A DNA stretch of 64,000 nucleotides from Lysobacter capsici. Lineage in GTDB: Bacteria > Pseudomonadota > Gammaproteobacteria > Xanthomonadales > Xanthomonadaceae. The translations under genes were made by a program, and so were the position numbers. A model generated the notes under the pieces. That model did no database searches. It saw only the letters and a program-made list of their open reading frames with translations, and had not been told where the DNA came from. Below, one piece after another: positions 1-64,000 of this stretch. The first letter of the stretch is position 1. Every line of letters begins with the position of its first letter. Location of the stretch: assembly GCF_014779555.2 (NCBI RefSeq), contig NZ_CP094357.1, positions 4,960,001 to 5,024,000 of the forward strand. Reading direction: 5' to 3'.

Positions 1-183
1 GATGAGTATCAGGTCGGCACCAGCCCGCCGAGCTACGACAAGCAGTTCGTGCGCGACTATCTGGAGACGCTGGGCTGGGACAAGACCCCGCCGGGTCCGA
101 ACCTGCCGGCGCAGGTGATCGAGCGCACTCGGGCGAAGTACGCCGAGGCCTTGCAGAAGTTGGCTGGGATATCGGTGGATTGA
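1..183 (+). CDS. purC: Phosphoribosylaminoimidazole-succinocarboxamide synthase, C-terminal part
   Basis: The window opens inside this gene; 60 residues and a TGA stop are visible. The tail contains [20 protein letters not shown], the signature C-terminal segment of PurC (SAICAR synthetase), which joins CAIR and aspartate using ATP in purine biosynthesis. The N-terminal ATP-binding region lies outside the window. A strong hairpin with a T run follows directly, so this is the last gene of its transcript. The assignment rests on the conserved tail alone but the match is specific. Confidence 0.9.
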
Positions 184-190
184 TTGGAAC

Positions 191-221
191 GAAAGGGCCG
201 CGAAAGCGGCCCTTTCTTTTT
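191..221 (+). terminator. Rho-independent terminator after purC
   Basis: A perfect 11-bp stem (GAAAGGGCCGC / GCGGCCCTTTC) with a GAAA tetraloop is followed by five T residues, eight bases after the purC stop codon. Confidence 0.9.
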
Positions 222-773
222 GTGGGATGAGGTTGCGCGGGTGGTTTTGCTGCGGCGACGGGGGAGCGGAGGCAAAAAAGCGAAAGCGAAAAGCAAAAGC
301 GAATCCCCCCTGCCCCCCTTTTCCAAAGGGGGGGAAAAGCAGTTGCGGGAGGTTGGGTGGGCCCTGCAGCCTGACCTGACCTGACCTGACCTGCGCGCCT
401 CCCGTGACGAGGTCAGCACCAATGCCGCTGCCCGCGCCATTGCTGCTGCCGTTTCCTTTGCCGTTTCCTTTGCCGTTTCCTTTGCCGTTGCCGTTGCCTT
501 TGCTGTTGCTGTTGCTGTTCCCCCCTTTGGAAAAGGGGGGCAGGGGGGATTCGCTTTTGCCTTGCGCTTTTGCCCTGCGCTTTTGCTTCGCCCTTCCGCT
601 TCACCCTTTTGCTTTTCCCCTACCCCGCCCCCCCCAACTGTCACCTGCTTTACAGAACCCGCCCGCTCAATACGCAACACTCCCCACAAGGCGCCATCCC
701 GCGCCGCCTTCGCCGCCCGCCGACGCCATGCGCGCTACCCTGCCGACCTCGCCTCACGCGGATCGCCCCCGGC
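222..773. repeat. Gene-free, low-complexity stretch with an inverted pair of C/G-run repeats
   Basis: About 550 bases without a convincing gene. A repeat with the core CCCCCCTGCCCCCCTTTTCC lies at 301-335 and its inverted copy at 520-554. Between them are CTGACCTGAC-type repeats (370-392) and long runs of GCCGTTTCCTTT and TGCTGT units (430-519). Open frames across it translate to Pro/Leu- or Gln/Arg-rich low-complexity strings and are not believable proteins. The same C-run repeat reappears at 12918-12950, so it is a dispersed element. Confidence 0.7.
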
Positions 774-1109
774 ATGAACATCGGCTACCTGTATCTCGCC
801 ATCGCCATCGCCGCGGAGGTCGTCGCCACCAGCGCGCTCAAGGCCTCGGAAGGCTTCACCAAGGCCGGACCGACCCTGATCGTCGCGGCCGGCTACGGCG
901 TCGCCTTCTATTTCCTGTCGCTGGTGCTCAAGAGCGTGCCGGTCGGGGTCGCCTACGCGATCTGGTCCGGGGTCGGCATCGTCCTGATCGCCGCGATCGG
1001 CTGGCTGTTCATGAAGCAAAGCCTGGACGCGGGCGCGATCGCCGGCATTTCGCTGATCGTCGCGGGGGTGATCGTGATCCAGCTATTCTCGAAATCCGCG
1101 GCGCACTAG
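774..1109 (+). CDS. emrE: Small multidrug resistance (SMR) exporter, EmrE-like
   Basis: 111 residues, the usual SMR length, with four hydrophobic segments. It matches EmrE along its length: the N-terminal [20 protein letters not shown] carries the essential membrane glutamate (Glu15, equivalent to EmrE Glu14), followed by the SEGFT loop and the [11 protein letters not shown]-type helix 3 (here [14 protein letters not shown]). SMR proteins are proton-coupled antiporters of cationic compounds in the inner membrane and work as dimers. The ATG at 774 was chosen because homology begins exactly there, although the frame is open further upstream. No guanidine riboswitch was recognised in the leader. 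It could also be a Gdx-type guanidinium exporter, but sequence favours EmrE. Confidence 0.88.
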
Positions 1110-1224
1110 CCGCGCCGCGCGCGTCGTCCCTGCGCGCAAGCACCGATTCACGCGCGCCGTTCGCGGACGCGCCAGCCACCGCCGCGCGGGCCTCGCGCCC
1201 GCCACGCATCACCGGGAGCCGCAC

Positions 1225-1719
1225 ATGAGCACCGTCGCGCAAACTTCGTTCGAAACCCGTCCGATCGACCGCTGGTTCGCCAGCTATTCCGGCGATCACC
1301 GCAACGCCACCAACCAGCGCATCCACGTGTTCGCGGTACCGGCGATCCTGTGGAGCGTGATCGCGCTGCTGTGGTGCATCCCCGCCCCGGGCACCTGGTT
1401 CAAGCCCGGCATCTGGGCGGCGATGGCGATGTTCGCGGCGATGCTGTTCTACTACCGCGCCTCGCGCAAACTCGGCCTGGGCATGTTCGCGCAGTTCGCC
1501 GTGTTCGCCTTGCTCACGCACTGGATCGCGCAGTCGTTCGGGCTGACGGTGTTGTTGTGGTCGGCGGTCGGCGTGTTCGTGATCGCCTGGATCGCGCAGT
1601 TCATCGGCCACAAGATCGAAGGCAAGAAGCCGAGCTTTCTCACCGACCTGACCTATCTGCTGATCGGCCCGGCCTGGGTGCTGGCGAAGCTGTATCGCAA
1701 GTTGGGGTGGTCGTACTGA
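1225..1719 (+). CDS. DUF962 / Mpo1-like membrane protein
   Basis: 164 residues with four predicted hydrophobic helices. The N-terminal block contains the family pattern H-x4-N-x3-H (SGDHRNATNQRIHVFAVP) and the C-terminal loop has GHKIEGKKPSFLTDL, both typical of the DUF962/YGL010w family. The yeast member Mpo1 is an iron-dependent dioxygenase acting on 2-hydroxy fatty acids, and the conserved histidines here would be the metal ligands. Function in this organism is inferred from the family only. The ATG is preceded by GGGAG. It lies 115 bases after emrE on the same strand and may be co-transcribed. Confidence 0.82.
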   Translation: MSTVAQTSFETRPIDRWFASYSGDHRNATNQRIHVFAVPAILWSVIALLWCIPAPGTWFKPGIWAAMAMFAAMLFYYRASRKLGLGMFAQFAVFALLTHWIAQSFGLTVLLWSAVGVFVIAWIAQFIGHKIEGKKPSFLTDLTYLLIGPAWVLAKLYRKLGWSY

Positions 1720-1722
1720 GGG

Positions 1723-1757
1723 CCGGGATTCGGGATTCGGGATTCGGGATTCGGATT
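1723..1757. repeat. Short tandem repeat, 7-8 base GGGATTC units
   Basis: Four to five consecutive copies of CGGGATT/GGGATTC immediately after the DUF962 stop codon, between convergent genes. A microsatellite-like tract of no evident function. Confidence 0.75.
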
Positions 1758-1796
1758 GTTCGATCAAGCGCGATGCCATTGCGATTCGCAACGGCT

Positions 1797-2228
1797 TCAA
1801 GCCACGATCGCGCGAATCAACCCGACGATGCCGAACCCACCCCAGACCCACAGCATCAGCGCCGCCGGCCACGCCGTCCATAAGGCGCGCGACCAGCGCA
1901 GCTTGCTGCCGTCCGGGCCGGGCAGGAACATGCGCACCCCGGTGCCCAGGGCCAGGCAGGACAGCACGAAGGCGATCGCGATCAGCGGCCAGCCGCCGCC
2001 GGCGCCGGAGGCCTGCATCACGATCAACGCGACGATGGCCAGCATCGCCCACAGCACCAGCGCGTAGATCACCGACCACAACGCCGCGCCGAACGCCGGC
2101 CGCGCGCCGAACTCGCGCGCCACCAGCGCGCGCAGCAGCCACGCGCCCGGGATCAGCCACAGCAGCACGACGACCAGCAACAGCAGTCCCCACTCCCAGA
2201 TACCCGCAGATTGCAGGGCTTGCTTCAC
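1797..2228 (-). CDS. Small integral membrane protein of unknown function
   Basis: 143 residues from the GTG at 2228 (VKQALQSAGIWEWG), preceded by GGAGGGG at good spacing; the frame is open further upstream but without a better start. It has four strongly hydrophobic segments and short charged loops, for example FLPGPDGSKLRW between the last two, so it is an inner-membrane protein. I do not recognise a family. It is divergent from the EamA transporter at 2294, with only 65 bases between the two starts, so the promoters overlap. Confidence 0.7.
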   Translation of the reverse strand: MKQALQSAGIWEWGLLLLVVVLLWLIPGAWLLRALVAREFGARPAFGAALWSVIYALVLWAMLAIVALIVMQASGAGGGWPLIAIAFVLSCLALGTGVRMFLPGPDGSKLRWSRALWTAWPAALMLWVWGGFGIVGLIRAIVA

Positions 2229-2293
2229 AATGGGTCCCCTCCGCCAGTCGCGGCCGCTGATTCGGCGGCCACGATAGCCCAAGCCGGACCGAC

Positions 2294-3184
2294 ATGCCCG
2301 CTCGCGATATCGCCTTGCTGTTGCTCGTGGTCGTGGCCTGGGCGATCAATTTCCTGACCTCGGCGCTGTCGCTGCGCGAGATTCCGCCGTTCCTGTTCAC
2401 CGCGCTGCGCTTCGCCCTGCTCGCCGTGCCGCTGGTGTTCATGGTCAAACGGCCCGCGCCGGGGCAATGGCCGCGCCTGATCGCGGTGTGCCTGTGCATC
2501 GGCGTGCTGCATTTCGGCCTGAGCTTCAGCGCGCTGAAGGCCGCCGGCGATCTGTCCTCGCCGGCGATCGTGCTGCAAAGCTATGTGCCGATGACCGCGT
2601 TGCTGGCGTGGTGGCTGCTCGGCGAACGTTTCGCCTGGCGCACCGGGGTGGCGATCGCGATCAGTTTCGGCGGCGTGCTGGTGCTCGGTTTCGACCCGCT
2701 GGTATTGGACAAGCCGATCGCGGTGGTGCTGATGCTGATTTCAGCGGCGTTCCTGGCCCTGGGCACGGTGCTGATGAAGGGGCTGCGCGGGCTGGACGTC
2801 TACAGCCAGCAAGGCTGGACCGCGTTGATCGCGGTGCCGCCGCTGCTGGCGATCAGCCTGATCGTCGAACCCGGCGGCCTGTCGACCTTGGGCGAGGTGA
2901 GCTGGGTCGGCTGGACCGGCGTGGCCTATGCCGCGTTCGTGTCTTCGCTGCTCGGCCACGGTCTGTATTACCTGTTGGTGCAACGCCATCCGGTCGCCCA
3001 GGTCACGCCGTGGCTGCTGTTGGTGCCGGTGATCGCGATCGCGCTGGGCATCGTGTTCTGGGGCGATCGGCCGGGGCCGAGTCTGTGGATCGGCGGGGCG
3101 ATGGTGCTGGGCGGAGTGTTGCTGATCGCGTTGCGGAATCTGGCCAAGGCGCGGGCGCAGCGGGCGTTGGCGGCGGATCTTTAG
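2294..3184 (+). CDS. EamA-family (drug/metabolite) transporter
   Basis: 296 residues with ten hydrophobic helices arranged as two EamA repeats, the usual DMT architecture. The N-terminal repeat begins LLLLVVVAWAINFLTSALSL and continues IPPFLFTALRFALLAVPLVF; the second begins near residue 140. The closest familiar relatives are EamA-type exporters of amino-acid metabolites such as O-acetylserine and cysteine. The substrate cannot be read from sequence. The C-terminal tail is basic (NLAKARAQRALAADL), consistent with a cytoplasmic end. Confidence 0.85.
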   Translation: MPARDIALLLLVVVAWAINFLTSALSLREIPPFLFTALRFALLAVPLVFMVKRPAPGQWPRLIAVCLCIGVLHFGLSFSALKAAGDLSSPAIVLQSYVPMTALLAWWLLGERFAWRTGVAIAISFGGVLVLGFDPLVLDKPIAVVLMLISAAFLALGTVLMKGLRGLDVYSQQGWTALIAVPPLLAISLIVEPGGLSTLGEVSWVGWTGVAYAAFVSSLLGHGLYYLLVQRHPVAQVTPWLLLVPVIAIALGIVFWGDRPGPSLWIGGAMVLGGVLLIALRNLAKARAQRALAADL

Positions 3185-3230
3185 GACGCGGCTTTCATTG
3201 CGACATCGTGGTTGCGTCGCGTGTGAGGTG

Positions 3231-3260
3231 GCGCGGTCGCGGCTCGCGCCGCTCCTACAG
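3231..3260. repeat. Single half-element of the GCTCCTACAG repeat family
   Basis: GCGGTCGCGGCTCGCGCCGC followed by TCCTACAG matches the right ends of the units in the array at 44003-44580 and a copy at 15826-15853. It lies between convergent genes. Confidence 0.75.
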
Positions 3261-3271
3261 GGGGCGGTCGA

Positions 3272-4138
3272 TCAATCGCGTGGGGTTTCGAACATTTCGG
3301 CGCTCGGCTGGAAGCTGCGCGGGGCGTAGCCGAAGTCGCGTTGCGCCGGGCCTGCGTCGAAGGTCATGTCGTTGCGCATGCGCCGTACCGCGGCTTCGCC
3401 CAGGCCGGTCGCGCGGCCGGCCGCCTGCGCGGCGAGCAAGGCCAGGTTGAACAGCGGCGACGGCAGTTCGATCAATCGCACCGGCGGACGCAGACAGGCC
3501 AGGGTGCGTTCGACCATGTCGCGATAGCTCAGGGTTTCGCCGCCGGGCACCGCATAGATGTTGCCGAAACTCGCCGGCGCGGTCAGCGCGGCGAACGCGG
3601 CATCGGCGAGGTCGTCGACATGCACCGGCTGGCGCAGGCCATCGGCGCCGCGCGGCAGCGGGAAATACTTCAGGCGCTTGGCCAGTTGCGCGATCCGGGT
3701 CAGGGTCGCATCGCGGCCCGCGCCGTAGATCAAAGTCGGGCGCAGCACCGTGGCGGCATCGCTGCGCGGCGCCGCGGCCGCGAACAGGACTTCCTCGCCC
3801 TGGCGCAGTTCGGCGGCGTTGCGGCGTTCCTCGGCATCGGCCGAACCGCGCTTGGTTTGCGCGCTGGTCGAACCGAACGCGACCACGCGCGTGGCCTCGA
3901 TGCCGGATTGTTCGTACCAGCGCGAAAACTTCAGCAGCGGACCGCAGCTGAAGATCGCATCGACCCGCGCGGGCAGCGCCGGCACGGCGTCGAGATCGCC
4001 TTGCAGCCACTCCAGGCCGGGGCGGTCGTGACGTTGCTGGCGCGAGATCGCCGACACCCGCCAGCCGGCGTGGTACAGGCGTTGCAGCAACGGCATACCG
4101 ATCTGGCCGCTGCCGCCGAAAACCAAAGCGTGTTTCAT
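3272..4138 (-). CDS. NAD(P)-binding Rossmann-fold epimerase/reductase-like protein
   Basis: 288 residues. The N-terminus MKHALVFGGSGQIGMPLLQR has the nucleotide-binding GxxGxxG pattern of the extended SDR / atypical epimerase group. Further along are VVAFGSTSAQTKR, LRPTLIYGAGRD and PVHVDDLADAAFAAL, the segments that frame the active site and C-terminal substrate region in such proteins. The usual YxxxK catalytic pair is not evident, so it belongs to the atypical group, where reductase, epimerase and regulatory members are known. The substrate is unknown. It starts 7 bases after the nhaA stop codon and is almost certainly its operon partner. Confidence 0.8.
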   Translation of the reverse strand: MKHALVFGGSGQIGMPLLQRLYHAGWRVSAISRQQRHDRPGLEWLQGDLDAVPALPARVDAIFSCGPLLKFSRWYEQSGIEATRVVAFGSTSAQTKRGSADAEERRNAAELRQGEEVLFAAAAPRSDAATVLRPTLIYGAGRDATLTRIAQLAKRLKYFPLPRGADGLRQPVHVDDLADAAFAALTAPASFGNIYAVPGGETLSYRDMVERTLACLRPPVRLIELPSPLFNLALLAAQAAGRATGLGEAAVRRMRNDMTFDAGPAQRDFGYAPRSFQPSAEMFETPRD

Positions 4139-4145
4139 GCGTTGT

Positions 4146-5375
4146 TCAATCCTGGGCGCCGCGCACCGGCAATACCGCGCGCAGCCAACCGAAGCCGATC
4201 ACGGCCGACAATAGCGAGGCGCCCAGAATACCCAGAACCGCTTCCTCGTAAAGGCGCGCGTCCTGGTACGCCAGCGAGGCGATGAACAGGCTCATGGTGA
4301 AGCCGATCCCGCACATCAGGCCCAGGCCGATCATCGCGCGCAGGTCCATGCCGTTGGGGAAACGCGCCCAGCCCAGCGCGCGCATCAGCATCGCCGCGCC
4401 GACGATGCCGACCGGCTTGCCGACCACCAGGCCCAGCACGATGCCCATCGGCAAGGCCGCGGTCGCGTCTTCCAGCTTGACCCCGCTCAGCGACAGCCCG
4501 GCGTTGACGAAGGCGAACAACGGCAGGATCGCGTAGGCCACCCACGGATGCAGCGCGTGCTCCAGGGTTTCCAGCGGCGAATGTTCGTGCGCGTCGTCGA
4601 TGTTGTTGCGCTTGTCGACGTGCGGAATCATCAGGCCGGTGGCGACCCCGGCCAAGGTCGCGTGGACGCCGGACTTGAGCACGCACACCCACAGCACCAC
4701 GCCCAGCGCCAGATACGGCCCCAGCGATTTGACTCCGCGCCGGTTGAGCACCCACATCGCCGCCAACGCGAGCGCGGCCCACATCAGCGCGGTCACCGAC
4801 AGCCCATGCGAATAGAAGAACGCGATGATCAGGATCGCCATCAGATCGTCGACCACCGCGATCGTCGACAGCAGCAGCTTCATCGCCACCGGCACGCGCG
4901 AGCCCAGCAGCGCCAGCACGCCCAGGGCGAAGGCGATGTCGGTCGCGGTCGGCACCGCCCAGCCGCGCATCGAGGCGGCGTCGTTGTGATTGAGCGCGGC
5001 GAACAGCAGCGCCGGCACGATCACGCCGGCGGCCGCGCACACCATCGGCAGCACCAGCTGCGAGCGCTCGGCCAGCTGGCCGCTGAGCGCCTCGCGCTTG
5101 ATCTCCAGCGCGACCACCAGGAAGAAGATCGCCATCAGCCCGTCGTTGATCCACAGCAGCAGCGGTTTGCTGATGTCGAGCGCGCCGATGCGCACCTGCA
5201 CCGGGATCTCGCGGAACGCTTCGTAGGCCGATTGCAGCGGCGAATTGGCCGCGATCAGCGCCAGCACCGCCGCGGCGATCAGGACGATGCCGCCGGCCGC
5301 TTCGAGGCGGAAGAATTCGCTCAGTGCGCGCAACGCGCGCCGCGGCAGCCGCGGCGTGGGGGTGATTTCGCTCAT
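4146..5375 (-). CDS. nhaA: Na+/H+ antiporter NhaA
   Basis: 409 residues, slightly longer than E. coli NhaA (388). Signature segments include PLLLWINDGLMAIFFLVVAL, EIKREALSGQL, GWAVPTATDIAFALGVLALL and STIAVVDDLMAI. The adjacent aspartates of the last motif are the Na+/H+ binding pair (Asp163/164 in E. coli). It exchanges protons for sodium at the inner membrane for pH and salt homeostasis. Its stop codon is 7 bases from the next gene, giving a two-gene operon. The known regulator NhaR is not in the window. Upstream lies the 151-bp repeat array. Confidence 0.96.
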   Translation of the reverse strand: MSEITPTPRLPRRALRALSEFFRLEAAGGIVLIAAAVLALIAANSPLQSAYEAFREIPVQVRIGALDISKPLLLWINDGLMAIFFLVVALEIKREALSGQLAERSQLVLPMVCAAAGVIVPALLFAALNHNDAASMRGWAVPTATDIAFALGVLALLGSRVPVAMKLLLSTIAVVDDLMAILIIAFFYSHGLSVTALMWAALALAAMWVLNRRGVKSLGPYLALGVVLWVCVLKSGVHATLAGVATGLMIPHVDKRNNIDDAHEHSPLETLEHALHPWVAYAILPLFAFVNAGLSLSGVKLEDATAALPMGIVLGLVVGKPVGIVGAAMLMRALGWARFPNGMDLRAMIGLGLMCGIGFTMSLFIASLAYQDARLYEEAVLGILGASLLSAVIGFGWLRAVLPVRGAQD

Positions 5376-5419
5376 TGCCCATTATAGGCGGGGCGATTGC
5401 ATGGGTTTTGTGGATGCGG

Positions 5420-6330
5420 CCAGCCCTTCTCCCGGTTACGGCGACCGAAGGGGTTCAAGGCTGAGAAGGTGCCCGCAGGGCAGATGTGGGTGCGAGCTTC
5501 GGCGAGGCCATCGGCGCGACGCGCGCCCTCACCCCAGCCCTCTCCCGCAAGCGGGAGAGGGGGCAACGATCAATGCGAACTGCGTAGGCTTTGCGAATCC
5601 TTCTCCCGCTTGCGGGAGAAGGTGCCCGAAGGGCGGATGAGGCATGGGCTTTGCGAGGTCATCGGCGCGGCGCGCGCCCTCACCCCGGCCCTCTCCCGCA
5701 AGCGGGAGAGGGAGCAGCGATCAATGCGAACTGCGTAGGCTTTGCGAATCCTTCTCCCGCTTGCGGGAGAAGGTGCCCGAAGGGCGGATGAGGGCATGGG
5801 CTTTGCGAGGTCATCGGCGCGACGCGCGCCCTCACCCCGGCCCTCTCCCGCAGGCGGGAGAGGGGCAACGATCAATGCGAACTGCGCAAGCTTTGCGAAT
5901 CCTTCTCCCGCTTGCGGGAGAAGGTGCCCAAAGGGCGGATGAGGGCATGGGCTTTGCGAGGTGATCGGCGCGACGCGCGCCCTCACCCCAGCCCTCTCCC
6001 GCAAGCGGGAGAGGGAGCAGCGATCAATGCGAACTGCGTAAGCTTCGCGAATCCTTCTCCCGCTTGCGGGAGAAGGTGCCCGAAGGGCGGATGAGGGCAT
6101 GGGCTTTGCGAGGTCATCGGCGCGGCGCGCGCCCTCACCCCGGCCCTCTCCCGCAGGCGGGAGAGGGGCAACGATCAATGCGAACTGCGCAAGCTTTGCG
6201 AATCCTTCTCCCGCTTGCGGGAGAAGGTGCCCGAAGGGCGGATGAGGGCATGGGCTTTGCGAGGTGATCGGCGCGACGCGCGCCCTCACCCCGGCCCTCT
6301 CCCGCAAGCGGGAGAGGGAGCAGGAGCCAG
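5420..6330. repeat. Tandem array of about 151-bp units with nested palindromes
   Basis: The gap between nhaA and the antiporter gene is filled by direct repeats. GCCCTCACCCC recurs at 5525, 5676, 5828, 5979, 6131 and 6282, a period of 151-152 bases. Each unit holds two hairpins, CCCTCTCCCGCAAGCGGGAG and CTTCTCCCGCTTGCGGGAG, with opposite strand bias, joined by conserved ATCAATGCGAACTGCG and GAAGGGCGGATGAGG segments. Units differ by single-base changes, and the leftmost partial unit (5425-5524) is diverged. Frames are open on both strands only because of composition; no gene is called here. Confidence 0.9.
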
Positions 6331-6332
6331 CG

Positions 6333-7349
6333 TTACTGATGCAGCATCAGCAGCTCGAACCCGATCCAGGCCAGCAAGGCCACCAGCAGGATCGCGCCCT
6401 CGCGCTTGCTGATGCGCAGGTCGCCCTTGAGCATCGGGTACAGCATCAGGGCGAACACCGCCGCGGCCGGCAGTTCGAAGCGCACGAACGATGCGGGCAG
6501 CGGCACCGTATGCAGCGCGGCCATGCCGCCGAGCACGATCAGCAGATTGAACAGGCTCGAACCGATCACATGGCCGACCACGATGTCGCCCTGCCCGCGC
6601 CGCGCCGCGGCGACCGCGGCGGCGACTTCGGGCAGCGCGGTGCCGATCGCGACCGGCAGCAAGCCGGTCAGCAGCGGCGACAGGCCCAGGCCGGCGCCGA
6701 TGATGGCCGCGTTCGGCGAACCGAACCCGCCGGCCAGCGCGGGCGCGGCGTTGCCGAAGCTCCACAGGCCGTTGCCGCCGACGATCAGATACGCACCCAG
6801 GTGCAGCAGCAGCACGGCGATCAGCACCCGCACCAGATTCAGGCCCAGATTGGTCTGGGTCTGGGCGAACGCGGCGATGGCCTCCTGCAGCTCGGGCGCC
6901 TCATGGCGGGTGCGCGAAGTCGCGTAGGCGACCACGACCACGAACGCCACCAGCATCGCCACGCCTTCCCAGCGGCTGAGCGCGCCGTCCAGGCCCAGAC
7001 CGATCACCACCAGCGTGCCCACCAGCAGCAGCACCAGCAGCGGCGCCAGCGCGCGCCAGCGCACCACCAGCGGCGCGGCCAGCGCCGCCAGGCCCAGGGT
7101 CAGGCCGAAGTTGACGATATTGCTGCCGACCGCGTTGCCGAGCGCCAGCGCCTGCTGGCCGCGCACCACCGCCTGCAGGTTGACCGCCAGTTCCGGCAAC
7201 GAGGTGGCGAACGCAACCAGCACCAGGCCGGCGGCGAACGGCGAGGCGCCGAAGCGCTGGGCCAGGCCGGAGGCGCCCTTGACGATCGAATCGCCGCCCA
7301 GGGCCAGCAGAAACAGGCCCAATACGAACAAGCCGACGGCTTCGAACAT
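6333..7349 (-). CDS. Cation/Ca2+ antiporter of the CaCA family (YrbG-like)
   Basis: 338 residues with ten or more hydrophobic helices and the two internally homologous alpha repeats of this superfamily: FATSLPELAVNLQAV...LGNAVGSNIVNFG in the first half and IGTALPEVAAAVAAA...VGHVIGSSLFNLLIV in the second. The paired glutamates and GS(N/S) motifs form the ion site in structures of the family. Members exchange Ca2+ or other cations for Na+, K+ or H+. The substrate is not fixed by the sequence. Its stop codon abuts the 151-bp repeat array. Confidence 0.9.
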   Translation of the reverse strand: MFEAVGLFVLGLFLLALGGDSIVKGASGLAQRFGASPFAAGLVLVAFATSLPELAVNLQAVVRGQQALALGNAVGSNIVNFGLTLGLAALAAPLVVRWRALAPLLVLLLVGTLVVIGLGLDGALSRWEGVAMLVAFVVVVAYATSRTRHEAPELQEAIAAFAQTQTNLGLNLVRVLIAVLLLHLGAYLIVGGNGLWSFGNAAPALAGGFGSPNAAIIGAGLGLSPLLTGLLPVAIGTALPEVAAAVAAARRGQGDIVVGHVIGSSLFNLLIVLGGMAALHTVPLPASFVRFELPAAAVFALMLYPMLKGDLRISKREGAILLVALLAWIGFELLMLHQ

Positions 7350-7537
7350 GGCGATCTTCCCCTTGCAGTGAACGACGTGGCAGTGAACCGCGTGCGGTGG
7401 ACGGCGTGATCCGGCGAGCGGCTGCGTCGGTCCCGATTCTAGCGTTGTGGCCGGGCCGGCTGTCGCCGGCCGGTCATGAATCAGCGCTTGCCTGTCGCCG
7501 GCGACGGATCAGCGGCGATTCGCCCGCCGGCGACGGC

Positions 7538-8215
7538 TCAGCCGCAGCCTTCGACGTAATCCACCTGCGGCGGCACGCCGATATGCCAGGACGTCACCTT
7601 TCCGGTGGCGTCGGTCTCGAACACCAGCGTGCCCGCGCCGCCGCCGCTGTCGCTCACGCGCAGGTAATGGCCGCCCTGCACGTACTTGTGGTTCTGCCGC
7701 TCGACCCGGCCGGCGTAGAGCTTGTCGATCTCAGCCGCGCTCATGCCGCGCTTGCCGCCGCCGGGCGCGGTCTCCTTGTCGTTGCCGACATCGAGACGGA
7801 CGAATTTGCCGTCCTCGATCATGAAGCCGAAATCGCGCGGGTTGGTCACCCAGATCGGCTGCAGGTAATAGCAGCCGCCGTCGGCCGGCGGCTTGCCCTT
7901 GAGCTCGCCGCCCCAGGCCTTCTTGGCCTGCTCGGCGCTCATGCCGAAACGCATGTCGCCATAGCCGTCGAAGCGCGCCTGGGTGTCGCTGGCGGCCGGC
8001 GGCGGGTTGGACACCGGCGCGGTCGCGGGCGGAACGCTCTCGGACGGCTGATCGGTGATCGGCGCCGGGTTGGCCTCCGGCGCGGCGTTCGCTGCCGGCG
8101 CCGGCGCATCGGCCGGCGCGGCCTCGCGCTGGCAGGCGGCCAGGCCCAGGCTCAGCAACACGGCGGCGAACAGCGTGGCGCGGCGTGGCGCGATCGTCAT
8201 CGGCGCAAGTTTCAT
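7538..8215 (-). CDS. Predicted outer-membrane or periplasmic lipoprotein
   Basis: 225 residues. The N-terminus has a basic stretch, a hydrophobic core (ATLFAAVLLSLGLAAC) and a lipobox LAAC, followed by an Ala/Pro-rich linker of about 50 residues (EAAPADAPAPAANAAPEANP). The globular part starts near residue 80 (RFDGYGDMRFGMSAEQAKKA). The FGMSAEQAKKAWGG segment resembles a repeat seen in other small secreted proteins, and the two remaining cysteines (in GGCYYLQP and the C-terminal EGCG) could form a disulfide. No specific function is recognised. An ATG six codons downstream (MTIAPRR) is an alternative start. Confidence 0.72.
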   Translation of the reverse strand: MKLAPMTIAPRRATLFAAVLLSLGLAACQREAAPADAPAPAANAAPEANPAPITDQPSESVPPATAPVSNPPPAASDTQARFDGYGDMRFGMSAEQAKKAWGGELKGKPPADGGCYYLQPIWVTNPRDFGFMIEDGKFVRLDVGNDKETAPGGGKRGMSAAEIDKLYAGRVERQNHKYVQGGHYLRVSDSGGGAGTLVFETDATGKVTSWHIGVPPQVDYVEGCG

Positions 8216-8447
8216 CGGCGGAACTCCGGCGCACGAGGCGCGATTCGAATGGCCGAATCAGCCTAGCGGTTTTGCGTGAACGCGGCGAGAAACGCGGGGC
8301 TCGTGTCTGGTCAGCGCGGAGTTATCGAATGCCAACCACGACGCCAGCCTCGCGACGCGATCGGCCCGCCAACGAAAACGCGCGGCCGAAGCCGCGCGTC
8401 GCTGTCGCTCCATCCAGGTTCGAAGCGTCGGCCTCGAACCGCGTCGC

Positions 8448-9812
8448 TCAATCCCGCGAATTCGGATCGAAGTGCTTGCGCAGCCCCGCCCAGCACGCCT
8501 GATAGTCGCGCTGCCGGTGCGGCGCATCGAACGCCTGCGCGGTCGGACGGATCACCGCGCGCGTCTCGAACATGAAGGCCAGCGTATCGACGATCACATG
8601 CGCCTGACTGAGATCGGCGTGCGACGCCTTCTCGAAGGTCTGCGCATCCGGACCGTGCCCGGTCATGCAGTTGTGCAGCGACGCACCGCCCGGCGCGAAG
8701 CCATCGGCCTTGGCGTCGTAGGCGCCGTGCACCAGCCCCATGAACTCGCTGGCGACGTTGCGGTGGAACCACGGCGGCCGGAACGTGTGCTGCGCCACCA
8801 GCCAGCGCGGCGGGAAGATCACGAAGTCGATATTGGCCGTGCCGGGCGTGTCGCTGGGCGAGGTCAGCACGGTGAAGATCGACGGGTCGGGATGATCGAA
8901 ACTGATCGAACCGATGGTGTTGAAGCGGCGCATGTCGAACTTGTACGGCGCGTAGTTGCCATGCCAGCCGACCACGTCCAGCGGCGAGTGGCCGATCTCG
9001 GCGCGCCACAGATGGCCCTGGAACTTGGCGATCAGTTCGAACTCGCCCTCGATGTCTTCATAGGACGCATGCGGGGTCAGAAAATCGCGCGGATTGGCCA
9101 GGCCGTTGGAACCGATCGGGCCGAGGTCCGGCAGTCGCAGCAGCGCGCCGAAGTTCTCGCACACGTAACCGCGCGAGGCGCCGTCGAGCAGTTCGACGCG
9201 GAAACGGATGCCGCGCGGAATCACCGCCATCTCCTGCGGCTCGACCTCGATCGCGCCCAGCTCGGTCGCCAGCAACAGCCGGCCCTGCTGCGGCACGATC
9301 AGCAGTTCGCCGTCGGCGTCGTAGAAATAACGCCCCTGCATCGAACGGTTGGCCGCGTACAGATGGATGCCGCAGCCGTGCTGGCCGGCGGCCGAACCGT
9401 TGCCGGCCATGGTGTACAGGCCGTCGACGAAATCGACCGCGGTTTCCGGCAGCGGCAGCGGGTCCCAGCGCAACTGATCGGGCGAGACCGGGCCGTCGCC
9501 GAAATCGTTGTGCAGGCGCGGCTGGTGGTATTGCGCGAAGGTGCCGTGCATCGCCGCCGGACGGATCCGGTACAGCCAGCTGCGGCGGTTTTCCTTGCGC
9601 GGCGCGGTGAACGCGGTGCCGCTGAGCTGCTCGGCGTACAGGCCGTGCGGCGCGCGCTGCGGCGAATTCTGCCCCTCCGGCAAGGTGCCGGCGATCGCCT
9701 CGGTGGCGAATTCGTTGCCGAAACCGCTCATGTAGCCGCGCGGACGCTGGCTGACGCTGTCGGTGTTGGGCATCGGGATGACGTTGTCGATGTCGTTGGC
9801 TGCGGTGCTCAT
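8448..9812 (-). CDS. hmgA: Homogentisate 1,2-dioxygenase
   Basis: 454 residues from the ATG at 9812; the frame is open upstream but homology starts just after this methionine. Recognisable blocks are [65 protein letters not shown] and [20 protein letters not shown], the last holding iron ligands of the family. The enzyme opens the ring of homogentisate to maleylacetoacetate in tyrosine and phenylalanine catabolism. hppD, the preceding pathway step, lies 1.2 kb upstream on the same strand. The following steps (isomerase, fumarylacetoacetase) are not in the window. Confidence 0.95.
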
Positions 9813-9966
9813 ACGGGCTCGCTGGGCTGTTGGATCTCGCGCCGTGGGCGGCGCGCTATCGGATCGTGACGCAGGTTCAAGTGAGGCTTTGCATTCGGTG
9901 GCGCGATGAATCGATACGAACGGGCCGGCACCCTCGAGAGCCGGCGCCCTCAAGAGCCGGCGCCGC

Positions 9967-11022
9967 TCAGACGCCCATCAAGGCGCGACTGAGCACATAC
10001 GGATGCGACCGGTCGATCACCAGCGCCAGCTGCGTCGCCAGCTCCAGGATCCGCGGCGTATCGGCGCGCCACGCCAGGATGACGTTCAAGTTGTCGCTGA
10101 CGCGATCGTCGATCACCAAGGCCTCGTAACCGCCGTTGTCCTGGCGTTCGGCCAGCAGCGGATCGAGCCAGGCGAAGTACTCGCTGACCAGCAACTTGGA
10201 ACCGTCCGGCTTGTCCGGAAAATCCGGCAGCGGCTCACTGAACCATTCGCTGATGAGCTCATGCACCTCGTCGATCTTGTCGCCGACCGCGAAGTGCTCC
10301 ATCAGCTTGAACACCAGCGCGGTCTGCCTGAGCTCGTCGGGCTCGGGATCCTCCATCCATTCGAATTCCGGATCGTCCGCCGCGCCTTCGATCGAGGCGG
10401 CCAACGACGCCAGCTCCTCCGCGTCGAGCTCGCGGCAGGTCAGCAGATCGACCAGTTCCTTCAGCATGTCCCCACCCTCATGATTTCGAACCGCGCCGGG
10501 TCCATGCCGCGCTTCACCCATCGGAACTTCCGGCACGCCAATCCGATTGCGTTCGGTCGCCCGTTCGATGATCAGCCCCGACTCGGCCGCGAGTTGCAGT
10601 ATCCGCGCCGTATCCGGGCGCAGCACCGTGATTGCGTGCAGGTAGTCAGTGTGATTCTGGCGGAGCAGCAGCAACTCGTAGCCACCCTTCTGCCCGATCA
10701 GCTGGACGAACTGCCGATCCAGCCAGACGAAATATTCGTCCGGCTGGAAACGGCGGCCGTCTTCGTGCAAGGGGTAGTCCGGCAGCGGGTCGGCGAAAAA
10801 ATCGCTGACCTGCTCATGCACCTCGTCGATCTTGCTGCTGTACGCGATGAAATCGCTGAGATGGGAAATGATTGCACTCTGCGTCAGCCGTTCGGGCGCG
10901 CGATCCTCCACCCAGTGCAGATGCGGATCGTCGGCCGCGCCTTCGATGGCGGCGACTCTAGATTCCAGCTCCTCCGGCTCGAGCTCCCGGCACGTGAGCA
11001 GATCGACGAGCTCCTTCAGCAT
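9967..11022 (-). CDS. Internally duplicated protein of unknown function
   Basis: 351 residues made of two homologous halves, each beginning [14 protein letters not shown] (residues 1 and 186) and continuing with ...[19 protein letters not shown](Y/F)P and EYF(V/A)WLD. The halves are joined by [18 protein letters not shown]. The second ATG, at 10467, is itself preceded by GAGGGTGGGGAC, a usable ribosome binding site, so a second product could be made internally. The protein is acidic and soluble, without signal peptide. The layout resembles small uncharacterised families such as DUF6630, but I am not confident. It lies between hppD and hmgA. Confidence 0.7.
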
Positions 11023-11062
11023 GGCGATTCCTTCGCGGCCTGGGCCTGTTACAGGGCGCCCA

Positions 11063-12154
11063 TTACAGCACGCCGCGCTGGATCTGATCGCGCTCGATGC
11101 TTTCGAACAGGGCCTGGAAATTGCCCTCGCCGAAGCCTTCGTTGCCCTTGCGCTGGATGATCTCGAAGAAGATCGGGCCGATCGCGTTCTTGGTGAAGAT
11201 CTGCAGCAGCTTGCGCTGATGGGTTTCCGGGTCGGCGTCGATCAGGATCTTGTTCTTGGCCAGACGCGGCACGTCCTCGCCGTGATTGGGCACGCGCAGG
11301 TCGATCACGTCGAAATAGGTGTCCGGCGTGTCCAGGAAGTCGATGTTCTGCGCGCGCATCGCCTCGACGGTCTCGTAGATGTTGTCGGTGAAGCAGGCGA
11401 TGTGCTGGATGCCCTCGCCCTTGTAGGCGTCGAGGTATTCGTTGATCTGCGACTTCGGATCGTTCGATTCGTTGAGCGGAATGCGCACCACGCCGTCCGG
11501 CGCGGTCATCGCCTTGGACACCAGGCCGGTCTTGACGCCCTTGATGTCGAAGTAGCGGATCTCGCGGAAGTTGAACAGACGCTCGTAGTAATCCGACCAC
11601 TTCTGCATGTTGCCGAAGTACAGGTTGTGGGTCAGGTGGTCGATGAAGGTCAGGCCGAACCCGGTCGGGTTCTGGTCGGCGCCCGGGATCGGCTCGTAGT
11701 CGCCGTAGGCGCTGCCCTTGTCGCCGTACTGGTCGACCAGATACAGCATGCAATCGCCGATGCCCTTGACCACCGGCGCGTCGATCGCGCGGGTGTCGGC
11801 GCCCTCGCCGATCGCTTCGCCGCCGTTGGCGAGCACGGCCTCGAACACCTCGGTGGCCGGCTTCTTGAAGCGGATCGCGAAGCCGCAGGCGCACGGGCCG
11901 TGGGCCTGGGCGAAGGCCGAGGCGAAGCTGTCGGGCGACTCGTTGATCAGGAAGTTCACCCCGCCCTGGCGGTACACGGTGATCGGCCGCGACTTGTGGC
12001 GCAGCACGGCGGTGAAGCCCATGCCGCGGAAATAGGCGTGGAGCTGCTCGGCCTGGTCGGCGGGCGCGGCGAATTCGACGAACTCGAAGCCGTCGATGCC
12101 GAGCGGATTTTCGAAGGTAGTGACCTGCATGCCGAGGTTGGGCTGTGCATTCAT
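11063..12154 (-). CDS. hppD: 4-Hydroxyphenylpyruvate dioxygenase
   Basis: 363 residues. It has two VOC-fold halves, with the iron site in the second: His173 (in FIDHLTHN), His251 (in IQHIACFTDN) and Glu331 (in FFEIIQRKG). The C-terminal GEGNFQALFESIERDQ is typical of the bacterial enzyme. It converts 4-hydroxyphenylpyruvate to homogentisate, the substrate of HmgA. The gene is divergent from the MarR regulator at 12253, with a palindromic operator candidate between them, so it is probably the main target of that regulator. Confidence 0.97.
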   Translation of the reverse strand: MNAQPNLGMQVTTFENPLGIDGFEFVEFAAPADQAEQLHAYFRGMGFTAVLRHKSRPITVYRQGGVNFLINESPDSFASAFAQAHGPCACGFAIRFKKPATEVFEAVLANGGEAIGEGADTRAIDAPVVKGIGDCMLYLVDQYGDKGSAYGDYEPIPGADQNPTGFGLTFIDHLTHNLYFGNMQKWSDYYERLFNFREIRYFDIKGVKTGLVSKAMTAPDGVVRIPLNESNDPKSQINEYLDAYKGEGIQHIACFTDNIYETVEAMRAQNIDFLDTPDTYFDVIDLRVPNHGEDVPRLAKNKILIDADPETHQRKLLQIFTKNAIGPIFFEIIQRKGNEGFGEGNFQALFESIERDQIQRGVL

Positions 12155-12216
12155 GGCATTGTTCTCGGGTGGCGGCCAGGTCCGCTGCGGACGGCCTCGG
12201 GGAAAGGGTCGTTATA

Positions 12217-12230
12217 GTTTCACATGAAAC
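12217..12230. promoter_or_regulatory. Palindromic operator candidate between hppD and marR
   Basis: GTTTCA-CA-TGAAAC is a perfect 6-bp inverted repeat with a 2-base centre, sitting in the AT-rich part of the divergent intergenic region (TATAGTTTCACATGAAACCAT). It lies 62 bases upstream of the hppD start and 23 bases upstream of the marR start. Its size and symmetry fit a MarR dimer site that could control both directions. Confidence 0.65.
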
Positions 12231-12252
12231 CATAAGCAAGGCACAGTGCAAC

Positions 12253-12813
12253 ATGAATCGACCGAATCCGGATCCTGAATCACCCGTCCCGCCGAGCCCG
12301 GCCGCCGGCCCGATCGCCGCGACCAGCAAGGCCGTGGGCGGCGCCCGCCATGCCGAGCTCGACCTCGAGCACTTCCTGCCGTACCGCCTGTCGGTGCTGT
12401 CGAACCGGGTCAGCGGCGCGATCGCGCGGGTGTACTCGCAGCGGTACGCGCTGAGCGTGACCGAGTGGCGGGTCATGGCCGTGCTGGGCCGTTATCCGGG
12501 CCTGTCGGCCAACGAGGTCGCCCAGCGCACCGCGATGGACAAGGTCGCGGTCAGCCGCGCGGTCGCCCGCCTGACCGAGGCCGGCCGCCTGGAGCGCGAG
12601 ACCCACGACGACGACCGCCGTCGTTCGGTGCTGCAGTTGTCGCCGGACGGCTACAAGATCTACGACGAGGTCGCGCCGATGGCGTTGGCGTTCGAGCAGC
12701 GGTTGTTGGTCGATATCGAACCGGCCGAGCGCGAGGCGCTGTTCCGGTTGCTGGATCGGCTGGATGAGTTGGAGATGCAGGCCGAGGCGGAGATGGCGGC
12801 GGATACGCGCTGA
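12253..12813 (+). CDS. MarR-family transcriptional regulator
   Basis: 186 residues from the ATG at 12253. The first 45 residues are Pro/Ala-rich and unusual for the family. The winged helix-turn-helix follows: LSVTEWRVMAVLGRYPGLSA, NEVAQRTAMDKVAVSRAVAR (recognition helix) and the wing THDDDRRRSVLQLSPDG. The C-terminal dimerisation helix is rich in Glu and Leu. MarR proteins usually repress and are released by small phenolic ligands. Divergence from hppD suggests control of homogentisate formation, with an aromatic intermediate as ligand; that is inference. Confidence 0.88.
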   Translation: MNRPNPDPESPVPPSPAAGPIAATSKAVGGARHAELDLEHFLPYRLSVLSNRVSGAIARVYSQRYALSVTEWRVMAVLGRYPGLSANEVAQRTAMDKVAVSRAVARLTEAGRLERETHDDDRRRSVLQLSPDGYKIYDEVAPMALAFEQRLLVDIEPAEREALFRLLDRLDELEMQAEAEMAADTR

Positions 12814-13140
<327 letters not shown>

Positions 13141-13147
13141 TGCAATA

Positions 13148-13644
13148 GCGGGCCCGAAGGGCGGCACGCATGGATGCGTGCCGTAGGCCACCCAGGACAT
13201 GGATGTCCTGTGTGGCCTACCCCCGCGTAAGCACCGCACTTGCGGGCTCTTGATTCGAAACAGGAACGCCTTTTTCTTTGGTTACTTTCTTTTGTGGCTT
13301 TGGACAAAAGAAAGTTACCCGCCGCTTTAGCGGCGGAAGCTTTTGATGTTGCCCCAAGCTTTGAAGCTCCAAAGCTCCAAAGCTTTGAAGCTTTGAAGCT
13401 TTGAAGCTTCAGAGCTTGAAGCTTCAGAGCCTTCAAGCCAGAGGCAAGATCAGCAGCTTCCGCCCGCAAGCGGGCGGGTTACTTTCTTTTGTCTAAAGCA
13501 ACAAAAGAAAGGTAACCAAAGAAAAATGCTTTTTTGTGAATCAAGGGCCCGCGCGATCGGTCCAGACGCGGGCATGCGCCACACGGGACATCCTGTCCCG
13601 GTGGCGCACGGCGCACATCCATGTGCGCCGCCCTTCGGGTGTGC
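13148..13644. repeat. Large inverted repeat: two ~185-bp copies of a palindrome-rich element
   Basis: The left copy (about 13148-13337) and right copy (about 13461-13644, inverted) share the same order of parts: CCCGAAGGGCGGC, a hairpin with a GCATGGATGC-type core, a second hairpin (GGACATGGATGTCC on the left, GGGACATCCTGTCCC on the right), CTTGATTC, TTTTTCTTTGGTTAC, TTTCTTTTGT, ACAAAAGAAAGT(T/A)ACC and a closing GC hairpin. Between the copies is an AAGCTTTGAAGC/CTCCAAAG microsatellite (13360-13435). No protein gene is seen, so it looks like a non-coding dispersed element. Confidence 0.8.
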
Positions 13645-13799
13645 TTTTGCTAACGCGAGTTCCAAGCTTCGCAGCGCTGGATGAACTGCGCGGCTTCGTG
13701 CTCAAAGCACGAGCAAAGACTGAGCAAAGACTGAGCAAAGCCGGAGCAAAGCACGAGTAAAGCGCAGCTCGTTCCATGCAAGTTTCGACGCAGGCTCAA

Positions 13800-13910
13800 C
13801 TATTTCCCGCGCCCCCGAACGATCAAAAACACCACCAACCCCACCACCGCCACGCCGACACCCAACACACCCAACAGCACGATCAGATGAAAAACGCTGA
13901 CACCACCCAT
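13800..13910 (-). CDS. 36-residue single-span membrane protein
   Basis: ATG at 13910, TAG at 13800-13802. The product begins MGGVSVFHLIVLLGVLGVGV, continues hydrophobic, and ends with the basic FLIVRGRGK, so it is one transmembrane helix with a cytoplasmic basic tail. A GGGGAG ribosome binding site lies 7 bases before the ATG. It is downstream of the peptide transporter on the same strand, beyond the terminator at 13937. I do not recognise it. The clean start, length and hydrophobicity argue for a real small protein. Confidence 0.55.
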   Translation of the reverse strand: MGGVSVFHLIVLLGVLGVGVAVVGLVVFLIVRGRGK

Positions 13911-13936
13911 GGCCCCACTCCCCGATCTCCAGAAAC

Positions 13937-13964
13937 GAAAACGGCAGCCTGAGCTGCCGTTTTC
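13937..13964 (-). terminator. Terminator of the peptide transporter gene
   Basis: A perfect inverted repeat, GAAAACGGCAGC / GCTGCCGTTTTC, with a 4-base loop, 33 bases after the transporter stop codon. The flanking A/T runs give a U tract on the minus-strand transcript. Confidence 0.85.
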
Positions 13965-13996
13965 GATAGAGCGATCAAGCGATCAGCACAACCCGA

Positions 13997-15538
13997 TTAC
14001 TTCACCCCGTGCATCAACTTCTGCACCAGCGGCGCGACCAGGAACAGCAGGCCACCCGCGCCCACCAACGCCCAGAACCCGAAGGTGTAACCGCTCAGCG
14101 CCGAGGCCGTGGTCATGCCGCCCTCGCCACTGACCACGCCGGCGAAAATGCCCGACAGGTTGTTGCCGATGCCGGTCGACAGGAACCAGCCGCCCATGCC
14201 GAAACCGACCAGACGCACCGGCGCCAGCTTGGTCACCATCGACAGACCGATCGGCGACAGGCACAGCTCGCCGATCGACTGGATCCAGTACACCGCGAAC
14301 AAGGTCCAGAACGGGATCTTGCCGGCCTCGCCGACCAGCTTGGTCAGCGCGAACATCAGCAGCAGGAACGCCAGGCCGTTGAAGATCAGGCCCAGGCCGA
14401 ACTTGCGCGGGATCGACGGATTGGCGCGGCCCATCGCCACCCAGATCCAGGCGATCAGCGGCGCCAGGGTGATGATCGCGACCGAGTTGACCGACTGGAA
14501 CCACGCGGTCGGGAACACCCGCTCGCCGCTGATGCTGAACACGAAGTCGGCCATCGAGGCGCCGAAGATGTCGCGGTTGACGATCTTGTCGGCGAGGAAG
14601 GTGAACGAGCTGCCCGCCTGCTCGAAGAACATCCAGAACAGGATGTTGAAAGTGAAGATGATCAACATCGCGATCACCTTGTCGCGCTGCACCGAACCTT
14701 CGCGGAAGCCCTCGACCAGCAGCAGGCCGCACAGGCCCAGGAACATCGCGGTCAGCACGCCCTGCAGCGCGTTGGCGCCCATGGCGAGCAGGAAGTACAC
14801 GATCGGAATCGCGACCAGCGCGCCGAGGAACACGTACAGCACCTTGGCCTTTTCGGCCTTGCCCTCCGGCGGACGGCCGATGCCCTGCAACTGCTGGCGG
14901 CCGAACCAGAACCACACCAGGCTGATCAGCATGCCCACGCCGGCGGACAGGAACACCATCTTGTAGTCCGGCAGGGTCTCGCTGCCGAAGATCTTCTTCG
15001 CCAGCCACTGGGTCAGCAGCGGCGCGACCATCGCGCCGAGGTTGATGCCCATGTAGAAGATGGTGAAGCCCGAGTCGCGGCGTTCGTCGCCGGTGCTGTA
15101 GAGCTTGCCGACCATGGTCGAGATGTTCGGCTTGAACAGGCCGTTGCCGCAGATGATCGTGGCCAGGCCGAGCTTGAAGATCTGCTCGTTGGGCAAGGCG
15201 ATCATGAACAAGCCGGTCGCCATGATCACCGCGCCGAGCAGGATCGAGCGTTGATAGCCGAGGATGCGGTCGGCGACATAGCCGCCGAAGATCGCCGCGG
15301 CGTAGACCAGGGCCAGGTAGGCGCCGTAGACGCGGTTGGCCGAGGCTTCGCCGGAGGCGTCGCCGCCGTGGAACTGATGCACGATGTACAGCACCAGTGC
15401 CCAGCGGATGCCGTAGAAGGCGAAGCGCTCCCAGAACTCGGTCATGAACAGCATCCACAAGGGCTTGGGATGCCCGAGTCGCTGCGAGAAATCCGGGATG
15501 GGCGCGGTGCCCTGGGTGGCTGGTGCGGCTCCGCTCAT
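13997..15538 (-). CDS. Proton-dependent oligopeptide transporter (POT/PTR family)
   Basis: 513 residues with about 14 hydrophobic helices, as in bacterial POT proteins. Helix 1 carries the E-x-x-E-R signature (TEFWERFAFYGIR). Other family blocks are GGYVADRILGYQRSILLGA, GNGLFKPNISTMVGKLY and FTIFYMGINLGAMVAPLL. It imports di- and tripeptides with protons across the inner membrane, fitting an organism that secretes lytic peptidases. A terminator lies downstream. The 5' region (15539-15680) has no obvious regulatory element. Confidence 0.94.
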   Translation of the reverse strand: MSGAAPATQGTAPIPDFSQRLGHPKPLWMLFMTEFWERFAFYGIRWALVLYIVHQFHGGDASGEASANRVYGAYLALVYAAAIFGGYVADRILGYQRSILLGAVIMATGLFMIALPNEQIFKLGLATIICGNGLFKPNISTMVGKLYSTGDERRDSGFTIFYMGINLGAMVAPLLTQWLAKKIFGSETLPDYKMVFLSAGVGMLISLVWFWFGRQQLQGIGRPPEGKAEKAKVLYVFLGALVAIPIVYFLLAMGANALQGVLTAMFLGLCGLLLVEGFREGSVQRDKVIAMLIIFTFNILFWMFFEQAGSSFTFLADKIVNRDIFGASMADFVFSISGERVFPTAWFQSVNSVAIITLAPLIAWIWVAMGRANPSIPRKFGLGLIFNGLAFLLLMFALTKLVGEAGKIPFWTLFAVYWIQSIGELCLSPIGLSMVTKLAPVRLVGFGMGGWFLSTGIGNNLSGIFAGVVSGEGGMTTASALSGYTFGFWALVGAGGLLFLVAPLVQKLMHGVK

Positions 15539-16048
15539 GCGGTGTCCCCTGTCGTGTCGAAACTGAATGAAAATCCCACGCCGACGGCACGGGTCGGGGA
15601 GATTTACCGGTGCGGGCCGGTCACGTCAAACCTTTGTGAAGCCTGTCGTGATGTGCTGCGGCGCAACATTTGCGCCTGCAAGTGCCTGAATGGGGGTGGA
15701 TTTTGCATCGGCCGATGGGCGAAGTTCGGGGTTTGGGACGCGTACGTGCGGCGATCGGGTGACAACTGTCACCTCTGCGGGGCGAGCGGCTCGCTCTTCG
15801 ATACCGGCGCGGTGGGTGTGGATTCGCGGTCGCGACTTGCGCCGCTCCTACAGGGAGGCCATGCGGGGGCGCGGTGATCGCGATCTCATGCGAGCCGCGG
15901 GCGCCGCTGACGCTCGGCGGTCGAAAGCACCTCTCCCGCCTGCGGGAGAGGTCGCCGCGCCTGGCGCGGCGGGTGAGGGCTCGCTGGACGGCGTGCCCCC
16001 ATCCCAGCCTTCCCCCGCAAGCGGGGGAAGGAGCTAAATCTGCAAACC
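15539..16048. repeat. Intergenic region with hairpin repeats
   Basis: About 510 bases without a gene. It contains one copy of the GCTCCTACAG half-element (15826-15853) and two perfect hairpins, ACCTCTCCCGCCTGCGGGAG(AGGT) at 15929-15952 and CCTTCCCCCGCAAGCGGGGG(AAGG) at 16008-16031. The latter are relatives of the hairpins in the 151-bp array. The last hairpin is 17 bases beyond the tryptophan dioxygenase stop and may act as its 3' end. Confidence 0.7.
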
Positions 16049-16993
16049 TCAGGCCGGGCCAGACCCGCCGCCGCTACCGCCACCGCTACCGCCACCGACC
16101 GGGCAGCCCTGCGCGGGCTCGGCCGCGCCGTAGCCTCCGGCCACCCCGATGCTGGTGCGCACCTCGAACAGCTCCGGAAAGAACGTCAGCTCCAGCGCCT
16201 GCTTGAGAAAGCCAACGCCGCTGGAACCGCCGGTGCCGCGCTTGAAGCCGATGATCCGCATCACCGTGCGCATGTGGCGGAAGCGCCACAGCTGGAACTG
16301 AGTCTCCAGGTCGACCAGGTCCTCGCACAGCGCGTACTCGCGCCAGTAGACGTCGGTGTTCTCGTAGATGCGCTCGAACACCGGCTGCAGCGCCGGGTCG
16401 CTGACGTGCGGGCGGCGCCAGTCGCGCTGCAGATGGCTGGCCGGGATGTCGTGGCCGAAGCGCGACAGGTACATCAGGAATTCGTCGTACAGGCTCGGCG
16501 CCGCCAGCGCGCGCTCGAGTTCGACTTGTCCGTCGGGGTCGTGCGCGAACACCCGCAGCATCGCCTCGTTCTTGTTGCCGAGCATGAATTCGATGGTGCG
16601 GTACTGCAGCGACTGGAAGCCCGAGGACGGCCCCAGGGTTTCGCGGAACCCCATGTATTCCGACGGCGTCAGCGTTTCCAGCACCGACCATTGCTCGGTC
16701 AGCTGGCGCAGCACCTGCTTGCAGCGCGCGATCACTTTCTGGCTTTGCCAGACCTGATCGCGACGCAGGTGGATCAGCGCGGCGCTCAGCTCGTGGACGA
16801 TCAGTTTCATCCACAGCTCCGAGACCTGATGCTGGATGATGAAGAGCATCTCGTCGTGGTGCACGGGATCGGCCAGACCGCGCTGGGCCGACAGCAGTTT
16901 GTCCAGCTGCAGATAGCCGCTGTAGGTGATGCGTCCGTGCAGGTCGGTATGGATACCGCTTTCCAGTTCGCGCTGGTTCTTCTCGACGGACAT
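16049..16993 (-). CDS. kynA: Tryptophan 2,3-dioxygenase
   Basis: 314 residues from the ATG at 16993. It closely matches the known Xanthomonas enzyme: [19 protein letters not shown] with His55 (acid/base region), [20 protein letters not shown], and the haem ligand His240 in [20 protein letters not shown]. It opens the indole ring of tryptophan to N-formylkynurenine. The last 25 or so residues are a Gly/Ser-rich repeat tail ([16 protein letters not shown]) not expected in the family. The very long open frame upstream on this strand is an artefact of GC content. No other kynurenine-pathway gene is in the window. Confidence 0.96.
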
Positions 16994-17188
16994 CGGCGGG
17001 GCTCGCGGCAGGGGCGCAAAGCGTAGCGCATCGGGCCGGGCGCGGGGTCGCAAAGCATGCGCTCGGCATGCGCCGCGGGCACGCCGTCGCGATCGGTGCG
17101 ACACCGCGAACGTAAAATAAACGCGCCTGCACAGTACAGCGCAACGCTGTCGGCTCCAGTCCGCAGGCGCACTTTCCAAGGGGAATTC

Positions 17189-20100
17189 ATGCACAAACTT
17201 ACAAGCCGCGCGCTCGCGGCGGGGATCGCTTTGGCGTTGGCCTCGGCCGGCGATGCTCAGGCCCAGGTGGTCATTTCCCAGGTCTATGGCGGCGCGGGGA
17301 CCGCCACGACCGGATACAACGCGGACTTCATCGAGTTGCACAACAACGGCGACGCCGCCGTCAGCCTCAACGGCTGGAGCGTGCAATACGCGCAGAACAG
17401 CGGCAACTGGCTGCGCACGCCGCTCAGCGGCAGCATCGCCGCCGGCGGCTATTACCTGATCCGGCAAGCCAGCGGCGCCGGCAACCTGAGCCTGCCGCCG
17501 GTCAACGCCAGCGGCGGCATCGCGATGACGCCGGGCCAGGGCAAGGTCGCGCTGGTCGCGAACAACATCACCTTGAGCGCGGCCTGCCCCACCGGCCTGA
17601 TCGATTTCGTCGGTTACGGCGCGGCCAATTGCGCCGAAGGCGCCGCGCCGGTCTTGTCCGCGTCCAATGCCGGCGCGCAATTGCGCAAGAACGGCGGCTG
17701 CACCGACAGCCAGGTCAACGCCGCCGATTTCATCGTCGCCACCGCCAAGCCGCGCGGCGGCACCGCGCCCAGGCTGGTGTGTTCGAGCTGGGCGCCGCCG
17801 GTGCTGACCGCGAGCGTGGGCGAGATCGTCGAAGGCGATTCGGGCTACGCCGATGCGCTGATCACGCTGCGGCTGGATCGTCCGGCCGGCGCCGACGGCG
17901 TGGCATGGAGCGTGTTCACCACCGCCGGCGGCAGCGCCTCGCCGGCCGGCGATTACCTCGCGATCAACAAGTCGGGAACCATCGCGCCGGGACAGACCGA
18001 AGCCAGCGTCGTGTTGCCGATCAAGGGCGACACCGTGGCCGAAAGCGACGAAACGGTGAACCTGCAGATCAAGATCGCCAACGGCGCGATCACCGCCAAC
18101 GGCGATTACCTCGACCTCGTCGCGAGCATTCGCGACAACGACCGCGCTCCGCCGCCGACGCTGACGGTGTCGCCGGTCGCGCGCGAGGAAGGCGACGAAG
18201 CCATCACGCCGTTCGAGTTCGAGTTGCGGCTGGATCGTCCGGCCGGCGCCGGCGGCGTCGCGTGGAGCGCGCTCATCCTGCCCGGCGGCAGCGCCGTGCC
18301 GGGCGAGGACTACAACGCGATCGACCCCAGCGGCGTCATTCCCGCCGGACAGAGCAGCGCCCGCTTCGTGCTGCCCGTGCTCGGCGATCTGCATTACGAA
18401 GCCGATGAAACCGTCAACCTGCGGATCAAGGTCGCGTCCGGCGCGGTCGCCGCCAACGGCGATTACCTCGACACCCAAGCCACGCTGATCAACGACGACC
18501 TGCGCGTCACGCCGATCCACGAGGTGCAGGGCCGCGACGCGGTGTCGCCGTTGCGCGATCAATGGGTGATCGTCGAAGGCATCGTCACCTCGGTGGTCAA
18601 GGACGGGTTCTTCCTGCAGGCCGACGCCGGCCAGGCCGACGCCGATGCGGACACCTCCGAAGGCGTGTTCGTGCAGACCGCGTCGGCGCCGTCGCCGCAG
18701 TGGCGCGCGCAGCGCGTGCGCGCGAGCGGCACGGTGATGGAGTTGATGAGCCCGGGTGACCATCCGCAGCGCGAATCGATGACCGCGATCGGCGGTTCGC
18801 CCTCGGTCACCCAACTGAGCACGATGCCGGTCATGTTGCCGCCGCCGGTGAGCCCGTTGTTGCCGGACTACCACATCGGCGCGCGCGGTTACGAGCAATA
18901 CGAAGGCATGCGGGTGATGTTGCCGCAAACGCGCGTGGTCGGACCGACCGGCGCGATCACCGACATCGGCACGGGCCACAGCGTCAGCGACGGGCGCTTT
19001 TACGTCGTCGACGGCGGCCAGAATCCGGCCGCGCCCTTCGTCGCGCCCGAGCGCGAACCGGGCACTCGTTATCCGGTGTATTGGCAGGGCCAGTTCCAGG
19101 GCTGGCTGCCGCGTTGGGACGGCAATCCCGAAGTGCTCGGCGTCGACAGCGCCGCCGCCGGCCATGCGCCGATCGACCTGTCCACCGGCGCGCCGATCGG
19201 CGGCCTGATCGGACCGCTCGATCATCGCAGCGGCCGCTACAGCATCGTGCTGGACGCCGATGCGCCGACCTGGCTGCCGCCGCCATCGCCGCCGACGCCG
19301 TCGGTGGTCGCCGCGGGCGCGCCGGACCAGCGCGCGACCACGCTCGCGCATTACGACCTGCGCGATCTGTTCGATTTCAGCAGCCCGCCCGGTTCGGGCC
19401 AGCCCGCGCCGATGCCGTTCGCGCTGGAACGGCGGCTTGGCAAGATCTCGCGCGGCATCCGCGAAAACCTGCGCATGCCCGACATCGTCGCGATCGGCGG
19501 GGTCGAGAACGAGCTGTTGCTGCAGCGTCTGGCCAACCGCATCGACAGCGATGCCATGAGCGACGGCCAGCCCGCCGCGCAGTACCGCGCCATCGCCCCG
19601 CCCGGCAACGATCCGAACGCGACCAACCTCGGCTTCCTGGTGCGCAGCGACGCGATCGTCAACGTCGGCGCGCGGGTGATCGTGGACAAGATCAAGCAGC
19701 TCGGTTCCGACGCCTTCGCGCAGGCGCCGGGCGGCGGCATGATCGCGTTGTTCGATCAACCGCCGCTGGTCATCGACACGCGCAGCAACTACGCCGACGG
19801 CAGCGCATGGCGCGCGCGCATCGTGCTGGTGCGGTTGCAGTCGCTCGACGGCATCGACGCCGACAGCGTGCGGGCCGAGCGTCTGCGCGAACGTCGCCGC
19901 GATCAGGCCCAGTTCCTGGCGCAATGGGCGCAGCAGCAGCAACACGCCGCCGATGCGTTGCCGCTGTTGTTCCTCGGCGATTTCCAGGCGCATGCGTTCA
20001 ACGACGGCCTGGTCGATCCGGTCGGCATGATGATCGGCCAACCCAGCGATCCGTTGCTGACGATGGTCGCGCACGACGGCGCCGACCAGGTCGAACCGGA

Positions 20101-20770
20101 CTTGATCGATCTCACCGCGACTCAGGCCCAGGCCCAGCGCTACTCGTCGATCGACCAGGGCAGCCGGCAGGAACTGCAGCACGTGCTGGCCGATGAAAAC
20201 CTGCTGATGCAGACCGAGTCGATCGCGCTCGAACGCGTGCGCATCAACGCCGACTTCCCGGCGCAATGGCGCGACGACGAGGCCAGCGCGATACGCGGCG
20301 GCGACACCGACCCGGTGCATGTGCGGCTGGTGCCGCGCGAAAAGGCGTCGTTGCGGGTGTGGGCGCAACGCTCCGCGCCGAGCCATCGGGTCGGCGAGTC
20401 GATGCAGCCGACCTTCACCGCGCAGGTGCAAAACCTCGGTCCGCAGGTCGCCCGGCAGGTCGGCCTGGGCCTGGCCCTGTCGGAGCCGGTCGAGCCGCTG
20501 TGGGTCAACGTGCATTCGTCCAACTGGACCTGCGAGCCGCCGGTGACCGCCGACGGCCGCACCAGCGTGGCCTGCACCGGCCTGAACGTCTCGCCGCAAG
20601 GGCCGTCGAGCAACGCGGTGAGTCTGAGCTTCTCGGCCACGCCCGAGCGTGCCGGCCGCTCGATCACGCTGTCCACGTCGGTGGTGTCCTCGGCGCTCGA
20701 TGCCGATCCGTCCGACAACGCCGCCCAGACCTCGATCGAAATCCTGCCCGCCCCCGCGCCGCAGCCGTGA
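17189..20770 (+). CDS. Secreted nuclease-like protein (ExeM/NucH type), catalytic residues lost
   Basis: 1193 residues, preceded by AAGGGG. Order: Sec signal peptide (1-25, cut after AQA); lamin-tail domain ([11 protein letters not shown]...DFIELHNNG, 26-150); two Calx-beta domains (about 205-320 and 324-435); an OB-like region; an endonuclease/exonuclease/phosphatase domain (about 715-1050); a C-terminal DUF11-like domain. The layout is that of extracellular DNases acting on extracellular DNA. Compared with the next gene, four active-site positions are changed: Arg882 for His, Gln933 for Asn (GDFQ), Gln997 for Asp and Thr1040 for His (GDTDP). It probably does not cut DNA and may bind substrate or partners instead. 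Confidence 0.85.
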
Positions 20771-20825
20771 CCACCGGCCGCGGCGTCCACCGGCGCCGCG
20801 GCCCGACGCAAGGCCCGGATGTTTC

Positions 20826-20851
20826 GCCCCCGGCGCGAGCCGGGGGTTCTT
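20826..20851 (+). terminator. Probable terminator after the first nuclease-like gene
   Basis: The hairpin CCCCCGGC-GCGA-GCCGGGGG is followed by TTCTTG, 56 bases after the stop codon. The T tract is short. Confidence 0.6.
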
Positions 20852-21035
20852 GCTGCGTCGCAGCATGCGCGGGCCGGCGCTCGCGCGGGCCGCCTGACTG
20901 CCTGTGCCCGGGCGGTTGCGGGCAGGCCCAGCGTGACCGGCGTCATGCTCCTGCAACGCCAAAAAGTGAGTATTGATGCACAATCCAGCCGTCTGCGACC
21001 GGGGAGGTCGGGCAGACGCTCACATGGGGAACCAC

Positions 21036-24000
21036 ATGGACAAGCGCACGAGCCGCCTTTTGGCGGCGGCGGTATTGACCTTAGCGGCGGCCGGTTCGGC
21101 GCAGGCGCAGGTCGTGATCAGTCAGGTCTACGGCGGCGGCGGCAACAACGGCGCCCGCTACAAGAGCGATTTCATCGAGCTGCACAACAACGGCGCCAGC
21201 GCCGTCGATCTGAGCGGCTGGAGCGTGCAGTACAACTCGTCCGCCGGCACCGGCGCCTGGCAGCGCACCACGCTGACCGGCTCGATCGCGCCCGGCGGCT
21301 ACTACCTGGTCAAGCAGGCCGACGGCACCGGCGGCACCGACGTGCTGCCCACGCCCGACGTGGTCGGCACGATCGCGATGTCCGGCACCTCCGGCAAGGT
21401 GGCGCTGGTCAACAACGCCACCGCGCTCAGCGGCGCCTGCCCGGCCGGCCGCATCGACACCGTCGGTTTCGGCGGCGCGGCGACCTGCTCGGAAGGCACG
21501 CCGACCGCGAACACCGCCAACGCCACCGGCGCGGTGCGCAAGAACAACGGCTGCACCGACACCGACAACAACAGCGCCGACTTCGACATCGTCGAACCGA
21601 CCCCGCGCAACAGCGCCGCGCCGGCCTTCGCCTGCGCCGGCGGCAACCAGCCGGTGCTGTCGGTCGCCGACGTCTCGCTCGACGAAGGCAACAGCGGCAC
21701 CGTCTCGTTCGTCTTCAACCTGAGCCTGAGCCAGCCGGCCGGCGTGGGCGGCGTGGCCTGGTCGGCCTCGACCGTCGACGGCACCGCCACCGCGGGCAGC
21801 GACTACGTCGCCCTGACCGGCGCCACCGGCACCATCGCCGAGGGCCAGAGCTCGGGCACGGTGACGGTCACCGTCAACGGCGACGCCGTCCAGGAACCCA
21901 ACGAGACCTTCCAGTTGCGGGTCCAGGTCACCAGCGGCGGCCTGCCGGCCCCGCCGGCGTTCGCCCAGGCCACCGCGACCATCGCCAACGATGACGTGAC
22001 CCTGGTGCCGATCCACGACATCCAGGGCAATGGCGCGACCTCGCCGCTGACCGGCCAGACCGTGACCTTCCAGGGCGTGGTCACCGGCCGCAAGAGCAAC
22101 GGCTTCTTCGTCCAGGCCAGCGACGCCGAGGCCGACGCGGATCCGGCGACCTCCGAAGGCATCTACGTGTTCACCAGCACCGCGCCGACCGCGGCGGCCA
22201 CGGTGGGCAACCGCGTGCGCGTGAGCGGCACCGTGGTCGAGTTCATCCCGACCGCCGACCTGGGCCAGCTGCCGCTGACCGAGATCAGCTTCGCCACCTA
22301 CACCCAGACCGGCACCGACACCCTGCCGGTGCCGGTGGTGCTGCCGCAGGTGCTGCCGACCTCGCCGCTGGACGCGCTGGAACGCTTCGAGTCCATGCGC
22401 GTGGCGATCGACAGCTTCACCGTGACCGCGCCGACCAAGGGCAGCACCAACGAGCCCAACGCGACCGGCACCAGCAACGGCATCTTCCACGGCGTGATCG
22501 GCAGCGTGCCGCGTCCGTTCCGCGAGCCGGGCATCCAGCCGGGCACGCCGATCCCGGGCGGCGGCACCTCGCCGCCGATCCCGCGCTGGGACGGCAACGC
22601 CGAGCTGATGACCGTCGACAGCGACGCGCTCGGCGCGCCGAAGCTGGAAGTGGCCAACGGCGCGGTGATCACCGGCATGACCGGCCCGCTGGATTACGGC
22701 TTCCGCCGCTACACCCTGCTGATCGATCCGGGCGCGACGGTCAACGTCACCCCGGGTCCGGCGCCGCACGCGGCGGTGGACACGGTCGACCCGAATGCGG
22801 TTTCGGTCGCCGGCTACAACCTCGAGCGCTTCTTCGACACCGTTAACGACCCGGCGATCGGCGAACCGATCCTGACCGCGGCCGCGTACGAACTGCGCAA
22901 GAAGAAGGCCTCGCTGGGCATCCGCGATTTCCTCAAGACCCCCGACATCCTCGGCACGGTCGAAGTGGAAAACCTGACCGTGCTGCAGGACCTCGCCGCG
23001 CGCATCAACAGCGATGCGGTGGCCGCCGGCCAGCCGAACCCGAACTACGTCGCGTACCTGATGGAAGGCAACGACGTCGGCGGCATCGACGTGGGTTACC
23101 TGGTCAAGACCGGCGAAGTACTGCCGGGCAAGCCGCGCGTGCAGGTCGTGTCGGTCACCCAGATCGGCAAGGACACGCTGTGGACTGAACCGGCGGGCGG
23201 CAGCAGCCTGCTCAACGATCGTCCGCCGCTCGCGCTCGATGCGATCGTGCATTACGCCGACGGCCGCGACTTCCCGCTCAGCGTGGTGGTCGTGCATCAG
23301 CGTTCGCTCAACGGCGCGGAAACCGACGATGCCGACGGCCAGCGCATCCGCGCCAAGCGTCAGCGTCAGGCCGAGTTCCTGGCGACCTACCTCAACCAGC
23401 GTCAGACCGACAACCCGTCCACCCGCCTGATCGTGCTCGGCGACTTCAACGCGTTCGAATTCAACGACGGTTACGTCGATGCGATGAACGTGGTCACCGG
23501 CACGCCGAGCGCGGACAACACCACCGTGGTGCCCGGCGACGGCGCCGATCTGGTCAATCCCGACCTGATCAACCTGGCCAGCATCACCGAGCCGAGCGAG
23601 CGCTATTCGTTCGTGTTCGACGGCATGGCGCAGAGCCTGGACCATGTGCTGGTCAACGAAGAGATGGTCGTCAGCACCAGCCGCATCGTGCCGGCGCACG
23701 CGCGCATCAACGCCGACTTCCCGGAGGTCAACCGCAACCTGGCCGACTCGCCCTCGCGCCTGTCCGACCATGATCCGGTGGTGACCTATCTGTTCCCGCG
23801 CGAAGTCGCCGACATCGCGGTCAGCGCCGGCGCGTTGCCCGATCCGGTGCCGGTGGGCCAGCCTTACGGTTACGCGGTCAACGTGCGCAATCAGGGCCCC
23901 GGCCTCGCCACCGCGGTCGGCCTGGGTCTCGCCCTCGACGCCGAAGTGCCGTCGCTGACCGTGACCCCGTTCGCCCAGGGTTGGACCTGCGATGCACCGC

Positions 24001-24527
24001 AGATCGCCAACGGCAAGACCTCGGTCGCCTGCAGCAAGGCGCAGCTGGCGGTGAACACTCAGGACACCTTCTCGCTGTCGGCCACCGCCACCGCCGATCT
24101 GGCCGGCAAGACGGTCAAGCTCGCGGTCGCCGGCAGCACCACCTCGCAGGACCCGGTCGCCGCCAACGACAGCGCCGAAGCCTCGGTCGCCATCGTCGCC
24201 GCCGGTCCGCCGGCCACGCCGATCAGCAACGGCCAGAGCGTGCTGGTGTCCGGCGCGGCCAACGAAGCGCGCGTGTACCGCATCGACGTGCCGGCCGGTG
24301 CGCGCAACCTGCGCATCGTCACCGTCGGCGGCAGCGGCGACATCGCCCTGTACGCCAAGCGCGGCAGCGCGCCGACCGCGAGCGACTACGACCAGCGTTC
24401 GATCCGCACCGGCAACAACGAAGTGATCCTGATCGGCGCGCCGCAAGCCGGCAGCTGGTTCATCACCGTGCTCGGCGGTTCGACGGCCTTCGCCAACGTG
24501 TCGCTGCGTCCGAGCTTCGTGCCCTGA
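21036..24527 (+). CDS. Secreted extracellular nuclease, ExeM/NucH type, with C-terminal PPC domain
   Basis: 1163 residues from the ATG at 21036 (preceded by GGGGA; an ATG at 21024 is possible). Order: signal peptide ending GSAQAQ; lamin-tail domain; one Calx-beta domain (about 206-320); OB-like region; nuclease domain (about 586-926); DUF11-like domain; and a C-terminal pre-peptidase (PPC) domain (about 1060-1160, VYRIDVPAGARNLRIVTVGG). The catalytic set is intact: His754 (VVVHQRSLNG), Asp803/Asn805 (GDFNA), Asp869 (SLDHVLV) and His912 (SDHDPV). It is expected to degrade extracellular DNA or RNA with divalent metal. It is paralogous to the gene 265 bases upstream but has one fewer Calx-beta domain. 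Confidence 0.9.
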   Translation: MDKRTSRLLAAAVLTLAAAGSAQAQVVISQVYGGGGNNGARYKSDFIELHNNGASAVDLSGWSVQYNSSAGTGAWQRTTLTGSIAPGGYYLVKQADGTGGTDVLPTPDVVGTIAMSGTSGKVALVNNATALSGACPAGRIDTVGFGGAATCSEGTPTANTANATGAVRKNNGCTDTDNNSADFDIVEPTPRNSAAPAFACAGGNQPVLSVADVSLDEGNSGTVSFVFNLSLSQPAGVGGVAWSASTVDGTATAGSDYVALTGATGTIAEGQSSGTVTVTVNGDAVQEPNETFQLRVQVTSGGLPAPPAFAQATATIANDDVTLVPIHDIQGNGATSPLTGQTVTFQGVVTGRKSNGFFVQASDAEADADPATSEGIYVFTSTAPTAAATVGNRVRVSGTVVEFIPTADLGQLPLTEISFATYTQTGTDTLPVPVVLPQVLPTSPLDALERFESMRVAIDSFTVTAPTKGSTNEPNATGTSNGIFHGVIGSVPRPFREPGIQPGTPIPGGGTSPPIPRWDGNAELMTVDSDALGAPKLEVANGAVITGMTGPLDYGFRRYTLLIDPGATVNVTPGPAPHAAVDTVDPNAVSVAGYNLERFFDTVNDPAIGEPILTAAAYELRKKKASLGIRDFLKTPDILGTVEVENLTVLQDLAARINSDAVAAGQPNPNYVAYLMEGNDVGGIDVGYLVKTGEVLPGKPRVQVVSVTQIGKDTLWTEPAGGSSLLNDRPPLALDAIVHYADGRDFPLSVVVVHQRSLNGAETDDADGQRIRAKRQRQAEFLATYLNQRQTDNPSTRLIVLGDFNAFEFNDGYVDAMNVVTGTPSADNTTVVPGDGADLVNPDLINLASITEPSERYSFVFDGMAQSLDHVLVNEEMVVSTSRIVPAHARINADFPEVNRNLADSPSRLSDHDPVVTYLFPREVADIAVSAGALPDPVPVGQPYGYAVNVRNQGPGLATAVGLGLALDAEVPSLTVTPFAQGWTCDAPQIANGKTSVACSKAQLAVNTQDTFSLSATATADLAGKTVKLAVAGSTTSQDPVAANDSAEASVAIVAAGPPATPISNGQSVLVSGAANEARVYRIDVPAGARNLRIVTVGGSGDIALYAKRGSAPTASDYDQRSIRTGNNEVILIGAPQAGSWFITVLGGSTAFANVSLRPSFVP

Positions 24528-24564
24528 TCGCGATCGACTGATCCATCGCTGCATGCGGTACCTG

Positions 24565-24594
24565 GACCCCGGCCTTGCGCCGGGGTCTTTTTTT
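24565..24594 (+). terminator. Rho-independent terminator after the nuclease gene
   Basis: GACCCCGGC / GCCGGGGTC stem followed by seven T residues, 38 bases after the stop codon. Confidence 0.92.
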
Positions 24595-25359
24595 GCCTCG
24601 ACGAACGCGTCGAGCGAATGCCGTGTCGCCGCGATGCGCCGTCGCGATCGCCGCGCGCCTGAACCAACCTTGCAAGCCTCCGATCTGATCGCGTTGCCGA
24701 TCGTGTCGCGCGCCAAGCTCGCACCTCATCCGACGCGCACACTTCGTTCGTCCGATCCGTCGCCCCACCGCGATGCTTGACCGCTTTGCCGCAACAGGCC
24801 GCTGCGCAAGCGTCGCCGCGTACGAACTGTCATCGATATCCATACCGCGCCGTGCTGTTCGGTTCCGCGCAGGATCGAAACCAAGTCACATTCAGCAAGA
24901 CGATTCACGATGCGTCGCGACACGCGCAAGCCGCGCGGACACGGCGCGCGACTAGCGCAAACCTGGCTGGCGCGCAAATTCGCGTCGCTCACGCAAGTCG
25001 CGACGCCATAACGAAATTCCGATCCGTCATCGCCCGCGCGCCGCGTTTGAATTCCGGGCGAGTTCACGAAATCGGTGATTTCGCCGCAAGCCGCCCGACG
25101 CCTAGCGGTTTTCCGCGCGCAATGCATGCCGCAGCGCGCAACGGCGCTTAACACGCGTTTGGGTATCATCCGCGCCATGACGCAGCGCCCCAGGCCCGGA
25201 TCGAAGGCCGCGGGCGCTGCGGCTTTAGCCCGGCCCGGCTGACTCCGCACTGGAACGGAGCGACCGGACCCAGCCGTCTGAAGCTGACCAGCGCGCCCGG
25301 CACTGGATCCGGGACCGGAACGATTCGGACCTCATCCCCACCCGTGAGGACCCTCCCCG
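24595..25359. other. Gene-free region upstream of the 2-oxoacid dehydrogenase operon
   Basis: About 765 bases between the nuclease terminator and the E1alpha start. Frames on both strands give Arg/Ala/Ser-rich strings without recognisable domains or ribosome binding sites, so no gene is called. The last 120 bases are presumably leader of the operon. No riboswitch or clear promoter could be assigned. Confidence 0.5.
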
Positions 25360-26433
25360 ATGACCGTCGCCGCGACGTTCGAAATCGAATACCTGCAATA
25401 CCTCGGTGCCGACGGTAAACCCGTCGCCGAGATCCCGGCCGCGTTCAAGGACGCCAACACGCTGCTGCCGCTGTTCAAGCAGATGCTGTTCGTGCGCACC
25501 TTCGATACCAAGGCCATCGCCCTGCAACGCACCGGCAAGCTCGGCACCTATGCCGCCTGCCTGGGCCACGAAGCCACCCATGTCGGCATCGGCGCATCGA
25601 TGCAGCCCGACGACGTGTTCGCGCCGAGCTATCGCGAATACGGCGCCCAGTTCATGCGCGGCGTGCAACCGCGCGAAGTGCTGATGTACTGGGGCGGCGA
25701 CGAACGCGGCAACGACTTCGCCGGTCCGCGCAAGGACTTCGCCTGGTCGGTGCCGATCTCCACGCAGTGCCTGCACGCGGCCGGCGCCGCGCTGGCGTTC
25801 AAGCTGCGCAAGGAACAAAACCTCGCGGTCGCCTGCTGCGGCGACGGCGGTTCGTCCAAGACCGACTTCTACGCCGCGCTCAATTCCGCCGGCGCGTACG
25901 AACTGCCGCTGATCCTGTGCGTGATCAACAACGGCTGGGCGATCTCGGTGCCGCGCAAGGCGCAGACCGGCGCCAAGACGCTCGCGCAGAAGGGCCTGGC
26001 CGGCGGTCTGCATTGCCTGCAGGTCGACGGCAACGACCTGATCGCCGTGCTCGAAGGCATGCGCCGCGCCGCCGAACTGGCGCGCAGCGGCGGCGGCGGC
26101 AGCGTGATCGAATTCCTGACCTACCGTCTGCACGACCACACCACCGCCGACGACGCGCGCCGCTACCGCGACGATGCCGAGGTCAAGGACGCGTGGACGC
26201 GCGATCCGATGCCGCGCCTGCGCACCTATCTCACCGATCAGGGCGTGTGGAACGAAGAACTCGAAAAAGCCTGGGCCGAAGAATGCGGCAAGAAGGTCGA
26301 CATCGAGATCAACGCCTACCTGGAAACGCCGGTGCAGCCGGTGGAAGCCATGTTCGATTATCTGTACGGCGACATGCCCGCGGATCTGCAAGCGCAGCGC
26401 GCCGAAGTACTTGCTCTGGAGGGTCGTCGATGA
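25360..26433 (+). CDS. pdhA: 2-Oxoacid dehydrogenase E1 component, alpha subunit
   Basis: 357 residues, preceded by GAGGA. The thiamin diphosphate motif is GDGGSSKTDFYAALNSAGAY...LCVINN. Other family blocks are GTYAACLGHEATHVGIGASM, PSYREYGAQFMRGV and the phosphorylation-loop-like YRLHDHTTADDARRYR. Together with the beta subunit it decarboxylates pyruvate or a branched-chain 2-oxoacid and transfers the acyl group to E2 lipoate. Sequence alone does not decide between these substrates; the alpha2beta2 arrangement fits both. Its stop overlaps the next start (ATGA). Confidence 0.93.
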   Translation: MTVAATFEIEYLQYLGADGKPVAEIPAAFKDANTLLPLFKQMLFVRTFDTKAIALQRTGKLGTYAACLGHEATHVGIGASMQPDDVFAPSYREYGAQFMRGVQPREVLMYWGGDERGNDFAGPRKDFAWSVPISTQCLHAAGAALAFKLRKEQNLAVACCGDGGSSKTDFYAALNSAGAYELPLILCVINNGWAISVPRKAQTGAKTLAQKGLAGGLHCLQVDGNDLIAVLEGMRRAAELARSGGGGSVIEFLTYRLHDHTTADDARRYRDDAEVKDAWTRDPMPRLRTYLTDQGVWNEELEKAWAEECGKKVDIEINAYLETPVQPVEAMFDYLYGDMPADLQAQRAEVLALEGRR

Positions 26434-27461
26434 ACGTCGCGACGAAAGCCAACGTGGATACGAGTCAGCCGGTCGCCACGCCCGCCGCGATCACCCTGAT
26501 CGAAGCGATCACTCAAGCGCTCGCTTACGAGATGCGCCACGACAGCACCGTGCTGGTGCTCGGCGAGGACGTCGGCGTCAACGGCGGCGTGTTCCGCGCC
26601 ACCGCCGGCCTGCAGCAGATCTTCGGCAGCGAGCGCGTGCTCGACACGCCGCTGGACGAAACCACCATCGCCGGCCTCACCGTCGGCCTGGCCGCGCAGG
26701 GCATGAAGCCGGTGGCCGAAGCGCAGTTCGACGGCTTCGTCTATCCGATGCTCGATCACATCATCTGCCACGCCGCGCGTTTCCGGCACCGCACCCGCGG
26801 CCGCCTGACCTGCCCGATGGTGCTGCGGGTGCCGTGGGGCGGCGGTATCCGCGCGCCGGAACATCACAGCGAAGCCAACGAGTCGTTGTTCACCAACGTG
26901 CCGGGCCTGCGCGTGGTGCTGCCGTCCTCGCCCGCGCGCGCTTACGGCTTGTTGTTGGCCGCGATCCGCGATCCCGATCCGGTGATCTTCTACGAACCCA
27001 AGCGCATCTACCGCCAGTACAAGGAAGTGGTCGCCGACGACGGCGAAGCGCTGCCGCTGGACGTTTGTTATGTGCTGCGTGATGGCACCGACATCACCCT
27101 GGTCAGCTGGGGCGCGCAGGTCAAGGAAACCCTGGAAGCGGCCGAGAAACTGGCCGGCGAAGGGATCAGCTGCGAAGTGATCGACGTCGCCACGCTCAAG
27201 CCGCTGGACTTCGCCACCATCGCCGAATCGGTCGCCAAGACCGGCCGCTGCGTGATCGTGCACGAAGCCCCGCGCACCGCCGGCTTCGGCGCCGAGATCG
27301 CCGCGCGCCTGGCCGAGGAGTCGATGTACGACCTGCTCGCGCCGGTCGAACGGGTCACCGGCTACGACACCCACATCCCGCTGTTCCGCCTGGAAATGAA
27401 GTACCTGCCCAGCGTCGACAAGATCGTCGCGGCGGCCAAACGCGCGCTCGGCCATGGCTGA
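26430..27461 (+). CDS. pdhB: 2-Oxoacid dehydrogenase E1 component, beta subunit
   Basis: 343 residues, translationally coupled to E1alpha by a 4-base overlap. Family blocks: LVLGEDVGVNGGVFRATAGL, DTPLDETTIAGLTVGLAAQG, PVAEAQFDGFVYPMLDHIIC and a C-terminal transketolase domain with EVIDVATLKPLDFATI and VIVHEAPRTAGFGAEIAARL. The glutamate of GEDVG activates thiamin diphosphate in partner enzymes. Its last 8 bases overlap the start of the SH3 protein gene, so all four genes of the cluster are one operon. Confidence 0.94.
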   Translation: MNVATKANVDTSQPVATPAAITLIEAITQALAYEMRHDSTVLVLGEDVGVNGGVFRATAGLQQIFGSERVLDTPLDETTIAGLTVGLAAQGMKPVAEAQFDGFVYPMLDHIICHAARFRHRTRGRLTCPMVLRVPWGGGIRAPEHHSEANESLFTNVPGLRVVLPSSPARAYGLLLAAIRDPDPVIFYEPKRIYRQYKEVVADDGEALPLDVCYVLRDGTDITLVSWGAQVKETLEAAEKLAGEGISCEVIDVATLKPLDFATIAESVAKTGRCVIVHEAPRTAGFGAEIAARLAEESMYDLLAPVERVTGYDTHIPLFRLEMKYLPSVDKIVAAAKRALGHG

Positions 27462-27816
27462 GATGCGCGCGCTCGTGGTCGCCGATTACCGCACCAGGTA
27501 CCACGACCCCATCCGCTTCGACGCGGGTGAGATCGTGCACTTGGGCGAACGCGACCACGAGTGGCCCGCTTACGTGTGGACCCGCCTGGCCGACGAACGC
27601 GCCGGCTGGGCGCCGTGCGATCTGCTGCGCCCGCTCGACGCCGAGCGCGCCGAAACGCTGGCCAGCTACGACGCGCGCGAACTCGACGTGTCGGTCGGCC
27701 AGTCGCTGCGGCTGCACGACGAACTCGGCGGCTGGTGGTGGGCGCAACGCGAGGACGGCGCTCAGGGCTGGGTGCCCGCGCGCCATCTGCAAGTCATCCA
27801 GGACGATGCGTCGTGA
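27454..27816 (+). CDS. Tandem SH3-domain protein in the dehydrogenase operon
   Basis: 120 residues forming two SH3-like domains: residues 4-60 (RALVVADYRTRYHDPIRFDA, GEIVHLGE, WPAYVWTRLADERAGWAPCD) and 66-115 (TLASYDARELDVSVGQSLRL, WWWAQREDGAQGWVPARHLQ). Both show the ALYDY-like start, the WW/W-x-x-A stretch and the G-W-(V/A)-P pattern of eukaryotic-type SH3 folds. No signal peptide, so it is cytoplasmic. The gene overlaps E1beta by 8 bases and precedes E2 by 40. A role as assembly or interaction module of the complex, perhaps binding the Ala/Pro linkers of E2, is inference. Confidence 0.8.
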   Translation: MAEMRALVVADYRTRYHDPIRFDAGEIVHLGERDHEWPAYVWTRLADERAGWAPCDLLRPLDAERAETLASYDARELDVSVGQSLRLHDELGGWWWAQREDGAQGWVPARHLQVIQDDAS

Positions 27817-27856
27817 CGCCGCGTCCCAATTCCCTATTTCAGAGACGAACCCGTTT

Positions 27857-29227
27857 ATGAGCGATACCAAGACCTTCCTGCTTCCCGACCTCGGCGAAGG
27901 CCTGCCGGACGCGACCATCGTCGAATGGGCGGTCAAGGTCGGCGACACCATCCGCCTCGACGACACCCTGGTGTCGATGGAGACCGCCAAGGCCGTGGTC
28001 GAAGTGCCCTCGCCCGTGTCGGGCAAGGTGCTCAAGCTGGCCGGCGCCGCCGGCGATATCGTCGTCACCGGCACCATGCTGGCCGAGTTCGAACTTGACC
28101 TCAGCCAGCCGCAGCGCGCCGACGGCCAGGACACCGGCCACAACCACGGCCACGCCGCGCCCGCGGCACCGGCGCCCGCCGCCGAAGCCGCGCCGGCCAA
28201 GCCGGCCGACGCCAAGCCCGCCGAAGCGGCCGAACGCGCCGACAGCGGCACCGTGGTCGGGGCGATGCAGTCCTCCGACGCGGTGCGCAGCGAACAGGCG
28301 GTCGCGGTCGGCGGGGTCAAGGCGATGCCGGCGGTGCGCGCGCTCGCGCGCAAGCTCGGCGTCGACCTGAGCCGCGTGCGCGCTACCGGCAACGATGGCG
28401 TGGTCACCAACGACGACGTCAAGCGCGCCGCCGCCGACGGTTCGGCCAAGGTCGGTTCGGCGCCGCCCGCCGCGGTCGCGGCGCCTGCCGTCGCGCGTGC
28501 ACCCGTCGCCGAAGCGCCGGCCGCATCGCGCAGCACCCTGTCGCAGGCCGGCCGGCCGATGCGCACCCAGCCGCCGGGCGTGGCCGCGACCGGTCAACCT
28601 GAGCAGCTCAAGGGCGTGCGCCGCAACATGGCGCGGGTGATGGCCGACGCGCACAGCAAGGTCGTGCCGACCACCCTGGCCGACGACGCCGACATCCACG
28701 CCTGGGCGCCGGGCAACGACATCACCGGCCGCCTGGTCCGCGCCATCGTCGCCGCGTGCAAGGCGGTGCCGGCGCTCAACGCCTGGTTCGACGGCGACAA
28801 GCTCACCCGCACCCTGCATCCGCACGTCGACATCGGCATCGCGGTCGACACCGACGACGGCCTGTTCGTGCCGGCGCTGCGCAATGCCGACGTGCTCGAC
28901 ACCCGCGGCGTGCGCGAAGCGATCAACCGCCTGCGCGTGCAGGTCGAAGACCGCAGCATCCCGGCCTCGGAGCTGACCGGCTACACCATCTCGCTGTCGA
29001 ACTTCGGCATGTTCGCCGGCCGCTACGCCACCCCGGTGGTGGTGCCGCCGACGGTCGCGATCGTCGCCGCCGGCAAGGGCCGTCACCAAATGACCCCGGT
29101 GATGGGCGGCTTCGAATCGCACAAGGTCATTCCTCTGTCGCTGACCTTCGACCACCGCGCCTGCACCGGCGGCGAAGCCGCGCGCTTCCTCAAGGCCATG
29201 ATCGACGATCTGGCCCGCGCCAACTGA
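27857..29227 (+). CDS. pdhC: 2-Oxoacid dehydrogenase E2 component (dihydrolipoamide acyltransferase)
   Basis: 456 residues from the ATG at 27857, where the lipoyl domain begins. Order: one lipoyl domain (1-80, lipoylated Lys45 in METAKAV); Ala/Pro-rich linker with a His/Gly patch (HNHGHAAPAAPAPA); peripheral-subunit-binding domain (about 155-190, MPAVRALARKLGVDL); second linker; catalytic domain (about 235-456). The active-site His433 is present in FDHRACTGGEAARF, but the aspartate of the usual H-R-x-x-D-G motif is Thr437. The E3 subunit is not in the window. The flexible linkers are typical of E2 proteins. Confidence 0.92.
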   Translation: MSDTKTFLLPDLGEGLPDATIVEWAVKVGDTIRLDDTLVSMETAKAVVEVPSPVSGKVLKLAGAAGDIVVTGTMLAEFELDLSQPQRADGQDTGHNHGHAAPAAPAPAAEAAPAKPADAKPAEAAERADSGTVVGAMQSSDAVRSEQAVAVGGVKAMPAVRALARKLGVDLSRVRATGNDGVVTNDDVKRAAADGSAKVGSAPPAAVAAPAVARAPVAEAPAASRSTLSQAGRPMRTQPPGVAATGQPEQLKGVRRNMARVMADAHSKVVPTTLADDADIHAWAPGNDITGRLVRAIVAACKAVPALNAWFDGDKLTRTLHPHVDIGIAVDTDDGLFVPALRNADVLDTRGVREAINRLRVQVEDRSIPASELTGYTISLSNFGMFAGRYATPVVVPPTVAIVAAGKGRHQMTPVMGGFESHKVIPLSLTFDHRACTGGEAARFLKAMIDDLARAN

Positions 29228-29362
29228 TCGACCCGCGCGGCGCCGGTCCTTGCGGCCGGCGCCCGCCTCGCGACGGCCGCCTAGCCTTGCTGTCGCCAAC
29301 CTGTCAAACCCGCCGATCCGCAACCGCGACTGCGCTCACGGTGGCCGCTTGGCGCCGGTCTA

Positions 29363-29377
29363 GGAATAAAAAATTCC
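29363..29377. promoter_or_regulatory. Promoter region of the first M23 peptidase, with small palindrome
   Basis: GGAAT-AAAAA-ATTCC is an inverted repeat in an otherwise GC-rich upstream region. Nearby GACTAATACC (29391-29400) contains a plausible -10 hexamer. The AT-rich patch is about 100 bases before the start codon. The binding factor is unknown. Confidence 0.4.
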
Positions 29378-29496
29378 CATAACAAACCGGTGACTAATAC
29401 CGCTAGCGTCGCAAGGCGATCGCAGGCGACACGTCCGCCCTACCCGGCCGGCCGCGCGCGCAGCGATCGCCTACATCCATCTAGCGAGGAATCACC

Positions 29497-30294
29497 ATGA
29501 CTCATCCATCGCGCCGCGCGCTCGCGCTGGCGTCGTTCGCCGTTCTCGGCCTGGCCGCGACCGGCGCCCAGGCCGCGCCGAATTTCCAGATGCCGTTCGC
29601 CTGCGGCGACACCTGGGTCGCCAACACCTGGAACGGGCACAGCCCGGCCAATTCGGTCGACATGAACCGTCCGGCCGGCGGCGGTTCCACCGCGGGCTCG
29701 ACCGTGGTCGCCTCGGCCGCGGGCGAGGTCACCGTGTCGACCTATTCCACCACCACCGGTTACGGCAACTACGTGGTGATCGATCACGGCGGCGGCTGGA
29801 AGACCCTGCACGCGCACCTGCAATCGCGCGCGGTGTCGGTCGGCGCCAAGGTCAAGCAAGGCCAGAAGATCGGCCTGGTCGGCAACACCAGCGCCAAGTA
29901 CGAGCTCGCGCCGCACCTGCATTACGAACAGGTCTACAACGGCAGCGTGCAGAAGGCCAAGTGGAACGGCGTCGCGCTGCGCTACTTCGAAAAGAAGAAC
30001 TACAAGAGCAAGAACAGCTGCGGCAGCAGCAGCGGCGGCGCCACCGGCGTCGTCGGCACCAGCGGCGCGGCCTTGAACGTGCGTTCCGGCGCGGGCACCA
30101 ACTACAGCGTCGTCGACACCGTCGCCAACGGCAGCAACGTCAACATCCGCTGCCAGAAGACCGGCGAATCGATCAGCGGCACCTACGGCACCAGCGCGCT
30201 GTGGAACAACATCGGCGCCAGCGGCAGCAACCGCTACATCCCCGACGCGTACACCAAGACCGGTTCCGACGGCCGGGTCGCGCCCGACTGCTGA
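29497..30294 (+). CDS. Secreted M23-family metallopeptidase with C-terminal SH3 domain
   Basis: 265 residues. Signal peptide 1-26 (cut after AQA); M23 domain about 27-175 with Zn ligands His48 and Asp55 (NGHSPANSVDM) and the H-x-H motif His140/His142 (PHLHYEQ); C-terminal bacterial SH3 domain (ALNVRSGAGTNYSVVDTVAN, then a Trp/Cys-containing end). M23 enzymes cut glycyl or D-Ala bonds in peptidoglycan cross-bridges, and SH3 domains bind cell wall, fitting a bacteriolytic enzyme. No long propeptide is present, unlike LasA-type enzymes. A paralogue follows directly. Confidence 0.9.
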   Translation: MTHPSRRALALASFAVLGLAATGAQAAPNFQMPFACGDTWVANTWNGHSPANSVDMNRPAGGGSTAGSTVVASAAGEVTVSTYSTTTGYGNYVVIDHGGGWKTLHAHLQSRAVSVGAKVKQGQKIGLVGNTSAKYELAPHLHYEQVYNGSVQKAKWNGVALRYFEKKNYKSKNSCGSSSGGATGVVGTSGAALNVRSGAGTNYSVVDTVANGSNVNIRCQKTGESISGTYGTSALWNNIGASGSNRYIPDAYTKTGSDGRVAPDC

Positions 30295-30466
30295 TCCGCG
30301 CGCGCGGCCGCGGCATCGACAAGACGCGCAACGAAGAGCGCGTCGATCCGCACGCCGCGACGACATGCAACACGCAAGCAACGACGTAAACCTACCCACC
30401 GCCTCGGCACCCACGTACCCGGGGCCTCTCCGAGTCACCCCATCCATCGCTCAAGAGGTTACCGAC

Positions 30467-31303
30467 ATGCATCGTCCTATCAGCGCGCGCCGCGCACCGA
30501 CCCCGCGCAGCCTGCTCGCCGGTTTCGCCGCCGCGGCCCTCGGCCTGCTCGCCGGCAACGCCAGCGCGGCCAAACCGAATTTCCAGATGCCGTTCGCCTG
30601 CAACCAGACCTGGTACGGCGACACCTACCCCGGCCACGGCCTGCGCTACGCCGTCGACCTCAACCACAAACCGCGCCCGCTCAGCGACGGCGATCTGGGT
30701 TCGCCCGTGGTCGCTTCGGCCGGCGGCAAGGCGACGACCTACAACCCGCATCCGGGCACCGGTTACGGCAAGCTGGTGGTGATCGATCACGGCGGCGGCT
30801 GGACCACCTGGTACGCGCACCTGGACAGCATCGCCATCGCCAACGGCGCCAGCGTCAATCAGGGCCAGAAGATCGGCACGCTCGGCAAGACCACGCGTCC
30901 GGGCAACAGCATCTCCGCGCATCTGCATTACGAACAGCGGCTCAACAACGACGATCAGAAAATCGTCTGGAACGGCTCGACCATCGTCTACGACCAATAC
31001 GAAGTCGCCTACAAGAGCCGCAACAGCTGCGGCACCAGTCCGGGCGGCGTGACCGGCACGGTCAGGACCGCGGGCTCGCCGCTCAACGTACGCTCCGGGC
31101 CGGGCACGACCTATTCGATCGTCGGCTCACGCGCCAACGGCGCCAGCGTCAGCATCCGTTGCCAGAAGGCCGGCGAATCGGTCAGCGGCACTTACGGCAC
31201 CAGCAATATCTGGAACAACATCGCGCCGACGGGAAGCAACCAATACATTCCCGATGCCTACACCTACACCGGCTCCGACGGCCGGGTCGCGCCGGATTGC
31301 TGA
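30467..31303 (+). CDS. Secreted M23-family metallopeptidase with SH3 domain, paralogue
   Basis: 278 residues from the ATG at 30467, preceded by AGAGG; an upstream in-frame start would place the signal peptide internally. Signal peptide ends near residue 35 (GNASAA). Zn ligands: His57 and Asp64 (PGHGLRYAVDL) and His152/His154 (AHLHYEQ). The SH3 domain (SPLNVRSGPGTTYSIVGSRA) and the C-terminal YTGSDGRVAPDC nearly repeat those of the preceding gene. This is a local duplication. Both genes have their own leader, so they may be separately expressed cell-wall lytic enzymes. Confidence 0.9.
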   Translation: MHRPISARRAPTPRSLLAGFAAAALGLLAGNASAAKPNFQMPFACNQTWYGDTYPGHGLRYAVDLNHKPRPLSDGDLGSPVVASAGGKATTYNPHPGTGYGKLVVIDHGGGWTTWYAHLDSIAIANGASVNQGQKIGTLGKTTRPGNSISAHLHYEQRLNNDDQKIVWNGSTIVYDQYEVAYKSRNSCGTSPGGVTGTVRTAGSPLNVRSGPGTTYSIVGSRANGASVSIRCQKAGESVSGTYGTSNIWNNIAPTGSNQYIPDAYTYTGSDGRVAPDC

Positions 31304-31393
31304 TCGCGCCCGCAAGCAGAGGCGGCGTCGAAGCCGCCTCTGCCTGCATTCACGGCACGCCCCTGACTCCATCGCATTACCGGACCACGTCGC

Positions 31394-32335
31394 ATGAAAC
31401 CCATCCCACTCGGCTTCGCCTTGCTCGCCGCCGCGCTGTTCGGTGGCGTCGTCGGCAGCTTGATCACGCGCGCGGCGACCGCATCGTCGGCCGCGCCGCC
31501 AACACCGCCGGCATCGATCGCGGCGCGCGGCCACGCGCATGCGGCGCAGACGCGCGCGAACGGCGGCAATCACGCGCCCGACGGCTACGGCGCGACCGGC
31601 ACGCCGCCCAACGATTCCGAACGCATGATCCAGCGCGCGCGCCGCGACCCGGCCTACCTGCGCGAACTGCTGCGCGACTACAGCTTCGAAACCGAACTCG
31701 ACAAGCGCGGCGCCTTGCTCGCGGTGCTGCAGGCCGTGGCCAACGACGAGGTATTGCGAATGGCCCGGCAACTCGCCGACAGCGGCGACCCCGAGTCGCG
31801 CCGCAACGGACTGGACCTGCTCAAGGCGTTCTCGCTCGACCAGCCGCAGGTGCGCGAACTGCTGTCGCGCCAGCTGCAGGCCGAGCGCGATCCGGCCATG
31901 CTCAAGCAACTGGTCGACATGCTCGCGCCGACCGTGGTCGCCAGCGAAGACGCCGCGCCCTTGCTCGAGCGCCTGAGCGAACTGCGCCAGCATCCCGATC
32001 CGGCGGTGCGCGCGAGCGCGGTGGTGCAGTCGGTGCAGTGGAACAAGCACGCCGGCAACGAAGAGATCCTGCAACGCGCGATGCTCGATCCCGATCTGTC
32101 GGTGCGTCAGGCCGCGATCGCCGGCATCAACGCTTCCAGCACGCGTTCGGACCGGCTCAAGGACAGTCTGCTCGCGCTGGCCGCCGATCCGCAGACCGAC
32201 GCCGAAACCCGCAACTCGGCCGTGTTCGCCTTGCAGAATTTCGCTATGAACCGCGGCGAATACGCGCTGTACCGCAAGGCCGCCGCGCAGGCCGTCGACG
32301 GCGACGGCCACGAGCGCGAGTACCCTGGGCGCTGA
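31394..32335 (+). CDS. HEAT-repeat protein with N-terminal membrane anchor
   Basis: 313 residues. One hydrophobic segment (residues 4-24, PLGFALLAAALFGGVVGSLI) acts as signal anchor. It is followed by an Ala/Pro/His-rich linker to about residue 65, then helical repeats with the HEAT pattern (for example HPDPAVRASAVVQSVQWNKH and DPDLSVRQAAIAGINASSTR). It probably presents an interaction surface in the periplasm. No catalytic motif is seen. It follows the two M23 genes by 90 bases on the same strand, but a functional link is not shown. Confidence 0.75.
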   Translation: MKPIPLGFALLAAALFGGVVGSLITRAATASSAAPPTPPASIAARGHAHAAQTRANGGNHAPDGYGATGTPPNDSERMIQRARRDPAYLRELLRDYSFETELDKRGALLAVLQAVANDEVLRMARQLADSGDPESRRNGLDLLKAFSLDQPQVRELLSRQLQAERDPAMLKQLVDMLAPTVVASEDAAPLLERLSELRQHPDPAVRASAVVQSVQWNKHAGNEEILQRAMLDPDLSVRQAAIAGINASSTRSDRLKDSLLALAADPQTDAETRNSAVFALQNFAMNRGEYALYRKAAAQAVDGDGHEREYPGR

Positions 32336-32485
32336 ACGCATCCGCGAGCGGTTCGCGACGAAAGCCGGTGCGGCATCACCGCAAAAAATCGCAAACGAAA
32401 TGCGACCGCCTCGACACCCGGACACTTCCGCATTCGCCGCCGACGCGGCAGTCTGTCGCTCGACCTGAGACAACGGAGCGACGAC

Positions 32486-32875
32486 ATGGCCCACCGCAGC
32501 CGCCTGGCCGGCTTCATCATCGATTGTCAGACCGGACAGATCGACCCCGCCGCCGATTTCTGGAGCGGCGCGCTCGGCCTGGCCCGCGGCGAAACCGACG
32601 AAGACGATGGCGACGGCGCGCAATACGCGCAGCTCGCCAATACCGCCGACGAGCTCTACGTCGCGGTGCAGAAAGTCTCGCATTCCTCGCGCGTGCATCT
32701 GGACATCGAAAGCGACGACATCGAAGCCGAAGCCGATCGCCTGGAAAAACTCGGCGCTACCCGGGTCGAATTCATCAAGCGCTGGTGGGTGATGCAGGCG
32801 CCGACCGGCCATCGCTTCTGCGTCGTGCAGATGAAGCATCCCGAGCGCGGACCGCCGCCGAATCAGTGGGACTAA
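32486..32875 (+). CDS. Glyoxalase/VOC-fold protein
   Basis: 129 residues. The sequence LAGFIIDCQTGQIDPAADFW, the central SRVHLDIESDDIEAEADRLE and the end MQAPTGHRFCVVQMKHPE match the VOC family form with fused halves (glyoxalase_6 type). Such proteins bind metal or small ligands; many confer antibiotic resistance or have no known substrate. No specific reaction can be assigned. An AACGGAG ribosome binding site precedes the ATG. Confidence 0.8.
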   Translation: MAHRSRLAGFIIDCQTGQIDPAADFWSGALGLARGETDEDDGDGAQYAQLANTADELYVAVQKVSHSSRVHLDIESDDIEAEADRLEKLGATRVEFIKRWWVMQAPTGHRFCVVQMKHPERGPPPNQWD

Positions 32876-32894
32876 ACGCGAGCGCGTCGCGCGC

Positions 32895-34076
32895 TCAGCT
32901 GTCGTCGACCACCAGCCGATCGCGCCCCGACGCCTTCGCCCGGTACAAGGCCTGATCGGCGCGATCGAACACCTGCTCGGGCGCATCGCGTCCGGGCTCG
33001 CCGCCGGCTACGCCGATCGACACGGTCAGCGCGAACGGCAACGACGAACGCGCGACGCGCTGACGGATGCGTTCGCCGATTTCGCTGGCGGTGGCCAGAC
33101 GCGTACCCGGCAGCACCACCAGGAATTCCTCGCCGCCGTAGCGCACCGCGATATCGTCCTCGCGTATCGATGCGGCCACCGCGTCGGCGACCGCGCGCAA
33201 GGCGCGATCGCCGAGCAGATGGCCGTGGCGATCGTTGACCTGCTTGAAGTGATCGACGTCGATCACCATCAGGGTATAGGCCGCGCGACCCAGGCGCTGC
33301 ATCGCGTCCGGACTGTCCTGCAATTGCGCCAACGCACTGCGATTGAGCAGCCCGGTCAGCGCATCGTGGCTGGCGCTGTGCTGCAGCAGGTCGTGTCGAC
33401 GCTGCAGATCGGCCTGCGCGCTTTCCAGTTGCTGAGCGAAGGCCTCGCGCTCGGACAACAGGCGGCGCTGCTCGATCGCATACCGGCGCAGTTCGAACAG
33501 ATGCTGGATCTGTCGCGCCAACGCCGCCAGACCGTCGGCCTGCGCCGGCGACAACGCGCGCGGCTGGGTGTCGAGGACGCACAGGGTGCCCAGCGGATGG
33601 CCGTCGGGACTCATCAGGGCCGCGCCGGCGTAGAAGCGCAGCGCATGCCCGCCTTGCAGGCTCAGGCCGAGCGCGGCGAAACGCGGGTCCTGGGCGACGT
33701 CGCCGATCAACAGCAACTCATCGGGCCGCACCTGCCCGATCAGTTGGTTGCAGATCGAATGCGAGCGCGGCAGTTCCGCGGCGTCGACACCGTGCCGCGC
33801 CTTGAACCAGACCCGGTCGCGATCGATCAGCGCGATCGCCGCGCCGTGAGTACCGCACAAGGTCGCGGCAAGCCGGACCAGATCGTCGTAGGCCGACTCC
33901 GGCACGCTGTCGAGCAGGCCATAGGATTCCAGCGCGGATTGCCGGCCGTCGTCCGGCCCGTCGTCGCGCGGAGGCGGCGCCGAATCGGCCGCGGGCGCGA
34001 CGGCATCGTCCTGCGCGGGCAGGCGCTGGATCGACAGCGGCAGGAAATGGCGAAGTCGCAGCGGCACGACGGGCAT
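32895..34076 (-). CDS. Diguanylate cyclase with GAF sensor domain
   Basis: 393 residues. A GAF domain occupies about 50-200 (SICNQLIGQVRPDELLLIGD, HPLGTLCVLDTQPRALSPAQ), followed by a coiled-coil linker (residues 205-235) and a GGDEF domain (about 235-390). The active-site motif is GGEEF. The inhibitory site R-x-x-D is present (REDD, five residues before GGEEF), so product feedback is expected. It makes cyclic di-GMP in the cytoplasm in response to an unknown GAF ligand. There is no membrane segment. Confidence 0.93.
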   Translation of the reverse strand: MPVVPLRLRHFLPLSIQRLPAQDDAVAPAADSAPPPRDDGPDDGRQSALESYGLLDSVPESAYDDLVRLAATLCGTHGAAIALIDRDRVWFKARHGVDAAELPRSHSICNQLIGQVRPDELLLIGDVAQDPRFAALGLSLQGGHALRFYAGAALMSPDGHPLGTLCVLDTQPRALSPAQADGLAALARQIQHLFELRRYAIEQRRLLSEREAFAQQLESAQADLQRRHDLLQHSASHDALTGLLNRSALAQLQDSPDAMQRLGRAAYTLMVIDVDHFKQVNDRHGHLLGDRALRAVADAVAASIREDDIAVRYGGEEFLVVLPGTRLATASEIGERIRQRVARSSLPFALTVSIGVAGGEPGRDAPEQVFDRADQALYRAKASGRDRLVVDDS

Positions 34077-34207
34077 CGGCGATGTGGAGGGGGATGCTAC
34101 GTGATCGGGCTCAAGCTACCCCGGCAACGATTCAATGCCTGTGACGGCCGCGCGGCGCCGCCGCGACGATGCGCTGTCGGTTCAGCGAGCCGGTCCCCGG
34201 CGACGGC

Positions 34208-35170
34208 TCAACCGCGCCGATCCAGCCAGACTTCCAGGCCCTGGGCATTGAGCTCGATGTCGACCGCCAGCACCTCCTGCATCTGCGCCGGGCTCAGCGC
34301 GCTGCCGTGCGCTCGCGCGCGCGCCAGGAAGTAATCGGACAGCGCCGCGACCAGGTGCGCGTGCCGAGCGTCGCCGGCCGCCGGCGCGGCGCGCGCGAGC
34401 CGCACCATCGCGTCGATCTGCTCGATCAGTTCGGCGCCGAGCCGCTGCACGTCGCCGACCCGGCCGTAATGGGTCAGGTACATCGCCTCGGGATCGCGCG
34501 CCAGCAAGGTACGGATCGAGGCCTTGAGCGGCTCGGGTTCGAATTGCACCGGCGAACTGGTCGGCAGCACGAACGGGCCGCGCGGCGTGTCGAATTCGCG
34601 ATACGACAGGCCGAAGGTGTCGCCGGTGAACCAGGCGCGGCTGCGCTGATCCCACACGCACAGGTGATGGCGCGCATGCCCGGGCGTGTCCACGCACAGC
34701 AGCGGCCGTCCGGCCAGATCGACGACGTGGCCGTCCTTGGCGACGACCACGCGCTCGGCCGGAATCGGCACGATCTCGCCGTAACTGCGGGCGATTTCCT
34801 CGGCGCCGTAGACCGCGGTGGCACCGGCCACCAATACCGAAGGATCGATCATGTGCGGCGCGCCGCGCGGATGCACGACCGCGCGCGCATTCGGCAGCCG
34901 CCGCATCAGCGCGCCGGCGCCGCCGGCGTGATCGAGATGCACGTGGGTGAGGATCAGCCAGTCGACCTCGGCCGGGGTCAGGCCTTGCCGCGCGAGCGCA
35001 TCGAGCAGGGCCGGGATCGAATGCTGGGTGCCGCAATCGACGAAGGCGGCGCGGCCGTTCTCGACGAGCAGATAGGCCGCGTCGAACACCGGGCGATGAA
35101 AGCCGGTGTCGACGGTGACGATGCCGTGTTCGCAGGCCGCGTTCGTGCTCGGATCGGAAGCTGGGGTCAT
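34208..35170 (-). CDS. Metallo-beta-lactamase-fold hydrolase
   Basis: 320 residues. The metal motif is THVHLDHAGGAG (about 74-85), followed by later ligands in TPGHARHHLCV and FTGDTFGLS. The N-terminal half has the family start TVDTGFHRPVFDAAYLLVEN. The C-terminal region (after residue 240) is helical. It belongs to the glyoxalase-II-like branch of the fold; the substrate is not evident. It is convergent with nothing nearby and separated by about 110 bases from the small membrane protein gene on the same strand. Confidence 0.85.
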   Translation of the reverse strand: MTPASDPSTNAACEHGIVTVDTGFHRPVFDAAYLLVENGRAAFVDCGTQHSIPALLDALARQGLTPAEVDWLILTHVHLDHAGGAGALMRRLPNARAVVHPRGAPHMIDPSVLVAGATAVYGAEEIARSYGEIVPIPAERVVVAKDGHVVDLAGRPLLCVDTPGHARHHLCVWDQRSRAWFTGDTFGLSYREFDTPRGPFVLPTSSPVQFEPEPLKASIRTLLARDPEAMYLTHYGRVGDVQRLGAELIEQIDAMVRLARAAPAAGDARHAHLVAALSDYFLARARAHGSALSPAQMQEVLAVDIELNAQGLEVWLDRRG

Positions 35171-35281
35171 GGCGAAGAATCGGGCTGTGACTGGCTTGCA
35201 GTCTATGCCGTCATGGCTGGTCGCCGCGATGCGGCTTTGGTCGGCATCGTTTCGCGGATTCGCCGGCGGATTCGCCCGTTC

Positions 35282-35605
35282 TCACTGACGATGATCGACC
35301 CCCCCGCGCAACCACCGCCAACGCACCGCGCAGGCGATCGCCAGCACCAGCAGGAACACGCCATAGCCCAGCGAGGTGGCGAGAATCTGCGGCCACATCG
35401 CGCCGTGGCCGCGTCCGGCATGCAGGTGCGCCCAATGCACGGTGAGCACGAACGCGCACACCGACACCGCCAGCGACACCGCATCGAACAACTTGCGCGC
35501 CGGGTTGCGCGGCCGGCGCGGATACAGCCAGAACAAGGCGCCGAGGATCGCGAACCACGGCAGGAACAGGATCAGCGCCAGATTGAGTTCGACGAAGCGA
35601 CTCAC
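35282..35605 (-). CDS. Small integral membrane protein downstream of trpS
   Basis: 107 residues with three hydrophobic segments (LNLALILFLPWFAILGALFW, LAVSVCAFVLTVHWAHLH, ILATSLGYGVFLLVLAIACA) and a His/Gly-rich loop (HLHAGRGHGAMW). Its start overlaps the trpS stop by 4 bases, so it is translationally coupled to trpS. I do not recognise the family, and no relation to tRNA charging is visible. Confidence 0.7.
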   Translation of the reverse strand: MSRFVELNLALILFLPWFAILGALFWLYPRRPRNPARKLFDAVSLAVSVCAFVLTVHWAHLHAGRGHGAMWPQILATSLGYGVFLLVLAIACAVRWRWLRGGVDHRQ

Positions 35606-36939
35606 GACTGGGCCGACTCCTTGGCCGCGCGCGCGTCGGCCTCGGCCTGCGCGATCGCCGCCAGCGCCGCGGCGATCGCCGCGTGTCGCGAGGCTTCGAC
35701 CGGCTCGGACGCGGCCAACACCGCGTCCAGCTCGCCGCGACCGGCCTTGACCGCGCCGATCAGCTGGCCCACGTCCTTGGGCGAGGCGAAACCGCGGCTC
35801 TGCAGCAACACCTGTTCGCCATCGGCAAGCTTGAAATAGAACTGCCCATCGGCTTCGCGATACTGCTTGAACACCGGCACCGAAGCCGTTTTCGCATCGG
35901 CATCGGCGGATGCCGATGCGGCCGGCACCTGCGACAGATCGCGCAGACCCACCGCCGCGCGCAGGCGCTTCATGGTCGAATGCGCGTAACGCTCGCGCAC
36001 CCGGCGCGCGCCGTCGATCAATATTTCCTCGATCTTGTGCGGCTGCGCGATCAGCGTTTCGTACTTCTCGCGCAGCGGAGAAATTTCCGCGTCGATGCGT
36101 TCGAACAAGGCCTGCTTGGCCTGGCCCCAGGCGATGCCGCCGGCGAATGCGCGCCGCATCGCTTCGGTTTCCTCGACGCTGGCGAACGCCTGGTAGATCT
36201 GAAACAGCGCCGAACCTTCGGTGTCCTTGGGTTCGCCGGGCGCGCGCGAATCGGTGACGATCGAATAGATCAGCTTCTTCAACTGCTCGCGCGGCGCGAA
36301 CAGTGGAATGGTGTTGTCGTAGCTCTTGCTCATCTTGCGGCCGTCCAGGCCCGGCAGGGTCGCCACGCTTTCTTCGATCAGCGCTTCGGGCAGCACGAAA
36401 TGCTCGCCGTACAGATGATTGAAGCGCTGGGCGAAATCGCGCGCCATCTCGATGTGCTGGACCTGATCGCGGCCGACCGGAACCTTGTGCGCGTTGAACA
36501 CCAGGATGTCGGCCGACATCAGCACCGGGTACATGAAGAGGCCGGCATTGATCGCCGCGTCGTCATCCTCGCCCTCGGCGCGGTTCTTGTCGACCGCGGC
36601 CTTGTAGGCATGCGCGCGGTTGAGGATGCCCTTGCCGGCGACGCAGGTCAGGAACCAGCTCAGCTCCGGAATCTCGACGATTTCGCTCTGCCGGTAGAAC
36701 CACACCTTGTCCGGGTCCAGGCCGCAGGCCAGCCACGCCGCGGCGATCTCCAGGGTCGAGCGCTGCACGCGCTCGGGCTCGGTGACCTTGATCAGCGCAT
36801 GCAGGTCGGCGAGGAAATAGAAGCTCTCCACCTCCGGCGTGAGGCTGGCGGCGACCGCCGGGCGGATCGCGCCGACGTAATTGCCGAGGTGAGGAGTGCC
36901 GGAGGTGGTGATGCCGGTCAGGACGCGGGTCTGGGTCAT
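35602..36939 (-). CDS. trpS: Tryptophanyl-tRNA synthetase with C-terminal extension
   Basis: 445 residues from the ATG at 36939; the usual enzyme is about 330-340. Class I signatures are present: TPHLGNYVGAI (HIGH-like) and GRKMSKSYDN (KMSKS). The catalytic and anticodon-binding parts end near residue 340 (ARRVRERYAHSTMKRLRAAV). The extra C-terminal part contains a small domain (DGQFYFKLADGEQVLLQSRG, FASPKDVGQLIGAV) resembling the DUF1508/YegP fold, then an Ala-rich helix. It charges tRNA-Trp. No T-box or leader peptide is seen upstream. Confidence 0.94.
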   Translation of the reverse strand: MTQTRVLTGITTSGTPHLGNYVGAIRPAVAASLTPEVESFYFLADLHALIKVTEPERVQRSTLEIAAAWLACGLDPDKVWFYRQSEIVEIPELSWFLTCVAGKGILNRAHAYKAAVDKNRAEGEDDDAAINAGLFMYPVLMSADILVFNAHKVPVGRDQVQHIEMARDFAQRFNHLYGEHFVLPEALIEESVATLPGLDGRKMSKSYDNTIPLFAPREQLKKLIYSIVTDSRAPGEPKDTEGSALFQIYQAFASVEETEAMRRAFAGGIAWGQAKQALFERIDAEISPLREKYETLIAQPHKIEEILIDGARRVRERYAHSTMKRLRAAVGLRDLSQVPAASASADADAKTASVPVFKQYREADGQFYFKLADGEQVLLQSRGFASPKDVGQLIGAVKAGRGELDAVLAASEPVEASRHAAIAAALAAIAQAEADARAAKESAQS

Positions 36940-37147
36940 GGTGAATCGCGGGTGGATCGTGGTCGGCCAGTGTACCCGCTGGCCGCCGCGGCCGACCCGG
37001 CGGGAGGGGCCGTCCGCCTGAGCGGCAGCTGAGCGCCGTCGGCCGGCGAACTCGCGCGATCGGGCCTGTGATCGCAGCCACAACCCCGTTTCGATCGGGC
37101 GGGCGTTTGCAGGATCGAGCCCCTCATCGACCACCAGGAGACCCGCC

Positions 37148-37990
37148 ATGTTCCGCTCGCTAGTCCTGCTCGCCGGCGCCGCGTTGACCGCAAGCGCCTG
37201 CACCCCGAGCTACGCCCGCCCGCTGGTCGATGTCGCCGTGGTCGACCGCGACAACGGCGACTGGCTGCCGAGCTGGCCCCATCGCGGCCAGCAATGGATC
37301 GCCGGCACCCCGGGCCACCGCTATTCGGTGCGCCTGACCAACACCACCGGCCAGCGCGTGCTGGTGGTGCTGTCGGTCGACGGCGTCAACGCGGTCAGCG
37401 GTCAGACCGCCAACCCGTCGCAGGCCGGTTATGTGCTCGATGCCTGGCAATCCACCGAGATCAATGGCTGGCGCAAGTCGCTCGACGACGTGGCCCAGTT
37501 CGTGTTCACCGACCTGCCCGACAGCTACGCCGCGCGCACCGGCCGGCCCGACAACGTCGGCGTGATCGGCGTGGCGGTGTTCGAGGAGCGAACCTATCGC
37601 GAACCGCCGCGTCCGTATCCGTATCCCTACCCGTATCCGCCGATGGCGCGCGAAGGCGAAGCGGCCAAGGCCGAGCGTCGCGCCTCGGGCAATGCCGCGC
37701 CCGCGCCGGCGGCGAGCGAGATGAGCCGCGAATCGGCCGCCGCCGATGCGGCCGCGCAATCGATCGGCACCGGTCACGGCTCGCGCGAATGGTCGCCGGT
37801 GTCGCAGACCCAGTTCGTGCGCGCCTCGCGTTCGCCGGCGCAGATCCTGCAGTTGCGCTACGACGACTACGGCAGTCTGGTCGCGCGCGGCGTGGTGCCG
37901 CGCTATCGCGATCCGTACTACCGCAATCGCAACGAGCCCAACGCGTTTCCCAGCGGCTTCGTCGCCGATCCGCCGTCGCGTCGGTGGTGA
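37148..37990 (+). CDS. Exported protein of unknown function
   Basis: 280 residues. The N-terminus MFRSLVLLAGAALTASACTP is a signal peptide with a possible lipobox (ASAC). Residues 28-150 form a conserved globular part (VDVAVVDRDNGDWLPSW, RLTNTTGQRVLVVLSVDGVN, GWRKSLDDVAQFVFTD). A PYPYPYPYPP repeat and an Ala-rich segment then lead to a C-terminal block (HGSREWSPVSQTQFVRASRS). The GARYSVRLTN-like pattern recalls envelope proteins conserved in many proteobacteria, but the function is not known. CCAGGAGACC precedes the start. Confidence 0.75.
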   Translation: MFRSLVLLAGAALTASACTPSYARPLVDVAVVDRDNGDWLPSWPHRGQQWIAGTPGHRYSVRLTNTTGQRVLVVLSVDGVNAVSGQTANPSQAGYVLDAWQSTEINGWRKSLDDVAQFVFTDLPDSYAARTGRPDNVGVIGVAVFEERTYREPPRPYPYPYPYPPMAREGEAAKAERRASGNAAPAPAASEMSRESAAADAAAQSIGTGHGSREWSPVSQTQFVRASRSPAQILQLRYDDYGSLVARGVVPRYRDPYYRNRNEPNAFPSGFVADPPSRRW

Positions 37991-38044
37991 GTCGCGAATC
38001 GTCTCGCGTCCTGCTTCGATCAGTCGAATGCACACGTAATAAAA

Positions 38045-38075
38045 ACGGGCCGGATTCGCATCCGGCCCGCTTCTC
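38045..38075 (+). terminator. Hairpin terminator candidate
   Basis: CGGGCCGGAT-TCGC-ATCCGGCCCG stem with flanking AAAAA on the left and CTTCTCC on the right, 55 bases after the preceding plus-strand gene. The A run makes it a better terminator for minus-strand transcripts such as csbD. Confidence 0.6.
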
Positions 38076-38184
38076 CTCGTACCTCGCATCGGCGACTGTC
38101 CACAACCGCGCCGATGCGATTAGCGCGCGGCGCGATCAGCAGGTTTGATCGGCGCCGCTTGTTGCATCGATCAAACGCGTTGCG

Positions 38185-38385
38185 TCAGTTCAAGGTCTTG
38201 CCGAACTCGCGCACTTCCTTCTCGGCACGATCTTTTTCCCAGCCATAGCGTTCCTGCAGCTTGCCGGCCAGGTATTCGGAGTTGCCTTCGGCGACATCGA
38301 ATACGTCGTCGGTCAGGTCGCCCCACTTCGCCTTGGCCTTGCCTTTGATCTGGGTCCACTTGCCGGCAATGATGTCTTTGTTCAT
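38185..38385 (-). CDS. CsbD-family stress protein
   Basis: 66 residues from the ATG at 38385, preceded by AAGGAG. The sequence [40 protein letters not shown] and [20 protein letters not shown] is the full CsbD signature (W..IKGK.K..WG.LTDDD). CsbD-like proteins are small hydrophilic proteins induced by general or osmotic stress in many bacteria; their molecular role is unknown. The entericidin gene lies upstream on the same strand. Confidence 0.93.
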
Positions 38386-38636
38386 CGATGTCCACTCCTT
38401 CAGTTGGGGGATTCGGATTCGGCGCCGCGCACTTCGCCATGTCGATGGCGTCGTGCGTGATCGGCCTGCCGAGATCACGAGGCCAGCTTCGCAGCCGCGG
38501 CATTCGCATCCGATCACGATTGCGTTAGCCCGGACTTGATGTCGATGAACGAAGTGAATCCTTCAGCCGTAAACTGAGCGCTGCTTGGCGTAACCATCAC
38601 CCAAGCGCGCCTCGCGAACAAAACGCCGGGCAAACA

Positions 38637-38665
38637 AAAAGGCCGGATCGCTCCGGCCTTTTTGC
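38637..38665 (-). terminator. Terminator after the entericidin gene
   Basis: AAAAAGGCCGGA-TCGC-TCCGGCCTTTTT: a perfect stem with A and T runs on either side, so it works in both directions. It lies 20 bases downstream of the entericidin stop codon. Confidence 0.9.
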
Positions 38666-38684
38666 TTATATCGGTTCGGGCTGC

Positions 38685-38834
38685 TTATTTGCCGTCGCGT
38701 ACTTCTTCGGCCTTCTGCTCGACCTTTTCGCCGGCCTTCTTCACGTCCTTACCGGCGCCGGCCACGGTGTTGCAAGCACTCAGGGTGCCCATCGAGAACA
38801 GGGCCAGCAGCAACAGGGCAGTCAAACGCTTCAT
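38685..38834 (-). CDS. Entericidin A/B-family lipoprotein
   Basis: 49 residues. MKRLTALLLLALFSMGTLSA is the signal, with the lipobox LSAC; the mature peptide is Cys-Asn-Thr followed by a Gly/Lys/Glu-rich amphipathic helix (VAGAGKDVKKAGEKVEQKAE). Length, lipobox and composition match entericidins, small outer-membrane lipoproteins induced in stationary phase in enterobacteria (proposed toxin/antidote role). Only one copy is present here. The ribosome binding site is AAGGAG, 6 bases before the start. Confidence 0.9.
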   Translation of the reverse strand: MKRLTALLLLALFSMGTLSACNTVAGAGKDVKKAGEKVEQKAEEVRDGK

Positions 38835-39015
38835 AGAATCTCCTTGGTCATAGCGGCCGCGCCACTCGTCGCGTCCTGAAGCCGATCAGACGCGAATGAA
38901 CGTGAAGCCCGCGTGGAGTGAGACGCGAAAGCCACGCGAAACAATGCCTTACATGGGTTCGCCCGTTTCGGCGTCAGCCGCGATTCATCGCCGGCCGACA
39001 TCGACGCGGCCGGCC

Positions 39016-39939
39016 TCACTCGCGCATCAAGGTGGATTTTCCGAACAGGCTTTCGACCAGGTCCACCGACAGTTTGGCGGTGCGGTTGCGCTTGTCGAGG
39101 ATCGGATTGAGTTCGACGATGTCCAGCGACGCGAGCCGTCCGCTGTCGGCGATCATCTCCATCACCAGCTGCGCTTCGCGATAGTTCGGACCGCCCGGCA
39201 CCGTGGTGCCCACGCCCGGAGCGATGCTCGGGTCGAGGAAGTCGACATCGAAGCTCACATGCAGATGGGTGTTGTCGTCCACGCCTTCCAGCGCTTCCTC
39301 CATCACCCGCTTCATGCCGATCTCGTCGATGTAGCGCATGTCGTACACGTCCAGACCGTGTTGCTGGATCAATTGCTTCTCGCCCGGATCGACCGAGCGG
39401 ATGCCGATCTGGCGAATGTCCTCGGCGCGCATCGCCGGCGCCGGGCCGCCGAGCGTGGTCAGTTCCTGCGGGCCGATGCCGCACAGACACGACACCGGCA
39501 TGCCGTGGATATTGCCCGACGGGGTGACCTGGCTGGTGTTGAAATCGGCGTGCGCGTCGAGCCACAGCACGCGCAGCTGCTTGCCGGTTTCGCGGCAGTA
39601 GTTCGCCACCGCGGTGATCGAGCCGAGCCCCAGGCAGTGATCGCCGCCGAGCAGGATCGGCATGCGTCCGGCGCGCAGTTCCGCGCCGACCGCGTCCATC
39701 ACCAGACGGTTCCAGGTCACCACTTCGGGCAGATGGCGATAGCCTTCGACCGGTTTCTGCCAGGGATTGCGCGGGCCGTCGAGATTGCCTCGATCGACCA
39801 CGTCGACGCCGCGCGCGGCCAGGGCTTCGCCGAGACCGGCGATGCGCAGCGCCTCGGGTCCCAGACGCGCGCCGCGATGGCCGGCACCGACGTCGGTCGG
39901 CGCACCGATCAACGAAACCGGGGGATAGGTACGATTCAT
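39016..39939 (-). CDS. rocF: Arginase
   Basis: 307 residues from the ATG at 39939; the frame extends upstream but homology (PPVSLIGAPTDVGAGHRGAR) starts here. Manganese-binding motifs: GGDHCLGLGS, WLDAHADFN and SFDVDFLDPSIAPG. The SxxNxHGMP segment (TSQVTPSGNIHGMPVSCLCG) is typical of arginase rather than agmatinase. It hydrolyses arginine to ornithine and urea in the cytoplasm. AGGACATCC precedes the start. No ornithine catabolic gene is adjacent. Confidence 0.96.
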   Translation of the reverse strand: MNRTYPPVSLIGAPTDVGAGHRGARLGPEALRIAGLGEALAARGVDVVDRGNLDGPRNPWQKPVEGYRHLPEVVTWNRLVMDAVGAELRAGRMPILLGGDHCLGLGSITAVANYCRETGKQLRVLWLDAHADFNTSQVTPSGNIHGMPVSCLCGIGPQELTTLGGPAPAMRAEDIRQIGIRSVDPGEKQLIQQHGLDVYDMRYIDEIGMKRVMEEALEGVDDNTHLHVSFDVDFLDPSIAPGVGTTVPGGPNYREAQLVMEMIADSGRLASLDIVELNPILDKRNRTAKLSVDLVESLFGKSTLMRE

Positions 39940-40351
39940 AAGGATGTCCTCTGCCGCGCTGGCTGACGGATGAGCGCGCGGCATCGATAGGTGAACGCGG
40001 ACGATGCCCGCGGCATCGCGCGATCGCCGCAACAGGGCCGTTGCGGCCGCCGACGATGGGGGCATTCTAGTGCCTAAGCGCGAACTGGGCTTAACCGTGA
40101 AGGCGTGCGCAAAATGGGGAGGTGAAGGCGCGTTGCGTTGATGCGCGGCGAGTTCAACGCGCTTGCGGTGCGCAGTTGCGTGGTGGGCAATTCGCTGCGT
40201 GTGGTTTAGCGGCTCGCGGTGCGAGCGAATGGTGGCGCACGCAGTGGATGCGCTTGGCTGGCGGCGGCGGAACTGCGGCGAGGTGTGCGGCCGGAAAGGG
40301 CGCGGCCTTCGGATGGGGTGGCCGGGCGCTTGTGTTCTTCTCGGCGTCACG
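39940..40351. other. Intergenic region between arginase and tRNA-Thr
   Basis: About 410 bases. Frames on the plus strand run into the antisense of the tRNA and are rejected. No regulatory element, repeat or small gene could be supported. Confidence 0.5.
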
Positions 40352-40427
40352 TGGTGCCGCTTGTCCGAATCGAACGGACGACCGCTCGCTTACAAGGCGA
40401 GTGCTCTACCAACTGAGCTAAAGCGGC
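40352..40427 (-). tRNA. tRNA-Thr (anticodon UGU)
   Basis: 76 bases including the encoded CCA. The acceptor stem is GCCGCTT / AAGCGGC with discriminator A; the D-arm is AGCTCAGTTGGTAGAGC; the anticodon stem-loop is CTCGC-CTTGTAA-GCGAG with anticodon TGT; the T-arm is GTCCG-TTCGATT-CGGAC. All four arms pair perfectly. Confidence 0.97.
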
Positions 40428-40527
40428 AGCTTGAGGTGACAGGCGACCATCGAGCGGATCAATGGCGCCGGCGCATTCTATCGCGCCCGGGTCTCATCGC
40501 GACAGCGCGACGGCCGGCGGGTCGCGA

Positions 40528-41379
40528 TCAGCCCAAACCGGCGCAGGAACGGCCGCGCCAGCGCGAGGCGCCGGCGGCGCGGCGCAGCGCATCGCCGTTG
40601 GAGGTGGTGGTGGCGACATCGATCCAGGTCGGGCCTTCGCCGCTTTCGCCGAGCGCTTCGACCCGCGCGGTGAAGCCGGCCGCGCTCAACTCGGCGCCGC
40701 GCTTGCGCGCCGACTCCTCGCTGCGGAAACGGCCCAGGGCGATGGCGTTGGCTTCGCTGCCGCTCATCACGAACAGGTCGCTGAAACCGGCCGCGCGGAT
40801 GCGCTGCGCGGTCGCCTGCGCGGCCTCGGCGCTCGCCTGCGGCATGTACACGCGCCAGCCGCGTGCATTGCTGGTGCCGGCCTGGGTGCGCGTGGCCAGT
40901 TTCTGCGCCAGCGGTTGCAGCTTGGCGCGTGCCTCGGCGGCCGCGGCGGTATCGGCGAACGGGCCGATGCTGAAGCATTGCGGCTTGGCTTCGGGCGGCG
41001 GCGCGATCGGCGCGGGCGTGGGAGCGGGTGTCGTCGGTAACGGCGTGGCCGTCGCTACCGCGGAGGTCGCAGGCGGCGATGCGGCCGGCGGCGTTGGCGG
41101 TTTCTCCGCCGCCGTGGTCGGTGTCGAACTCGCAGGCGCGGCCGACGCGGGCAGCGGAGCCGGCGATGACGCTGCCGGCGCGGCAGCGGCCGTCGCCTTC
41201 GCTGGCGCAACGGCTTGCGGCTTGGCCGTGCTGCGCGGTTCGTCGACCATCCGCAGCCGCGCCACGCCGAGCGGAAGTTGTTCCCGCGGCGGCGCGGGCG
41301 GCGCGGGCCGCGCGATCCACCACGCGGCGACGCCGAGGTTGAGCGCGATCAGCAGGACGATGAGGGCACGAACGAGCAT
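40528..41379 (-). CDS. SPOR-domain protein with N-terminal membrane anchor
   Basis: 283 residues. One N-terminal transmembrane helix (LVRALIVLLIALNLGVAAWW), an Ala/Pro/Thr-rich linker (about 45-130), then a C-terminal SPOR region (QCFSIGPFADTAAAAEARAK and RAAGFSDLFVMSGSEANAIA, LGRFRSEESARKRGAELSAA). SPOR domains bind denuded glycan strands at the division septum, so a periplasmic, cell-division-associated role is likely. The gene ends a run plsY-birA-coaX-SPOR on the same strand, starting 34 bases after coaX. Confidence 0.83.
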   Translation of the reverse strand: MLVRALIVLLIALNLGVAAWWIARPAPPAPPREQLPLGVARLRMVDEPRSTAKPQAVAPAKATAAAAPAASSPAPLPASAAPASSTPTTAAEKPPTPPAASPPATSAVATATPLPTTPAPTPAPIAPPPEAKPQCFSIGPFADTAAAAEARAKLQPLAQKLATRTQAGTSNARGWRVYMPQASAEAAQATAQRIRAAGFSDLFVMSGSEANAIALGRFRSEESARKRGAELSAAGFTARVEALGESGEGPTWIDVATTTSNGDALRRAAGASRWRGRSCAGLG

Positions 41380-41413
41380 GCGCGGATTCTAGCCTGCCCG
41401 GTCGCCGCCCCGC

Positions 41414-42172
41414 TCAACGCGAAGTTTCGATTCCGGCCCAGATCGCGAGACCTTCCAGCACCAGGGTCGGCGCGGCGATCGGCGCAGGCAGCGCGGCGGC
41501 GAGCGCGTCGCTGCCGCCGCCGTGCAGCAGCAACTGCGGCACCGTGCCCAGCTTCAACTTGGCCACGGTCAGGCTGCGTTCGATCAGCGCCAACGCCGCG
41601 CCGTCGCAGCCCGACGCCAACGCATCCTCGGTGTCGGAGGCGAACGACATGCGCTGGCCGCCGAGTTCGGGCAGTTGCGGCGCGCGGCCGTGCAGCGCTT
41701 CGCGCATCAGCGTCGGCGACGGCGCGATCAGGCCGCCGTGATGCAGGCCGTCGGCGTCCAGCAGGTCGATGGTCAACGCGGTGCCGACGCCGCAGATCAA
41801 GGCCGCGCCTTCGCCGCGCGCGTGCGCGCCCAGCAAGGCGAGAAAACGGTCGACACCGAGCTTGCGCGGGTCGGCATAGGCGATGCGCACGCGGCCGAAA
41901 CCGTCCAGTTCGAAACTCGGTTGGGTGCGCGCGATCGAGATCCGTCCGCAACGTTCGGTCAGCGCCTGCAACACCGCCATGCGCAGCGCCGGATGGGCGA
42001 CGCTGGCCAGATACGCGACCTCGATGCGCTCGTCGGGCAGCGCCTCGGCCAAGGCCGCGGCGACGTCTTCCTCGCGATGCGGCAACGCCAGCGCCGGGCC
42101 GGGGCGGCCGTGCGCATCCAGCGGCGCGCACTTGAGCCGGGTATTGCCCAGATCGAACAACCAGGCGCTCAT
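41414..42172 (-). CDS. coaX: Type III pantothenate kinase
   Basis: 252 residues from the ATG at 42172, overlapping the birA stop by 4 bases. Signatures: DLGNTRLK (phosphate-binding), DPRKLGVDRFLALLGAHARG (substrate region), CGVGTALTIDLLDADGLHHG (GTA-T-D motif) and GGLIAPSPTLMREAL. The enzyme makes 4-phosphopantothenate in the first step of coenzyme A synthesis. The coupling of birA and coaX is a common arrangement in gamma-proteobacteria. Confidence 0.95.
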   Translation of the reverse strand: MSAWLFDLGNTRLKCAPLDAHGRPGPALALPHREEDVAAALAEALPDERIEVAYLASVAHPALRMAVLQALTERCGRISIARTQPSFELDGFGRVRIAYADPRKLGVDRFLALLGAHARGEGAALICGVGTALTIDLLDADGLHHGGLIAPSPTLMREALHGRAPQLPELGGQRMSFASDTEDALASGCDGAALALIERSLTVAKLKLGTVPQLLLHGGGSDALAAALPAPIAAPTLVLEGLAIWAGIETSR

Positions 42173-43167
42173 CGCGCGTCTCCCGCGCCGCGGCGCACGC
42201 TGACTTCGCCGGCATGGAAACGGCGTTCTTCGCCATCGGCCAGACGCACCCGCAGCGCGCCGTCGTCGGCCAGGCCGATCGCGGTGCCGGCGTGATCGGC
42301 CTGAGCGCCGTGGACGGTCACCGCCTGCCCGGCCAGGGCGTCGAACGCGGCGTAGCGGTCGATGAAGGGCGCCAGGCCGGCGGCGTCGAATTCGTCCAGC
42401 GCCGGCAGCAGGCTGTCGAGCAAGGCGGCGGCGACAGTGTTGCGCGACAGCGCGCGCTGCGCCGCGAGCGTCGCCAGATCGCACCAGGGTTGATCGATCT
42501 GCGCCGCGGCCGCGGCCGGCATGCGCACGTTGAGGCCGAGGCCGATCACCGCCCGCGCCGGACCGGCGTATTCGCCGCCGCCCTCGATCAGCAGGCCGCC
42601 GAGTTTGCGCAGGCCGGCGCCGTCGAGCACGACCAGATCGTTCGGCCATTTCAATCGCACGTCGGCATAGCCCAGGCGCTGCAAGGCCTCGACCGCGGCG
42701 ATGCCGGCGACCAGGCTCAGCCCGCCCAGACGCGCGAGGCCGCCGCCGAAGCTGCGCGACAGCGACAGGTACAGATGCGCGGCCAGCGGCGAGGCCCAGA
42801 CCCGGCCGCGCCGGCCACGCCCGCCGGTCTGGCGTTCGGCCAGCAGCACCGCGGCGCCGTGCGCGGGCGTGGGCCGGCGCAGCAGCTCGCTGTTGGTCGA
42901 ATCGATCGTCCAGGCCACGTCCAGCCCCGCCAGGCGCGCGCGCGCATCGGCCTGCATGGCGACGCTGATCACCTGCGCGTCGAGCAGGTCGAGCGGCTGC
43001 GACAAGGCATAGCCGCGACCGGGCTTGGCCTCGATCGCGACCCCGGCCTCGCGCAAGGCCTCGATGCGTTTCCAAACCGCGGCGCGGGTCTGCCCGGCCG
43101 CGCTGGCCAGTGCGTCGCCGGTGGCGGGACCTTCGATCAGGCGTTGCAGCAGCGCGCGATCGTCCAT
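42169..43167 (-). CDS. birA: Biotin-protein ligase / biotin operon repressor
   Basis: 332 residues from the ATG at 43167. N-terminal winged helix (1-60: LIEGPATGDALASAAGQTRA, AVWKRIEALREAGVAI), catalytic domain with the biotinyl-AMP loop GGRGRRGRVW and KWPNDLVV, and a C-terminal SH3-like domain. It attaches biotin to acetyl-CoA carboxylase, and the HTH allows repression of biotin genes. The start overlaps the plsY stop by one base (TGATG). The long open frame further upstream is the antisense/alternate frame of plsY. Confidence 0.95.
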   Translation of the reverse strand: MDDRALLQRLIEGPATGDALASAAGQTRAAVWKRIEALREAGVAIEAKPGRGYALSQPLDLLDAQVISVAMQADARARLAGLDVAWTIDSTNSELLRRPTPAHGAAVLLAERQTGGRGRRGRVWASPLAAHLYLSLSRSFGGGLARLGGLSLVAGIAAVEALQRLGYADVRLKWPNDLVVLDGAGLRKLGGLLIEGGGEYAGPARAVIGLGLNVRMPAAAAAQIDQPWCDLATLAAQRALSRNTVAAALLDSLLPALDEFDAAGLAPFIDRYAAFDALAGQAVTVHGAQADHAGTAIGLADDGALRVRLADGEERRFHAGEVSVRRGAGDAR

Positions 43168-43847
43168 CAGCTCCGGCGCCAACGGTGCAGCAGACGGGCG
43201 CCGTTGAAGCGCGATTCGGTGCCGGCGCGCAGGCGCGCGAGATTGCCGCGATGGGTGAACACGATCAGCACCGCCGCGGCCAGGGCGAAATACAGCCGCG
43301 GCAGACCGGCATCGCCGAGCCAGGCCAGCAGCGGCAGGCACAGCGCGGCGATCAACGTGGCCAGGCCGACATAGCCGCTGAGCACGATCACCATCGCCCA
43401 CACCGCCAGCAGGATCGGCAGCACGAACGGCCACAGCACCGCGAGCCCGCCGACCAGGGTCGCCGCGCCCTTGCCGCCGCGAAACCCGTGCCAGATCGGC
43501 CAGACATGGCCGAGCACCGCGGCGAACGCGGCCAGATACCCGTGCGAGGTCACCGACAAGGCATGCCCGACCGGCGCGTAGCGCAGCGCCAGCCAGGTCG
43601 CCAGCGCGCCCTTGCCGATGTCGAACACCACCACCGCGGCGGCGAAACGCAGGCCCTGGGTGCGGAAGGCATTGGTGCCGCCGGCATTGCCGCTGCCCTG
43701 GGTGCGGATGTCGACCCCGCGCAGCTTGCCCAGCAGCAGGCTGCCCGACAGCGAACCGATCGCGTAGGCGGCCACCAGCAGCGCCACCGACACCGGCGCC
43801 AGTTGGGTGACCACGGACAACTGCGGAGAGAGTGGGTCGAACGGCAT
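43167..43847 (-). CDS. plsY: Acyl-phosphate:glycerol-3-phosphate acyltransferase
   Basis: 226 residues with five hydrophobic helices. Family motifs: IGSLSGSLLLGKLRGVDIRT, QGSGNAGGTNAFR (phosphate loop) and HVWPIWHGFRGGKGAATLVG. PlsY takes acyl-phosphate made by PlsX or by fatty acid kinase and acylates glycerol 3-phosphate, the first step of phospholipid synthesis, at the inner membrane. It is the first gene of plsY-birA-coaX. A DAK2-DegV fatty acid kinase-like fusion lies about 800 bases upstream, on the same strand. Confidence 0.95.
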   Translation of the reverse strand: MPFDPLSPQLSVVTQLAPVSVALLVAAYAIGSLSGSLLLGKLRGVDIRTQGSGNAGGTNAFRTQGLRFAAAVVVFDIGKGALATWLALRYAPVGHALSVTSHGYLAAFAAVLGHVWPIWHGFRGGKGAATLVGGLAVLWPFVLPILLAVWAMVIVLSGYVGLATLIAALCLPLLAWLGDAGLPRLYFALAAAVLIVFTHRGNLARLRAGTESRFNGARLLHRWRRS

Positions 43848-44002
43848 GCGCGGATTATGCGGGAGCCAGCGCGGGTTCGAGCGCGGCGGGGATCGATTGG
43901 CGATCCGCGCAAGACGGTGGTGGCATACGGGTTGTGCCCCGCGTGCGGGTTGCATTCACCGAGGTGCGCGGTCGCCGTCGCGCCGGCGGCCCCGTATCCG
44001 AC

Positions 44003-44580
44003 TGTAGGAGCTGCGTAAGCTGCGACCGCGAAACCTCGGCAACGACGTTGGCTGCCGTGACCTGCGCCGTAGCCGCATTCGCGCGGTCGCGGCTCGCGCC
44101 GCTCCTACAGGCAGGCCATGCGGCGGCGGTCCTAGGTCGCGTTCGCCCCCGGGCTGTCCCGTATCCGACTGTAGGAGCTGCGCAAGCTGCGACCGCGAAA
44201 CCTCCGCAACGACGTTGGCTGCCGTGGCCTGCGCCATAGCCGAATCGGCGCGGTCGCGCCTCACGCCGCTCCTACAGGCAGGCCATCAGGAGTCGCCGCG
44301 GCGGCACCGTATCCGACTGTAGGAGCTGCGCAAGCTGCGACCGCGAAACCTCGGCAACGACGTTGGCTGCCGTGACCTGCGCCGTAGCCGAATCGGCGCG
44401 GTCGCGGCTCACGCCGCTCCTACAGACAGGCCGTCAGGAGCCGCCGCGGCGGCCCCGTATCCGACTGTAGGAGCTGCGTAAGCTGCGACCGCGAAACCTC
44501 GGCCACGACGCGGGCTGCAGGGACCTGCGCCGTAACCGCATTGTCGCGGTCGCGGCTCGCGCCGCTCCTACAGGTAGGCC
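44003..44580. repeat. Array of four GTAGGAGC...GCTCCTACAG elements
   Basis: Four units start with CTGTAGGAGCTGCG at 44003, 44170, 44318 and 44466 (spacing 167, 148, 148) and end with GCGCCGCTCCTACAG or a near variant. The left and right ends of each unit are inverted repeats, so each RNA or single strand could fold back over about 110 bases. The inner sequence (CTGCGACCGCGAAACCTC, GACGTTGGCTGC) is conserved. The 770-base gap between plsY and the DAK2-DegV gene (43848-44617) holds little else. This is a known type of dispersed repeat in Xanthomonadaceae and pseudomonads. Confidence 0.9.
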
Positions 44581-44617
44581 ATGCGACGGCGGTCCCGTGT
44601 CGCGACCGACGCCATCC

Positions 44618-46477
44618 TCAAACCGCTCCGGGTACCGGCTGCAACGACACCAGCAACGCGCCGCGCCCGGCATGCGCGCCCAGGGCCGGGCCGGTCTCGA
44701 CCAGCCAGACCTGTTCCAGATCCAGCCGCCGCCGCAGCGCTTGGAGCAGGCGTTCGCCGTCCGCGCGCGCATCGCAATGGCCGACGATCGCGCGCCAGCG
44801 CTGGCTGCGCGGCGCGCGCCGGGCGATGTAGCGCGCGAACGCTTCCGGCGCGCCGGCCTTGGCGAACACCCCGCCGCTGACGCCCAACCGGCCCTCGGGC
44901 TTGATCTTCGCGATCGGGGTCAAGCCGGTGAACCGCACCAGCGGCGTCGCCCACGGCGGAATCCGGCCGCCGCGCACCGCATGCGAGATATCGCGCGCCA
45001 TCGCCCAGGTCAGGGTCAACGGCCGCAGCCGTTCGAGTTCGGCCACGATCGCCGCCAGTTCGATCCCGTCGGCGGCCAGCTCGGCCGCGCGCCAGGCCAG
45101 CAAGGCCTGGCCGCCGGCGGCGTTGAAGGTGTCGAACACCTGGACCCGGCGCGAACCGCTGTCGTCGGCGCGGCCGGCGGCCTGTTCGCCCGACTGCAAG
45201 GTGCCCGACACCGCCCGCGACAGCCCCACGTACAGCACCTGGGCGCGATGGCCCAGCAAAAATTCGAAGGCGCGGCGGAAATCCCCCGGCGGCGGCTGGC
45301 TGGTGCGCGGCAGGTCCGCGCTGACCGCCATGCGCCGATAGAACTCGGCGGTCACCAGGCCGGTCTTGTCGAGGTAATCGCGGCCGTCGATCGACACCCG
45401 GACCGGCACCACGTGCAGGCCGTAGTGCTCGGCCAGTTCCTCGGGCAGGTCGGCGGCGCTGTCGGTGACCACGGCCACGCGCTGCACGCGTTCGATGCTG
45501 CGCTGCTGCGCGAGCATGTCGTCGGCCTTCATGCCCTCGACCGCGCCGAACCGCGCGCACGCGTCGAACAACGCCTGCGGGGCGCCGACGTGGGCATGCA
45601 CGCGCATGCGCGTGGCGCCGCCGGCCAGCACCAGCGAATCGGCGCCGATCGCTTCGAGCGCCTCGCGCAAGCGATCGCGCGGCAGGTTCTCGCCAACCAG
45701 CAGGCATTCGCTGCACCAGCGCCGCAACGGATCGACCGTTTCGTGCAAGGCGGGAATCGCCGGATCGGCATGATCGGCGGCATGTCCATGGCCGCCGCAG
45801 CCTTCGTTCGCGGCGATGCCGGCGCCGTGCATGCGCAGCGCGCGCGGGCCGCCGTCGACGAATTCGGCGATGCCTTCGAGCAGGTCGACGAAACCTTGCG
45901 CGCCGGCATCGACCACCCCGGCTTTCTGCAACAACGCCATCTGCTGCGGCGTGTACGCCAGCGCCGCGCGCGCCCGCGCCAGCGCGCTGACGAAGCCCGG
46001 ACGCGGGTCGCCGTCGGCGCTGGCCGCGGCGGCCTCCTCCAGCGCATCGGCGAAGGCGTTGATGACGCTCAGGATGGTGCCCTCGACCGGGTGCGCCAGC
46101 GCGGCCCGGGCATTGGCCGCGCCATGGCGCACCGACGCGGCCAGGGTGGCCGCGTCCAGTTCGGGCTGGGCGCGCGCGTGTTCGGCCACGCCGTGCAGGA
46201 ACTGGGCCAGGATCGCCCCGGAATTGCCGCGCGCGCCGTCGATGGCGTCGTCGCCGATGCGCTTGAGCAGTTCGCCGATGTGGCGGCTGCGCCGGCTCAG
46301 CGCCCCGTTCAGCAGGCTGCCCAGGGTATGCGCGAGGTTGTTGCCGGTATCGCCGTCGGCGACCGGGAACACGTTGATCCGGTTGAGCAGGTCGCGGCCG
46401 GCGATGACCCGGCGCGCGCCGGAGATCAAGGCCCGGCGCAGGGCGGGCGCGGTCAGCGGCAGACGGGCGTTCGGCAT
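44618..46477 (-). CDS. DAK2-DegV fusion, FakA-FakB-like fatty acid kinase
   Basis: 619 residues from the ATG at 46477. The N-terminal third is a DAK2/DhaL domain with the ATP-Mg motif NVFPVADGDTGNNLAH (Asp41, Asp43) and GARGNSGAILAQFL; a FakA-like middle part follows (about 200-335, MRVHAHVGAPQALFDACARF). The C-terminal part (about 340-615) is a DegV/FakB fold: VAVVTDSAADLPEELAEHYG, LPRTSQPPPGDF and VLYVGLSRAVSGTLQS. In Gram-positives FakA and FakB are separate and together phosphorylate fatty acids. Here both are in one chain, near plsY, whose substrate they would make. Substrate is inferred from the families. Confidence 0.88.
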   Translation of the reverse strand: MPNARLPLTAPALRRALISGARRVIAGRDLLNRINVFPVADGDTGNNLAHTLGSLLNGALSRRSRHIGELLKRIGDDAIDGARGNSGAILAQFLHGVAEHARAQPELDAATLAASVRHGAANARAALAHPVEGTILSVINAFADALEEAAAASADGDPRPGFVSALARARAALAYTPQQMALLQKAGVVDAGAQGFVDLLEGIAEFVDGGPRALRMHGAGIAANEGCGGHGHAADHADPAIPALHETVDPLRRWCSECLLVGENLPRDRLREALEAIGADSLVLAGGATRMRVHAHVGAPQALFDACARFGAVEGMKADDMLAQQRSIERVQRVAVVTDSAADLPEELAEHYGLHVVPVRVSIDGRDYLDKTGLVTAEFYRRMAVSADLPRTSQPPPGDFRRAFEFLLGHRAQVLYVGLSRAVSGTLQSGEQAAGRADDSGSRRVQVFDTFNAAGGQALLAWRAAELAADGIELAAIVAELERLRPLTLTWAMARDISHAVRGGRIPPWATPLVRFTGLTPIAKIKPEGRLGVSGGVFAKAGAPEAFARYIARRAPRSQRWRAIVGHCDARADGERLLQALRRRLDLEQVWLVETGPALGAHAGRGALLVSLQPVPGAV

Positions 46478-46690
46478 GGACCCAGTCTGGCGCAAACCCG
46501 GACCGGCGCTTGCTGCGGCGCACAAGCGACGGCCCCGCCGGACAGCCGGGCGCACCTGACGACAATCCGGCCGAACGGCCGGGCGCACGCGATGACCATC
46601 CGGCCGAACGGCCGGATTCGGTAACGGTTTCGCGCTATAGTCGGCAATGGTCCCGGGCGCATCGCCGGGCCGACCTCCAAGGATTCCGCC

Positions 46691-46966
46691 ATGTTACGGA
46701 TCTGCACCTGCCTGCTGCTCGCCCTCGCCAGTGTCCTGGTCGTCGCGGAGGTGAGTGCGCGCGAGGTCAACAAGCTCAGCCAGGCCGACGCCTGCTCGGC
46801 CTCGCAGAAGACCGCCGCCGCCGACCGCCCCGCCGCGCGCACCAGCGCGCCGCCGCCGACCGCGCGCGACACCAAGGCCAAGCCGAGCATGCACAGCGAT
46901 TCGGACAGCACCAACCGCTTGCAGTCGCCGCGCTGGCACAATTTCCTGCCGGGCATGTTCCGCTGA
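46691..46966 (+). CDS. Small secreted protein of unknown function
   Basis: 91 residues. MLRICTCLLLALASVLVVAE is a signal peptide cut near VSA-RE. The mature part is hydrophilic and disordered-looking, rich in Ala, Ser, Thr and Lys (TSAPPPTARDTKAKPSMHSD), ending SPRWHNFLPGMFR. CCAAGGA precedes the start. No family recognised. It lies 36 bases before mtfA on the same strand. Confidence 0.65.
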   Translation: MLRICTCLLLALASVLVVAEVSAREVNKLSQADACSASQKTAAADRPAARTSAPPPTARDTKAKPSMHSDSDSTNRLQSPRWHNFLPGMFR

Positions 46967-47002
46967 TCGGATCGTCCCGCTGATCGTCCAGGCCGCCGTA
47001 CC

Positions 47003-47809
47003 TTGTTCGAGTTCCTGCGCCGTCTGCGGCGCCCCGCCCCATCCATCGACGACGACCTGTGGCGCATCACCGTCGCCGCCTTGCCGTGGGCGAACGATCT
47101 GGACGCGCCGCGACAGCAGCGGCTGCGCGAACTGAGCGCGCGCTTCCTGCGCGAGAAAACCATCACCCCGGTACAGGGCCTGCAGCTGGACGAAGTCCAG
47201 CACTGCATGCTCGCGGCGATGTGCTGCCTGCCGCTGCTGGAGTTCGGCGCCGAAGGCCTGCACGGCTGGTCGCAGATGCTGGTCTATCCCGACGAGTTCC
47301 GGGTCAAGCTGGTCGACTTCGACGAAAACGACGTGCAGCACGAGTGGCACGAGGAAATCAGCGGCGAGTCGCACGACAACGGCGTGCTGATCGTGTCCTG
47401 GGCCGACGTCGCCGCCGAATGCGCGGCGCCGCATCGCGGCGACATGGTCGTGGTCCACGAAATGGCGCACAAGCTGGATTTTCTCGATGGCGTGGTCGAC
47501 GGCACGCCGCCGCTGCCGCGCGAATGGCAGCTCGAATGGGCGCGCGATTTCCAGGCGGCCTACGAGGATTTCGGCGACGAGGTCGATGCCTTGCTCGATG
47601 CCGAGGACGAAGACCCGGATCGCTCAGCGAACGACGACGAAGACGCCGGCTACCTGCACGGCATCCGCATCACCGCGGCCGACGCGCCGGAGGAATTCTT
47701 CGCCGTCGTCAGCGAATGCCATTTCAGCAATCCCGACGCGTTGCTGGCGCGCATGCCGCGGGTGGCCGCGCACTTGATCCGGTTCTACGGGCCTTCGCCG
47801 TTTGCGTGA
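47003..47809 (+). CDS. mtfA: M90-family zinc peptidase MtfA
   Basis: 268 residues from a TTG start at 47003, the position where homology begins (MFEFLRRLRR). The zinc motif is HEMAHKLDFLDG (His152, Glu153, His156), and the downstream glutamates are in APEEFFAVVSECHF. E. coli MtfA is a cytoplasmic peptidase that interacts with the Mlc repressor and so affects glucose uptake; whether an Mlc exists here is unknown. Acidic insertions (DAEDEDPDRSANDDED) precede the C-terminal helix. The alternative starts in this frame are further downstream and would cut the fold. Confidence 0.92.
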   Translation: MFEFLRRLRRPAPSIDDDLWRITVAALPWANDLDAPRQQRLRELSARFLREKTITPVQGLQLDEVQHCMLAAMCCLPLLEFGAEGLHGWSQMLVYPDEFRVKLVDFDENDVQHEWHEEISGESHDNGVLIVSWADVAAECAAPHRGDMVVVHEMAHKLDFLDGVVDGTPPLPREWQLEWARDFQAAYEDFGDEVDALLDAEDEDPDRSANDDEDAGYLHGIRITAADAPEEFFAVVSECHFSNPDALLARMPRVAAHLIRFYGPSPFA

Positions 47810-48053
47810 ACGCAGTCGTTTCGCTTCACGCGGAAGCATTGACTCAAACAACCGTCGCGAACACGAAATCTTCTGCGTCAGGGCTTGGGTTGCGACGACC
47901 TTCGCCAGGATCGCCTCGGACTTTCGAACCCGCGAACCACAGGAGAGCGCCGGGACCGAAGCCTCGCCCGCCAAAAAGATTGAGTGAGTCGCAGGTCGAT
48001 CGCCCTGCGCGCGAATCGAACTCAGGCCCGCGCAAACACCGCGCAAGCCAGGC

Positions 48054-49463
48054 CTACAACCCCGGCGGCAGCTTCACTTCGAACCGCGTCCCGCCCAGTT
48101 CCTGCGACGGCGTGACATCCAGGGTGCCGCGATAACCCCGCACCAGATCCTGCACGATCGCCAGGCCGATGCCGTGGCCGTGCACGCGTTCGTCGCCGCG
48201 CACGCCGCGCTGCAGGATCGATGCGACCTTCTCGGGCGGAATGCCGGGGCCGTCGTCGTCGACCGCAAGCAACAGGCCGGGCCGCCGGTTGGCCGCGGTC
48301 TCGCCGGGCTGGACCGTCAGCAGCACCCGCGAGTTCGCCCACTTGAACGCGTTTTCCAGCAGATTGCCGAGCAATTCCTGCAAGTCGCCGGGTTCGCCGT
48401 GGAACTGCACGCCGTCGGCGAGATCGAACTCGCACAGCACGCCCTTGGAGGCATAGACCTTTTCCAGGCCGCGCACGATTTCCTCGGCATGCGATTCGAT
48501 CGCGATCGGCGCGGCGAACAAGGCGTGTCCGCCCGACGCGGCGCGCGCGAGCTGGTACGACACCAGATCGTTCATGCGCCGCAGTTGCACGCTGACGTCC
48601 TCGCGCAATTCCGGATCGATCGGCACCGGCCCGTTCTCGTCGTCCAGGCGCGCATGCAGCACCGCCAGCGGCGTCTTCAGGCTGTGGGCGAGATCGGCCA
48701 GGGTGTTGCGCTGGCGATCGAGATTTTCGCGTTCGCTCTCGATGAAGGCGTTGATGCTTTCGGTCAGCGGTTCGAGCTCGCGCGGGTGGCGCTCGCTCAT
48801 GCGCGAGGCCAGGCCGCGCTGCACGCGCTTGAGTTCCTCGATCACGCGTTTGAGCGGACGCAGGCTCCACTGCATGATCAAGGCCTGCAACAGCAGCAGG
48901 ATCACGCCGGCGCCGCCGAGGTAGCGCCACAGCGCCTGGCGGAACACCGCGACCTGATGGCGCAGCGCGCTGGTGTCTTCGAGAATGTAGATCGTGTACT
49001 GGAATTCGGCCTTGGCGTCGCCGTCGACGCTCCAGATCAGGCCGCGCCCGTAACGGTAGGCCTCGCCGGTGCGGCCGCTGATCTCGGTGACCGGCAGCGG
49101 GCCTTCGAAGGTTTCCTCGGTGGGCTTGAGCATGCCGCCGTCGGGCAGCACCGGGCCTTGCGCCGACATCGAATCCCAGTGCCCGTCGGGCAGGATGACC
49201 TCGGCGTACAGACCGCTGCCGGGCCGGTCGAAACGCGGGTCCGGCGGATCGTAGGGCGGGATGATTTCGCCGCCGCGACCGAAATCGGTGTCGGCCGCGT
49301 ACGCCAGCGCGTAACTGGTCAGGCGCTGGCGCAGATTGCTTTCGGCGGTCTCAAGGAACGCGCGGTCGAGCGCGTAGCCGGCCAGGGCCAGGAACGCCAA
49401 CAGGCCCAGGCTCGCGGCCAGCAACTGGCGCGCGCGCAACGAACGCGGCTGTCCCCAGCTCAC
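48054..49463 (-). CDS. phoQ: Sensor histidine kinase PhoQ
   Basis: 469 residues. Two transmembrane helices (16-36 and about 178-200) flank a periplasmic sensor of about 140 residues rich in Pro, Asp and Gly (GGEIIPPYDPPDPRFDRPGS). The cytoplasmic part has HAMP, dimerisation helix with the phosphorylated His in LADLAHSLKTPLAVL, N box (ELLGNLLENAFKWA), and G boxes (VDDDGPGIP, GHGIGLAIVQDLVRGYRGTL). It is the last gene of the PepSY-phoP-phoQ run. In relatives it senses Mg2+ and cationic peptides; the ligand is not shown here. Confidence 0.92.
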   Translation of the reverse strand: MSWGQPRSLRARQLLAASLGLLAFLALAGYALDRAFLETAESNLRQRLTSYALAYAADTDFGRGGEIIPPYDPPDPRFDRPGSGLYAEVILPDGHWDSMSAQGPVLPDGGMLKPTEETFEGPLPVTEISGRTGEAYRYGRGLIWSVDGDAKAEFQYTIYILEDTSALRHQVAVFRQALWRYLGGAGVILLLLQALIMQWSLRPLKRVIEELKRVQRGLASRMSERHPRELEPLTESINAFIESERENLDRQRNTLADLAHSLKTPLAVLHARLDDENGPVPIDPELREDVSVQLRRMNDLVSYQLARAASGGHALFAAPIAIESHAEEIVRGLEKVYASKGVLCEFDLADGVQFHGEPGDLQELLGNLLENAFKWANSRVLLTVQPGETAANRRPGLLLAVDDDGPGIPPEKVASILQRGVRGDERVHGHGIGLAIVQDLVRGYRGTLDVTPSQELGGTRFEVKLPPGL

Positions 49464-49480
49464 GGCATCGGGCGGGCAAC

Positions 49481-49511
49481 GCGGCCCGCATCAGGAAAAG
49501 ACGCGGGCCGC
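49481..49511 (-). other. Intercistronic hairpin between phoP and phoQ
   Basis: GCGGCCCGC / GCGGGCCGC, a perfect 9-bp stem around a 13-base loop in the 72-base gap between the two genes. No T run follows, so it is more likely an mRNA stability or attenuation element than a full terminator. Confidence 0.6.
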
Positions 49512-49535
49512 ATAGGGTCCGTCAGGTACTCCGGA

Positions 49536-50219
49536 TCAGTCGCCGCTGCGCGGAATGGCGAAACGGTAACCGCGGCCACGCACGGTCTCGATCGGCTTGA
49601 GCGCGCCATCGGGGTCGAGCTTCTTGCGCAGGCGGCCGATGAACACTTCCAGCACGTTGGAGTCGCGGTCGAAGTCCTGCTGATAGATGTGCTCGGTCAG
49701 GTCGGCCTTCGAGACCAGCTCGCCGGCGTGCATCATCAGGTACTCCAGCACCTTGTACTCGTAGCTGGTGAGGTCGACGTTGGTGCCGTTGACGCTGACC
49801 GTCTGCGCGGCCAGGTCCAGCATCACCGGACCGCATTCCAGGGTCGGCTTGCTCCAGCCCGCGGCGCGGCGCACCAGCGCGTTGAGGCGCGCCAGCAGTT
49901 CCTCGACGTGGAACGGCTTGACCAGGTAATCGTCGGCGCCCTGCTTGAGGCCCTCGACCTTGTCCTGCCAGCTCGAACGCGCGGTCAGGATCAACACCGG
50001 GAATTTCTTGCCCTCGTCGCGCAGAGCCTTGATCAGTTCCATGCCCGACATCTTGGGCAGGCCCAGATCGATGATGCCCAGGTCGAACGGCACTTCGCGG
50101 CCCATGTACAGGCCTTCCTCGCCGTCTTGCGCGGCATCGACCGCGAAGCCCTCGCGCTTCAGGCGCGCGGCCAGGGTCTCGCGCAGAGGCGCTTCGTCTT
50201 CGACCAGCAGAATTCGCAT
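49536..50219 (-). CDS. phoP: Response regulator PhoP
   Basis: 227 residues from the ATG at 50219 (AGGGAG at 5-base spacing); a GTG two codons upstream is less likely. Receiver domain 1-115 with acidic residues in LLVEDEA, phosphorylation Asp in LGIIDLGLPKMSGMEL, Thr in LILTARS and Lys in YLVKPFH. An OmpR-type winged helix follows (LTSYEYKVLEYLMMHAGELV, SNVLEVFIGRLRKKLDPD). It pairs with the adjacent PhoQ. The PepSY gene upstream on the same strand is a common neighbour. Confidence 0.94.
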   Translation of the reverse strand: MRILLVEDEAPLRETLAARLKREGFAVDAAQDGEEGLYMGREVPFDLGIIDLGLPKMSGMELIKALRDEGKKFPVLILTARSSWQDKVEGLKQGADDYLVKPFHVEELLARLNALVRRAAGWSKPTLECGPVMLDLAAQTVSVNGTNVDLTSYEYKVLEYLMMHAGELVSKADLTEHIYQQDFDRDSNVLEVFIGRLRKKLDPDGALKPIETVRGRGYRFAIPRSGD

Positions 50220-50276
50220 GGGCACTCCCTTGATGAAGTCGGTCCGACCGGATCGTTTGGACCGTCGGAGCGAAGG

Positions 50277-50627
50277 TTAGTCGTTATCGTTGTCGTCGCG
50301 GCGTGTAGGGCGATCGTCGTCGCGGCGCCCACGCTGCTGGGGGTCGTCCATGTAAACACGGACCCGGCCACTGGAATCGACCACTTTGACCCGATTTACG
50401 TCACGGCCGTCAAAAGGGATGCGTTCGGCGCTGAGCACCTGGCCGCCGCCGCTTTCGCGTTCGACCCGGCGGATCGCGTCGGACAGGGAGCGGTGGTCCT
50501 CGCGACGGTCGTGGCCGCGCCAGGGCCGGCCGCCGTCGTCTTGCTGCTGCGCCATGGCCTGACCGACCGCCGCCGACGAGGCGACGAGCAGCAGCAAGGA
50601 CAGGACGCGGGCGGACCGGATGCTCAT
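50277..50627 (-). CDS. PepSY-domain exported protein
   Basis: 116 residues. Signal peptide 1-26 (LLLLVASSAAVGQAMA). The remainder contains a PepSY-like repeat (LSDAIRRVERESGGGQVLSA, then FDGRDVNRVKVVDSSGRVRV) and an Arg/Asp-rich tail (RRDDDRPTRRDDNDND). PepSY domains are periplasmic inhibitory or metal-sensing modules often linked to two-component systems. The gene is 57 bases upstream of phoP, likely in the same operon, and may modulate signalling. Confidence 0.82.
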   Translation of the reverse strand: MSIRSARVLSLLLLVASSAAVGQAMAQQQDDGGRPWRGHDRREDHRSLSDAIRRVERESGGGQVLSAERIPFDGRDVNRVKVVDSSGRVRVYMDDPQQRGRRDDDRPTRRDDNDND

Positions 50628-50817
50628 GACTTCGAAGTTGACCCCAGCGGAACAATAAAGTGCGCAAATCGCAATGTGCAGGCATTTTCGAAACGTAGCG
50701 GTGAATCCGATCTGAACTTTTCCGAACGGTCCCAGCCGCCATTCAGGCCGGTACGACCGCCGTCACACGTTGGCGCGGGTCGCGGCCGGCCGAAGCCGGC
50801 GCCGATCACCATCCCGA

Positions 50818-51744
50818 TCAGTAGATTTCGCCGACGCAGCAACGCAGCGAACCGCCGCCGGCCTCGATCGCATCCAGCTCGACTGTCGCCACGGCGAAAC
50901 CCGCGTCGGCCAGTCCGGCCAGGGTCGCGGGCGTCAGCGAACGCCCGGCCGCGGCGCTCATCCAGACCTTGTCCTGCGACAGCGCGATCGAATTGGCCGC
51001 GAACGCCGCGTGCTCGGCGGCCGACAGCAGCCAGCCGTGCGGCGCATGGAAGCCGGCGATCGCCTCGGCCACGCCGGCATCGGCGAATCCGCCCGGACAC
51101 ACCAGCGCGGCGCGGCCGGCCAGCACCGCCAGCACCACATTGGTGTGGTATTCGCCCGGCGCCAGGTCGAACAGCAAGGTCGCGCGCAGCCCCAGCGCCT
51201 CGTGCATCAGCCGCGCGCCGGCCTCGTCGCAGCGTTCGGACAACCCGGCATAGCCCAGCCCGCGGGCGCGATCGATCACCAGCGCGCCGGTAAGTTCGCA
51301 CGGATGCGGCTGGGTCGACAGGTCCACTTCGGCGTAGCCCAGCACCTGGCTGAAGAAGGCGCGGATGTCGGCCCGGGCCGCTTCGCGCTGGCGCACGGGA
51401 TGACGCATGCGCCCGATCACGCAGCGCGGGCCGGTGGCCGCGGCGGCGCTGGTGGCGAAGACGTTGTTCGGAAACAGCGCGTCCGGGGTGTCCGGATCGC
51501 CGGCGAAGCAGATCGTCGGCAGCACCGCCGACAAGGCGCGCTGCAGCTCGCGGTGCTGGGCGCTGGCCCGGCCCGGGTCGAACTCGTCGGCCTGGGCCAT
51601 GTAGCGGTTGTCGCCGGCCGATTGCTCGGCGCGGGCGAAGCCGTCGGGCGCGACCAGGAACGCGGCGCGCGCGGTCGCCGCGCCGAAATCGGCCGGCAGC
51701 GAGCGGGCGTGGGCGAAGAAGGCGGCGTGGTCGCGGGTGATCAT
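50818..51744 (-). CDS. ctlX: Amidinotransferase/arginine-deiminase-fold hydrolase, CtlX type
   Basis: 308 residues. Signatures of the GME superfamily: DALFPNNVFATS near residue 88, a catalytic His in LAPGEYHTNVVLAVLAGRAA and the nucleophilic Cys at the C-terminus (GGGSLRCCVGEIY). The layout (five beta-beta-alpha modules, about 300 residues) matches the citrulline-utilisation hydrolase group rather than true arginine deiminase, which is longer. The substrate is not proven. It is on the same strand as dusA, which lies 16 bases upstream. Confidence 0.8.
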   Translation of the reverse strand: MITRDHAAFFAHARSLPADFGAATARAAFLVAPDGFARAEQSAGDNRYMAQADEFDPGRASAQHRELQRALSAVLPTICFAGDPDTPDALFPNNVFATSAAAATGPRCVIGRMRHPVRQREAARADIRAFFSQVLGYAEVDLSTQPHPCELTGALVIDRARGLGYAGLSERCDEAGARLMHEALGLRATLLFDLAPGEYHTNVVLAVLAGRAALVCPGGFADAGVAEAIAGFHAPHGWLLSAAEHAAFAANSIALSQDKVWMSAAAGRSLTPATLAGLADAGFAVATVELDAIEAGGGSLRCCVGEIY

Positions 51745-51760
51745 GATTCAGTACGGCCGC

Positions 51761-52774
51761 TCAGGCGGCGTCGCGCGCGGCGAACGACTCGGTCACCGCC
51801 AGCGCCTGTTCGATCAGCGACCAGTCCGCGCCGGGCTTGTGCGCGCCTTCGCTGAGGATCTGCCGGAACGCGCGGCCGCCGCGCTCGCCATGGAACAGGC
51901 CGAGCATGTGCCGGGTGATGTGCTTGAGGAACACGCCGCGTTCGAGCTGGCTTTCCACATAAGGCCGCAGCGAGCGCAACAGTTCGGCGCGACTGCTTAG
52001 TTCGCCGCCGAACCAGGCGGTGTCGAGCCGATGCAGCACGTAAGGCTCGTGATACGCCGCGCGGCCGAGCATCGCGCCGTCGGTGTGCTGCAGATGCGCG
52101 GTCGCCTCGTCCGGCGTGGCGATGCCGCCGTTGACGATCACCTGCAGCGCCGGGCGTTCCTGCTTGAGCCGATAGGCCCAGTCGTAACGCAGCGGCGGCA
52201 CCTCGCGGTTTTCCTTCGGCGACAGGCCCTTGAGCCAAGCGTTGCGGGCATGCACCACGAACATCCGGCAGCCGGCCGCGGCGACTTCGTCGACGAAGGC
52301 CAGGAACACTTCGAAACGATGGTCATCGTCGACCCCGAGCCGGCATTTGACCGTGACCGGCACGTCGCAGGCCTCGACCATCGCCGCGACCGAGGCCGCC
52401 ACCAGCGCCGGTTCGCGCATCAGGCAAGCGCCGAAGCGTCCGGCCTGGACCCGGTCGGACGGGCAGCCGCAATTGAGATTGATCTCGTCGAACCCGCGCT
52501 CGGCGCCGATCCGCGCCGCCTGCGCCAGCAACGCCGGCTCGCTGCCGCCGAGCTGCAGCGCGACCGGATGCTCGACCGGATCCATCGCCAGCAGCCGCGC
52601 CCGATCGCCATGGATGACCGCGTTGGCGTGGACCATCTCGGTGTACAGCCGCGCATGCGGGGCCAGGGCGCGGTGGAAGACGCGGCAATGCGAATCGGTC
52701 CAGTCCATCATCGGAGCGACGGACAGGCGCAACTGCGCGGCGGGAATGGCGGGCGTGGGGATCATCGCGCTCAT
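51761..52774 (-). CDS. dusA: tRNA-dihydrouridine synthase A
   Basis: 337 residues from the ATG at 52774 (no strong ribosome binding site; ATG at 52765 is an alternative). FMN-binding start LSVAPMMDWTDSHCRVFHRA, catalytic Cys in NCGCPSDRVQAGRFGACLM, VTVKCRLGVDD and NGGIATPDEA. The GCPSDRVQ-G-FGACLM form is diagnostic for DusA, which reduces U20/U20a of tRNAs. The gene is followed by ctlX at 16 bases. Confidence 0.95.
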   Translation of the reverse strand: MSAMIPTPAIPAAQLRLSVAPMMDWTDSHCRVFHRALAPHARLYTEMVHANAVIHGDRARLLAMDPVEHPVALQLGGSEPALLAQAARIGAERGFDEINLNCGCPSDRVQAGRFGACLMREPALVAASVAAMVEACDVPVTVKCRLGVDDDHRFEVFLAFVDEVAAAGCRMFVVHARNAWLKGLSPKENREVPPLRYDWAYRLKQERPALQVIVNGGIATPDEATAHLQHTDGAMLGRAAYHEPYVLHRLDTAWFGGELSSRAELLRSLRPYVESQLERGVFLKHITRHMLGLFHGERGGRAFRQILSEGAHKPGADWSLIEQALAVTESFAARDAA

Positions 52775-52993
52775 TGTAATGGCTGGAGCCGCGTCGACCT
52801 GCCGACAGCCGGCGGCGACCGAAGCGCGACGATCCGCGGCCACGGCCCTCGCGATTTGCGACTGCGCACCCGAAACCCGGAAAAAACGCCATTTTCGGCG
52901 TCTATCTTGATCTTAATTTCATCGTGACAAGCGGAGTTTGAGCCGGTGCAGGACGCGTCCATGGGGGATGCCGGGCCGCGCCGGGGGAGCCGC

Positions 52994-55042
52994 ATGTTCA
53001 GATCGGAGCGAAACCGCCGGGTCGGCCCGCCGATCGTGGCGACCCTGGCCGCGGCGCTGTCGTGCATGTCCGCCGCCCACGCACAGTTCAAGGTCGCCTC
53101 GACCTTCCGCAACACCACCGAACCCGGCTGGACGGTGACCGGTACCAACAACACCGGGACCAACGACAGCGGCATCTTCACCGGCGGCTACGGCGCCATT
53201 CCCAACAACGTCAACGACGCCAACGGCAGCGGCTGGCTGCGCCTGACCACCAACGTCAACAGCCAGCAAGGCCTGGCGCTGTACACCGGCGGATCGTTCC
53301 CGTCCTCGCAAGGCGTGATCGTCGAGTTCGATTACGTCAACTGGGGCGGCAACGGTGCCGACGGCACCGCGTTCTTCCTGTACGACGCGACCACCACCAT
53401 GGCCGGCGCCCAACCCGGCGCGAGCCTTGGCTACTGCAACGGCACCGGCGGCTACCTGGGCATCGGCCTGGACGAGTTCGGCAATTTTTCGGCCGAAACC
53501 ACCGCCGGGTTCTGCCCGACCAGCGGCACCAGCCCCGGCTCGGCCGCGGACCGGCTGGTGCTGCGCGGGCCGCGCGCGAACAACAACCCGTACATCGCCG
53601 GCGCTTCGGTGGGCGGCGGCGGCATCGACACGCCCAGCGTCACCTCCCGGCCGTCCAACGAGCGCCTGCGGGTGGCGCTGATTCCCAACGGTACCGGCTA
53701 CCTGGTCTCCGTCGGGCTCGGCGTCGACGGCGCCACGGTCACCCCGTTGCTGACCAACCAGGCGTTCAATTTCGTCGCGCCGACCAACCTGCGCATGGGC
53801 TTTTCCGGTTCCACCGGCGGTTTGAACAACATCCACGAAGTACGCAACGTCATCGCTTCGGTGCCGGCCAACATCGGCCTGACCAAGACCGTTTCGGCCG
53901 CGCGCATCACCCGCGGCCAGCCGGTGAGTTACCAGGTCGTGATGACCAACCTGGACATCAACACCACCGCCGCCGGCAATCAGGCGCCGAGCATTCCCGG
54001 CACCGACGCCCCGGATTTCCTCGACACCCTGCCGCCGCAGATCGCCGGCGCGACCTGGACCTGCGCGGCCAGCGCGGGTTCGACCTGCCCGGCGCCGAGC
54101 GGCACCGGCAGCCTGAACTTCACCGGCGGCTACTCGCTCGCCCCCGGCGGCACCCTGACCTTCGCCATCAGCGGCACCGTCGCCAACAACGCGACCTGCA
54201 ACGGCACGGTCGCCAATACCGCAACCGCGACGTTCTCCAGCACCGACGGCTTCGGCGATATCGACCCCAGCAACAACACCGCCAGCGCGAACTTCGCGGT
54301 CGACTGCATCAACCTGGCTGTCGACAAGACCACCGCGCAGACCCAGTTCACCGCCGGCGGCACCGGCACCTACAACATCGCGGTCAGCAACAGCGGGACG
54401 ATCGCCACGACCGGCACGCTCACCGTCACCGACACCCTGCCCGCCGGCCTGAGCGTGGCCGACGGCGCGGTCGCGCTGAGCGGCGCCAACGCCGCCAACT
54501 GGGCCTGCACCGCCGCCGCCAACGCCCTGACCTGCACCAGCGCCACGGCGATCGCCGCCGCGGCCAGCTCGACCTTCGGTTTCAACGTCGCCGTCGATTT
54601 CGCCGCCACCGGGCCGGTGGTCAACACCGCGCGCGTGGCTGGCGGCGGCGACGCCAACTGCCCGCTCGCCACGCCCTGCGCCGACCCCACGCCCACCAGC
54701 ACACCGGTGGTGCGTCCGTCGGTGAGCCTGCGCATCAGCAAGACCGACGGCGTCGGCACGTACACCCCCGGCGGCAGCGCGACCTATGTCATCACCGCCT
54801 GCAACCAAAGCGGTCCGGATCCGGCCAACGGCGCCACCATCACCGACCCGCTGCCCGCCGGCGTGACCCTGAGCGGCCCGTGGAACTGCGCTGGCAGCGG
54901 CGCGGTGCCGGGCACCTGCCCCGCGAGCGGCGGCGCGGTCGGCGGCAATGCGGTCTCGGTGACCGGCGTGGTGCTGCCGGTCGGCGGCTGCGTGAGCGTG
55001 AATGTGCCGGTGAGTTTCAGTTCGAATCCGGCGGATTATTGA
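52994..55042 (+). CDS. Secreted protein with lectin-like domain and DUF11 repeats
   Basis: 682 residues from the ATG at 52994 (GGGGGAG at 5 bases); earlier in-frame ATGs at 52946 and 52961 lack this. Signal peptide ends SAAHA-Q. Residues 32-285 resemble L-type (legume-like) lectin folds: VIVEFDYVNWGGNGADGTAF and GYLGIGLDEFGNFSAE. Three DUF11 modules follow (starting near 290, 440 and 580), each with NTA-type and PLPAG(V/L)-type motifs (DTLPAGLSVADG, DPLPAGVTLSGP). The third module stops in the middle of its pattern (VPVSFSSNPADY). It is a cell-surface or secreted adhesion-type protein. Confidence 0.8.
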   Translation: MFRSERNRRVGPPIVATLAAALSCMSAAHAQFKVASTFRNTTEPGWTVTGTNNTGTNDSGIFTGGYGAIPNNVNDANGSGWLRLTTNVNSQQGLALYTGGSFPSSQGVIVEFDYVNWGGNGADGTAFFLYDATTTMAGAQPGASLGYCNGTGGYLGIGLDEFGNFSAETTAGFCPTSGTSPGSAADRLVLRGPRANNNPYIAGASVGGGGIDTPSVTSRPSNERLRVALIPNGTGYLVSVGLGVDGATVTPLLTNQAFNFVAPTNLRMGFSGSTGGLNNIHEVRNVIASVPANIGLTKTVSAARITRGQPVSYQVVMTNLDINTTAAGNQAPSIPGTDAPDFLDTLPPQIAGATWTCAASAGSTCPAPSGTGSLNFTGGYSLAPGGTLTFAISGTVANNATCNGTVANTATATFSSTDGFGDIDPSNNTASANFAVDCINLAVDKTTAQTQFTAGGTGTYNIAVSNSGTIATTGTLTVTDTLPAGLSVADGAVALSGANAANWACTAAANALTCTSATAIAAAASSTFGFNVAVDFAATGPVVNTARVAGGGDANCPLATPCADPTPTSTPVVRPSVSLRISKTDGVGTYTPGGSATYVITACNQSGPDPANGATITDPLPAGVTLSGPWNCAGSGAVPGTCPASGGAVGGNAVSVTGVVLPVGGCVSVNVPVSFSSNPADY

Positions 55043-55102
55043 GCGTGGTGGCAGCCGCTCGCTGAGGAAACGGCGTGCCACGTTTGAGGCGAAGCGACCC
55101 GG

Positions 55103-56137
55103 TTACGAACGCACCGTTACGCGCCAGCACTGCCGATCGACCTGCACCCAGTCGATCTCCACCGGCAGGAACTTCTCGATCAGGCGCGCGTTGCTCGACA
55201 AATGATCGCTGATGAAGGCCGTGGTGAACTCGCCGCCGCCGGCCAGCGCCATCGGCAGCAGCAACTGGTCGGACAAGTGCTCGCCGACCGCGGCCGACGA
55301 CGCCAGATAGGCCGACACCTGCTTGACCAGGCCGATCGCGACCTGCTCGGCGCTGAGACCGCGCTCGCCCAAGGCACTGAACAACTCGGTGTGCTGCTGC
55401 TCGCCCTGCACGCGCAGCATCAGCACGTTGCCCGGGCTTTGCGCGAGCGCGGCGCGACGCAGGTGCTGATGCTCGGGCGCAAGGCCCAGGCGTTCGGCGA
55501 CGACCTGCAACTCGCGCTGGCCGATCTGGTCGTGCAAGGCCGACAACAACGCGGTCGCATCCAATCGCGGCGCCGGATCGCGCTGGTCGAACGCGTGCGT
55601 GCGCAGTCGCGCGTTCGGCGCGACCCGCAGTTGCAGCGCGCCACCACCGGCCGGGAAGAAGCCGTGGCGCAGCAAGGCGAACTCGGTGTCCACGCCCATG
55701 CGTCGCAACGCCGGCAAATAGGCCTCGGCGATGAAGTCCGCGCACGGCGCGAGCGGATTATGGGTGCCGCCCTCGATGGTCACCTCCGACGGCCCGTCGC
55801 ACGACCACAGCGCCGGCAATACCGTCTGCATCACCAAGGTCGCCGACCCGGCGGTGCCGATCGAGAAACGGTAACGCCCCGGATTGACCGCGCCGGGGAT
55901 GAAACGCAGCGTGGTCGCGCCCAATTGCGCACCGTCCACATGCGCGCAGCCGATTTGCGCCGCCGCGCCGACCGCGGTCAGATGCTGGCGCATCAAGCCC
56001 GGGCGCGAACGCTTGGCGCGGATGTGCTGCATCTCGAACGCCGTGCCGGTGCACAGGCTCAGGCTCAATGCGGTACGCAGCAACTGTCCGCCGCCCTCGA
56101 TCCCGCTGATTTCGATCAATTCCATCTTGCGATCCAT
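55103..56137 (-). CDS. rtcA: RNA 3'-terminal phosphate cyclase RtcA
   Basis: 344 residues from the ATG at 56137 (an ATG at 56125 is possible). Signatures: IEISGIEGGGQLLRTALSLS, RPGLMRQHLTAV, RFSIGTAGSATLVMQTVLPA and GGGTHNP-type VTIEGGTHNPLAPCADF. The catalytic His287 lies in GEHLSDQLLLPMALAGGG (E. coli His309). RtcA forms 2',3'-cyclic phosphates at RNA 3' ends using ATP, the substrate chemistry for RtcB. It is the last gene of the rsr-Y RNA-rtcB-rtcA transcript, 122 bases after rtcB. Confidence 0.96.
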   Translation of the reverse strand: MDRKMELIEISGIEGGGQLLRTALSLSLCTGTAFEMQHIRAKRSRPGLMRQHLTAVGAAAQIGCAHVDGAQLGATTLRFIPGAVNPGRYRFSIGTAGSATLVMQTVLPALWSCDGPSEVTIEGGTHNPLAPCADFIAEAYLPALRRMGVDTEFALLRHGFFPAGGGALQLRVAPNARLRTHAFDQRDPAPRLDATALLSALHDQIGQRELQVVAERLGLAPEHQHLRRAALAQSPGNVLMLRVQGEQQHTELFSALGERGLSAEQVAIGLVKQVSAYLASSAAVGEHLSDQLLLPMALAGGGEFTTAFISDHLSSNARLIEKFLPVEIDWVQVDRQCWRVTVRS

Positions 56138-56259
56138 GACTCGGGGCGGCCTTGCGGACGCCCGTACTCCTTTATCTATCCAATCTCTCATCGGACGGCC
56201 AATACCGTCCATGTGTATCGCCGATCCGCGCGCGGGCGAACTTCATCCGCGCGACGACA

Positions 56260-57501
56260 TCAACCCTTGACGCACACCACCTGCCGCAGCGTATGCACGA
56301 TTTCGACCAGGTCGCTCTGCGCGGCCATGACCGCGTCGATCGACTTGTAAGCGGCCGGCGACTCGTCGACCACCTCGGCATCCTTGCGGCATTCCACGTG
56401 CGCGGTCGCCTTGGCGTGATCCTCCAGGCTGATGCGCTTCTTCGCCTCGGTGCGGCTCATCACTCGGCCCGCGCCGTGGCTGCAGCTGTGGAAGCTGTCG
56501 GCGTTGCCCAGGCCGCGCACGATGAAGCTCTTGGCGCCCATGCTGCCCGGGATGATGCCCAGCTCGCCCTTGCGCGCGCTCACCGCGCCCTTGCGGGTCA
56601 CCAGCACGTCCTTGCCGAAATGGTGCTCGCGGTTGACGTAGTTGTGGTGACAGTTCACCGCCTCGGCCTGGGCCTGGAACGGTTTGGCGATCACCTTGCG
56701 CACCGCCTCGACCACGTGCTTCATCATGATCTCGCGGTTGCTGCGCGCGAACTGCTGCGCCCACTCGACCGCATGCACGTAGTCGTTGTAGTGATCGCTG
56801 CCTTCGGGCAGATAGGCCAGGTCCTGGTCCGGCAGATTGATCATCCAGCGGCGCATGTCCTGCTTGGCCAGTTCGATGAAGTGGCTGCCGATCGCGTTGC
56901 CGACGCCGCGCGAACCCGAGTGCAGCATGAACCACACGCGGTTCTCCTCGTCCAGGCAGACCTCGACGAAGTGATTGCCGGTGCCGAGCGTCCCCAGGTG
57001 ATTCAAGTGATTGCTGCGCTCGAGCTTCGGATGCTTGGCAATGATGCGATCGAAGCCCTCGTGCAGGCCCGACCAGCGCTGCAACGAAGCCTGCGGCGGA
57101 TTCGCCCAGGCGCCCTTGTCGCGCAGGCCGCGGCCGACGGTGCGGCCGTGCGGCACCGCTTTCTCGATCGCCGCGCGCACTTCGCCCAACTGGTCCGGCA
57201 GATCGTTGGCGGTCAGCGTGGTACGCACCGCGATCATGCCGCAGCCGATGTCGACGCCGACCGCCGCCGGCACGATCGCGCCCACGGTCGGCACCACCGA
57301 ACCCACGGTCGCGCCCTTGCCGAGATGCACGTCGGGCATCACCGCGATCCAGCGATGGATGAAGGGCAGCTTGGCGATGTTCTGCAACTGGCGACGCGCT
57401 TCGTCTTCCAGCGGCACGCCGCGGGTCCAGTGCTTGATCGGCACCGAGCCCGGGTCGTTGATGACATCGTAATGGACGTCGGCGTGGGTATTGGCGTTCA
57501 T
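56260..57501 (-). CDS. rtcB: RNA ligase RtcB (3'-phosphate / 5'-OH)
   Basis: 413 residues. The manganese motif is AVGVDIGCGMIAV (Asp84, Cys87); other metal ligands lie in GTGNHFVEV and HSGSRGVG. The guanylylated His342 is in HSCSHGAGRVMSR (E. coli His337). RtcB joins 2',3'-cyclic or 3'-phosphate ends to 5'-OH ends with GTP, repairing or splicing RNA. Preceded by AGAGAG before the ATG at 57501. It lies downstream of the four Y RNA-like elements and upstream of rtcA. Confidence 0.97.
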   Translation of the reverse strand: MNANTHADVHYDVINDPGSVPIKHWTRGVPLEDEARRQLQNIAKLPFIHRWIAVMPDVHLGKGATVGSVVPTVGAIVPAAVGVDIGCGMIAVRTTLTANDLPDQLGEVRAAIEKAVPHGRTVGRGLRDKGAWANPPQASLQRWSGLHEGFDRIIAKHPKLERSNHLNHLGTLGTGNHFVEVCLDEENRVWFMLHSGSRGVGNAIGSHFIELAKQDMRRWMINLPDQDLAYLPEGSDHYNDYVHAVEWAQQFARSNREIMMKHVVEAVRKVIAKPFQAQAEAVNCHHNYVNREHHFGKDVLVTRKGAVSARKGELGIIPGSMGAKSFIVRGLGNADSFHSCSHGAGRVMSRTEAKKRISLEDHAKATAHVECRKDAEVVDESPAAYKSIDAVMAAQSDLVEIVHTLRQVVCVKG

Positions 57502-57653
57502 GGTCTTGCTCTCTGTGTTGCGGGCCTCGCGGCCCTCGCTTCCGCCGTCGGTCCTCGCCGGCGGAAAGGTGAAGGATGCAGTGTCGCGGCGCATGCGGCC
57601 AGCGCTGGTCAGCGCCCGGGGCATGACGACCGTTCGCGGCGGTAGAGGCGCGG
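57502..57653 (-). other. rtcB leader with hairpin
   Basis: The 150 bases between the last Y RNA-like element and rtcB contain the hairpin TTCCGCCG...CGGCGGAA (57540-57566) and no gene. It may separate the RNA from the mRNA part of the transcript. Confidence 0.45.
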
Positions 57654-57722
57654 CACGATGCGACAAGTAAAAGCGGAACCTTGAACTTGGAAGGTTGTAG
57701 TTCCGCCCGCATTCGCATCGTG
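57654..57722 (-). ncRNA. Mini Y RNA-like element lacking the tRNA module
   Basis: Read on the minus strand, a perfect 10-bp outer stem (CACGATGCGA / TCGCATCGTG) encloses GCGAATGC, then the inner stem GCGGAAC / GTTCCGC, with AACTACA after its 5' side. These are the same landmarks as in the three larger elements upstream, but the region between is only about 20 bases (a short CCTT/AAGG hairpin) instead of the tRNA-like module. It is the element nearest rtcB. Confidence 0.65.
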
Positions 57723-57740
57723 ACGCGTTTGAAGCAAAAG

Positions 57741-57871
57741 CCGATGTATCGCGACCAGGTTTACGCGGAACATTCTGTGCTCTACCCGACTGAGCTACCG
57801 TCTCGCAACGGGCGGGATTCGAACCCGCGACACCAGGTCAATGTAGTTCCACAGGCATTCGCGATACAGCG
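57741..57871 (-). ncRNA. Y RNA-like element 1 with tRNA-like module
   Basis: On the minus strand: 5' outer stem with GTATCGCGA, the conserved GCGAATGC, inner stem GTGGAAC / GTTCCGC, then AACTACA. Inside is a permuted tRNA mimic: the T-arm GCGGG-TTCGAAT-CCCGC comes first, then an acceptor-like stem closed by a loop (CCGT-TGCGAG-ACGG), then a D-arm-like GGTAGCTCAGTCGGGTAGAG. There is no anticodon arm and no CCA. This is the architecture of YrlA-type bacterial Y RNAs. It lies in the rsr-rtcB gap. Confidence 0.82.
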
Positions 57872-57914
57872 GTAAAACGATGAGCACACGGCCCGGACCA
57901 CATTGGCCGGAGCC

Positions 57915-58051
57915 GGCGCACTGCGACAAATTTTTGGCGAAACAACTAACTCACCGTTCTACCCGGCTGAACCACCGCCTTGCGGCGGGCGGGATTCGAA
58001 CCCGCGCCTGTGAGCCCCTATGTAGTTTCGCCGGCATTCGCAGCGCGTCGG
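57915..58051 (-). ncRNA. Y RNA-like element 2 with tRNA-like module
   Basis: Same layout: outer stem with CTGCGA, GCGAATGC, inner stem GGCGAAAC / GTTTCGCC (perfect), AACTACA, T-arm GCGGG-TTCGAAT-CCCGC, closed acceptor mimic CCGCC-GCAA-GGCGG and D-arm-like GGTTCAGCCGGGTAGAAC. The base changes relative to elements 1 and 3 are mostly compensatory in stems, which supports the fold. Confidence 0.82.
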
Positions 58052-58095
58052 CGTGACCGAAAAAAAATCGATTGAAGCATGTGAAGCATTGAGTG

Positions 58096-58232
58096 CCGAT
58101 ATATCGCGACTAAAGGCGACGAAACGTTTTCCCGCTCTATCCGCTGATCTACCGTCCTGCGACGGGTGGGATTCGAACCCACGACCTGGCACGTGATAGG
58201 TGTAGTTTCGTCAAGCATTCGCGATACATCGA
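58096..58232 (-). ncRNA. Y RNA-like element 3 with tRNA-like module
   Basis: The element nearest rsr. The outer stem GATGTATCGCGA / TCGCGATATATC pairs over 12 bases; then GCGAATGC; inner stem GACGAAAC / GTTTCGTC; AACTACA; T-arm GTGGG-TTCGAAT-CCCAC; acceptor mimic CCGTC-GCAG-GACGG; and D-arm-like GGTAGATCAGCGGATAGAGC. The inner stem with its GNCGAA sequence fits the Ro60-binding helix described for bacterial Y RNAs. Confidence 0.84.
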
Positions 58233-58251
58233 CCAAGCAAAACCCTGGGCC

Positions 58252-58364
58252 GGCCGGCGGACCCTATTGTCCGCCGGCCCTTCCTGCACCGCATCGCACC
58301 TCCATGGCGCGTGCGGCCGACGGACCGTCCTGGTCCGTCCGCGCGAACGTATCCCTCGTTCGCG
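58252..58364 (-). other. Hairpins between rsr and the Y RNA-like elements
   Basis: Two strong stems lie after the rsr stop: CGCGAACG / CGTTCGCG (58342-58364) and GGCCGGCGGA / TCCGCCGGCC (58252-58279). The latter is followed on the minus strand by a short T run (GGTTTTGCTTGG). They could partly terminate transcription or mark a processing site separating the mRNA from the RNAs. Confidence 0.5.
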
Positions 58365-58407
58365 TTACGGCGCCTCCCTGCGCCGCGCGGCACCGTCTTG
58401 TGGCTGT

Positions 58408-59958
58408 TTACAGCGCGATCGAATCGATCCGCTCCACCCAACGCGTCGCCGTCCCGCCCTGCGCCGCGTACACCGCCAACAGATCGAACACCGCGTCGCT
58501 GAAGCCGCCGATATGCAGCACGTCCGGCGACTCGACCGTCTGGCTGGTCGCGGTCGGCTGCAAGTCGATGCAGACCAGCCGCGCATCCGGGCAACGCGCC
58601 TTGATCTGCGCCCACTCGCGCATGGTCGCGGTCGCGCCGCCGTTGCGGGTGTCGCGCCAGCTTTCGTTGTCCGACACGAGCACCAGCAAATCGACCCGGG
58701 ACTTGTCGCGATTCAACTGCGCCAACGGCGCGCTGACCGCGGTACCGCCGCCGCACAAACCGGCCAACTGCGTCGCCAGCGTCATCACGCTGTCGCGCGG
58801 ATTCAGGCGCAACTTGCGCACCTCGGTGTCGAACGGCATCACCCGCGCGCCCTTGTGGTTGCGCTGGATGCAGGCCGCGACCAGCGCCGCCACGTCGACA
58901 CAGCGCATCTTCGTGGTCGCACCCTTGCGGTAACCGGTGACCGGCGACGCCATCGAACCCGACACGTCGACCGCGACCACGACATCGCCTTCCAGCGCCG
59001 GCACCTGGCGGGTCGCGATCTCCATCGCGTCCTGCAAGGCCTCCACGATCGCCGCCGGCAGGCCGGAGGCGGCGTGGTAGGCGCTCAACAACTGATACGG
59101 AAACACGCGGGCATTGCGGATTTCGTCGGCATCGGTCAGCCGCGCGACGATTTCGTACACGACCCCTTTGTCATCGAACACGCCATGACGCTGGAACGTG
59201 TTGAGGTTCATGCGCAGCGTCTGCCACGACACCGTCCGCGCCAGATGAATCCAATGCGACGTGGTCAGCGGCAACGAGCTGAAATACTGCATCGGCAGCT
59301 TCGGCATCGGCGCGGACTGCGAGCGCTTGAACGCCTCGTACGCCCGCATCTTGGCCGGCAGCGCCGCCTCGTCGACCGGCTTGCCGAGCAACCACGCATA
59401 CAGCGCGGCGCGCTCGGCATCGGCCGGCTTGGGATGAACCATCTTGATCACGTCGGCGAGCGAAGGCTGGTTGCCGATCGCCGCGTTCAACAACTGATCC
59501 ACCGAGGCGCGGTCGAGCCACTGCCGCACCAGACGCTTGGGACGCGAGCCCAGCGACTTGCGACCGACCTGCCCGCTGCGCACGATCTGGACGAAGTTGC
59601 GCAGCATGCGGCCGTTGTCGATCACCCGGCCGAACGCGCGCTCGAACGCCTCGCCGTCGCGGCTGGTCAGGCTGGCCAGCAACAGCGCCGGCATGTCCTT
59701 CATATGGCCGCGCTGGCGGGTGTAGATCGCGGTCTTGGCGACGAACGCCGGCTCGACCTGCGCGCACAGCTTCAACACGTGATCGAGCTGCTGCTCGGCG
59801 CTGGCGTAGAAGGTGTTGTTCAAGCAGCCGGTGGCCGCGTACAGCGCCAGCGCCGACTCCGGGCGGCGCGCATAGGCCAGGCCGCCGGCCTCGTTGCGCG
59901 AGGTGGCCGCCGGCAGCGCCGGGCCGCGGGTCGAAGCGAAGAGGTTGAAGTTGGCCAT
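58408..59958 (-). CDS. rsr: Ro60 orthologue (TROVE and vWA domains), Rsr
   Basis: 516 residues. The N-terminal TROVE domain (HEAT-like ring, about 20-320) includes YAATGCLNNTFYAS and AFVAKTAIYTRQRGHMKDMP. The C-terminal von Willebrand A domain has the MIDAS motif DVSGSM (331-336) and a second metal-site loop LCGGGTAVSAPL. Ro60 binds Y RNAs on the ring surface and misfolded RNA ends in the hole; in bacteria it works with exoribonucleases in RNA quality control. It is the first gene behind the sigma-54 promoter, followed by its likely RNA partners. Confidence 0.95.
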   Translation of the reverse strand: MANFNLFASTRGPALPAATSRNEAGGLAYARRPESALALYAATGCLNNTFYASAEQQLDHVLKLCAQVEPAFVAKTAIYTRQRGHMKDMPALLLASLTSRDGEAFERAFGRVIDNGRMLRNFVQIVRSGQVGRKSLGSRPKRLVRQWLDRASVDQLLNAAIGNQPSLADVIKMVHPKPADAERAALYAWLLGKPVDEAALPAKMRAYEAFKRSQSAPMPKLPMQYFSSLPLTTSHWIHLARTVSWQTLRMNLNTFQRHGVFDDKGVVYEIVARLTDADEIRNARVFPYQLLSAYHAASGLPAAIVEALQDAMEIATRQVPALEGDVVVAVDVSGSMASPVTGYRKGATTKMRCVDVAALVAACIQRNHKGARVMPFDTEVRKLRLNPRDSVMTLATQLAGLCGGGTAVSAPLAQLNRDKSRVDLLVLVSDNESWRDTRNGGATATMREWAQIKARCPDARLVCIDLQPTATSQTVESPDVLHIGGFSDAVFDLLAVYAAQGGTATRWVERIDSIAL

Positions 59959-59992
59959 CGGGGCATTCCGGGTTGGGACTTGCCTGTACTAG

Positions 59993-60009
59993 AGCAAGCG
60001 CCGTGCCAA
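59993..60009 (-). promoter_or_regulatory. Sigma-54 (-24/-12) promoter of the rsr-rtcBA operon
   Basis: On the minus strand TTGGCACGGCGCTTGCT matches the sigma-54 consensus (TGGCAC, five bases, TTGCW) at every conserved base. Transcription would begin about 12 bases further, near 59980, giving a leader of about 20 bases before rsr. This is the promoter expected for control by RtcR, a sigma-54 activator encoded divergently. Confidence 0.93.
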
Positions 60010-60079
60010 CTTCCTGCCGCCATGACTAACCAATTGAACTAGCTGATATTTTCGATATTTCTTGAGCGCCACTCCACAA

Positions 60080-60130
60080 ACGAGACCGGGACATATCTAT
60101 ACTTCAAGATATAAATTTATCCATAAAGAT
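60080..60130. promoter_or_regulatory. AT-rich upstream activator region between rsr and rtcR
   Basis: An AT-rich patch in a GC-rich genome, about 70-130 bases upstream of the sigma-54 promoter. It contains the inverted repeat ATATCT...AGATAT (60093-60112) and the palindrome ATAAATTTAT (60111-60120). It is a good place for RtcR binding sites and also overlaps the rtcR promoter, so autoregulation is possible. Confidence 0.6.
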
Positions 60131-60135
60131 ATCCC

Positions 60136-61728
60136 ATGAAGCGCCAGGTCGTCATCGGCATGCTCGGCACCCAACTCGACGCGGCCTCCGGCCCGGGCCG
60201 CTGGGAAAAATGGCGTCCGACCGTCTCGCTGGGCATGCACGAGGATTTCCTGCTCGACCGCCTGGAGCTGATCGTCGACGAGCGCCGCTTCGGCAAGCTC
60301 GCTCAGCTGGTTGCGCAGGATCTGGCCCAGGTCTCGCCGGAAACCCAGGTGCGGCGCCACGACACCTTTCTCGCCGATCCTTGGGATTTCGAAAGCGTCT
60401 ACGGCGTGCTGCACGACTTCGTGCGCGCCTACGATTTCCAGCCCGACGAAGAGGACTACTACGTCCACATCACCACCGGCACCCACGTCAGCCAGATCTG
60501 CTGGTTCCTGCTGACCGAAAGCCGATTGTTCCCGGGGCGCCTGCTGCAGACCGCGCCGCCGCGCAAACAGACAGGCGAGGCGCCAGGCACGTATGCGGTG
60601 ATCGACCTGGACCTGTCGCGCTACGACCGCATCGCCCAACGTTTCGCGCAAGAAAGACTGCACGATCGCGACCTGCTCAAGAGCGGCATCGCCACTCGCA
60701 ATCCCGCTTTCAACCGCATGATCGAGCAGATCGAAACCGTCGCCACGCGCTCGAAGTCGCCGATGCTGCTGATGGGCCCGACCGGCGCCGGCAAGAGCCA
60801 GCTCGCGCGGCGCGTGTTCGAACTCAAGAAGCAGAAGCACCAGCTGCCCGGGCGCTTCGTCGAAGTGAACTGCGCGACCCTGCGCGGCGACGGCGCGATG
60901 AGCACCTTGTTCGGCCATATCAAGGGCGCCTACACCGGCGCGTCGACCGACCGCGCCGGCCTGCTGCGTTCGGCGCACCAGGGCCTGCTGTTTCTCGACG
61001 AGATCGGCGAACTGGGCCAGGACGAGCAGGCGATGCTGCTGCGCGCGCTGGAAGAAAAACGCTTCCTGCCGGTCGGTGGCGACAAGGAAGTCGAAAGCGA
61101 TTTCCAGTTGATCGCCGGCACCAACCGCGATCTGCAGGTCGCGGTGCATGAGGGCCGTTTCCGCGACGACCTGCTCGCGCGCCTGAACCTGTGGACGTAT
61201 CGCCTGCCCGGCCTGGCCGAACGCGCCGAGGACATCGAGCCGAACCTGGATTTCGAACTCGAGCGTCACTCACGCGAAAACCGCCAGCGGGTGACCTTCA
61301 ATCGCGAAGCGCGCGAACGTTATCTGACCTTCGCGCGCAGCGGCGAAGCGACCTGGGGCGGCAACTTCCGCGACCTGGGTGCGTCGGTGATGCGGCTGGC
61401 CACTCTGGCCGAGGGCGGGCGCATCCGCCTGGATCTGGTCGACGAGGAAATCGAACGCCTGCGCCGGCAATGGCACGGGGCGGGCGCGCAGCGATCGTTG
61501 CTCGATGAGGTGCTCGGCGAAGGCGCGGCGCAGCTCGATCGCTTCGACCGGGTGCAGCTGGAAGACGTGCTGCGCGTATGCCGGCGGGCGAAGAACCTGT
61601 CGCAAGCCGGGCGCGAGCTGTTCGCGGTATCGCGTTCGCTCAAGGCCAGCAGCAACGACGCCGATCGCTTGCGCAAGTATCTGGCGCGGTTCGGGCTCGA
61701 TTGGGAGCAATTGCGCGCAGGGGTTTGA
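60136..61728 (+). CDS. rtcR: Sigma-54 activator RtcR
   Basis: 530 residues. The N-terminal 180 residues form the RtcR regulatory domain of CARF type (MKRQVVIGMLGTQLDAASGP, VHITTGTHVSQICWFLLTES). The AAA+ domain has Walker A GPTGAGKS (214-221), the sigma-54 loop GAYTGA (264-269; Tyr replaces the usual Phe) and Walker B LLFLDE (284-289). The C-terminal helix-turn-helix lies near 480-525. CARF domains bind cyclic oligonucleotides or RNA fragments; in E. coli RtcR responds to RNA damage signals. It is divergent from rsr. Confidence 0.96.
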   Translation: MKRQVVIGMLGTQLDAASGPGRWEKWRPTVSLGMHEDFLLDRLELIVDERRFGKLAQLVAQDLAQVSPETQVRRHDTFLADPWDFESVYGVLHDFVRAYDFQPDEEDYYVHITTGTHVSQICWFLLTESRLFPGRLLQTAPPRKQTGEAPGTYAVIDLDLSRYDRIAQRFAQERLHDRDLLKSGIATRNPAFNRMIEQIETVATRSKSPMLLMGPTGAGKSQLARRVFELKKQKHQLPGRFVEVNCATLRGDGAMSTLFGHIKGAYTGASTDRAGLLRSAHQGLLFLDEIGELGQDEQAMLLRALEEKRFLPVGGDKEVESDFQLIAGTNRDLQVAVHEGRFRDDLLARLNLWTYRLPGLAERAEDIEPNLDFELERHSRENRQRVTFNREARERYLTFARSGEATWGGNFRDLGASVMRLATLAEGGRIRLDLVDEEIERLRRQWHGAGAQRSLLDEVLGEGAAQLDRFDRVQLEDVLRVCRRAKNLSQAGRELFAVSRSLKASSNDADRLRKYLARFGLDWEQLRAGV

Positions 61729-61749
61729 TCCCGGCGCGCCGCGCGGCGA

Positions 61750-63021
61750 TCACGCCTCCTGTGGCTGCGCCTCGCGCTGCGCCTGCGCCGCCAACGCCTG
61801 ACGCGCCAGACACTCGCGTCCACGCCGGCCCGGCGCCATCAACAAGCCGGTGCTGGCGAGGAAGAACCGTTCCAGTTCCATCGACACGCTGCTGACCACG
61901 CAGAACTCGTCGCCTTCCTGGTGATTGATCGCGTGGTACAGGCCGATGCCGCGCGCTTCCAGATCGGCCACGACCCGCGGCAGCAACTGCTTCGGTGCCT
62001 GCCACGGCAATTGCGGATAGTCCCAGTGCGCATGATGCAGGCGTCGCGGATCGATCTCGCCCATCACGCAGGCGCGCAGCTTGGGGTAGTCGACCAGCAG
62101 ATCCAATGCGAGCTGATCGAGTTCGACCAGATGCGGCGCGTTTTCCTTGATGTCCACGCACTGGGTCAGTTCGGTCAATGCGCGCGTCGCCGCATGCGTG
62201 GCATAGGGCGAAGCGCCGCAGCCGTGCGGAAACACGATTTCCTCGGGCAAGCGTTCCTCGGTCGTGGCGATGAAGGCCGGATAGGCCAGGTCGCTGGTCA
62301 CGTCGATCAGCAATACGCGACGTTCGAGACGGCGCTGCGCAAGCTCGTGGATACGCGCAAGCTCGGCCGGCAGCGACGACGGCTCGATCAGGCGACCGTA
62401 ACGCGCCGGCGCGCCGAGGTAGTGCGCGAGCATGAACAACGCCCACGCGTCGCGTTCGACGATCTCGCCGATGCCGTGCAGCGCGGCTTCCTCGAAGCTG
62501 GCGCCGATCGCGGTGCCGCTGTTGGAGCTGTAGCGGGTCGCGCTGTGGTAGTCGAAATCGTCGCGCGGATCGCGCAACTCGACCGCGGGCGGATAATCGG
62601 GAAACACCATGAACAACGGCACGGCCAGATCGGCCCGGCCAGAATACGACGCGTACTGGCGGCACGCCAGATGGCGCTGGGATTGATCGGCGAACTCGGA
62701 CACGAACGGCAGGCCGGCGCAGCGCGGGTCGTCGGCGAGTTCGCGCGCGGCTACGAACAGCGGTTCGGTGGCCAGCGCGGACGCGCGGCAGTAGTAGTGT
62801 TCGACCGCTTCGTACAAGGCGCCGGTCAACGAGGCGGCGGGTTCGCCCTTGCCGGAACCGCGACTGAGCAGTCGCCCCTGCGCATCGTGCAGGGCGCACT
62901 TGATCGTGACCAGGCCATGGCCGAACTCACCGGTCTGCGCGCTCCAGCCGCGCCGCGCGATGCAGGCGTGGATGATGCGGTTGGCCTCGTCCAGGCTGCG
63001 CTCTCGTTCGTACGGAATCAT
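61750..63021 (-). CDS. Stand-alone YcaO-domain protein
   Basis: 423 residues from the ATG at 63021 (AACAAGGA before it). ATP-binding YcaO motifs: SGKGEPAASLTGALYEAVEH (55-74), SFEEAALHGIGEIVERDAWA (175-194) and THAATRALTELTQC later. The usual partner domain of azoline cyclodehydratases is absent, and the C-terminus (EAQPQEA) lacks the PxPxP tail common in them. YcaO enzymes activate amide bonds to form azolines, thioamides or amidines. It follows a 59-codon gene that may encode its substrate, and is convergent with rtcR (21-base gap). Confidence 0.85.
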   Translation of the reverse strand: MIPYERERSLDEANRIIHACIARRGWSAQTGEFGHGLVTIKCALHDAQGRLLSRGSGKGEPAASLTGALYEAVEHYYCRASALATEPLFVAARELADDPRCAGLPFVSEFADQSQRHLACRQYASYSGRADLAVPLFMVFPDYPPAVELRDPRDDFDYHSATRYSSNSGTAIGASFEEAALHGIGEIVERDAWALFMLAHYLGAPARYGRLIEPSSLPAELARIHELAQRRLERRVLLIDVTSDLAYPAFIATTEERLPEEIVFPHGCGASPYATHAATRALTELTQCVDIKENAPHLVELDQLALDLLVDYPKLRACVMGEIDPRRLHHAHWDYPQLPWQAPKQLLPRVVADLEARGIGLYHAINHQEGDEFCVVSSVSMELERFFLASTGLLMAPGRRGRECLARQALAAQAQREAQPQEA

Positions 63022-63065
63022 TCCTTGTTCCTCGCCAATGGTGCATGCGGTGCATGAGGGCGAAC

Positions 63066-63095
63066 GCATGGCGCGCGACAGTGCGCGCGCCATGC
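63066..63095 (-). other. Strong hairpin between the peptide gene and the YcaO gene
   Basis: GCATGGCGCGC / GCGCGCCATGC, an 11-bp perfect stem in the 85-base gap, with no T run. Such structures often reduce readthrough so that a precursor peptide is made in excess over its modifying enzyme. Confidence 0.7.
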
Positions 63096-63106
63096 GGGTT
63101 CAGCGC

Positions 63107-63286
63107 TTACTTGGCGAACTCGTCCAGGAACGCCTGCTCCTGCGCGGTCGGCGCATTGAGCTCGTTCATCGCGACCTTGAAATCCACGCCGGACGCGGCG
63201 CTGCTGACGCGCAGCGCCTCGGTGGACGGGATGTACTTCGGCTTTTCGAGCACGGTCTTTTCGAAATCAAGGCGGGTAGCACCCAT
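63107..63286 (-). CDS. Small peptide, candidate RiPP precursor
   Basis: 59 residues (MGATRLDFEKTVLEKPKYIP ... NAPTAQEQAFLDEFAK) with a consensus AGGAGGT six bases before the ATG, the strongest ribosome binding site in this part of the window. The frame is open further upstream, but the ribosome binding site fixes this start. It is hydrophilic and acidic with no signal peptide and no Cys; candidate modifiable residues are eight Ser/Thr, clustered as ST, SS and S in the middle. Position directly before a YcaO gene suggests a leader-type substrate. No known precursor family was recognised. Confidence 0.7.
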   Translation of the reverse strand: MGATRLDFEKTVLEKPKYIPSTEALRVSSAASGVDFKVAMNELNAPTAQEQAFLDEFAK

Positions 63287-63632
63287 GACTAAACCTCCTG
63301 TTAGGTCGAAGAGGCACGGACGCGAACCGACGAGGCGGTGTCCACCAGGCTGCGGGCCGTCCTGTGCCGCAGCCTGCGGCTGCGCGATCAGGGTTAACCG
63401 CTGCGACGGACACAGGTCCATGAAGCGCGTCACCAAACCGCGCAGCGGCGGCGCAACCGGGCGACGCGCGGCGCCGATCGCGGAAAATACGGTTCAAACC
63501 TGAAACATCGCGGGCGTTGGAGTGTTCGCTGGCGGCAGGCTATGCACCGGCGCGCACCGCGACGGATGTCTCAGTCGCGGCTTTGCGTCGATCAACTGAA
63601 CACGACAGCGGCGAGCGCCGCCGCCGCGGGTT
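63287..63632. other. Intergenic region upstream of the peptide gene
   Basis: About 345 bases. Frames here are without recognisable domains or start signals. Presumably holds the promoter of the peptide-YcaO operon, but no clear -35/-10 could be assigned. Confidence 0.45.
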
Positions 63633-64000
63633 TCACAGCACGCTGGCCGCGCGCAATTCGTTCGCGGCGAAGGTCGCCGCGGCGCCTTCGGGCAGGTTCA
63701 ACGGCCCGGTCACGCAGCTGACGAACACGAACGAACGCGTGCCGCGGGTGATTTGACCGACCTGCCAGCGCACCGCTTCGCTGCCGGCCATCACCGCCGA
63801 TCCGCTCTTGGCGACCACCGAGGTGTCGTTGCGCGCGGGAAAGCGCCCGATCCCGATCGCGCCGTAGTTGCCGATCAAGGCGCCGGGCGGCTGCCGCAGG
63901 CCGGCGCGCACGTCGGCCATGGCCTGCTTGTTGACCGGCAATTGCTCGCTGAAGAAGCGGCGCAGGAACAGCATCTGTTCGTCCGGGGAAATCTGCAGCG
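63633..64000 (-). CDS. Class D beta-lactamase-like protein, C-terminal part
   Basis: 121 residues are visible; the N-terminus lies beyond the right edge. ISPDEQMLFLRRFFSEQLPV corresponds to the class D segment between the active-site serine region and the KTG motif. VVAKSGSAVM is the KTG-type motif with Ser for Thr. The end (FVSCVTGPLNLPEGAAATFA) fits the last strand and helix. The serine-x-x-lysine motif is outside the window, so activity cannot be judged; a penicillin-binding or BlaR-like sensor domain is an alternative. Confidence 0.6.
   Translation of the reverse strand, partial: LQISPDEQMLFLRRFFSEQLPVNKQAMADVRAGLRQPPGALIGNYGAIGIGRFPARNDTSVVAKSGSAVMAGSEAVRWQVGQITRGTRSFVFVSCVTGPLNLPEGAAATFAANELRAASVL

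Follow-up and report, generated by a model that had tools for sequence, protein, structure and literature searches.

Four Y RNA units lie between rsr and rtcB in a 64,000-nucleotide stretch of the Lysobacter capsici genome (hereafter the window), and three of them carry a tRNA-like head. One head also contains an anticodon-like hairpin, an arm that is borne by most of the related loci examined and that the Rfam YrlA consensus leaves unmodelled. Across those loci, the hairpin occupies a single register, its stem changes while remaining paired, and its loop keeps anticodon-loop letters around a variable triplet. The hairpin-bearing Y RNAs are, in the modelled fold, circularly permuted tRNAs with all four arms. 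This arrangement bears on the role of the tRNA-like head and on the co-location of Ro60, Y RNA, RtcB and RtcA, questions raised in PMC7790460 and PMC9879122.

The Y RNA array and its operon

The array is flanked by rsr (58408–59958, minus strand; Pfam vWA_Ro60 7e-17, TROVE 1.6e-10), which encodes the bacterial Ro60 orthologue, and by the RNA ligase gene rtcB (56260–57501, minus strand; Pfam RtcB 1.9e-132 on the ORF 56260–57666, with the ATG likely at 57501), beyond which lies the RNA 3'-phosphate cyclase gene rtcA (55103–56212 for the ORF as listed, minus strand; Pfam RTC 3e-73). The gene for the sigma-54 activator RtcR is encoded divergently (60136–61728, plus strand; Pfam RtcR 8.9e-80). A sigma-54 (-24/-12) promoter-like site, TGGCACGGCGCTTGC, is located upstream of rsr by motif match (59994–60008, minus strand), with 35 bases between its 3' end and the rsr start codon; no other minus-strand site in the window matches the motif. 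The strict form of this motif precedes rsr in 46 of 79 relatives versus 16 of 800 random windows. With a divergent rtcR, a sigma-54 motif recognized from sequence, and rtcB and rtcA downstream, the locus has the layout of an RtcR-controlled RNA-repair operon, and the Y RNA units adjoin rsr, as YrlA membership requires. This layout bears out the earlier note, which had placed the elements in the rsr–rtcB gap of an RtcR-linked operon. The rtcB gene is on the same strand as rsr in 68 of 80 rsr loci, and in 66 of these 68 all collected Y units with a T-arm lie between the two genes. A gene for a YcaO-family protein adjoins rtcR in the window (61750–63093, minus strand), and a TwoAYGGAY RNA at 13161–13217 (plus strand) scores 46.7 bits, barely above its cut-off of 43.

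All four units are on the minus strand. Unit 3 (Y3, 58100–58225) is the first after rsr and is YrlA-type with an anticodon-like hairpin (cmscan YrlA 56.4 bits, E = 7.5e-12); unit 2 (Y2, 57917–58044; 66.3 bits, 1e-14) is YrlA-type without this hairpin; unit 1 (Y1, 57745–57865; 84.6 bits, 5.3e-20) is YrlA-type with an 18-nt insert and no hairpin at the register described below. The matched spans are 121–128 bases, shorter than the 130–137 bases given in the earlier note, and the YrlA scores uphold its assignment to the Y RNA family. The covariance-model search that it had proposed for the gap gave a divided outcome, as unit 1 alone exceeds the Rfam gathering cut-off of YrlA (RF02553, 69 bits) and units 2, 3 and 0 fall below it. 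Unit 1 is thus an RF02553 member, and units 2 and 3 are YrlA-type paralogues outside Rfam membership. The last unit before rtcB, unit 0 (Y0, 57652–57724), is a short hairpin that scores 28.1 bits with YrlB, for which the cut-off is 97 bits (RF02565), and 32.2 bits with YrlA, again far below the cut-off; it is named YrlB-like rather than YrlB because of this score. A structure scan of unit 0 for a T-arm and a D-arm found neither. The earlier count of three putative Ro60 partner RNAs holds in that there are several, and it rises to four because unit 0 lies inside the stretch that had been assigned to three.

The three mimics share GCGAATGC, an inner stem and CTACA; to these they add a T-arm, an acceptor-like stem that is closed, a D-arm and, on the 3' side, the strand GTCGC. 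The T-arm/acceptor/D-arm module repeats every 177 bases. The T-arms are located at 58166–58182 (unit 3, GUGGG-UUCGAAU-CCCAC), 57989–58005 (unit 2) and 57812–57828 (unit 1), and the D-arms at 58134–58149 (unit 3), 57956–57972 (unit 2, D-stem GUUC/GAAC) and 57779–57795 (unit 1); the T-arms and the unit 1 D-arm were located by both cmscan and the structure scan. Units 1, 2 and 3 thus present the T-arm, acceptor-like stem and D-arm in permuted order, with one A.G mismatch in the D-stem of unit 3 that is absent from its orthologues in Lysobacter sp. Root690 and ISL-50. Between copies, the D-stem changes in pairs (GCTC/GAGC versus GTTC/GAAC, a compensated change in unit 2), as does the T-stem (GCGGG/CCCGC versus GTGGG/CCCAC), which agrees with the earlier remark on paired stem changes, and the T-loop UUCGAAU is identical in all three. 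The outer-helix strands GAAUGC/GUCGC, which the literature gives as the Rsr site, are present in all four units in a structure scan that demanded at least 6 of 7 outer pairs. The outer stems of units 0, 1 and 3 extend for 13–15 nt at 92–93% complementarity.

In a YrlA model search of the whole 6.24-Mb genome, units 1–3 score highest; besides unit 0, there are six further, weak matches (21–34.1 bits), all of which overlap tRNA genes. Weak RF02553 matches of this kind span neighbouring tRNA genes (for example, G000:C1:1960043-1960185), probably because a T-arm and the next D-arm imitate the permuted order, and they call for caution in annotation. We suspect, judging by score alone, that YrlA matches of 42–48 bits in other genomes are also tRNA-gene overlaps. 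Degenerate tRNA genes were considered for the array itself and ruled out, since ARAGORN finds none there and the units carry Rsr-binding strands. The only tRNA that ARAGORN reports in the window is a tRNA-Thr at 40352–40427, and the acceptor stems of units 1–3 are closed by a loop, leaving no free acceptor end.

A search with the rsr protein yielded 80 named loci, the nearest being those of Lysobacter sp. Root690 (L038, 96% protein identity), ISL-50 (L039, 84%), yr284 (78%) and L. enzymogenes (76%). Units were collected with a model, R1, built from 25 units, and with the structure scan; the best 150 of 249 R1 matches were aligned (A3), T-arm units from the structure scan were added for L038–L117, and one unit without the CTAC motif was set aside before counting. 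Full mimics with both a T-arm and a D-arm number 0, 1, 2, 3 and 4 in 4, 46, 20, 7 and 3 of the 80 loci, counts that are lower bounds because contig ends cut some loci. At least two are present in 30 loci and at least three in 10, so the idea that three copies are exceptional, advanced in the earlier note, was rejected: the window belongs to the top eighth and is not unique. Several Y RNAs per locus are common in the examined loci, and the array as such is ordinary for its kind.

Are the copies interchangeable? Unit 1 is 95% identical to its orthologue in Root690 and 92% in ISL-50, unit 3 is 95% (L038:6751-6876) and 86% (L039:6741-6869), and unit 0 is 95% and 86%; unit 2 is 90% identical to L039:6925-7053 and 70% to the second-place unit of Root690. 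The window mimics are 66–74% identical to each other. Orthologues at 86–95% versus paralogues at 66–74% indicate that the array has diversified, with some turnover. Such distinct orthologous units fit separate roles of the copies, without amounting to proof, and the copies may differ in targets or processing. By eye, a palindromic repeat appears to be inserted between two Y units of Root690 (L038, approximately 7060–7260), and other repeats lie between Y units at L044.

An anticodon-like arm in the Y RNA head

The window and the 80 loci together hold 121 full units, of which 93 have a long insert (20–27 nt) between CUAC and the T-arm; the register test omits the other 28, whose inserts are shorter than 20 nt. 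Three Watson-Crick pairs close a 7-nt loop in 75 of these 93 units, at a register that ends exactly 10 nt before the T-arm. The hairpin is absent at this register from the remaining 18, window unit 2 among them. Loops of 4, 5, 6, 8, 9 and 10 nt are found in only 0, 0, 1, 0, 2 and 1 units. Shifted registers give 0–2 stems by Watson-Crick pairing and 0–3 with G.U pairs allowed, except for a shift of +4, which gives 18 stems with G.U pairs and none with Watson-Crick pairs. Positions 39 to 48 likewise number ten in a tRNA whose variable loop has five nucleotides, so the hairpin sits exactly in the anticodon register. Furthermore, nucleotides 27–28, which follow the D-arm, pair with 42–43 in all 75 hairpin units (CG/CG in 41, GG/CC in 32, GC/GC in one and CC/GG in one). 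Combined with the three hairpin pairs, these two pairs constitute a five-pair anticodon stem. On this model, the tRNA chain is opened after position 28 and before position 29, and the Rsr-binding helix joins at this opening.

The stem is also recovered comparatively. In a MAFFT alignment of the 75 hairpin units (A4), RNAalifold recovers two of the hairpin's three pairs unaided; both partners of these pairs have changed in 20 and 33 of the 75 units, respectively. The full structure pairs 98.2% of cells versus 83.3% after shuffling, and its covariation is 0.436 versus 0.150, a value that none of 500 shuffles attained; structures slid along the alignment pair 35–48%. Of 74 rows, 13 leave the third, outermost hairpin pair unpaired and 7 have a gap there, which we ascribe to MAFFT displacing the 5' strand where the insert is longer or shorter; in the gap-free register this pair is formed in 75 of 75 units, by selection. 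Because A4 and the covariation include only units chosen for a paired stem, stem pairing is partly there by construction; the loop letters and the 27–28/42–43 pairs were not selected, and the loop is the cleaner test. The hairpin stem occurs as 16 sequence types among the 75 units, with at least 27 type changes on the Rsr tree of 67 loci.

The loop letters are those of an anticodon loop. U33 is present in 70 of the 75 units, C or U at position 32 in 72 and A37 in 68; the weighted information is 1.73 bits at position 33 and 1.36 bits at position 37 versus 0.03, 0.50 and 0.27 bits at positions 34–36. The Rsr tree requires at least 44 changes of the triplet, compared with 4 of U33 and 6 of position 37. 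Of the columns with letters in 60 or more of the 67 rows, position 34 varies most (29 changes), followed by position 36 (25); positions 38, 44 and one T-loop column reach 23 changes, and linker and acceptor-loop columns 19–21. The rate of the triplet thus exceeds that of the fastest free positions only slightly, if at all. Do the loops copy particular tRNAs? Loops equal to those of own tRNAs are CUCUUAA (Lys) in 13 units, CUUCUAA (Arg) in 6, CUGUCAC (Asp) in 4, CUCAUAA (Met) and CUGUUAA (Asn) in 2 each and CUUUUAA (Lys) in 1, giving 28 of 75; after thinning, the matches number 9 of 27 versus 5.4–5.9 by shuffling (P 0.04–0.06), barely above chance; loops that copy particular tRNAs are at most weakly indicated. 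What is kept is thus the anticodon-loop shape, and no particular anticodon is clearly retained.

A further sample contains the same arm. A random draw of 398 Pseudomonadota genomes included 10 with a window-like rsr (E up to 1e-30), one of them the window's own genome; of the nine others, L197 repeats L117 and is uncounted; the check for repeats relied on a single exact match of 120 bases for each locus. The exact hairpin is found in seven of the eight further loci, L196 being the one without it, and U33 and A37 are each present in five of the seven loops. One of the seven, L195, shares its genome with L027, whose unit trained R1 and is outside the 75. The unit of L202 in this draw is classed as lacking a D-arm.

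In the window, the hairpin is found at 58190–58202 (minus strand) in unit 3, the only one of the three mimics with an anticodon-like loop. Its stem is CAC/GTG, and its loop CUAUCAC corresponds to positions 32–38 with the triplet AUC, which matches none of the 43 anticodons parsed from the genome's own tRNAs. Stem and loop are identical in the Root690 and ISL-50 orthologues. The statement in the earlier note that the elements have no anticodon arm is therefore wrong for 58100–58225, as it is for at least one unit in 66 of the 80 related loci. Its description of three related elements with paired stem changes otherwise stands, corrected in number, length and anticodon arm; its interpretation retains the family, the operon and several putative Ro60 partners and loses the exceptional number and the missing arm.

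Single-sequence folding is less favourable to unit 3, for which the tRNA-like fold (-33.8 kcal/mol) lies 8 kcal/mol above the minimum free energy (MFE) structure (-42.0 kcal/mol); the hairpin is absent from that structure. The tRNA-like folds of its orthologues in Root690 and ISL-50 are approximately 3 kcal/mol above their own MFEs. The D-stem of unit 3 places A opposite G, where 73 of 74 distinct rows have C, and the head may be weakened in this strain, as far as ViennaRNA energies, which leave out tertiary contacts, can indicate. In unit 2, a possible five-pair stem, CUCAC/GUGAG, could replace the hairpin and run into the Rsr-binding arm; it is part of the MFE structure of the ISL-50 orthologue and absent from that of unit 2 itself. 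A three-pair stem is possible in unit 1 and is absent from its MFE structure. The tRNA-like folds of units 2 and 1 lie 5 and 3 kcal/mol above the MFE. Shuffling gives folding-energy z values of -0.32, -2.23 and -1.54 for units 1, 2 and 3 and -4.64 for unit 0 (MFE -29.4). Folding energy alone does not single out the mimics, and the support for the proposed fold is comparative.

Other loci hold further variants. Two Pseudomonadota loci, L196 (genome G437) and L198 (G517), have rsr arrays of at least six Y-like units, some of which resemble tRNAs opened in the D-loop, with a D-stem, a 5-bp anticodon arm, an AGGUC variable loop, a T-arm and a 7-bp acceptor (for example, L198 3589–3716 of the reverse complement). 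A unit at L196 4028–4159 (reverse complement) has, by eye, an apparent leucine-type long variable arm. A detector for D-loop permutation found 10 such units, with 10 of 17 testable units fully paired versus a shuffled mean of 5.1 and maximum of 9, a count that makes the class only suggestive. Half mimics, with a T-arm and an acceptor-like hairpin and no D-arm found, include L076:6699-6799, L057:6633-6734 and similar units, and are often the first unit in Variovorax and its relatives. The D-arm of L044:7180-7307, GUCUAGAGGACCAGG, resembles, by eye, that of tRNA-Glu. Two phage-labelled records with enterobacterial-looking rsr–Y–rtcB stretches have a third Y-like unit after yrlA (L164:924-1034 and L165:1077-1187; 30.4 bits with R1). 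In Myxococcus phage Mx1 (L166), genes for a tRNA-Gly and a peptidyl-tRNA hydrolase lie downstream of an rsr-like gene, and model R1 detects no Y unit in the 7.6 kb covered.

Possible roles of the tRNA-like heads

What might such heads do? We propose that the window encodes four Rsr-binding Y RNAs, three of them with tRNA-like heads, in one stress-induced operon and that anticodon-bearing heads act as decoys or reporters; taken as a whole, including this mechanism, we judge the proposal about evenly balanced between right and wrong. The predicted operon order is rsr–Y3–Y2–Y1–Y0–rtcB–rtcA, with the sigma-54 promoter and the divergently encoded RtcR driving stress induction. All four RNAs would carry the Rsr-binding outer helix, to which Y1, Y2 and Y3 would add a tRNA-like head, ordered in the Y3 type as anticodon hairpin, variable loop, T-arm, loop-closed acceptor stem and D-arm. 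Stress would cut anticodon loops, and the resulting tRNA fragments would switch RtcR on, so that the ligase and the cyclase would be made together with Rsr particles whose heads either have or lack an anticodon loop. Such heads could engage tRNA-handling proteins, such as modification enzymes or an exoribonuclease like PNPase, and the anticodon-bearing heads could engage anticodon nucleases as decoys or reporters. The RNAs would have to be expressed in this strain and to bind Rsr for either role.

Several observations in other bacteria are relevant to this proposal. PMC7790460 describes activation of Salmonella RtcR by tRNA fragments cut in the anticodon loop, in one strain via a prophage, and PMC9879122 describes VapC expression or colicin D treatment as able to yield an RtcR-activating signal in E. 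coli. The authors of PMC7790460 suggest that YrlA may compete for a nuclease. RNAs with an anticodon loop inside an operon that answers anticodon breakage would make this idea of nuclease competition more concrete. Against the mechanism, two of the three window mimics have no anticodon hairpin, the D-stem of unit 3 is mismatched, and PMC7790460 reports that fragments of Salmonella YrlA, an RNA that may or may not carry an anticodon loop, were unseen during tRNA cleavage, which we count against our own explanation. A decoy for one particular tRNA is further weakened by the unmatched AUC triplet and the near-chance loop matches. A PrrC/RloC-type nuclease encoded in the same genome was rejected as a partner, since a search of that genome for the family AAA_13 gave no match. 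A broader claim, that Ro60-bound Y RNAs of RtcR operons are full circularly permuted tRNA replicas, made in sets of varied opening and hypervariable triplet, and serve anticodon nucleases from phages, plasmids or toxin-antitoxin systems as decoys or cleavage reporters, appears rather unlikely to us; it would place the opening sites in the anticodon stem, the anticodon loop or the D-loop and couple the replicas to the repair enzymes of the operon.

The Y RNAs could instead be tethers only, which hold Rsr to an exoribonuclease, with the head as a PNPase handle or a stable cap and the hairpin as a roleless relic of a tRNA ancestor. We regard this account as possible, if somewhat doubtful. PMC7790460, PMC8394870 and PMC9879122 describe a D. 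radiodurans particle in which Y RNA tethers Rsr to PNPase, as well as the binding of PNPase by Salmonella Rsr and YrlA; the tether role in D. radiodurans accounts for the Rsr helix alone, and the hypervariable triplet and the absence of the hairpin from two of the three window mimics point the same way. However, only 4 and 6 changes at U33 and A37 against at least 44 in the triplet are not what a relic should show, nor should it compensate its stem through 27 type changes; the stem set was selected for pairing, and the loop letters were not.

Two further accounts concern the number of copies and their place in the transcript. That the extra copies are redundant or decaying products of tandem duplication with turnover, kept for dosage or being lost, is improbable in our judgement: the second unit of Root690 is only 70% like Y2 versus 90% for ISL-50, the Root690 array has the apparent palindromic insertion noted by eye, and in the window's Y3 one D-stem pair is broken, but Y1, Y3 and Y0 are kept at 86–95% across species versus 66–74% among the window mimics, the D-stem change of Y2 is compensated and all three mimics share the T-loop UUCGAAU. 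The tRNA-like modules might also be processing signals in the rsr–rtcB transcript, recognized in an RNase P/RNase Z-like manner or by RNase III, with the released RNAs being secondary. The units do sit between two coding regions of one predicted operon, and the long outer stems of units 0, 1 and 3 would suit such a function, but it is highly improbable given the Rsr-binding strands in all four units and the kept tRNA core residues of the heads, which processing alone leaves unexplained; the closed acceptor stems, moreover, would offer no usual RNase P or RNase Z cleavage site.

Comparison with known Y RNA systems

The window mimics resemble Salmonella YrlA (RF02553) in the GAAUGC/GUCGC Rsr stem, CUAC, T-arm, closed acceptor-like stem and D-arm, as well as in their position beside rsr and rtcB. 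They differ from it in that the array has three copies, two of them under the Rfam cut-off, and in that the anticodon hairpin of unit 3 and of most relatives lies within an insertion that the Rfam consensus does not model. Wang et al. reportedly described in 2018 a kinked stem corresponding to the anticodon stem. The review PMC8394870, in the sections available, gives bacterial Y RNAs T-, D- and acceptor-like arms and does not mention an anticodon hairpin for them. The corresponding sections of PMC7790460, PMC8394870, PMC9569102 and PMC9879122 describe no anticodon arm on Y RNAs; to our knowledge, which is limited because the core YrlA papers lie outside this survey, the arm may be unreported as a widespread covarying feature.

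Unit 0 is like YrlB (RF02565) in being short, in belonging to the same operon, in lacking a tRNA module and in having the GCGAAUGC and UUGUCGC strands, and unlike it in its score (28.1 bits against a cut-off of 97) and in being the last of the array. The operon order in Salmonella Typhimurium is rsr-yrlB-yrlA-rtcB-rtcA (PMC9879122), and the window shares with this rsr-yrlBA-rtcBA operon a single direction, a predicted sigma-54 promoter and a divergent rtcR (PMC9879122 for the Salmonella operon). In contrast, the window has four Y RNAs, with three YrlA-like units followed by a YrlB-like unit.

Permuted tRNA genes of archaea and algae encode the 3' half of the tRNA ahead of the 5' half, and the window mimics likewise place the tRNA 3' half first. 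Unlike the products of those genes, the window RNAs show no sign of maturation into tRNA; their permuted order is predicted to persist, in molecules that have an acceptor stem closed by a loop and an arm that would bind Rsr.
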